From the IMG/VR virus record IMGVR_UViG_3300037882_000396, positions 1 through 27,891 of that record: a stretch of DNA of 27,891 nucleotides. One strand, given 5' to 3'. A program made the translations under genes and the position numbers. Source of the stretch: a virus. This document shows positions 1-27,891 of this stretch, piece after piece; the stretch's first letter is position 1; the number at the start of each line of letters is the position of its first letter. The notes beneath the pieces were generated by a model, which saw only the letters and a list, made by a program, of their open reading frames with translations, did not search any database and was not told the DNA's origin.

Positions 1-144
1 AGGTTCACCAAGAAACCAAGAGCTTGCAAGGCCACCCAAAAACATGACGATTAAGTCAACCCCCGTGACTCTTGCCATCCATACTGCCAGACCAGAGCCT
101 GCAGCACCAGCGGCCACCCTTTGAGCGAGTTCACCTTCAATCAT
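1..144 (-). CDS. Putative holin-like small membrane protein (partial)
   Basis: An open frame starts with ATG at 144 and runs off the left edge, giving 48 residues without a stop. It begins MIEGELAQRVAAGAAGSG and continues into a hydrophobic stretch (LIVMFLGGLASSWFLG) consistent with a membrane segment. An AAGGA sequence lies 8 nt before the ATG. Small Gly/Ala-rich membrane proteins of this kind, placed after the tail genes, are often annotated as holins of the lysis cassette. The role here is inferred from position and hydrophobicity, because the C-terminus is missing. Confidence 0.5.
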   Translation of the reverse strand, partial: MIEGELAQRVAAGAAGSGLAVWMARVTGVDLIVMFLGGLASSWFLGEP

Positions 145-179
145 TGTTTTTTTCCTTCATTGAATCTAATGCAGTCTCT

Positions 180-962
180 TCACTCCAAAACAAGCTGCTT
201 CACAGCCTCGCTTCGTTGCGCCGAATCAAACACATGGCCGATGCTCCAGCTTTTTAGCGTCACAATAAAATCTTCACCCGCTTCAAACGCTTGCTTAGCC
301 AGAGTGCCATGAATCGGCGGCGAGGTCGTATCGCCTGAGCCCGTGTTGATCACAATTTCAGTTGGCCCATAAGCGCCAACCAGCCGAGAGACGGGCGAAC
401 GCGCCAAATACAAAGCGTCAGACAGCCCATTCGGTGCAGCGCCTATTGAGGACACCATGTCCGCTTTCAGAGTCAGATCAGACGTGTGCGAATACAGCAA
501 AGCCAGATCAAATATAGGCAACCACAGCGAGGCGCGGTGAATTCTTCCGGGATACTTTCCCATGAAATTCATCGCGGCCAGCGTGCCACCAGATGCGGCC
601 ACAATATAGACCCTCGACAGCCCAGTCTTGTATTGAACCTCCTGCAAAACACGCAAGATTCTCGCCAAAGAATCATCTGAACCAAGAGCCAGCGGCGTGT
701 TGTTGACGCCGCCAAAGTTTGGCGAGACGATGCAGGCCCGCTCGATGGATGGAAACTCGGGCATCGTGGTGACTTGCTGATACGTGGCGCTCCAGGTGTG
801 CAAATACAAAATCAGCTTGTTTGCATTGGGCGCGCACCGGATCAGATACGGCTCGCCAGCCGCGCTGGCTTCCACGTAATTACTTGTGACCATTGAAGGG
901 GGCATGACGGCAGACGCAGCCATATCGCAGGCGCGGCGCATGAGGGGGATGAGGCTTTGCAT
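180..962 (-). CDS. Alpha/beta-hydrolase-like esterase in the tail module
   Basis: This 260-residue protein has the layout of a serine alpha/beta hydrolase. A beta-strand plus oxyanion-like segment is at residues 50-60 (LILYLHTWSAT). The nucleophile elbow AASGG has Ser124, with Ala in place of the first Gly of GxSxG. Candidate acid Asp211 lies in TGSGDTTSPP, and candidate His243 in SIGHVFD. No signal peptide is visible. It starts 11 nt after the tail-fibre gene, with AAGG about 9 nt before the ATG. That position suggests a virion-associated or late enzyme, perhaps removing ester groups from a surface polysaccharide, but the substrate is unknown. A role in lysis is an alternative. Confidence 0.62.
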   Translation of the reverse strand: MQSLIPLMRRACDMAASAVMPPSMVTSNYVEASAAGEPYLIRCAPNANKLILYLHTWSATYQQVTTMPEFPSIERACIVSPNFGGVNNTPLALGSDDSLARILRVLQEVQYKTGLSRVYIVAASGGTLAAMNFMGKYPGRIHRASLWLPIFDLALLYSHTSDLTLKADMVSSIGAAPNGLSDALYLARSPVSRLVGAYGPTEIVINTGSGDTTSPPIHGTLAKQAFEAGEDFIVTLKSWSIGHVFDSAQRSEAVKQLVLE

Positions 963-973
963 GTTTGGCGGCC

Positions 974-2503
974 TTAAAGATTGGCATCGAAAGCAAATGC
1001 GCCTTGCTCAGCCAACACCACCGCATTGCCTGCAGTCCATGCGCCGGTGTTGCGCGTGAGCTGAATGTTGGCAGAGAGCGTGCTTACCGTGACGGCCAGC
1101 GGCGTGACGCCGATGTTGGAAGTGGAGCCATTCACCCGCAGATTCACACCGCCAGAAATCGTCACGAATGTGGGCTGCACGCGCATTTGGCGCTTGTAGT
1201 TAAAAACGAAATCAGCCGCCGTGCTGGTGATGGCAATGCCCAGCGTGATTTCGGTGGGCATCCAATACGGTTGGCAGGCATCGAGCTCAGCAGAAAGGCT
1301 GCGCGTGATGACCGGCACGCGCACATCCGTCTTCGTGAGGCGCGCATCGTGCCAATCGAGCGTGGTGTTCTGAGCCTGCGTGGAATCTGTCCAGCAAAAC
1401 AGAATCAAGTTATTGATGCTCGCGCCAATCGCCGCTGCGTTAGTGGACAAGGTTGCGAAGGTATTTGCTGTCATGGCTTGGCTACCCGTAGCAATCACCG
1501 AAAGCGATCCCGCGCCCGTGATGAAGAAGTTGCCCGTGGTATAGGTGGCGCTCGTCCAATCGTTCACCACATCGCTGGTCACAGCGTCAGCCGTGCCGCT
1601 CCAACCAAGCAGTGCCCAGCGCAGGGTGGTGGTGTTGCTGATGCGCGCGCGCAGGCTTAACGATACGTTACCCCCTACAAGCTGGCTAACATAATCAAGC
1701 GGCAAGATTTGAGCAAAGCCGTATCTTTGCGCTGAGGCTTGCGATTGTGTGACACGTAAACCTTGAGAAAAGCCGGTTTCAGGTGCGCTAATAACCGAAG
1801 GTGTAACTGTCCCGGTTTGACTTAGAGAATACCAACGGTCAGCAAAATATGCGTCATCTGCCGTCGCTGCAACGGTTCTTTGATAAACAACACCAGAAGG
1901 CCCAATAGGGTTATCAATATAGTTTTGATAAAAACCGGGTGCAAGTATGTCGTTTCTGAATGTGTTGTAATTTACCCTTTGGAAAATGACATACCACCCA
2001 TCCAAAGTGCTTTTTGGAATGGCAATAGCCATATCACCCGCTTCGGTTACGATATTTGCGCCACCCTGCAATATCAGGCTTGTTGCGTCATAAGTAAGAG
2101 TCAGAGCATCAGAAAAGCGAAGGAATCGCGGGCCGTTGTAATTAGTGCCGAGAGAGGTTATTGTCGTCGTTCCGGTTACCCGTAAGAAGTTGGTATTTTG
2201 AACGCCAATATCCAATGTGCCCGCAGATGGAATATCTGTTTCTACGCCTTGTGAGAATAGCTGTTCCCAGCGCAGAGAGTTCCCGACAGCACTCCCAGCC
2301 GCTAACCCCGTGAGCTTGTAATTGCTCATTTGCAGATTGCCGGTAATCGGTGTTTGACCGTCAGCAGATACAGACTGAGTTAGAGCACTTGCAAGATCGG
2401 TGGCAATAGATTGCCAGTCCGCAGCAGTTGCGGCCACTCCGTTTGTAGCGGGGTTCCAGCTATTGACTGGTAGGCTATACGTGCCGCTTCCGTTTCTAGA
2501 CAT
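974..2503 (-). CDS. Tail fibre protein
   Basis: This is a 509-residue protein. The N-terminus MSRNGSGTYSLPVNSW, followed by DLASALTQSVSADGQTPI, is the typical virion-anchoring start of podoviral tail fibres and appendages. The middle (about residues 185-235) has NYIDNPIGPSGVVYQR and DDAYFADRWYSL, resembling the Asn-...-DRWY domain common in the receptor-binding part of phage fibres. The C-terminal half is Thr/Ser/Val-rich and probably beta-structured. AAAGGA lies 8 nt before the start. The hydrolase gene follows downstream. Host receptor recognition is inferred from family context; no enzymatic motif is visible in the fibre itself. Confidence 0.8.
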   Translation of the reverse strand: MSRNGSGTYSLPVNSWNPATNGVAATAADWQSIATDLASALTQSVSADGQTPITGNLQMSNYKLTGLAAGSAVGNSLRWEQLFSQGVETDIPSAGTLDIGVQNTNFLRVTGTTTITSLGTNYNGPRFLRFSDALTLTYDATSLILQGGANIVTEAGDMAIAIPKSTLDGWYVIFQRVNYNTFRNDILAPGFYQNYIDNPIGPSGVVYQRTVAATADDAYFADRWYSLSQTGTVTPSVISAPETGFSQGLRVTQSQASAQRYGFAQILPLDYVSQLVGGNVSLSLRARISNTTTLRWALLGWSGTADAVTSDVVNDWTSATYTTGNFFITGAGSLSVIATGSQAMTANTFATLSTNAAAIGASINNLILFCWTDSTQAQNTTLDWHDARLTKTDVRVPVITRSLSAELDACQPYWMPTEITLGIAITSTAADFVFNYKRQMRVQPTFVTISGGVNLRVNGSTSNIGVTPLAVTVSTLSANIQLTRNTGAWTAGNAVVLAEQGAFAFDANL

Positions 2504-2515
2504 AATGGTTTTCCT

Positions 2516-2575
2516 TTAGAATGTGCTGATGGAATTCTTTTTACAGTTTGCGGCTTTTGGTTTAGGCGTAATCAT
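2516..2575 (-). CDS. Possible 19-residue mini-ORF between ejection protein and tail fibre
   Basis: The 82-nt gap between the 672-residue protein and the tail fibre holds an ATG-to-TAA frame encoding MITPKPKAANCKKNSISTF. It is very basic, but no Shine-Dalgarno sequence precedes it. It may simply be spacer. Nothing else is apparent in this gap apart from the tail-fibre ribosome binding site. Confidence 0.15.
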   Translation of the reverse strand: MITPKPKAANCKKNSISTF

Positions 2576-2585
2576 TTACAGTCTT

Positions 2586-4604
2586 TTACTTGAGTGGTTG
2601 CGCCGCCATCGCGCCAGAAGTAAGAGCGCCACCAGCCAAAACTCTAGAAAGAAGTTGTATTTCTTCGGGTTTAAGTTGGGTCGGTATTTTTTCAGAAAGT
2701 GATCGGCTAACATTCATTTGGTTAGAAAATGAATTTTTAAGCGCCGCCACTAAAGCCGCAGATTGCGGAACACCGGGCAATTGAGTTATTGCACCCCAGT
2801 TTCCGGAGGTGTTGGGCTTTGCGCTAAATGGCACAGATTCAATGTAAGAGCCAACTTTCGTGATAGTTTGCAATTTAGAAACTTCTTCAGGCGAAAAGAA
2901 AGCCCGCATCTTTTCGCTTCCAAGCTCTCGTAATGCAGTAGCGAGTCTTTCAGGCGAAACGCCTTTATCACCTGCGGTATTTTCCCCAATAGCTTTTCTT
3001 TGAATGTACGAGCCTAGTTGCGCTCTTGCTTGCTCAAACGCCTGCGGGTCTTCCTTTCGTAGCATGTCAGCCATTTGCTTAACTTGCGAAGTCTGAGCAT
3101 TTTTACTAATGATGAAGTTTTGCACAAACGTATCAGGGTTAACCGTCCCGTTTGCAGATGCCTCCAAAGCAGGAATAGCTTCTTGTAGTTTAAAGCGCTG
3201 CGCCGCCATTGATCTAGCAGGCGCAAAAACATCATCTACGCCAGCGTCACCAATCACCGCACGTTTAACTGAATTGCGCAACACATTCAAAGCATTATTT
3301 ACGGCTTTGTCATTGCTCTGGCTTGCGTTGATTGACTTTAGCAACTTGTCTGCTTCTTCAACTGTAAACAGTTTAGTTTGCTTCATGCCACTTAAGCCGT
3401 ATTGGTCAAACGCACCAGTTGGTATGCCGCGCTTTACATTTTCAGGCGCTGTTCGCATAATCTCTGCAAAGTCTTGCGCAATGCCTTGCATTGGTACTTC
3501 TGCGTCTTTACCCGCAGACTGACGCGCCACTTTATAGGCATCGCCAATCCTTTGCGATAGCCTGTCATCCACTTGCTTTAGTGAATTTGTAATGGCCGCG
3601 CCTGCTGCCTGATCTTCAATAGCTCCAGATGAAAACTCACCTAATTTTGATCTTAGTCTAGCGCCTTGCTCTGAAAACCTTTGTTGCAATGGGCTACCAG
3701 TTCCCGGCAATTGAGATAGGTTTTTTTCAGTCGCAAATTGCATCGGGTCGCGTGTAATTTGCCCCTGTGTATATGGGATGTCTAGGCTTTGAAAAGCCGC
3801 AGCCCGCATTGCCGTGGCTGGGTCTTTGCCTACAAATTGATCGGATGCCCTTCTGACTTGTTCGTAAAGTTGTTGTTTTTCAAGGTTGTTTAGCCTGTCA
3901 AAATCAACGCCGCTCATTTTTGCTGATTCTTCGGCTATGGATTTAATCTGCTCTGTGGTTGCGCCTTTAGATGCTTGCAGTTTGCCAGATGCGTACTTAA
4001 GAATTCTGTCCCCCACAGCGCCCATTATCGGAGTAGCTACAGCACCCGTAGCCGCACCCAAAGCAACTTGTCCGGCTTTAGTGCTTGCAAAGTCTGGGTT
4101 CTGTGCTGTGTCAATAGGCTGCAATCCACCGCCAACCGCCCCAATAGCGCCACCTTGCATAATACGTGCGCCTGTGGTCGCTGCAACTGGCAATTTAGCT
4201 GCAATAGCAAGGTTTGCGGGGCTAATTACATTACCGGTAAATCGTGCAAAATCATAGCCCGTTTGCCCTGTAGCTTTTCTGGCTTGCTCGTATTGTTTTT
4301 CTGCTTCGCTTATTCCTTGATCTACGCGCTGCGCCTCTGAGCCGAAAAACTCAGAAACAGGATTAGGAGCTAAACCACCAGCAGACGTTACAAACTCTAG
4401 ACCGCGAGGAAGCAACTGTGCTGCTGCATCAATGGGGTCTCTCGCCCCTTGCATAATCCGAGCCGGTGCAGAAGATATAACCTTTTGCTTAAATGTAGCC
4501 TGCTCTGGCTCGCGCATCATCAACAAAGCCTCGTTTGATAGCTTTGTAATGTCGCCAGCTTTAAGGGCTAGCAGGTCTTCATCCGATAGCTTGGTTAAAT
4601 CCAT
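2586..4604 (-). CDS. Large internal virion / DNA-ejection-like protein
   Basis: This 672-residue protein is mostly helical, Ala/Gln/Lys-rich and without enzymatic motifs. The N-terminus has two imperfect copies of a short motif (LTKLSDEDLLALKAGD and ITKLSNEALLMM). This leads into two Gly/Ala-rich, membrane-compatible stretches (about residues 148-160 and 180-200). Long helical proteins with a glycine-rich hydrophobic segment next to the nozzle and fibre genes are typical of podoviral internal (ejection) proteins that form a conduit across the envelope. The start codon overlaps the stop of the upstream gene by one base (TAATG), so translation is probably coupled. The function is inferred from position and composition. 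Confidence 0.6.
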   Translation of the reverse strand: MDLTKLSDEDLLALKAGDITKLSNEALLMMREPEQATFKQKVISSAPARIMQGARDPIDAAAQLLPRGLEFVTSAGGLAPNPVSEFFGSEAQRVDQGISEAEKQYEQARKATGQTGYDFARFTGNVISPANLAIAAKLPVAATTGARIMQGGAIGAVGGGLQPIDTAQNPDFASTKAGQVALGAATGAVATPIMGAVGDRILKYASGKLQASKGATTEQIKSIAEESAKMSGVDFDRLNNLEKQQLYEQVRRASDQFVGKDPATAMRAAAFQSLDIPYTQGQITRDPMQFATEKNLSQLPGTGSPLQQRFSEQGARLRSKLGEFSSGAIEDQAAGAAITNSLKQVDDRLSQRIGDAYKVARQSAGKDAEVPMQGIAQDFAEIMRTAPENVKRGIPTGAFDQYGLSGMKQTKLFTVEEADKLLKSINASQSNDKAVNNALNVLRNSVKRAVIGDAGVDDVFAPARSMAAQRFKLQEAIPALEASANGTVNPDTFVQNFIISKNAQTSQVKQMADMLRKEDPQAFEQARAQLGSYIQRKAIGENTAGDKGVSPERLATALRELGSEKMRAFFSPEEVSKLQTITKVGSYIESVPFSAKPNTSGNWGAITQLPGVPQSAALVAALKNSFSNQMNVSRSLSEKIPTQLKPEEIQLLSRVLAGGALTSGAMAAQPLK

Positions 4605-6013
4605 TATTGCAATCTCCGGCGACGAATTTCCGCATCAATAGCGCTTGGATTGAATGGCACGCCTCTTGCATTAGTTGCTGGCATAGAAGGCAAAACAACC
4701 GGATTTTTAGCGTAAAACTCAGCCATTGAATCATAAAAATTATCATCAATCACGCCGCGATTTTGCTGCGCGTATTGCCTTGCAAATTGCGCAGCCCGCT
4801 GATCTCTTTCAATTGCCGCCCGCATGGTTTTGATAATTTGTGTTCTACCATCTGCCGTTTTAGACAGGCTTGGCACTTGGCGCAAAAAGTTATCAAAATC
4901 TTTGTCTGTCATTGGTCCTGTGCCGGGTTGACGCAAAGTTCCTGCCATTTCACGCGCAAGAGCCTCCGCTGCTTGTTTGTTTCCTAGTTTGGGGTCTAAT
5001 TTAATGCCTACAGAATTAGCAAACGAGGCTACATCAGCCAATGCAGGAGCGGCAGCCCCGCCATCTATGCCTTGCAAAAGTTCTTCCATGCGGTCAAGCC
5101 TTGCAAGTTTGCCCGGAGCATCGTATCCGGCTTGATTAATTGCTGCGCGTTGTTCGCCCAATGATTTTCCGTATGCTTTTGATTGCTCGTTTTCTTGCGT
5201 TGAATAGCTGCGAGCGTCTACACTAACAACAGGCTTTCCAGCTTTAGCAATACCAGTTTTAGCATCAACCAAAGGAGCATTAGGAACAATAGCCCCGCTT
5301 GCATCTCGAACCAGCAAATCACTAAACGGGTTGCCAGTTTTAGGCATTGGACTAACGCCTTGCGGAGTGTCGCCATACTCTGTAACGGGGACAAGTTGCC
5401 CACCCACGTCTTTGAATTGGACTTTTGTGCGTCCCAAGTTGGGCGCTTCAAAATATGCTTTTACTCGTTCAGCAGGAACGCCCATAGTAATAGCTTGTTG
5501 CGGCGTAATTCCACTTCCTAGGATTTGACCGTATTTAGCGGTTAGCGCGTCAGCCTCTGCCTTCTTTGCGGCTTCTTGCTGAGTTGTTACCATCCCCTGC
5601 ATCCCCGCCTGCCTCATTTGCGGGTTATATGCCCCCATCAGTGCCTCAAACGCTGCCCGAGGGTTAGCCCGTTGCGCGTCCATCTGTGCGGGTACGTTTA
5701 GGTTTCCTTCGTCGTCGTTCGGTGTAATGGGTTGAATTTGTCGCGCAGGCTGATCTTGCATTAGGCGTGAGAAAGCGCCCATTGCGTCGGTGTCCATTGA
5801 TTGCCGTTTTTGTTGCAAGCCTTGTATTTCTGCATTGGCTTGCTCTTCGCCTTTGATGCCGCCGTAACCTCTCAGCCCAGCGGCTAGATATTGAAGTGCG
5901 TTAGGCGAAACAAAATGTCCGCTTACCATTTGACCTTGCGGCGATGGTGTTTGACGCAAAGCCTGGTATTTTGCCTGACGGTCTAGCAGGCTTTGAAGTT
6001 CTAAATCGTTCAT
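4604..6013 (-). CDS. Internal virion-like protein
   Basis: A 469-residue, Gln/Ala/Met-rich, mainly helical protein starts MNDLELQSLLDRQAKYQALRQ. It contains the segments GHFVSPNALQYLAAGLRGYGG and ARGVPFNPSAIDAEIRRRR. No catalytic motif is evident. Proteins with this Q-rich N-terminus and a PNALQYLA motif occur in the internal-protein cluster of podoviruses. It overlaps the upstream gene by 4 nt (ATGA) and the downstream gene by 1 nt, so three putative internal proteins are made from one coupled unit. It may be an ejection protein or a structural core component. Confidence 0.55.
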   Translation of the reverse strand: MNDLELQSLLDRQAKYQALRQTPSPQGQMVSGHFVSPNALQYLAAGLRGYGGIKGEEQANAEIQGLQQKRQSMDTDAMGAFSRLMQDQPARQIQPITPNDDEGNLNVPAQMDAQRANPRAAFEALMGAYNPQMRQAGMQGMVTTQQEAAKKAEADALTAKYGQILGSGITPQQAITMGVPAERVKAYFEAPNLGRTKVQFKDVGGQLVPVTEYGDTPQGVSPMPKTGNPFSDLLVRDASGAIVPNAPLVDAKTGIAKAGKPVVSVDARSYSTQENEQSKAYGKSLGEQRAAINQAGYDAPGKLARLDRMEELLQGIDGGAAAPALADVASFANSVGIKLDPKLGNKQAAEALAREMAGTLRQPGTGPMTDKDFDNFLRQVPSLSKTADGRTQIIKTMRAAIERDQRAAQFARQYAQQNRGVIDDNFYDSMAEFYAKNPVVLPSMPATNARGVPFNPSAIDAEIRRRRLQ

Positions 6014-6882
6014 CCGAATAGCCCCCTTGCACCTCTAATCATTGACCCACCAGCACCCGGTAGCCCAGCCAACCCCATGCCGACACCAAGAATGCCGCCA
6101 AACAATCCCGCCCCTTGTGCGTTTTTAGCATTTGCGCGTGATACTTCAGCTTGATATTGCGCGTTTGTAGCCCCCAACATATCCGGGCCGGGCGTGTATT
6201 GTTGCTGTGCGAATTGTTGAAATTGAGGGTTTTGAACTTGTGACCCCGTTCGCAGAGCGTTGATAAGGTTAAGCGGCCTATCTTGTAGATACGCTTGTTC
6301 CTGTAGTGCTGATGCGCGGTTTGATTGATCTAAATTGATGCCTTGTAATGCGGCTTGCATCATCAAATCATTGCGCCTTTGACCGGTAAGTGATTGCTCT
6401 CGTCCGTAAGCCTCAGAACCTAGCCCGATACCTTGATTAGCGAGCCGTGCGCGTAAGGCTTCATCCTCTTGATCTAATTGAGGGCGCAGGCGGGACATGA
6501 TCGCATCTTGCGCGGTTTGTCCTACGTTCATTGCTCTATCTGGCAACGGCGACGTATCGAGCATGGGATTTTCTAGGGATGCTCTAGCACTCTCAAAACC
6601 TTTTCCTGCAACATCGGCGTATTGGTTAGATAGCGCCATTTGCTTATTGAGGGTTTCCTGCGCTTGAGGAGTGAGTGTTTCTACTTGCTCCCAGCCGCTG
6701 CCCGTTTCTTTGCCCTCTGAATCGTATTGAGGGGTGTAGTTATAGCTTAGAGAGCCCCAGGGCGTTTTCTGATTAACACGGTTTGCGCGTGTTTGATAAT
6801 CTGCCATTTGCAGATTACCTTCTGCGGTTTCTTTCGCTGCCGCCTGATAGTCTGGTGCTGGCGGTGGACTAGACTTTCCCAT
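6010..6882 (-). CDS. Internal virion-like protein with Gly-rich C-terminus
   Basis: This is a 290-residue protein. The N-terminus MGKSSPPPAPDYQAAAKETAEGN is a recognisable opening of a podoviral structural family. A conserved-looking core (ANRVNQKTPWGSLSYNY) and a Gln-rich helical middle follow. The last about 35 residues are Gly-rich and hydrophobic (GAGLFGGILGVGMGLAGLPG), like a membrane-inserting segment. It overlaps the GNAT gene by 14 nt upstream and the next gene by 4 nt (ATGA). A role in DNA ejection together with the two following proteins is inferred. Confidence 0.58.
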   Translation of the reverse strand: MGKSSPPPAPDYQAAAKETAEGNLQMADYQTRANRVNQKTPWGSLSYNYTPQYDSEGKETGSGWEQVETLTPQAQETLNKQMALSNQYADVAGKGFESARASLENPMLDTSPLPDRAMNVGQTAQDAIMSRLRPQLDQEDEALRARLANQGIGLGSEAYGREQSLTGQRRNDLMMQAALQGINLDQSNRASALQEQAYLQDRPLNLINALRTGSQVQNPQFQQFAQQQYTPGPDMLGATNAQYQAEVSRANAKNAQGAGLFGGILGVGMGLAGLPGAGGSMIRGARGLFG

Positions 6883-7285
6883 ATTTACCCCTAATGTATT
6901 GACAGTTTTCCTTGAACATACGGAAAATCAGAATATCACCATCAGGGGCGGCCCGACTTAGCGTAGATTCTAATTCAAAACCCATGTGCGTGACAAGCCT
7001 TATACATGCTTGATTTGTACTATTTACCGGGACTGTGATGCGATTAACATTTAACTGGTTAAATGGGTAATCAAAAATGATGTTTAGAAACTTTCGATCT
7101 GCCCAACGTCCATCGCCGCGAATGTGGCAAACTACCTGCGCACCGTTGTAATCTTCGTACAAAACACCCGCTACTAAGGCGTTATTTTTTATTTTCCCTA
7201 TCCCAGTTCCGCGCCCTTTGAGCCAATACCCACCGGCTTTTTTACATACCCACGGGCCAATATGTTCAACTTGGGTTGTTATCAA
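6869..7285 (-). CDS. GNAT-like N-acetyltransferase fold protein in the tail block
   Basis: This is a 138-residue protein. The C-terminal part, NRITVPVNSTNQACIRLVTH followed by MGFELESTL, matches the last strand-helix-strand of GNAT folds, where an Asn-x-Ala/Cys helix and a GF/GFE turn shape the acetyl-CoA site. The N-terminal half has the expected strands (YWLKGRGTGIGKI, LVAGVLYEDYNG, VVCHIRGDGRW). Its start overlaps the nozzle stop by 4 nt (ATGA). GNAT-like proteins are found among podoviral tail genes, but the substrate is generally unknown. It may modify a virion or host protein, or be structural only. Confidence 0.65.
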   Translation of the reverse strand: MITTQVEHIGPWVCKKAGGYWLKGRGTGIGKIKNNALVAGVLYEDYNGAQVVCHIRGDGRWADRKFLNIIFDYPFNQLNVNRITVPVNSTNQACIRLVTHMGFELESTLSRAAPDGDILIFRMFKENCQYIRGKYGKV

Positions 7286-8799
7286 AGTACACCGTTAGAT
7301 ATTTGATAAAAATAATCGCAGTTCGTAAAACGAACCTCTGAGCCGTTATTCATGACTCTCAATCGAATAGCGGCAGAGTTTGCGACCGCTCCGACTGTTT
7401 TCCATGACTTGATAGGGGTCAGACCACCGCCCCAAACCATAGCACCCCAGACCATAGTACCCCAGACCATGCCCGTAGGGGGGGTAAACGATAGTGTCCC
7501 GCTTGGCTCTTGTAATGAAAAGTTCGTATTGAGGGAATACAAAATTGAAGGGTTCCCCGATGTTTGAAGGTACGGCGAAATCATTGTAAAAAACTTGTTG
7601 TAGGCTTTGTTTCCAAAGTAACTGAAAGCAGTCGCAATATCGGCCTGAATTGGTACGATAACGTCAAGGTTTCCCGTCCAAGCCTTTTTAACCGTTGTTG
7701 AATCTCCAAAGTACAGCCCAGACGATGCGCGAAGCCACACATTAGCCTCCCATCCCGTAAACTGCGCCCAAGCCCCTGTAATCGTGTTTTGTGCGTATTG
7801 GAATTTTGAAATACTCGGCACATTCAAAAGCAGCATATTTGCGTCTGGGTACAGACATATCTGCCACCCAAACGTATCAGCATAGGACTGGGCTTCTATA
7901 CTCACGCTGTTTTGTATCTTATCGGTTAGAGCAATCTTTCGATCTACCGATGCAGACAATAATCCCTTTCCTAGAGGATAAACACCCTCCGTAGTGTTGA
8001 CTGCCAAGTCACCGCCATACTTTACAGCGCAGCGACGGCCTAGAGGCCTTCCGAGCACAAACACCCCGACAAGTGACCAATCCGCGGCGACGCTTGGGTC
8101 TGTGCCTTGATAAACAGCCACTTCCCCGTTGGTTGAAATGATAACCAGGTGATCATCTGCCCCGTTTCCAGCGTCAAGCGTCCAAGTGTAAATAGCATTG
8201 ATAGAGCCACCTAGACGAAACACCGAGCCAAGATCAAGCAAACTCGCAGCACCGCCGATACTCAGAACCGGCAAATAAGCCACGTTCATTGTGTTTTTGA
8301 CAGCAAAGTAAAGACGGTTTTTGAACACCGTTACATGTACTAAATCGCTTGTTGTCACCCCTGTGATTGCGGGAACTGACGCGCCCGTCACCGCTGTCCA
8401 TGTCGCACCATCCCACAATCTAGGCGAATCTGCGCCGTTTACAAGGTACAGAAAAGAGCCGCCCGGAGTGGTGATGTTTGCATCTTGAAATCGAGCGTTA
8501 GACAGCCCCGTTTGAACAGCAGCCCCGAGAGCGCCCGGAGTAGTGACATCATAAATAGACGTTCCAGATGCCGCGAATAGTTTAGAAACGCCTGAAATTG
8601 GCAGATATTCAACTAGCGTCTCTACAGCGCTCGCAAAGCCTGTAACGTGGTTTGTCGCACCTTTTCTAATCCCAACGTATGAGGGATACGGCCACCAATT
8701 ATTCATGACAACCGCATCTGTAGGCGGCATGTCTGCAATAGAGTCTCTATCGTTCAACCCACCGATAGGCGCTGGAATGGATGTGGGGCGAGACTTCAT
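7282..8799 (-). CDS. Tail nozzle / DNA-stabilization-like protein
   Basis: A 505-residue, beta-rich protein begins MKSRPTSIPAPIGGLNDRDS and continues with ADMPPTDAVVMNNWWPYPS. This opening is characteristic of the phage protein placed right after the head-tail adaptor and thought to form the tail tube or nozzle. Multiple short beta repeats (ITTPGGSFLYLVNGADSPRLW, VFKNRLYFAV) suggest a propeller-like fold. Near the C-terminus is a triplicated MVWG segment. Only one base separates it from the adaptor stop. The assignment rests on position and the N-terminal signature, and the exact family (P22 gp10-like or other) is uncertain. Confidence 0.65.
   Translation of the reverse strand: MKSRPTSIPAPIGGLNDRDSIADMPPTDAVVMNNWWPYPSYVGIRKGATNHVTGFASAVETLVEYLPISGVSKLFAASGTSIYDVTTPGALGAAVQTGLSNARFQDANITTPGGSFLYLVNGADSPRLWDGATWTAVTGASVPAITGVTTSDLVHVTVFKNRLYFAVKNTMNVAYLPVLSIGGAASLLDLGSVFRLGGSINAIYTWTLDAGNGADDHLVIISTNGEVAVYQGTDPSVAADWSLVGVFVLGRPLGRRCAVKYGGDLAVNTTEGVYPLGKGLLSASVDRKIALTDKIQNSVSIEAQSYADTFGWQICLYPDANMLLLNVPSISKFQYAQNTITGAWAQFTGWEANVWLRASSGLYFGDSTTVKKAWTGNLDVIVPIQADIATAFSYFGNKAYNKFFTMISPYLQTSGNPSILYSLNTNFSLQEPSGTLSFTPPTGMVWGTMVWGAMVWGGGLTPIKSWKTVGAVANSAAIRLRVMNNGSEVRFTNCDYFYQISNGVL
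7426..7470 (-). repeat. Three tandem 15-bp repeats inside the nozzle gene
   Basis: Three consecutive 15-bp units encode MVWGT, MVWGA and MVWGG in frame. The units differ at only a few positions. Tandem repeats in frame can expand or contract by whole units without breaking the gene. Confidence 0.85.
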
Positions 8800-8800
8800 A

Positions 8801-9694
8801 TTAGCCGGGGAAGTTGCCGTCTTGGATGTTGTTTGTCGTCAGGAAAATGCTAATCGGGTTGGACGACAGCGACAACATGGGAGCGCTGTGATCTTGCGAT
8901 TTCATGGCTTCTAGCAACGATCTAAACTCTGCCATGTCATACGAACCGTCTAGCCCTTTTGCGGCTTTCCATTGTGATTTGAGGCCTGTAATCAAAAGAG
9001 AATCATCAAATACAGTCGTATCGGTATCAGCTAGAAAGCTCGATTGCTCTACACCCGCCGCAGACCTTACCCATGCGTTAGAGATGTACTCATACGCAAA
9101 CAACAGACCCGCGGGAGGGTTGGGCTCGATATTCACGTAATTGTTAGCAATCCTGAATTGTTGACGTGGGCCAGCGTACACGATGCCCGAGCGGAACGAC
9201 TGCCAATCTTGAGGCGATACCGGGCCAAGTAGAGGCCAGCGGTTAGTTCTGTCCCATTCAGTCTGAGGGATTTGTCGCTCCCAATCTGATGGAAGGTCGT
9301 ATGAGATTTGTTGATACGTGAGTTCGACTGTTCCATCTTGAACCGCAGGCATATTCATTGTTACTTGCGTGGCAGAATCTACAGAGAGAATCTGCGCAAA
9401 TGGCTGAATACCTACGCCGGTTAAAGAAAATTTAGTCGATAGCGCAGTTGCATCAGTGCCCGTGATAACCGCGCTACCATTTACCAAAGTACCATTTGCA
9501 ACGACATTGACAGTCGTAATGATGGTGTTTTTCTGTAGGCGCTGCCATTCAAACTGCCGGATGATGTCCTTACCCAACCGATTCAGCAATGCGTAAAACT
9601 GGATTGTGTCTTTATCAGTCGCGCCAATAACGGCGTTAGGCTGATCTAATCCAAGTTCAGCGCATGTCGTTTGAATCAGTTGGAGTAGGTTCAT
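8801..9694 (-). CDS. Head-tail adaptor-like protein
   Basis: This is a 297-residue protein. The N-terminus MNLLQLIQTTCAELGLDQP, then FYALLNRLGKDIIRQFEWQ, is a helical signature seen in podoviral proteins immediately preceding the nozzle gene and interpreted as head-tail adaptors. A central beta domain (residues about 60-125) carries VNGSAVITGTDATAL. The segment YDLPSDWERQIPQTEWDR is also typical. It overlaps the upstream stop by 1 nt (TAATG). The function is inferred from family resemblance and gene order. Confidence 0.65.
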   Translation of the reverse strand: MNLLQLIQTTCAELGLDQPNAVIGATDKDTIQFYALLNRLGKDIIRQFEWQRLQKNTIITTVNVVANGTLVNGSAVITGTDATALSTKFSLTGVGIQPFAQILSVDSATQVTMNMPAVQDGTVELTYQQISYDLPSDWERQIPQTEWDRTNRWPLLGPVSPQDWQSFRSGIVYAGPRQQFRIANNYVNIEPNPPAGLLFAYEYISNAWVRSAAGVEQSSFLADTDTTVFDDSLLITGLKSQWKAAKGLDGSYDMAEFRSLLEAMKSQDHSAPMLSLSSNPISIFLTTNNIQDGNFPG

Positions 9695-10173
9695 TATTCA
9701 TCTTTCTTTTTGGCAGCTTTTTTGAGTTCTTCAATCTCTTTTTTCAGCGACGCATATTTAGCCTCTGCCGCTTCTTCTGCCTCACGCTTCATTTGATCGC
9801 GCTGCCATTTACGGGCAGATTCACGAATGGAGCGGAATCCGGGGCCGAGGTTCGTCACTACGGTATCAGTCAACTGCGAAAGCTCTTCAACCGTATCCAC
9901 GCTGTTGAACTTAAGAATCTTGATGATGTTTTCATCAATACCGATTTTGTCCAAAGGCGTGCCGTTGATTTTGCCTTCTTCTCGATTGATAAATGCTGAA
10001 TATTCTTGGTGAAATTCATCAAAGTCAACACTCTTAGCGGCGTATTCGATGACGTTTGTATCATCGCCCGGAATCTGTTTACGGATAAAAACAGCTTCTT
10101 CGTAGACTGGTTTCCCAGCTAGCTGGGATGCATATCCCATGTGTTTCGGCGCTTTAAAGAATGTGATTTTCAT
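9694..10173 (-). CDS. Hypothetical structural-block protein with C-terminal coiled coil
   Basis: This is a 159-residue protein of unrecognised family. Residues 1-110 look globular. From about 115 onward it is a charged helix (QMKREAEEAAEAKYASLKKE and a lysine-rich end), very likely coiled coil. It is the first gene after the strong terminator at 10190-10216, so its expression depends on read-through. A weak AGAGAGA ribosome binding site lies upstream. Its position between capsid-associated genes and the adaptor suggests a neck or assembly role, which is inference only. Confidence 0.6.
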   Translation of the reverse strand: MKITFFKAPKHMGYASQLAGKPVYEEAVFIRKQIPGDDTNVIEYAAKSVDFDEFHQEYSAFINREEGKINGTPLDKIGIDENIIKILKFNSVDTVEELSQLTDTVVTNLGPGFRSIRESARKWQRDQMKREAEEAAEAKYASLKKEIEELKKAAKKKDE

Positions 10174-10189
10174 GAATATCTCTCTATGG

Positions 10190-10216
10190 TTAAAGAAAAG
10201 GGGGCCGAAGCCCCCT
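10190..10216 (-). terminator. Rho-independent terminator with UUCG loop
   Basis: On the minus strand a perfect 6-bp GC stem (GGGGGC/GCCCCC) closes a TTCG tetraloop (stem-loop 10200-10215) and is followed by TTTTCTTT. It lies after the capsid-proximal genes and before the gene starting at 10173. No promoter is visible between the two, so it probably works as a partial terminator that lowers expression of the downstream tail genes, as the terminator after T7 gene 10 does. Confidence 0.88.
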
Positions 10217-10249
10217 AGGACTGATTAAGCGGGGAGAACCGCAAACCAG

Positions 10250-10585
10250 TTAGTCGAAAACAAAGCCCGCCCACCAGCCGCGACGGAGAACCCGCCCGTG
10301 ATAGCTAGCAGTCAAAGCATTGATTGAAGAGCCAGTGCTAGGATAAACCAGCACAGCGTTTGCACCACTGTTGATTACAACAGCCTGCGCGCCAGGCGTA
10401 GGAGGCATCAGGACAACGCCCGTAGATGCCGCCGCCGTGGTCACGCGATTGATGACAGAATTTATCTGGGTTGCGTCTGCATTGGTAGTCCCTGCCGCTG
10501 TGATGCCGTTTGCAACGTCACCAACAACAGAGGTGGCCTGCAATGAAGAGAACCCAGAACCCATGAGGCATTGAAGGATAGCCAT
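10250..10585 (-). CDS. Small virion-like protein, probably frame-shifted near the C-terminus
   Basis: The intact frame gives 111 residues: MAILQCLMGSGFSSLQ, an Asp/Thr-rich helix, then GVVLMPPTPGAQAVVINSGA and LVYPSTGSSINALTA. This belongs to a common small phage structural type (capsid decoration or similar). The last part (SYHGRVLRRGWWAGFVFD) does not look like that type. The overlapping +1 frame reads FSVAAGG...NWFAVLPA and stops at 10225-10227, which does look like the expected C-terminus. A one-base indel near 10300-10315, or a recoding event, therefore seems likely. AAGGA lies 6 nt before the start. Confidence 0.68.
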   Translation of the reverse strand: MAILQCLMGSGFSSLQATSVVGDVANGITAAGTTNADATQINSVINRVTTAAASTGVVLMPPTPGAQAVVINSGANAVLVYPSTGSSINALTASYHGRVLRRGWWAGFVFD

Positions 10586-10594
10586 TGCTATTCC

Positions 10595-10891
10595 TTAGAC
10601 GCTTGCCACGCTAAACCAACCACGATCACCCGTAGCCATGTCAACGGGAGGGCTCAAATAAGAGCCACCCGAAGCAGTAGCGAGGAACGTAGTGGCGTTT
10701 ACCGTGCAATCGGCATCAGATGCAGAGATAGATGCGTTCGCTTGCGCGTACACATATCGCTTGCCATCAGATGCCCACACTTGAGAGCCAATCGCAGCGT
10801 CTACCACTTTCCCAGCGGCGATGTCAGCAGCAAGGGTAATGGTATTAAGGTCAGCCCCGATACTAGGGGTAATTGAAAAAGGTGCAGCCAT
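10595..10891 (-). CDS. Small capsid-associated structural protein
   Basis: It encodes 98 residues from MAAPFSITPSIGADLNTIT. The ATG at 10891 is preferred because AAAGGA precedes it by 6 nt. A longer in-frame start at 10906 would fall almost on the stop of the HNH gene. The protein is Ala/Ser/Thr-rich, beta-like, ending SPPVDMATGDRGWFSVASV. It sits in the cluster of small proteins after the capsid gene, so a decoration or head-stabilising role is plausible but unproven. Confidence 0.68.
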   Translation of the reverse strand: MAAPFSITPSIGADLNTITLAADIAAGKVVDAAIGSQVWASDGKRYVYAQANASISASDADCTVNATTFLATASGGSYLSPPVDMATGDRGWFSVASV

Positions 10892-10902
10892 GATGATTCC
10901 TT

Positions 10903-11349
10903 TCAAACTCGATAAAATTTTTTCACATTTCTGTGAATTCTACTTACTAACGCCTGACTAATCCCTAATGCACCGGCAACATATTGTTGACTATAGCGAT
11001 CAGCAAGCATCGTCTTTACTTTTTCTGCAAATTCGCGTGTGATAGTAGCGGTTGAACCTCTACGCCCTTTTGCATCCATATCAGCAACGTTTTCCGCACA
11101 AGTACCCAAAAACAAATGATCTGGGTTAACGCACTTTCGATTGTCACACTTGTGCAAAACGTGCTTGTCGCCAATTTCCCCGACAAATTTTGCATATGAA
11201 AACCGATGCGCAGTGATTGTCTTTCCGTTGTTCTGGAATTTTCCATAACCACCTCTTGCCAATCCTGCCTGCCACTCGTGGCAACCTGTTTCCATGATTT
11301 TTACCTTGTCAAGAAACCGCTTTGTTTCGTCTGATTTTGGTCTAGCCAT
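10903..11349 (-). CDS. HNH homing endonuclease (HNH_3 type) with C-terminal HTH
   Basis: This is a 148-residue protein. The N-terminal part has CHEWQAGLARGGYGKF, then AHRFSYAKFVGEI and the nuclease core HVLHKCDNRKCVNPDHLFLG (about residues 63-82) with the paired Cys and His-Asn-His residues of HNH_3 enzymes. After a GR-rich linker the C-terminus (about 105-145) is helix-turn-helix-like (YSQQYVAGALGISQALVSRI), a DNA-binding module. It is a free-standing mobile gene wedged between the major capsid gene and small virion genes, with its own promoter. Ribosome binding site GGAGG is 4 nt before the ATG. Confidence 0.88.
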   Translation of the reverse strand: MARPKSDETKRFLDKVKIMETGCHEWQAGLARGGYGKFQNNGKTITAHRFSYAKFVGEIGDKHVLHKCDNRKCVNPDHLFLGTCAENVADMDAKGRRGSTATITREFAEKVKTMLADRYSQQYVAGALGISQALVSRIHRNVKKFYRV

Positions 11350-11370
11350 ATAACCTCCAGTTTAACGGAG

Positions 11371-11399
11371 ATTATATAGTTTTGACTAAAATTATTCAA
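11371..11399 (-). promoter_or_regulatory. Sigma70-like promoter for the HNH gene cassette
   Basis: Minus-strand -35 TTGAAT (11399-11394) and a perfect -10 TATAAT (11376-11371) are separated by 17 bp. The -35 overlaps the last bases of the capsid gene stop region. Predicted initiation near 11364 gives a leader of about 15 nt containing GGAGG. In read-through RNA, CTCC (11370-11367) can pair with GGAG (11358-11355) and cover that binding site. Confidence 0.75.
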
Positions 11400-12392
11400 T
11401 CAATCCCCGAGAACTCCATTGAACTGAGCGCCCGAGCAAGTCAAAGCACCAGCCCAGCCCATCATCTTGACCAGCGCATCTTGGTTGACCGATGTACGGT
11501 CGCCACCGAGCGGGCCAAAGTTCTGGTTAACGTGCGGACGGAAGTGCAAATACTTCGTGTTGATGAAATACATGCGGTTCGATGGAATCGTGCCACCAAC
11601 ACCACCGGCCAGATACACTTCGCTAGACATGCCAGCGCCCATGTAGCTGATAGAGGTGAAACCAGCCTTACCGCTGTCTGCGCTTGCGAGACGTTGGATG
11701 GATTGCAGCGACTCAAGGAACAACTTGTAATAGTTGTTGTCAGCCACGATCAGGTCAGGATGATCTGAATTGCGAACCAACTGAATGGCTACAGAGTTCA
11801 TGTAGCTCTGGATGTTGGAAGCGGTGGCAGCAGCGCCGCCATCGGTCGTGGCATCAAAAGCCACGTTACGCCAGAAAGACCACGTTGCACGGTTGATGCC
11901 GCCATACGTGCCGGACGTTGGAGTGGTAGAAATAGCCGAGGCCGTACCAACCAAAGCTTTACCGCCGTTTGAAGTGCCGTCACCGTACAGATCAGCGTTG
12001 ATTTTGTTAATCAACTGAGCCTCCGCAACAGTCACACGGCCTTCGAGCAGATCAATGATGCGCTCTTTGCCTGCGTTTTGCAGCATTTCCAGACCGGAGA
12101 TTGACACAGCCGCAGCGTACTGCTTGATGTCAAACACAGCGCTGGAGATAGGGCTGTTCGGGGTGATGTCAATTGCATCGTATCCGCTAAACGAGTTAGC
12201 GTTGATGGTTGACGTGTCGTTGTACATGATCTCCTGATAAATCTGCGTACCGCCCGAGAACGTTTTCACGTTACCGCGCTCGCGCATTTTCTTGAGGAGG
12301 GGAGTGTTTTGTGTGACGTTATCAGCCAACGCGCCAGTACGAGAGGTAATAGCCGCGGTTACTGCGTCACTGATATTGGCAAAAGTAGCCAT
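11400..12392 (-). CDS. Major capsid protein
   Basis: This is a 330-residue protein directly downstream of the scaffold gene. It starts MATFANISDAVTAAITSRTG. An N-arm segment (NTPLLKKMRERGNVKTFSGG), a long central region with SISGLEMLQNAGKERIIDLL, and a C-terminal FRPHVNQNFGPLGGDRTSVN followed by GWAGALTCSGAQFNG resemble HK97-fold podoviral capsid proteins. Size and gene order (portal ... scaffold, capsid, adaptor) fit. AAAGG lies 9 nt before the start. I did not identify a cleavage site or crosslinking residues. Confidence 0.85.
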   Translation of the reverse strand: MATFANISDAVTAAITSRTGALADNVTQNTPLLKKMRERGNVKTFSGGTQIYQEIMYNDTSTINANSFSGYDAIDITPNSPISSAVFDIKQYAAAVSISGLEMLQNAGKERIIDLLEGRVTVAEAQLINKINADLYGDGTSNGGKALVGTASAISTTPTSGTYGGINRATWSFWRNVAFDATTDGGAAATASNIQSYMNSVAIQLVRNSDHPDLIVADNNYYKLFLESLQSIQRLASADSGKAGFTSISYMGAGMSSEVYLAGGVGGTIPSNRMYFINTKYLHFRPHVNQNFGPLGGDRTSVNQDALVKMMGWAGALTCSGAQFNGVLGD

Positions 12393-12405
12393 GATTCAGA
12401 GCCTT

Positions 12406-13398
12406 TCAGGACAGATGATGTGCTAACACATCACGAATTGAGGAATTTGTGGGAAGCCCACCTGCGCTTGGGTTCGAGGATTTGACAGATACAGCGGCGT
12501 TCCGCGCCTTCTGTGCCTGCGCCTGCTCTTGAGCCTTGCGCGTTCTTTCAGCATATTGCTGCTCAATCAGGTTCTGCCTGATTTCTGGATTTAACCAGAT
12601 AGCCGATTCGTATGCCTCCGCTAAGTCTTTGGCTTTTCCTTGCTCTAGCAAGTCTGCCATTGTGTCGCGTACTGCATCGAAGTGCGGTTTATCTGCGCTG
12701 AACTCCGCTATTGTTTCTGCAACTTGAGAGGACTGCGCGGGTACATTGTAATTGACTTGTTGTTGGTTTTGCAAGCGTTTTAGCTCTTGCATCATGTATT
12801 GCTGTGCGGGTTCAAGCTGTGGCAGTTGTTGGTACAAGTCAACCCCGTATTCCTGAGCTAACCGTAGGAGCATATCCTTTTTAGTCCAAGGGTCAGCAGT
12901 GCGCAGGGTTTGATCTGTACGCATCAAAGCGTTTATAGCCGTGATTTCGTCAACGCCCAGCGACTTGATATGCTCACGATAAGGAGCGAACGCGCTATCG
13001 TATTTTTGAGCTTTGTCCCGATAGTCTTTCAGGCTAAAAAAGTCTTTGCGAGCGTCGTTTTCCCTGCGTTCTGCCTCGCTGATCAGAATCTTGATTTCGT
13101 CGTTTGTCAGTGGTTCGCCACGATCAGCCTTGAGGAATGCGGCTTGTGCTTCTTGTTTCCAAGTGCTAGGGGCTTTGCGCTCAGGCTTAGGAGCGTCTGG
13201 GATTTTCTCGGGTTCTGGGGTTTTAGGCGCAAATTTCCCATGCTCATCACGGGGTTTTGTATCAGGCTCTTTTACATCCGGTGTTTCGGTTGGCTTTTCA
13301 TCAGTTTCTACAGTTTCAACCGCTTCAACAACTTCGGGGTTTGTTTCGAGCGTATCCTCTGCAAATGCGTTTTCTAATGCTGTGCGAATATCTGACAT
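12406..13398 (-). CDS. Capsid scaffolding protein
   Basis: This is a 330-residue protein. The first about 50 residues are strongly acidic (VVEAVETVETDEKPTETPD), followed by a Pro/Lys/Glu-rich linker (KTPEPEKIPDAPKPERKAPS). A long helical Gln-rich region (about 100-300) contains QQLPQLEPAQQYMMQELKRL. The C-terminus is helical and ends IRDVLAHHLS. This is the usual composition of a podoviral scaffold. It is positioned directly before the capsid gene, with 13 nt between them. AAGG sits about 4 nt before the ATG. Confidence 0.82.
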   Translation of the reverse strand: MSDIRTALENAFAEDTLETNPEVVEAVETVETDEKPTETPDVKEPDTKPRDEHGKFAPKTPEPEKIPDAPKPERKAPSTWKQEAQAAFLKADRGEPLTNDEIKILISEAERRENDARKDFFSLKDYRDKAQKYDSAFAPYREHIKSLGVDEITAINALMRTDQTLRTADPWTKKDMLLRLAQEYGVDLYQQLPQLEPAQQYMMQELKRLQNQQQVNYNVPAQSSQVAETIAEFSADKPHFDAVRDTMADLLEQGKAKDLAEAYESAIWLNPEIRQNLIEQQYAERTRKAQEQAQAQKARNAAVSVKSSNPSAGGLPTNSSIRDVLAHHLS

Positions 13399-13407
13399 AG
13401 GGCCTTC

Positions 13408-13782
13408 TTATTTATTGAAAATGTGCTGTTGGGCAGCACGGATTACAGCCTCGCGTATTCCCTTTTTATCGGGTTGATACTGTTGCTGCGCCTGGCTCAT
13501 GTGAGCCTTGATTTCGTTACCAATTTCAATCTTGTTATGGCGTTTTAAGTGATCGCGGTGATGTGAACGAGATGTAATCATTTCACCCGTTACCATTGAT
13601 TTATATGGGCTAATATCGGGAATGACCATCACGCCCGATTGTGGCGTATATTCTTCTTTTGGTATTAACTCGCCATCTCTAAAAACCCACGAACCGCGCT
13701 CAATCTTCCCGCTAAATATGCGGTCAAAGTTATTAGCGAAAGTCTCTGAATCCTCGGGGCGTCTGTTACTGCCTTTGCTCAT
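13408..13782 (-). CDS. Conserved phage protein of the capsid block
   Basis: This 124-residue protein starts at the ATG at 13782. A TTG start six bases earlier would overlap the upstream stop. The central sequence MVIPDISPYKSMVTGEMIT followed by SRSHHRDHLKRHNKIEIGNE is a recognisable signature of a small protein repeatedly found just before scaffold genes in podoviruses. It is basic with many His/Lys/Arg residues. No function is established that I can cite. It may be an assembly factor. Confidence 0.75.
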   Translation of the reverse strand: MSKGSNRRPEDSETFANNFDRIFSGKIERGSWVFRDGELIPKEEYTPQSGVMVIPDISPYKSMVTGEMITSRSHHRDHLKRHNKIEIGNEIKAHMSQAQQQYQPDKKGIREAVIRAAQQHIFNK

Positions 13783-13784
13783 TT

Positions 13785-14555
13785 TCAATCCATTAAAAGT
13801 AAAGCCATAACCATGTCGTCTTCGTCTTGTTGGCGTTTTCTCTCAAACGCGATAAACAACTGCTCCGCTATAAATAGTTGAAGCTGTTTATTTCTCGCTA
13901 TTTCTGCGTAATCAATCTGAGGCTGTTTTTTCTTTGCCGCCGCCATTGCTTCGGGCACGGCCTCTAGGATTCCCTCTGCATCGTTTGAGATAGCCTCTAC
14001 TAGCTCCTCTTTTGTTTTTTCTTCTAACCGTTCGCGGAGCTTTTTCCATTGATCGTACCAATAGCCGTCATGGGTGTCTACTTGACCCGCGCCAAAAGAG
14101 CCAACTCCAGAAACTGTCTGCGCCTGAGATGTTGACGCCGTGCCGGTAATCGCCAGTGGCGTAAATGTCCCAGATGCGGCTACAGTTTGCGCTTGGTTTG
14201 TTGTCGCAGTTCCCGTGACTAAATCCGTAAACGTGCCCAAACCCGCTACCGTTTGAGCTTGTGACGTGCTGGCCGCGCCCGTAACCAAGGCAGGCGTATA
14301 TGTCCCGCTTGCAGAGATTGTCTGCGCTTGACTTGTCGTTGCTGTACCTGTTACCAGCGCTGTAAACGTGCCACTAGCCTCAATTATCTGGGCTTGTGAT
14401 GTTGTCGCGGTTCCTGTAATTGCTCCGGGTGTAAATGTGCCTGATCCACTAATAGTCTGGGCTTGCGAAGTCGCAGCATTTCCACTTATCCCCGTGTTTT
14501 GCGCATCAGGGATGCTGGCTATTGGCAGTTGAGCAATTGAGCCAAGGCCTAGCAT
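13785..14555 (-). CDS. TSQAQ-repeat protein with helical C-terminus
   Basis: This is a 256-residue protein. Residues 29 to about 160 consist of six imperfect 22-23-residue repeats around TSQAQT(I/V)xxxGTFT, probably beta-structured. A linker with DTHDGYWYDQWKKLRER leads to a charged helical domain (about 165-256) ending in EDDMVMALLLMD. Repeats with a TSQAQT...GTFT pattern are seen in phage virion proteins, but the function is not known to me. A structural appendage or fibre adaptor is possible. It lies between the glycine-rich fibre-like protein and the pre-scaffold gene, with 1 bp between it and the glycine-rich gene. Confidence 0.7.
   Translation of the reverse strand: MLGLGSIAQLPIASIPDAQNTGISGNAATSQAQTISGSGTFTPGAITGTATTSQAQIIEASGTFTALVTGTATTSQAQTISASGTYTPALVTGAASTSQAQTVAGLGTFTDLVTGTATTNQAQTVAASGTFTPLAITGTASTSQAQTVSGVGSFGAGQVDTHDGYWYDQWKKLRERLEEKTKEELVEAISNDAEGILEAVPEAMAAAKKKQPQIDYAEIARNKQLQLFIAEQLFIAFERKRQQDEDDMVMALLLMD
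14076..14471 (-). repeat. Six tandem 66-69-bp coding repeats
   Basis: The DNA encodes units of alternating 23 and 22 residues, each beginning TSQAQ or TNQAQ. The last unit is divergent and shorter. The 23/22 alternation (GTFTPxxITG versus GTFTxLVTG) suggests amplification of a two-unit block. Confidence 0.85.
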
Positions 14556-15425
14556 TTACCACCACCGCATGATGATTAGACCGGGAGCGCCATTTCCACC
14601 ATTGCCGGATGTGCCAGATGAAGCATTGCCACCCCCGCCGCCGCCAGAACCATAACCACCGCCATTGCCGCCACGGTTTGCTCCAGTACCTGCGCCGTTG
14701 ATACCACCACCACCTGCGCCGCCGATAAATGTCAAAGGCTTATATAAGGCAATGCCGTGATTGCCGGGGTTGTCGCCAGTTGCGCCACCTGAAATAGTAG
14801 GGTATCGAACAGATGCAGAGGTTTGGTTTCCTCCAGCTCCACCGCTAGAACCACCACCACCAGCACCAGAAGAGATATAAGTGCTTGATTGAACCGCGAC
14901 ATGCCCACCGTTTGTCGTCGTGCCAGAAGACCCAATAAGTCCTGCTACCGCTTGCCATGTCCCAAGGTGGGCTAAATCCATATTAGCAATAGTGGCAATT
15001 GTCCCCGGAGAACCGCCAGCTGCGGAGGCAGCCCCACCAGAGCCAGCATTAGCATAAATCAACATATTTTCATCAATTACTGCGGGCTGATATGAAATAT
15101 AAGAACTAGTACCAGCACTACCCGAAGTATTGTTTGCCGTAGCCCCCAATCCACCAAGCCCCACACAAACGTAAACCATGTTACCTATGGCAGAAACTGG
15201 GCCAGTCCATCTTGAAACTCCGCTACACCCCCCACCGCCAGCACCTGCTGTTCCCACAGCTACGTTAGGTCGTCCACCACCACCACCACCGGCAATTACA
15301 GTAAAGTCAACCATTTGCGCTTCTTTTGGAATCGCAAGCGGCCTCCATCCGGTTGAAGTAGATGAAGAAAAGCCGGGTATCCATATCTCCCGCGGCCCCA
15401 TGACTAAATGACGCGCGTCAATCAT
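14556..15425 (-). CDS. Glycine-rich fibre-like protein
   Basis: This is a 289-residue protein. After a short N-terminus (MIDARHLVMGPREIWIPGFS), a beta strand (MVDFTVIAGGGGGG) leads into a long Gly/Ala/Ser-rich region with many GGGG runs. The C-terminus is GAPGLIIMRWW. This is the typical glycine-rich domain of phage fibre or adhesin tips, often polyglycine-II sandwiches, and the ending matches that of such domains. It sits among structural genes far from the main tail fibre, so it may be a head fibre or second adhesin. GAGG lies 7 nt before the ATG. Confidence 0.75.
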   Translation of the reverse strand: MIDARHLVMGPREIWIPGFSSSTSTGWRPLAIPKEAQMVDFTVIAGGGGGGRPNVAVGTAGAGGGGCSGVSRWTGPVSAIGNMVYVCVGLGGLGATANNTSGSAGTSSYISYQPAVIDENMLIYANAGSGGAASAAGGSPGTIATIANMDLAHLGTWQAVAGLIGSSGTTTNGGHVAVQSSTYISSGAGGGGSSGGAGGNQTSASVRYPTISGGATGDNPGNHGIALYKPLTFIGGAGGGGINGAGTGANRGGNGGGYGSGGGGGGNASSGTSGNGGNGAPGLIIMRWW

Positions 15426-15457
15426 TCAATGACCTCTATGGCAGTTTCAAATGTCAT
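15422..15457 (-). CDS. Possible 11-residue coupled mini-ORF
   Basis: The 34-nt gap before the glycine-rich gene holds MTFETAIEVIE. AAAGG lies 6 nt upstream, and its stop overlaps the next start as ATGA. It could act as a translational coupling leader, but chance is equally likely at this length. Confidence 0.15.
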   Translation of the reverse strand: MTFETAIEVIE

Positions 15458-15459
15458 GA

Positions 15460-15882
15460 TTAGCCTTTCGTGTATGAGCCAGCATCAACCGATGCTTGCC
15501 ACCCCGCAGCAACCGCAGTTCCTAGCGTCATATTGATTTTGTAGCCCGCTTGAAACGCTTGCATAACGGGATAGCCGAGTTCAATCAATGCAGCCGTTTG
15601 GGATACGGTTGTTGCAGGCAGTGTGACCTCACCAAGAAGCCAATTATTTGTAGCCGTGGCGTTATCAGAGCCGTTGTTTCCAAAGAATCGCGCCACGCTT
15701 GCGACGTTTGTCCCCAGTGGTTTGAGTTTAATCATCCCGACATACCCGCCGTTAGTAGCGTCAGCCGTAAAGATGGTAGTAACCGTACCCGTGCCATCAG
15801 CAGCAGTGTTAGCCGCCGTGACAGTTGCACCATATGGGCTTACCGCCGTACCTGTAAAAATTGGGTCTATATTTGTTGCCAT
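15460..15882 (-). CDS. Small structural protein
   Basis: A 140-residue, Ala/Thr/Asn-rich beta-type protein starts MATNIDPIFTGTAVSPYG and carries the motif GMIKLKPLGTNVASVARFFG. This pattern occurs in small virion proteins encoded between portal and capsid genes in podoviruses. A head decoration or fibre-associated role is possible. GAGG lies 7 nt before the start. Confidence 0.66.
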   Translation of the reverse strand: MATNIDPIFTGTAVSPYGATVTAANTAADGTGTVTTIFTADATNGGYVGMIKLKPLGTNVASVARFFGNNGSDNATATNNWLLGEVTLPATTVSQTAALIELGYPVMQAFQAGYKINMTLGTAVAAGWQASVDAGSYTKG

Positions 15883-15885
15883 GAT

Positions 15886-16230
15886 TTACCTCAATACATA
15901 GTTCATTGCGAACATGCGGCCACGATTGACCATTGATTCTTCTGCTACCGTAACAAAAACGTCTTTAGTGCCTGCGCTGAAATTAACCAAAGAGCCTGAA
16001 TTGCTAGAACTCAGAACCTGATCTCTACTGAATGCCGTTGAACTTGTCATTTTTCCTCGGCCAACTTCAAACTCAGAGCCGGATTGACCGCTAATCGTGT
16101 AGTCAAATATTGCACCCGTTGGCACATTGGAAAACGCAAGATAGCCAGCAACCGGAGTGCCAGAGACGGTAATATCTCCCGTCCCCGTTGTCGTGGTCGT
16201 GTCGCGGATTCTGTTAGCAATAGTTGGCAT
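15886..16230 (-). CDS. Small structural protein
   Basis: This is a 114-residue protein with MPTIANRIRDTTTTTGTGDI, then YTISGQSGSEFEVGRGKMT and SGTKD-like strands (NFSAGTKDVFVTVAEESM). This arrangement is common in phage structural proteins bearing a beta-sandwich. Its start overlaps the stop of the upstream gene by one base (TAATG). Its role is unknown beyond probable virion association. Confidence 0.66.
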   Translation of the reverse strand: MPTIANRIRDTTTTTGTGDITVSGTPVAGYLAFSNVPTGAIFDYTISGQSGSEFEVGRGKMTSSTAFSRDQVLSSSNSGSLVNFSAGTKDVFVTVAEESMVNRGRMFAMNYVLR

Positions 16231-16649
16231 TACAGACCTGAGTTAGAGTTAAGCACGTCATGGGTAAATGAAGACACTGCAACAGTCCCGCCAGAAACGA
16301 TAGACGTGCTGTTGAGAATCAAGTTAGACGCTGATGTACCTACAGAGCCATCCATTACCACGGTTGTCCCGTCTGATTGAAAGCACCGAAACCAAGATGC
16401 TGTACCCGTTGCGTTCGCTGATGTGTCAGACCCAATAGCGTTGAACGTAATCAGGCCACCCGATGCAGCAGGCGCAGCCGTGGCGCTAAATGTCAACTCA
16501 GCTAATAGCACCTGAGCGCCAATAGCTGTATCAGCCGTGGCGGGCTGTGTGCCGTCATAGATCCGCAGGAATCCGCTATTAAGCCGCGCCGATAGGTTAT
16601 CAGCTTGACCGTTTACCGTGGCGTTAGCCAATTGTGTATTTAAGGGCAT
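16230..16649 (-). CDS. Conserved phage structural protein
   Basis: This is a 139-residue protein. The sequences GFLRIYDGTQPATADT, LLAELTFSATAAPAASGGLI, ASWFRCFQSDGTTVVMDGSV and LNSTSIVSGGTVAVSSFTH are strongly recognisable as a small phage protein family common next to portal genes. It is predicted all-beta. The start is one base after the portal stop, with GAGG in the portal 3' end as ribosome binding site. A head or tail decoration function is assumed from location. Confidence 0.72.
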   Translation of the reverse strand: MPLNTQLANATVNGQADNLSARLNSGFLRIYDGTQPATADTAIGAQVLLAELTFSATAAPAASGGLITFNAIGSDTSANATGTASWFRCFQSDGTTVVMDGSVGTSASNLILNSTSIVSGGTVAVSSFTHDVLNSNSGL

Positions 16650-16650
16650 G

Positions 16651-18810
16651 TTATACCTCGCTCATTTCAAATGTGCCGTCTGCTAACTTAGAGACGCGCT
16701 TGGTTTTGGGTGCAGCCATGATCGCCGCTGCGTTTGTCATTTGTGCTGCTGTCTCTGCCAGCATTTGTGTGCTGTCGCTTAGTCTGCCAACTATCTCACT
16801 AATAGCCATTGCAGATTCGCCCGCCATGCCTTTGATTGATTCGCCGATCTCGCTCAGTTTGTTATCAGCATCCATCGTGATAGCGGTAGATGGTTTCTCT
16901 GCCGCCGTTGCGTTCATTTGAGCAATGGTCAATTTAGTCTCAGCATCAATCCGAGCTTTCATTTCTGCGCGCTCTGTCTCTGCCTGCTGTTTCAAGGCTT
17001 CCATCTGTCGCTCATGCTCCATCCGAGCCATTTCAAGCGCTTGCGTGTTCTGCGCTTTGAATTGTTCAAGGGCTTGGGTTTGCTGTAGTTTTTGGCCTTC
17101 CATCTGCATCGTTGCTTGGGTACGTTGCATTTCTGCCTCTGCTTTGATTTGCTCAGGGTCAGGCTGTGGAGGTGCTTGAGGTTTAGGCTCTTGCATCTTA
17201 GCCATGAGAGCATCAAAAGCGCCTTCGATCTGACGCGCACCTTTGAATGAACGAACACCAAATAGAAGCATTTCAGCCATTAGCGGCCCGACTTCGGGGC
17301 TAGATTGAATAACAGGTAGCGCCCGCTCCATAAACTGACCTGTGGACTGTAGGAACTCAAGGCGTGATTCTTTCTCTGCCTGCTCGTCCAATTCAACCAG
17401 CGAATCCGCTGCGACTTCAATACGATAGTCCCGCGCTGTCTCTGATTTCAGCAGTTCAATGGCTTGTGGTGCATACTGAGCATCTATCGTTTTATCAATC
17501 CCAGACATCATTAATAGTGTCTGTGGCGTGTAAAAGTCGCACATGATCTGTGCTTTGATTTTCAGTATTTGGCTTGCAAAAATAGCAACATCGTTTTGAA
17601 CCCGGCGAAGTCTTAGGGTTGCGTATTGGCTCTTAATCTGCTGTGCCGTGGCTGTCTCGCTTGCGTTTGAAGCACCACGAACGATGTCAGACATGCCCGT
17701 GATTTCATAGATTGCCTGCTTTGCCTGATCGCGTGCCATGTAGCAGTTATTCAGGGCGTTTACAACATCGCTTAACGGTAGAAACTCCACCATCTTGCCT
17801 AGCCCGCCCTTTTCCGCAAAAGCTGCGTAGCGGGATACGGGAATCATCGTGTTATCTGTACCCTCGGACAACATGCGCTGAATCTCAGTAGCGGAGGCAT
17901 CATAGACCCCGACAACCTTAAGCGCTTCGGTCAGCTTCCCGATTCTGTCCGTGAGCATGTCAATCTCTTCGGCCTGATCTTGATACATAGAGTAATCAGG
18001 AACGGGGATAATCGTGTCAGTTGTCTGCGTGGCAAACAAAGGGCGAGGGCATGGCCAAAAGTCATCCAAGCCTAGCGGGTCATCTTTTTCGTCTAGCAGT
18101 TCATCATAGGATTCGCTGAACCAATAAACCTTTTTGTCTGTTTTGTGCCATAGCTCCCAGACTTTGGCTTTCAGGCTTTCATCTACTAAAGCAGAATCAA
18201 CGCCACGTTTTCTCATGTCGTCAATGCCGATAGGCTCATGGTCTAGCGGGACGTTCTTAAACTTTTCCTCGCCGAATCGGGCAATACCGTCTGCCTTTGA
18301 CATATAGGTAAGGCGTGCAACCCACTCCACATCCTCCCAAACCCGAGCCGGTGATGTCTGGAAGTCAGTCCAAAACACGTAATCAACGCAGGTCTTTTGA
18401 TACTCGACCGGGCCTTCTATCGTGTCCTCGGTGTACGTCTCAAGCCGCAGCCAATTGACGCCGCGCCCGGGCAACAGCCTGTCCATAACAGCATGTTTAA
18501 TCGCTTGATCGTAATCGCCGTAATGGTCAATCTCATATTGAAGCGCCCGCTCCATGATCTGAGCCGCAGTACGCGCTACGGGGTCTTGATCTTTGTAACG
18601 CCGGTCTACCTCCGCCTTAGGGGTTCTGCTGTAAACCGCAGGTAACAAGGTCTGTACGTTTGACCATAGCACGTTGTAACGCCGCCCACCTGAGTAAGCG
18701 CTTGCTCTTTCGTCTTTGTAGCGCTTGACAACCTTGCGGCCTCTTGCAAACCAGTCCCGTGTGTCTTTTTTCGCTAGCTGGATTGCTTCTTGCCACTTTT
18801 TAGCGCTCAT
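16651..18810 (-). CDS. Portal protein
   Basis: This is a 719-residue protein, the large size typical of podoviral portals. The N-terminus is KDTRDWFARGRKVVKRYKDE, then YNVLWSNVQTLLPAVYSRTP. It has a wing/stem-like core (RMLSEGTDNTMIPVSRYA), DQAKQAIYEITGMSDIVRGA and SETATAQQIKSQYATLRL, the latter two being typical portal helices. The C-terminal about 190 residues are Gln/Glu/Ala-rich and form a predicted coiled coil (barrel-like). AAAGGT lies 5 nt before the ATG. It forms the DNA entry vertex with the TerL motor. Confidence 0.85.
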   Translation of the reverse strand: MSAKKWQEAIQLAKKDTRDWFARGRKVVKRYKDERASAYSGGRRYNVLWSNVQTLLPAVYSRTPKAEVDRRYKDQDPVARTAAQIMERALQYEIDHYGDYDQAIKHAVMDRLLPGRGVNWLRLETYTEDTIEGPVEYQKTCVDYVFWTDFQTSPARVWEDVEWVARLTYMSKADGIARFGEEKFKNVPLDHEPIGIDDMRKRGVDSALVDESLKAKVWELWHKTDKKVYWFSESYDELLDEKDDPLGLDDFWPCPRPLFATQTTDTIIPVPDYSMYQDQAEEIDMLTDRIGKLTEALKVVGVYDASATEIQRMLSEGTDNTMIPVSRYAAFAEKGGLGKMVEFLPLSDVVNALNNCYMARDQAKQAIYEITGMSDIVRGASNASETATAQQIKSQYATLRLRRVQNDVAIFASQILKIKAQIMCDFYTPQTLLMMSGIDKTIDAQYAPQAIELLKSETARDYRIEVAADSLVELDEQAEKESRLEFLQSTGQFMERALPVIQSSPEVGPLMAEMLLFGVRSFKGARQIEGAFDALMAKMQEPKPQAPPQPDPEQIKAEAEMQRTQATMQMEGQKLQQTQALEQFKAQNTQALEMARMEHERQMEALKQQAETERAEMKARIDAETKLTIAQMNATAAEKPSTAITMDADNKLSEIGESIKGMAGESAMAISEIVGRLSDSTQMLAETAAQMTNAAAIMAAPKTKRVSKLADGTFEMSEV

Positions 18811-18819
18811 GTTTTACCT

Positions 18820-19161
18820 TTAAGCTGTGATGGTGGCAGCTACTGCGCCATTTGCCGCAAACGGAATACCATCTTTGCCGAACGTCGCTGGCCCGGTTGA
18901 TACACACAAAGCCCCACCAGACACAGGCAAGCCGTTTGCCCAATCGGTATCAACAGGGAGGCCAGCCGTTGCGTCTACATAGATCAATCGCCCGGTAGTG
19001 GTGTAAGTCAACCCGCCCAGACTGAATGCGCCACCCGTGGTTGTCGCACGTACACGCCCGTTTGTAGCGTTTTCAATCCTCAACCCAGCAAGGAACACAT
19101 CGCCTGCCGCATTTGCTGCGGATGTGAGGCGTATTGCGTTTGCTTGCGTTGGAAAGATCAT
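18820..19161 (-). CDS. Small hypothetical structural-block protein
   Basis: A 113-residue, Ala/Thr/Gly-rich protein (MIFPTQANAIRLTSAANAAG; LGGLTYTTTGRLIYVDATAG; KDGIPFAANGAVAATITA) of beta character sits between TerL and portal. It starts immediately after the TerL stop. I do not recognise a named domain. The terminal motif resembles short phage proteins that handle parameter-like beta repeats. It is probably translated by coupling to terL. Confidence 0.62.
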   Translation of the reverse strand: MIFPTQANAIRLTSAANAAGDVFLAGLRIENATNGRVRATTTGGAFSLGGLTYTTTGRLIYVDATAGLPVDTDWANGLPVSGGALCVSTGPATFGKDGIPFAANGAVAATITA

Positions 19162-20490
19162 TTAGTAACGCTCTCTAGGTGTTTTCCCTAATTGCAAAAA
19201 TGGGTTTTTTACTGTAATGCGCGAATTATCACCGGATATTGCGAATTCTGCAATCTTTTCCTCGGTTTTCTGGGTTTTTTCCTGCCATGCGACAGCCATC
19301 ATGCGGAAAGCATCAGCGCAGTGGCTTGTGAAGTCGTGCCTAGGTTTGTCCCTGAAAGCCTTTTTATCATCGTCCCATTCCCTTTGGTATTGTTTGAGCA
19401 GTTCCACGGCTTCGCCCGTCTTTTCACGGTCAAACCACATGCGATAGAACGCTGCCCGCGCAGCTTGGATACCATCCTGAACGCTGAGACTTGGCACAAT
19501 GTCTAGCTTATTCATTCCGAGATGCTCGCTCAGTTGTTCAATAATGGATTTGCCATTGCTTGCCAGCGTCTTAGCCCTTGCGTCATGCGGTAGCCAATGC
19601 TTTTCATACTTATATGGCTTGTCTAATACCGCCTTGGCATAGTCCGACACGGATAGCCCAGAGCCTGAAAAGTAGTCAATCAGATGGATTTCACCCGTAA
19701 TGACTTGATAGAACCATATCGCGGTATCGTCGTGATAGCCCAAGTCCCAAGCGGTATAAACGGGTGATTCTGGGTCATATGGCACATCAGTAATGCGATG
19801 TTCTGCGAATTTAAGCTCTTTGCCGTAGTAAGCCCCAAGTATTGCGGCTTCAAAAGAGCACTCAAACTCTTGTTCGTATTGATCTTCGCTCATGCCCCGA
19901 GCCGCATCTTCAAGCTCTGACTTAGGCAAAAGCCCTGATTCGCTGGCTTTAATGCTGGCCGAATACCAGCTAGAGCTTACTTGCGAAGTCTTGAATATCT
20001 CATAGAAGGCATTGTGACCCTTAGGCGTACCAATGAACACCGCCCAGCCTTCTCGGTCTGCCAACAGTGGCCGGATGATTTCACCCCAAACCCTTGGGCG
20101 CATATCTGCGTACTCGTCCAAAATTACACCGTCCAAGTACAAGCCTCGCAGCGCATCGGGGTTATCCGCTCCAAACAGCCTGATTCGAGCGCCATTTAGT
20201 AGCTCTACCCATAGCTCCGAAGCATTGGCTTGCGTTCTTACATCTGCCGTGTACCTGAGCAGGTAATCCCAAGCAATAGATTTAGCCTGGCTGTGATATG
20301 GCGCAATGTAAGCGTATCGCCCTATTTGCTTGTTATCAGTGAAAGCCCGCTTAATTAGGTCGTTGATACAAGCAACCGTTTTTCCTGCTCTTCGGTGAGC
20401 CACAAGGCAAGCCCACCGCGTCGTTCTATCGTGAAAAGCCTTGAATGCGCCCCTAGGCTTGTAAGGGATGACGATGCGCCTTATTCCCAA
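19162..20490 (-). CDS. terL: Terminase large subunit (packaging ATPase/nuclease)
   Basis: This 442-residue protein has all expected motifs. Walker A is HRRAGKT (32-38), Walker B GVILDE (121-126) and coupling motif GTP (154-156). The RuvC-like nuclease domain starts with catalytic AWDLGYHDD (Asp249, then Asp254/255) and has the later HDFTSHCADAFRM with conserved Asp residues. It pumps DNA into the prohead through the portal and cuts concatemers. It overlaps the TerS stop by 10 nt, indicating coupled translation. Confidence 0.95.
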   Translation of the reverse strand: MGIRRIVIPYKPRGAFKAFHDRTTRWACLVAHRRAGKTVACINDLIKRAFTDNKQIGRYAYIAPYHSQAKSIAWDYLLRYTADVRTQANASELWVELLNGARIRLFGADNPDALRGLYLDGVILDEYADMRPRVWGEIIRPLLADREGWAVFIGTPKGHNAFYEIFKTSQVSSSWYSASIKASESGLLPKSELEDAARGMSEDQYEQEFECSFEAAILGAYYGKELKFAEHRITDVPYDPESPVYTAWDLGYHDDTAIWFYQVITGEIHLIDYFSGSGLSVSDYAKAVLDKPYKYEKHWLPHDARAKTLASNGKSIIEQLSEHLGMNKLDIVPSLSVQDGIQAARAAFYRMWFDREKTGEAVELLKQYQREWDDDKKAFRDKPRHDFTSHCADAFRMMAVAWQEKTQKTEEKIAEFAISGDNSRITVKNPFLQLGKTPRERY

Positions 20491-20801
20491 GCAATCACCG
20501 TTTTAAGTGGGGCGTCTTGATCGCCTGCAATGACTGTGCGATTTAGCTTAGGTGCGGCATACTCTGCCAGCTTTGAAACCAGATCGAGCGCTTTTGCCGG
20601 GTCTGGTTTAATGTCTCTCTCGGGGTCTCCCTCTGCAACTAATTCCAGCCACTTAGAGACGTTTTCATGGTTCTTAGTCAGTAGATCATTGATCGTCTGT
20701 CTAAACTCAATGGTGGTCTTATTAGGCATGCCCTTAGGCCTTCCCGGCCCTGCGCCTAGTGCTGCTGCCCCTGTCGGTTTCCTCTTCGTTTTTAAATCCA
20801 T
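20481..20801 (-). CDS. terS: Terminase small subunit
   Basis: This is a 106-residue protein starting MDLKTKRKPTGAAALGAGPG, with a basic GRPKGMPNKTT segment and helical FRQTINDLLTKNHENVSKWLELV. The first part resembles the AT-hook/GRPKG-type N-terminus of small terminases. It lies right before terL and recognises the packaging site. AAGG lies 7 nt before the ATG. The assignment follows from adjacency to terL and the basic N-terminus. Confidence 0.82.
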   Translation of the reverse strand: MDLKTKRKPTGAAALGAGPGRPKGMPNKTTIEFRQTINDLLTKNHENVSKWLELVAEGDPERDIKPDPAKALDLVSKLAEYAAPKLNRTVIAGDQDAPLKTVIAWE

Positions 20802-20812
20802 GATTTCGCCTT

Positions 20813-20828
20813 GTTAGCGTCTGCTAAC
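20813..20828 (-). promoter_or_regulatory. Hairpin in the terS leader
   Basis: A perfect 6-bp inverted repeat GTTAGC-AGAC-GCTAAC sits 11 nt before the terS start and just upstream of its AAGG binding site. It lies at the 5' end of RNA from the promoter at 20837-20866. It could stabilise or regulate the transcript, or be part of a packaging recognition site. Confidence 0.5.
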
Positions 20829-20836
20829 TGGCGCTT

Positions 20837-20866
20837 ATTATGGCATAGGGTTTGTACTTATGTCAA
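20837..20866 (-). promoter_or_regulatory. Sigma70-like promoter upstream of terS
   Basis: The minus-strand -35 is TTGACA (20866-20861, perfect) and the -10 is CATAAT (20842-20837, 5 of 6), with an 18-bp spacer. The -35 overlaps the stop region of the zinc-ribbon gene. It would start transcription near 20830 and drive terS-terL and the structural genes. Confidence 0.7.
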
Positions 20867-21072
20867 TCTTTGGGTTTGCGTGATTCAACCGCCAATTTAA
20901 CGGCCTCTGGGTTTGCATATATGCTTTTTGAATCATGATTTCCGCAATAACTGCAAGGGATGATGCCGCCCGTTTTGTTTTCATGCTCTCTGTATTGTGG
21001 ATAGCACTTCTCGCATACAGATACAAACGCGGGTTGTGGACTCATTAGGGCTTTTAAGTGTTTGTCGTCCAT
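20863..21072 (-). CDS. Small zinc-ribbon-like protein
   Basis: It encodes 69 residues starting MDDKHLKALMSPQP. The ATG at 21072 is chosen because AAGGAG precedes it by 4 nt; an in-frame upstream ATG at 21174 has no ribosome binding site. Two CxxC pairs (CEKCYPQY and CSYCGNHD, about 20 residues apart) suggest a zinc-ribbon fold. It is the first gene after the leader at 21073-21252 and lies directly before terS, which could fit a role in late gene control or DNA handling. No homologous function is claimed. Confidence 0.68.
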   Translation of the reverse strand: MDDKHLKALMSPQPAFVSVCEKCYPQYREHENKTGGIIPCSYCGNHDSKSIYANPEAVKLAVESRKPKD

Positions 21073-21109
21073 GATTCTCCTTGATAGCTCTTTAAGATAG
21101 TGGCATGTG

Positions 21110-21131
21110 TGAAAGCCCCGTCTTTCCGGGG
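21110..21131 (-). terminator. Leader hairpin, possible weak terminator
   Basis: CCCCG (21131-21127) pairs with CGGGG (21120-21116) around a GAAAGA loop, followed by CTTTC on the minus strand. It lies about 100 nt downstream of the promoter at 21224-21252. A short T-run makes it weak. In lambdoid phages a terminator just after the late promoter is bypassed by a Q-like protein. Similarity here is by arrangement only. Confidence 0.45.
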
Positions 21132-21223
21132 TGTCAGCTACCTTTAGTGAATAACCGGGATGCGCCTCGGCCATGTATCGTTAGGCTCTACGGAGTCTAG
21201 CTCCTTCAAGTCTCGATGCCTTC

Positions 21224-21252
21224 ATTATCTCAAATTACTGGTGTTTTGGCAA
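21224..21252 (-). promoter_or_regulatory. Sigma70-like candidate late promoter
   Basis: The minus-strand -35 is TTGCCA (21252-21247, 5 of 6) and the -10 is GATAAT (21229-21224, 5 of 6), with a 17-bp spacer. The -35 starts at the base next to the stop of the upstream gene. It precedes a 145-nt leader and the late gene block, so it is a candidate late promoter. Confidence 0.7.
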
Positions 21253-21450
21253 TCAGATTGCTTGCAATGCTGGCTCTGGAAAAGCCATTTCGCCGCGTCC
21301 CGCTTTCCCTTTTGCGAATGCTTCAATCGCTGTCAGTTCAATCAATCGCAATGAATCTAGCCTGTGCTTTTCAAGCAGTGCCGCGCCTTCTATAGCGTGG
21401 GTTATCGGGTTGATTAGGTTGTAGACCTTGCGTTTAGTTCGCTTTCTCAC
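21253..21450 (-). CDS. Small conserved phage protein, candidate regulatory
   Basis: It encodes 65 residues from a GTG at 21450, chosen because GGAGG lies 7 nt before it; upstream in-frame starts lack this. The sequence RKRTKRKVYNLINPITHAIE followed by GAALLEKHRLDSLRLIELTAI resembles a small protein widespread after the recombination genes of beta/gammaproteobacterial phages. It overlaps the RuvC-like gene by 17 nt and ends right at the late promoter. An antitermination or late-control role is attractive by location but unproven. It is shorter than I would expect for that family. Confidence 0.62.
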   Translation of the reverse strand: MRKRTKRKVYNLINPITHAIEGAALLEKHRLDSLRLIELTAIEAFAKGKAGRGEMAFPEPALQAI

Positions 21451-21859
21451 TTCTAAACCTCCAAGCCACCATTGCCGCATCGCGTTCGTGTTGATTGCTT
21501 TTGCTTGTCCAACCTGTGATGCGATCAAAATCCTTCGCGTCGATCTTTTTGCCCTTGTCCTTTGGACTGATTGACCGATATGGAATTTCAAGTTCTCCAC
21601 ATACTTGCTTAATGATTTTGCAGTATGCGTCCACTTCCCCGATATTCCGCGCCACTTTTAGCGCTGCGCGATGCGGTACGCCGGGAGCCGTGAAAATGTG
21701 GCTTGTTAGGGTTGAATCCTCCAAAACCACCAACTTAGCTAAAGTCAGTCGGATAAGCGTAATTGCCCCCAAAATATCCGTTGTTTGCATTGCTAGCAAT
21801 TTGCCATCAGTGTATTGCGCTATTCCCGTTTTTGCGCCGGGGTCTATTCCAATAATCAT
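21434..21859 (-). CDS. RuvC-like Holliday junction resolvase
   Basis: The 141-residue protein begins at the ATG overlapping the upstream stop (ATGA). It starts MIIGIDPGAKTGIA, the first catalytic motif (Asp6). The segment LVVLEDS has Glu47, and the C-terminal HERDAAMVAWRF holds the final Asp motif of the RuvC fold. It probably resolves branched replication or recombination intermediates before packaging. In the ninB-DUF1364-resolvase order it takes the place of RusA/NinG-type resolvases in lambdoid nin regions. Confidence 0.85.
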   Translation of the reverse strand: MIIGIDPGAKTGIAQYTDGKLLAMQTTDILGAITLIRLTLAKLVVLEDSTLTSHIFTAPGVPHRAALKVARNIGEVDAYCKIIKQVCGELEIPYRSISPKDKGKKIDAKDFDRITGWTSKSNQHERDAAMVAWRFRSEKAN

Positions 21860-22227
21860 TTCAGTTGCTCCAATGCCCATTGCGCGGCCAATCGTTCACT
21901 ATAAGAACGATCTTCAAAGCCAGTATGTATCTTTTCCCATGCTTTGAGTTGTCGCTTATGCGCCTCCTCAAAAGCCGCTTGCCGCTCTTCCTGCGTAGCG
22001 TTGTAGCTCGAATCTAGCCATGTATGGCACTTTGCACATGCCCAGACTGTATAGCAGTCGTCAGCCTTGCGCCGCATGCCTTTACCGTGCTTTTGGCTGT
22101 TCGAGTGAGCGGCCACCGTTGTATCGCTTGGGCTACCGTCGCACCTTACCCGCAATAGGCAAGGCTTACCCTGCGCCATTTTGAGTAAGGCGGGGTTTTC
22201 TTTACGTGGTGATTTTTGGTACATCAT
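21856..22227 (-). CDS. DUF1364/YbcO-like nuclease
   Basis: This is a 123-residue protein. LLKMAQGKPCLLRVRCDG, TTVAAHSNSQKHGKGMRRKA and DDCYTVWACAKCHTWLDS contain the His, Cys and CxxCH residues that bind metal in the DUF1364 (YbcO) family. YbcO-like enzymes have a HNH-like metal-dependent fold. The gene overlaps the RuvC-like gene by 4 nt and lies 8 nt downstream of ninB, as in lambdoid recombination cassettes. Confidence 0.85.
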   Translation of the reverse strand: MMYQKSPRKENPALLKMAQGKPCLLRVRCDGSPSDTTVAAHSNSQKHGKGMRRKADDCYTVWACAKCHTWLDSSYNATQEERQAAFEEAHKRQLKAWEKIHTGFEDRSYSERLAAQWALEQLK

Positions 22228-22235
22228 ATCTATGT

Positions 22236-22643
22236 CTAACGCTGTATAAGCTCGGTTTCATATACTTTTACCCCTCGATCAGCCGCCGTAGCAATCAGGA
22301 ATTCCATCCATTCGCTAAACCGCTTTTTGCTGAATTTGCTTGTGCGCTGGCCTAGCATCACTACGCCGCCGTCCAAACCCATCGCTAGCCGTGCAGTTTC
22401 TTTCTGAAAGGCTGCGGTTAGGATGTCTTTCCATTCATCCGGCGCTAGCTTGCACATCTTACCGTTTACAGGCCACTCAAGTTGTTCTGCGAATGCTTGC
22501 AAATACGGCCACTGAGCCGCATTAGCCTCAAGGCTGCGTGTTGGCTCGCTTACTGTGACAACATGCCCCATAGGAGCGTTTTGCACCTCTCGGACAGCCA
22601 ACAACCGAGCGGTGTCATGCGTTAGGTGGTATGTACGTTTCAT
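22236..22643 (-). CDS. ninB: NinB-family recombination mediator
   Basis: The 135-residue product starts at the ATG (22643) overlapping the upstream stop. MKRTYHLTHDTARLLAVREV, then VTVSEPTRSLEANAAQWPYL, DEWKDILTAAFQKE, LGQRTSKFSKKRFSEWMEFL and IATAADRGV match the NinB (Orf) family. In lambda, Orf/NinB binds SSB and single-stranded DNA and supports recombination as a RecFOR-like mediator. It is expected to act with the DUF1364 and RuvC-like genes downstream. Confidence 0.93.
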   Translation of the reverse strand: MKRTYHLTHDTARLLAVREVQNAPMGHVVTVSEPTRSLEANAAQWPYLQAFAEQLEWPVNGKMCKLAPDEWKDILTAAFQKETARLAMGLDGGVVMLGQRTSKFSKKRFSEWMEFLIATAADRGVKVYETELIQR

Positions 22644-22864
22644 AGACTGCCTGCCCTTACTCCCGCAGGCGTGGTGCAATCCGTGGTTACCCTGAAAACA
22701 GATTTATCACGCCCGCCCGTCTTTCGGACTTCGCCAGCTCGAGCCATATTCTTCAATATGTCGTATAAACGACACATTGGAATATCGCAGACTTGGCTTA
22801 ATGAGTTGTAGCCCATACCGTCCGATTTGTAGATAGCAAGCCACAATTTAGCGCGAGGCTTCAT
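22640..22864 (-). CDS. Winged-helix-like DNA-binding protein, possibly C-terminal half of a larger protein
   Basis: From the ATG at 22864 this gives 74 residues: MKPRAKLWLAIYKSDGMGYN, a helix-turn-helix-like LSQVCDIPMCRLYDILKNMA and a wing-like GEVRKTGGRDKSVFRVT. A leucine-codon (TTG) start at 22882 is possible, but neither has a convincing ribosome binding site. Removing one G from the G10 tract at 22899-22908 would fuse it in frame to the upstream 94-residue gene to give about 163 residues. It may therefore be the C-terminal domain of a single regulator. Confidence 0.62.
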   Translation of the reverse strand: MKPRAKLWLAIYKSDGMGYNSLSQVCDIPMCRLYDILKNMARAGEVRKTGGRDKSVFRVTTDCTTPAGVRAGSL

Positions 22865-23132
22865 TTGATATAGGCAGTCCAAGCCCGCGCAGCCTTGACC
22901 CCCCCCCCATTGCCTGGATCAACGCAGTCACCCCGGACTGCGTCTTAAAACGACCCCCATGGCAGGCAATCGCCTGCCCAAGCGCCCGGGAGGCGCGGAT
23001 GGCCGCGCCCTGCCCCATCAGGGCATTCTTGAACGGGCCATCAGCCCAGTTCATGCCATCAGCCGCCCATGCGGCCAGGCGGCGGCCTTCCTTGACTTGC
23101 GCCGCGTTGTATGTCTTACCTGCTCTTTTCAT
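22848..23132 (-). CDS. Hypothetical protein, possibly N-terminal part of a frame-disrupted gene
   Basis: This is a 94-residue protein (MKRAGKTYNAAQVKEGRRLA ... GVTALIQAMGGG) with AGGAG 7 nt before the ATG. It is helical and Ala/Gly-rich, with no recognised domain. The last 17 residues follow the G10 tract and look like out-of-frame reading (SRLRGLGLPISNEASR). It overlaps the winged-helix frame. Either the protein ends naturally here or the tract causes a one-base shift. Confidence 0.58.
   Translation of the reverse strand: MKRAGKTYNAAQVKEGRRLAAWAADGMNWADGPFKNALMGQGAAIRASRALGQAIACHGGRFKTQSGVTALIQAMGGGSRLRGLGLPISNEASR
22899..22908. repeat. C10/G10 homopolymer at a frame junction
   Basis: Ten consecutive C on the plus strand (G on the coding strand) lie in the 94-residue gene directly before its apparent shift to the winged-helix frame. 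Such a tract is prone to polymerase slippage, contingency variation or sequencing error. Confidence 0.9.
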
Positions 23133-23187
23133 ATCTCGCTCCTAAAATTTAATTATGCAGTTGTTTTGCATGGCTTGGAATAGGTGT

Positions 23188-23328
23188 TTACCCTAATGCC
23201 TCGCCCAGCAACCTAAGCGCCCAGTTAATCCGCTCTATGTGTACGTTTAGCCCTGCTGCAACATCGTCCAAAACGCGATGCGCTAGGAGTTGTTGGGCTG
23301 TGCTGTATTCTCGGAGTTCGTATCTCAT
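23188..23328 (-). CDS. Small 46-residue protein
   Basis: An ATG overlapping the stop of the upstream gene (ATGA at 23325-23328) opens a 46-residue frame beginning MRYELREYSTAQQLLAHRVL and ending WALRLLGEALG. AAAGG lies upstream in the preceding gene. It is amphipathic and probably all helical. The tight coupling and sensible composition favour a real small gene, but I recognise no family. Confidence 0.6.
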   Translation of the reverse strand: MRYELREYSTAQQLLAHRVLDDVAAGLNVHIERINWALRLLGEALG

Positions 23329-23645
23329 GCTTTCACCTTTAATGCTTCTTTCGCCTTTGCAAGCATTGCGGCCACCTTTGCGCTGTCAACTGCTGGAGCA
23401 GGCAATGCCTTAAACACAGGTGGCGGCATGGCGTTACAGATGCGCTTAAATTGCCCCACGGTGCAAGGGTCGTCCGGCAGGTTAAGCAGGCCATGCGCGA
23501 TGTTTTCAGGCGGCATGTTGCGAAGTTCATGCGCCCAATCGCCCTTAACGTCCAATAGATCAACACCTTCCCAAATTCCCAAAAACTTGCGCCCCCATCG
23601 AAGCGTCATCTTTTTGAAAATCACGTCAACAATTTCGTTATTCAT
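23325..23645 (-). CDS. Possible P-like helicase-loader / replication partner
   Basis: The 106-residue product starts at the ATG (23645) with GGAG 7 nt before it. The sequences VDVIFKKMTLRWGRKFLGIW, ELRNMPPENIAHGLLNLPDD and VGQFKRICNAMP resemble the C-terminal domain of phage replication P-like proteins that recruit the host helicase. The remainder is an Ala/Lys helix. It overlaps the DUF1376-type gene by 8 nt, which matches the O-P order in lambdoid replication modules. Confidence in the loader function is moderate, because no ATPase motif is present or expected. Confidence 0.6.
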   Translation of the reverse strand: MNNEIVDVIFKKMTLRWGRKFLGIWEGVDLLDVKGDWAHELRNMPPENIAHGLLNLPDDPCTVGQFKRICNAMPPPVFKALPAPAVDSAKVAAMLAKAKEALKVKA

Positions 23646-24444
23646 TTCCAATCTCCAAAGGTTTAGCCATTGCCAAAATCATGTCTGCTGCGTCAATGTG
23701 TGGCTTTCTTGCTGCAATGCTTGGAGCTACGGATGCGACCCTTTCAGCGGCTATTTGCGCGTCACGCTCACGGAATGACAAGCCGCCCGGAGGCTCTCGC
23801 TTGTACTGCTGCGCGTTCCTCATCCACGTTCGCCAACAAGCCAGCCAATCGGTCTTTGAAGCTTTGTACTCATGGTCGCGGAACTTCTCCGTTTCGGCGT
23901 TCAAGTCTACGGTTAGCCCGTTTTCAGATGCCCAATCAACCATATCGCGGGTAACAACAAAATCAGCAGGACATCGCTTGGATGCTTTTTGCTTGGGCGC
24001 TTGCGCCTTAGAAATACCGCTAGGTATTTCTGTTTTGGTTATTGGTTTATGGTTATTGGTTAATGGTTTATGGTTAGGTGGCGTTTCGTCAACGTCTTGT
24101 GTACGGTTCGTGCTAGTTTGTTTACGCTTCGTTTCACGATCTATGGCAATTTGCTTGTTTTTGTCTGCCTTAGCGTGATATTCAAGCAACTCAGCAAGAA
24201 TCCGCTCTTGGATATAGCAGCCTTCGCTATCCAACTTAAAGAATCGACCTAGGACAAATTTGACCGCCTCTACCTCTGCTTCCGTCGCTGCCCAAGTCCA
24301 TTCAATAGCTTGCTCAAGCGTGGGGAACGTCTCACGGTCATAGCACGAATCGATCAAAAGCGTGTACGCTCCGTGCTGTAGCATAGTCAATCGACCTGCT
24401 TTCTTGGCATAGTCGCCAAGGTTTCGCTTGTAATAATGCATCAA
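23638..24444 (-). CDS. DUF1376-type replication initiation-like protein
   Basis: This is a 268-residue protein. The N-terminal domain (HYYKRNLGDYAKKAGRLTML, then HGAYTLLIDSCYDRETFPTL, about residues 2-90) is DUF1376, a winged-helix-like domain of phage replication proteins. A flexible basic linker has NHKPLTNNHKPITK. The C-terminal domain (about 160-220) has WLACWRTWMRNAQQYKRE, a signature seen in replication initiators or primosomal partners. The linker is encoded by tandem repeats (24037-24078). Genes and iterons in this layout are comparable to lambda O with its internal origin. The start overlaps the HNH stop by 4 nt. Confidence 0.8.
   Translation of the reverse strand: MMHYYKRNLGDYAKKAGRLTMLQHGAYTLLIDSCYDRETFPTLEQAIEWTWAATEAEVEAVKFVLGRFFKLDSEGCYIQERILAELLEYHAKADKNKQIAIDRETKRKQTSTNRTQDVDETPPNHKPLTNNHKPITKTEIPSGISKAQAPKQKASKRCPADFVVTRDMVDWASENGLTVDLNAETEKFRDHEYKASKTDWLACWRTWMRNAQQYKREPPGGLSFRERDAQIAAERVASVAPSIAARKPHIDAADMILAMAKPLEIGNE
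24037..24078 (-). repeat. Three 14-bp iteron-like repeats in the replication gene, candidate origin
   Basis: Three consecutive 14-bp units (plus strand GGTTATTGGTTTAT, GGTTATTGGTTAAT, GGTTTATGGTTAGG) encode the NHKP linker of the replication protein. AT-rich repeats within the initiator gene recall the lambda ori inside O. An origin role is inferred. Confidence 0.6.
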
Positions 24445-24944
24445 GCAACCCTCCCAAACGCACCATGTAATTTATTGCTTGCCTCAATATATTTTTTGTG
24501 AGCTTCTTTAGGGTCTAAGAAATGACCCAGAAAATAATTTTTTTGATTGAACATGATTTGCGCTCTCCACTTGGCTTTATCCTTGCACCATATAACTCCT
24601 TTGTACCCACTCGTGTTGGTTTTATACAAACGACTGTTTTGTGCATTCTCTGCCTTTGTTGCAAATCTCAAATTTGATCGACGGTTATTTAATCCACATC
24701 CGTCTATGTGGTCAACTGCAATTGACTTCTCGCCTCCCATAATCACGGTATGCAAACCAATCGCTTTTCTTTTTCCTTTGCGCCGCTCCTTCATCTCTGC
24801 ATAAACGGTATGTGTTTTGACGTGCGCATGCCAATTAAACCTATCCACCAAATGCACGTCATCCGAATCAATGATCGCTACATATCCCTTTGTTAGTGGT
24901 ACATATGCAACATCGCCTTTTATGGTGATTTCTCTAGCCTTCAT
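24441..24944 (-). CDS. HNH-AP2 homing endonuclease
   Basis: This is a 167-residue protein. The N-terminus (VPLTKGYVAIIDSDDVHLVD) and the core LHTVIMGGEKSIAVDHIDGC, then GLNNRRSNLRFATKAENAQN hold the HNH motif (His of DHID, Asn-Asn, His earlier). The C-terminal TSGYKGVIWCKDKAKWRAQI, then FLGHFLDPKEAHKKYIEA is an AP2 DNA-binding domain. It is a free-standing selfish element inserted ahead of the replication genes. Its own start has only a poor ribosome binding site (GGA) and lies just after a folded element with a T-run, so expression is likely limited. Confidence 0.9.
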   Translation of the reverse strand: MKAREITIKGDVAYVPLTKGYVAIIDSDDVHLVDRFNWHAHVKTHTVYAEMKERRKGKRKAIGLHTVIMGGEKSIAVDHIDGCGLNNRRSNLRFATKAENAQNSRLYKTNTSGYKGVIWCKDKAKWRAQIMFNQKNYFLGHFLDPKEAHKKYIEASNKLHGAFGRVA

Positions 24945-24957
24945 GTCAAAAATTCCA

Positions 24958-25041
24958 ATAAAAAAGGCTTCACCTGCGTTCTCCTCGTTTTAAGAGGTTG
25001 ACCGAACGGGGTAGTACCCGCCAGAACGCATGTGAAGCCTT
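24958..25041 (-). ncRNA. Candidate structured RNA / terminator-like element before the HNH-AP2 gene
   Basis: A 19-bp arm pair with one mismatch (24964-24982 with 25023-25041) encloses two small hairpins (24983-24997, CCTC/GAGG; 25007-25020, CGGG/CCCG), forming a three-way junction. On the minus strand the stem is followed by TTTTTT, so it could terminate early transcription before the endonuclease and replication genes. The internal loop strand carries CTCTTAAAA, the core of a lambda-type boxA. A small RNA, an antitermination site or an attenuator are all possible; I cannot tell which. Confidence 0.6.
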
Positions 25042-25080
25042 ACTACAAAATCGCGGTCAAGCGATAAACGATATTTTACA

Positions 25081-25275
25081 TCATTCTGGATTGATGTCAA
25101 CGAAGCGGTTGCAATTTCTTAAAGGAATAAGCCAAGGAGCCATGCGATTGCTCGGGTCTTCCATGTGGGCGATGTAGCGCTGACAGGTTTCCCTGCGTTT
25201 ACAGTACTCAGGCTCGACATCGCTCCAGATTTCACCGTCGCAGCGCTGTGAGTCTCGGGGTAGATTGTGTGTCAT
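25081..25275 (-). CDS. Small Cys-containing early protein
   Basis: The 64-residue product starts at MTHNLPRDSQRCDGEIW, whose ATG overlaps the upstream stop (ATGA). It has three Cys in CDGEIW...YCKRRETCQRYI plus one near the C-terminus (LRNCNRF). It could bind a metal ion. No family is recognised. It lies immediately upstream of the structured element at 24958-25041. Confidence 0.6.
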   Translation of the reverse strand: MTHNLPRDSQRCDGEIWSDVEPEYCKRRETCQRYIAHMEDPSNRMAPWLIPLRNCNRFVDINPE

Positions 25276-25658
25276 AGCTCGCCTTTCTTGTCGTATGGTG
25301 CTAATGCATTCCAAGCATCCAAAAGCCTGATTTCAATTTCCTGCAATCTGGCTTTTAGTTCATCAATCGGTACACTGTAAGCGTTTAGATTGAACCAAAG
25401 CCCCGTAACTTCCCCGATAACTTCAATCTGTGCGCTTTCCCATCGCTGATTACTGTCTCTGTAAGAAAACGGGCGAATCACAAGCTGCATTGCTTTGCCT
25501 TCATTGCATTCGCACGCCCGCGCAGTATATTGGGTTTTCCGGCAAGCGTACCAGTTAACATCTCGTTCTCGCTCAAGATCGCTATAAAAGCATTTGAAGC
25601 CTTGCGAAATTAACCATTCGCGCAAGTCATCGCAGCCTCGGAAAGTTTTATTATCCAT
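25272..25658 (-). CDS. Hypothetical early protein
   Basis: The 128-residue product begins MDNKTFRGCDDLREWLISQG. The ATG at 25658 is chosen because AGGAG precedes it by 8 nt; an in-frame GTG nine bases upstream overlaps that binding site. It has a mixed alpha/beta look (FKCFYSDLERERDVNWYACR, then MQLVIRPFSYRDS) and a charged C-terminal helix. No recognisable function. Confidence 0.68.
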   Translation of the reverse strand: MDNKTFRGCDDLREWLISQGFKCFYSDLERERDVNWYACRKTQYTARACECNEGKAMQLVIRPFSYRDSNQRWESAQIEVIGEVTGLWFNLNAYSVPIDELKARLQEIEIRLLDAWNALAPYDKKGEL

Positions 25659-25673
25659 GTATTTCACTCCTAA

Positions 25674-26039
25674 TTAAATAGCACTCTGCGCAGGTTCTGC
25701 GTGGGTCTTTGCCTTTTCTCGCTTCATCCAAAGATTGGCGCAGGCAATCCAAGACAACGTGGCAATGATGGCTGTGAACCAGTAGGAGTGCCATGCCCAC
25801 GCAATAACCGGCGCAATGGAAAAAAACCGCTCCACCCAATAGGGCGCTGGATTGGTCGGGGTTGCTTCGATGCTGCTTTTAACGATTACTTCTATGAAAA
25901 GACCGAGGTGACAAATGCCTGCAAACCAACTAAAAAACAAAGCAACATTGAGCGCTCCAGCGTGTCCGTAAATCAGACCGGCATACATGACGGCTAGCAT
26001 GGCGATGTTGGTGATGTAGTAACTTGCGATTTTTCTCAT
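25674..26039 (-). CDS. Multi-pass membrane protein
   Basis: The 121-residue product starts MRKIASYYITNIAMLAVMYA, with AAGGAG 9 nt upstream. Four hydrophobic segments are visible (about 8-25, 30-52, 68-88 and 88-108), such as ALNVALFFSWFAGICHLGLF and YWFTAIIATLSWIACANLWM. The C-terminus is basic and short. It probably sits in the host inner membrane, for example as an exclusion or membrane-modulating protein. No family identified. Confidence 0.68.
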   Translation of the reverse strand: MRKIASYYITNIAMLAVMYAGLIYGHAGALNVALFFSWFAGICHLGLFIEVIVKSSIEATPTNPAPYWVERFFSIAPVIAWAWHSYWFTAIIATLSWIACANLWMKREKAKTHAEPAQSAI

Positions 26040-26078
26040 GATGTTTTGCTCCTTAATTCTTAGCACTCTGCGCAGCAT

Positions 26079-26372
26079 CTATGCCGGGTAGAGGCTGTTT
26101 TGCTGCAAACGAATGGCGTACACATGCATGCTGATGCTGCCAAATAGAGGATGGTTTATCAACTTCTTTTCAAGGCCATTCCACGGGAAAACAAGGCGGC
26201 GTTCCGCATCGTCGCGTTTTGGGTAGCCAAGCGTTAGCTCTATGCGGTCATAGCTGCGGCCTTCAAGGCGTTTTGTCCAATACGGGGTAATCAGGCGGTA
26301 TTCCTCGGTCTTTGTCCCGGCTTTGATTTCGTTGAAATACTGGGTTTTTAAGGATAAATGCAGCGTTTTCAT
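26079..26372 (-). CDS. ASCH-domain protein
   Basis: The 97-residue product starts at the ATG at 26372, which overlaps the upstream stop (ATGA). MKTLHLSLKTQYFNEIKAGT followed by KTEEYRLITPYWTKRLEG and PKRDDAERRLVFPWNG matches the small ASCH domain, a PUA-like fold linked to RNA or nucleotide handling. Phage copies usually lack a defined function. The 33-base upstream extension is unlikely to be used. Confidence 0.82.
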   Translation of the reverse strand: MKTLHLSLKTQYFNEIKAGTKTEEYRLITPYWTKRLEGRSYDRIELTLGYPKRDDAERRLVFPWNGLEKKLINHPLFGSISMHVYAIRLQQNSLYPA

Positions 26373-26584
26373 GATTGCTCCAACGAATAAGCCGCTACCT
26401 TGCACTTCTCATCCCAGCGATTGCGCACTGTGATGTTCTTTGATTCGATCTTGTGGCCTTCGCATTTCAAGTCCCAAATTCGAGCGGATAAGCGCAATAT
26501 ACCAAGGTCGCGGATAGCTTCAAACTGTGTCAGCGGTTGACCTGATTGCAGGTAGTCTAGCACTCGTGCGTTTTGCGTTTTCAT
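26369..26584 (-). CDS. Helix-turn-helix protein (HTH_39-like)
   Basis: This is a 71-residue protein. VLDYLQSGQPLTQFEAIRDL, then GILRLSARIWDLKCEGHKIE is a characteristic short phage HTH (first part resembles the recognition unit of HTH_39 proteins), with a wing-like KNITVRNRWDEKCKVAAYSL. It may act as a regulator or DNA-structure binding protein in early expression. It overlaps both neighbours by 4 nt. Confidence 0.8.
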   Translation of the reverse strand: MKTQNARVLDYLQSGQPLTQFEAIRDLGILRLSARIWDLKCEGHKIESKNITVRNRWDEKCKVAAYSLEQS

Positions 26585-26799
26585 GACACTTTCCTTTGCT
26601 TGCGTTTTATACCAAGCCTAGCCCCTCGATTTTCGAGAGACTTTCTTGTGTGTAGCGGGAATGCTTTAAGCAGTTCCGGGAATGGCACTGATGGAAACAT
26701 AGCCGCGAACTTTGCTTTGTCCGCTTCGTTCCAATGCTTGAATTTAGGTGGTGGCGAGTCATGCCAAGGCATGACGAATAACCATTTAGTTTCGATCAT
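26581..26799 (-). CDS. Small HTH-like early protein
   Basis: This is a 72-residue protein (MIETKWLFVMPWHDSPPPKF; then a helical MFPSVPFPELLKAFPLHTRK and SLENRGARLGIKRKQRK). The C-terminal half resembles a small HTH in which the second helix contacts DNA and ends in a basic tail. No named family. Overlaps by 4 nt on both sides are consistent with one polycistronic unit. Confidence 0.66.
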   Translation of the reverse strand: MIETKWLFVMPWHDSPPPKFKHWNEADKAKFAAMFPSVPFPELLKAFPLHTRKSLENRGARLGIKRKQRKVS

Positions 26800-27032
26800 C
26801 GCCCACCTCTGCGGATTTTGTCAGTTTTGTCCGATTGCTTGATCGTCTCAGTATTGATGCTGTCACGGCTTGGGATGTCCATCATCTTGACGCTGCCTGC
26901 GAGACTGCCATTAAGCCTGATCTTGCTTGCTTCAACAGCAGCACCGCGGGAGCCGTTCGGGGAATAGCGTACACCAATATCGTGGCGATGCCATGAGATT
27001 TCGGGGATGTAGTCTTTGCTAAATGCGTTCAA
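26796..27032 (-). CDS. Hypothetical early protein
   Basis: This is a 78-residue basic protein (MNAFSKDYIPEISWHRHDIG ... SDKTDKIRRGGR) with a GVRYSPNGSRGAAVEASKIR segment. No domain recognised. It overlaps neighbouring genes by 4 nt at each end, which supports it being a real member of the operon. Confidence 0.62.
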   Translation of the reverse strand: MNAFSKDYIPEISWHRHDIGVRYSPNGSRGAAVEASKIRLNGSLAGSVKMMDIPSRDSINTETIKQSDKTDKIRRGGR

Positions 27033-27256
27033 GTCTTTTCTCCTTTGAGTTGTTCAATGGCTTGTTTTACGCTTGCATCAATCATTGCTTCTAAAACGTC
27101 ATGCAAATGGTCGTTAGCGCTTTCAAATTCTTCTATAGCGCGAGAAACACAACTATTAGAATAATAAAATCCGCGATCAATTGCCATGCTTATTGTTTCG
27201 GTTAGCACATGTTGTTTTTGAATTACTTCAAGCATGGCCGCTGTAAACTTTTTCAT
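27029..27256 (-). CDS. Hypothetical early protein, helical
   Basis: This is a 75-residue protein predicted as mostly helix (MKKFTAAMLEVIQKQHVLTE; HLHDVLEAMIDASVKQAIEQ). No named family. It overlaps the HTPGPW-type gene by 4 nt (ATGA) upstream and the next gene by 4 nt downstream. Confidence 0.62.
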   Translation of the reverse strand: MKKFTAAMLEVIQKQHVLTETISMAIDRGFYYSNSCVSRAIEEFESANDHLHDVLEAMIDASVKQAIEQLKGEKT

Positions 27257-27570
27257 TGCTTGCCCTCTGCTTTTTCGATTGCTGCGCGGGCTTGTGCAAT
27301 TATTTCAGCAGCGCCCGGCCCATAATACGCGCCTTCAACGGCATATTCAGCCAGAATAGTTGCTTTTTTCAAAGCCTCCAAAAGCTCAGGGGCTGCGGCG
27401 ATTAGATTTGCGTTAGCTTGCCCTTCAATGCTTCCGGGGAAACTAATTGAAGCCCATCTTGTAACACGATTTCTACCTTTGTTTTCACCAATAAATAGTT
27501 GACATATTTGATATGGGTAGCCTTTTTTACTGTATAAAACAACCCACGGCCCCGGTGTATGCTCACTCAT
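27253..27570 (-). CDS. HTPGPW-type small phage protein
   Basis: The 105-residue product starts MSEHTPGPWVVLYSKKGYPY. The ATG at 27570 has AAGGAG 7 nt upstream, so the longer in-frame start is rejected. The HTPGPW opening followed by ANANLIAAAPELLEALKKAT is a signature of a widespread, functionally undefined family of small phage proteins. It overlaps the upstream gene by 8 nt. Confidence 0.85.
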   Translation of the reverse strand: MSEHTPGPWVVLYSKKGYPYQICQLFIGENKGRNRVTRWASISFPGSIEGQANANLIAAAPELLEALKKATILAEYAVEGAYYGPGAAEIIAQARAAIEKAEGKQ

Positions 27571-27745
27571 CTTCATTCTCCTTAAGTAAAAAAGCCCCGC
27601 CAGCAAGCTCTAAAGCTCGCATGAGAAGCGCGATTGTTGCGGCTTGCCTGTCACCGGGTTGCGCGTAGTACGCTGCATGCGTCTGCGCAAACAGTAGCGC
27701 CATGCGTGCTGCCGTTTCCTCATATTGTGTAAATTGGTTGCTCAT
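27563..27745 (-). CDS. Hypothetical small early protein
   Basis: This is a 60-residue protein (MSNQFTQYEETAARMALLFA ... LLKENEDE) predicted helical. It is the first minus-strand gene after the divergent region. I see no good ribosome binding site in front of it, so it may be leaderless or regulated. An internal Met could be used instead. Confidence 0.55.
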   Translation of the reverse strand: MSNQFTQYEETAARMALLFAQTHAAYYAQPGDRQAATIALLMRALELAGGAFLLKENEDE

Positions 27746-27780
27746 AACAGAATTTCAACACAAAAATTCAGCATTGCAAC

Positions 27781-27819
27781 TAGGGAAAACCCCTAGGGAA
27801 AACCCTTAGAGAAAAGTGA
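27781..27819. repeat. 13-bp direct repeats in divergent control region
   Basis: Two near-identical 13-bp units (TAGGGAAAACCCC, TAGGGAAAACCCT) and a degenerate third (TAGAGAAAAGTGA) are tandem within the 130-bp gap between the leftward early genes and the rightward gene starting at 27876. They look like a binding site array for a regulator. I could not find convincing promoter boxes for either strand beside them. Confidence 0.72.
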
Positions 27820-27875
27820 TTCAAGATAGTGTGTAATTCTTTTATGCCGCAATTTCGCGGTGATAGGAGAATAAC

Positions 27876-27891
27876 ATGCACTATGAATTTG
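27876..27891 (+). CDS. Start of a plus-strand gene (partial)
   Basis: An ATG on the plus strand (27876) follows AGGAG with a 6-nt spacing. The few residues visible read MHYEF. A CCGC/GCGG hairpin lies just before the binding site. Only the start is present, so the product cannot be named. Confidence 0.5.

Follow-up and report, generated by a model that had tools for sequence, protein, structure and literature searches.

What is the compact, strongly folded RNA encoded just ahead of a homing endonuclease gene and the replication genes of this phage? The window, i.e., the whole 27,891-nt stretch of DNA analysed, encodes at 24960-25064 on the minus strand an RNA of ~100 to 107 nt, composed 5' to 3' of a hairpin with UUGACCG (b1), the segment GUAGUA (a1), and a terminator stem that encloses two hairpins and runs into U6. 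Within the terminator stem are a hairpin with the loop UACUAC (a'), a single-stranded CGGUCAA junction (b'), and a second hairpin. The reading that we favor, with somewhat better than even confidence, is a self-targeting, C4-type attenuator RNA of the phage replication operon. Its parts are as follows.

25073..25100, minus strand: sigma-70-type promoter TTGACA-16-TAAAAT, with a predicted RNA start at ~25063-25067.
25051..25064, minus strand: hairpin 0 (UCGC-UUGACC-GCGA) with b1 UUGACCG in its loop; it folds in the full-length RNA and its flanking pairs covary.
25054..25060, minus strand: b1 target segment TTGACCG, complement of b'; pairing with b' is perfect in 45/45 elements with non-consensus b1.
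25041..25046, minus strand: a1 target segment GTAGTA, complement of the a' loop; 61/68 distinct pairs are complementary.
25023..25041, minus strand: P1 terminator stem, 5' arm, from folding and from covariation in 15/17 pairs.
25005..25022, minus strand: P2 hairpin, from folding and covariation; its closing G-U pair is invariant (38/38).
25011..25016, minus strand: a' (TACTAC) in the P2 loop, complement of GTAGTA.
24998..25004, minus strand: b' strand of the junction (CGGUCAA), single-stranded in the terminator fold; it covaries with b1.
24983..24997, minus strand: P3 accessory hairpin, from covariation; it contains a nonconserved boxA-like string.
24964..24982, minus strand: P1 terminator stem, 3' arm, from folding and covariation.
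24960..24965, minus strand: U6 run of the intrinsic terminator; a T-run ends nearly all true relatives.

The P1 stem of the window has 19 positions, 18 of them paired and one an A-G mismatch, and the folding energy of the element is -45.7 kcal/mol, against -29.3 +/- 3.4 in 200 dinucleotide shuffles (z -4.9). The sequence-only reading had located this stem with its two hairpins and U6 correctly, and both complementarities that it described, TTGACCG/CGGTCAA and GTAGTA/TACTAC, are present; the promoter at 25073-25100, the hairpin displaying TTGACCG, and the assignment of the RNA to a replication gene were absent from it. TTGACCG occurs 13 times across the window, so from the window sequence alone these short complementarities could be due to chance, as that reading had cautioned, but the relatives retain both a1:a' and b1:b' pairing far above chance.

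Rfam 15 gave no match for the window element at the gathering threshold and chance matches only at E<=10, and BLAST of the element against phage records gave no match. The first relatives were reached through relatives of the downstream DUF1376/primosomal gene, and at four such loci (L002, L004, L039, and L074) a homologous RNA of differing sequence and the same architecture lies directly upstream of that gene. Searching with the conserved hairpin plus junction as a pattern, b1 and b' being fixed, brought up at least 120 stretches of viral contigs. Hairpin and T-run identify 115 of 131 matches among the loci then collected as true elements, and 45 more came from two patterns with different b1 sequences. 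The final set has 123 distinct elements; nearly all are from metagenomic phage contigs, many of which are fragments. The annotated phages with the element are MW202462 and MW202544, which are of equal length and come from one spring. The few bacterial genomes that carry it suggest Burkholderiales-type hosts, and with 2/299 genomes in the family of genome G001 and 1/369 in its class (G001 being counted in both), the element is rare in bacterial genomes.

Some of these loci have features of their own. The hypothetical gene annotated at 14777-15019 in MW202544, which lies across the RNA but runs the other way, is probably spurious; on the strand of the RNA itself, no annotated gene begins until ~700 nt further on, and one immediately after the RNA may therefore have escaped annotation. 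Three relatives (L110:2036, L183:5771, and L263 at ~1598 on the minus strand) lack a U-run behind the same core and have a small hairpin and then a start codon there; control at these loci may be translational or Rho-dependent. One phage contig with a C4-like element also codes for a Betaproteobacteria-1 RNA (RF02932, 103 bits; L106:6892-7009).

An alignment of 38 sequences supports the structure. Across its 44 pairs, 93.4% are standard base pairs, compared with at most 44.5% when the arms are slid by 1 to 3 columns; both sides change in 33 of the 44 pairs, with double changes in 15/17 pairs of P1, and none of 500 shuffles reaches the observed covariation. The compensatory changes that the sequence-only reading had proposed as support are thus present in the stems, and all helices covary, as do a1:a' and b1:b'. 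Not counting the invariant G-U pair, G-U combinations outnumber A-C combinations by 51 to 5 in P1, P2, P3, and hairpin 0, consistent with an RNA read on the minus strand of the window. Complementarity of at least 5 nt between a1 and a' is seen in 61 of 68 distinct pairs, whereas reassigned loops average 13.4 and never exceed 24. Because the first search pattern had fixed both b1 and b', their pairing was assessed separately with the partner base left free, and it is perfect in all 45 matches with a T-run (full elements) and in 0/5 matches lacking one. The CAAC of the junction is invariant, and the a' loop comes in at least 42 versions, with as many as five among elements whose P1 arms are identical. 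That the loop evolves faster than the P1 stem is a trend only, drawn from few close pairs.

The genes behind the RNA in the window are the following.

24441..24944, minus strand: HNH_3/AP2 homing endonuclease gene between leader and replication gene; in other relatives this position is empty or codes for another endonuclease.
23638..24444, minus strand: DUF1376/primosomal replication gene, which is probably the one regulated; 84/116 relatives have a replication initiation gene behind the element.

Among the 116 relatives with a readable downstream gene, in which families were named from cluster representatives, a replication initiation gene is immediately next in 53 and lies within ~1 kb, after a small open reading frame (ORF) or an endonuclease gene, in 31 more; a ParB-like gene is downstream in 17. 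This recurrent position before replication genes had also been proposed as support, and the element heads a replication operon. The first gene codes for a homing-type endonuclease in ~23/116 relatives, with NUMOD4, HNH_3, HNH, GIY-YIG, and T5orf172 all represented. The earlier suggestion of an RNA travelling with the HNH gene does not survive the comparison, as in relatives the RNA can sit immediately ahead of a replication gene without any HNH gene, and the endonucleases that do occur are of varying type; the HNH gene of the window is best read as an insertion between leader and replication gene, not as a partner of the RNA. A HEARO or IscB omega RNA was rejected, as there is no Rfam match and the nuclease is absent or of other types in the relatives. 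A put- or nut-type antitermination site is likewise disfavored: the boxA-like CTCTTAAAA is indeed present in the window but recurs in 1/123 relatives and is not conserved.

The same site is occupied by varied genes. The window gene at 24441-24944 and the first genes of L167, L093, L100, L125, and L133 represent at least five endonuclease families at a shared position between the leader terminator and the following gene, which is a replication gene in most, and this suggests that the site behind the leader terminator is preferred for endonuclease insertion. At L097:5945-6196 and 11 similar loci, a conserved ORF of 64 to 84 amino acids with no known family lies between leader and replication gene.

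Several features delimit the transcript. Among 102 distinct upstream regions, the motif TANNNT peaks 13 to 18 nt before hairpin 0, so that, judging from sequence, the RNA probably starts at hairpin 0 and ends at the U-run. In most relatives the first start codon is ~16 to 21 nt after the start of the T-run. Folds were computed with ViennaRNA, which models neither pseudoknots nor cotranscriptional speed. In a transcript ending 12 nt past b', b1:b' is preferred in 84/94 elements, and b1:b' and a1:a' form together in 62/94; the nascent fold of the window itself has b1:b' and lacks a1:a'. In the full-length RNA, b1:b' forms in 0/94, hairpin 0 is intact in 92/94, and the terminator stem also forms in the examples inspected. 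When heads are swapped between elements sharing b1, a1:a' pairing falls from 95 to 44 of 123. As modelled, the nascent and full-length folds are the mutually exclusive folds of an attenuator; any switch between them has to be kinetic, given how much less stable the antiterminator is than the complete terminator. The terminator, the attenuator switch with an alternative fold, and the small RNA, which had been listed as separate options, are borne out jointly by the covarying terminator and competing pairings, the exclusive folds, and the abutting promoter.

From these features we infer a direction for the switch, an action in trans, and a use in replication control. Transcription would start just before hairpin 0, and the early RNA would pair b1:b' and a1:a', blocking the P2 and P1 stems and thus acting as an antiterminator. 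Synthesis of the 3' arm of P1 would then let the RNA refold into P1-P2-P3, which is more stable, and the U-run would end transcription ~15 to 20 nt short of the first start codon. In the resulting ~100-nt RNA, a' would be exposed in a loop and b' in an unpaired junction, as in C4 of phage P1, and by analogy this RNA may act on nascent leaders, binding a1 and b1 of newly started transcripts of the same specificity. Such binding would keep a1 and b1 of the leader from forming the antiterminator, enforcing termination, and the outcome would be negative feedback on replication gene expression that is specific to phages sharing a1/a'. The three relatives lacking a U-run (L110, L183, and L263) weigh against this feedback model.

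The rival with the most to recommend it, which we regard as possible though rather unlikely, is an attenuator working only in cis, with the same two folds, a protein, transcription speed, or some other signal as its input, and a released RNA that has no function. Both folds and all pairings covary, and b1:b' and a1:a' would also be conserved if they acted only in cis, which counts against the trans model. However, the core matches that of C4, which is described as trans-acting (PMC8546580), and the diversity of the a' loops is more like recognition specificity, albeit with a rate comparison that draws on few pairs. The RNA could instead be a C4-like small RNA whose main target is some other mRNA of the phage or the host, the match to the leader then being of secondary importance. 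Its own promoter and terminator would suit such a role, and C4 of phage P1 does have a second target, a2/b2, at the start of icd; we nonetheless consider this improbable, because additional a+b sites in the flanks of 115 loci (~1 Mb) number 187 against 209 +/- 14 expected by chance. With no second target enriched there, the leader is the only target found.

Two other accounts fare worse. A plain intrinsic terminator closing the upstream early genes would explain the strong stem with U6, and early genes do lie upstream on the same strand, but the promoter, the b1 and a1 pairings, the three-way junction, and the invariant CAAC would all be superfluous, making this very improbable. Scarcely credible is a role at the DNA level, as a structured replication origin or single-strand initiation site for example, for which the position before replication genes might speak; the bias of G-U over A-C, the terminal U-run on the minus strand only, and the position of the promoter are all contrary to it.

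A tyrosine integrase, the type searched for, is coded by 3/47 long element-bearing contigs and by 0/22 contigs with a related primosomal gene, three of which also carry the element; most element-bearing phages may therefore be nonintegrating, and lysogenic immunity is not assumed as the main role. Two bacterial-chromosome copies of the element are 17 and 25 kb from an integrase gene. We tentatively raise the prospect, which we hold to be doubtful, of an RNA-only superinfection or copy-control system that is widespread in mostly nonintegrating freshwater phages. In that event, the terminated leader would shut down the replication operon of any coresident genome with the same a1/a' code, and there would be plasmid-like incompatibility groups among phages. 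Under the self-targeting model itself, the a1/a' code would predict which phages can inhibit each other, with one short RNA holding target, antisense, and terminator.

The closest known RNA is the C4 antisense RNA of phages P1 and P7 (RF01695). Both have a long stem enclosing two hairpins, and in both a G-U-closed recognition hairpin with a target-complementary loop is followed by a target-complementary junction of the YNGNCAAC type, the core common to phage P1 C4 and the element being the G·U-closed loop hairpin plus a NNGNCAAC junction. In phage P1, the recognition hairpin is GCTGG-TTTCACTAAC-GCCAGT followed by CTGTCAAC, with annotated targets a1 (TTGACAG) and b1 (GTTAGTGC) upstream of C4; in a typical element, TTGGCGG and CTCAGTA lie in that order upstream of GCTGG-TACTGA-GCCAGT, after which comes CCGCCAAC, and one relative (L219) has TTGACAG/CTGTCAA. 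The naming is swapped, such that "a" of phage P1 is b here (junction) and its "b" is a here (loop), but the order of the targets is the same, TTGACAG then GTTAGTGC in phage P1 and TTGACCG then GTAGTA in the window, all upstream. The recognition loop and the CAAC junction are thus complementary to paired targets, as in C4. For c4-a1b1 (RF03163) the picture is mixed: the upstream targets agree with it in order and sequence type, and its model gives no match.

The element also differs from C4. The accessory hairpin (P3) is 3' of the recognition hairpin in the 38 aligned elements and 5' in C4; the targets of the element abut the stem, b1 is in a hairpin loop, and the RNA ends in its own intrinsic terminator; and the element precedes replication genes, not an antirepressor. 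No counterpart of the second phage P1 target was found, including at ribosome binding sites downstream of the elements. The C4 model has no match in the window (E<=10) or in four relatives (E<=1), nor at gathering in 15 loci, 14 of them screened for the element (the phage P1 control scores 68.8 bits), and a model built from the elements does not match phage P1. From the sequences, we take the recognition cores to share an ancestor or to have converged strongly, and do not regard the element as a member of RF01695. The C4 core would thus tolerate rearrangement, with variants that the Rfam model misses, and the C4-type architecture would extend to a large environmental phage group in which it has moved onto replication genes.

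Two other systems share parts of this logic. The P4 CI RNA pairs with leader sites and ends transcription into the replication genes (PMC4825925), and like P4 CI and seqA-seqC immunity, the element would be a leader-derived RNA that pairs with leader sequence upstream of itself. P4 CI, taken here from its description, is made by processing and has a downstream target as well, whereas the element is a promoter-to-terminator unit with a single upstream target pair, the only one present even when the ~1 Mb of flanks is included. In pT181 and pIP501, an earlier "pre-emptor" pairing is in competition with a terminator located ahead of the replication initiator gene (PMC5703833). The element resembles these in having a terminator before a replication gene and an earlier competing pairing, and computed folding gives exclusive terminator and pre-emptor folds at that position. 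The antisense RNA of pT181 and pIP501 comes from the opposite strand as a separate countertranscript, whereas here the attenuated leader itself would be the regulator.
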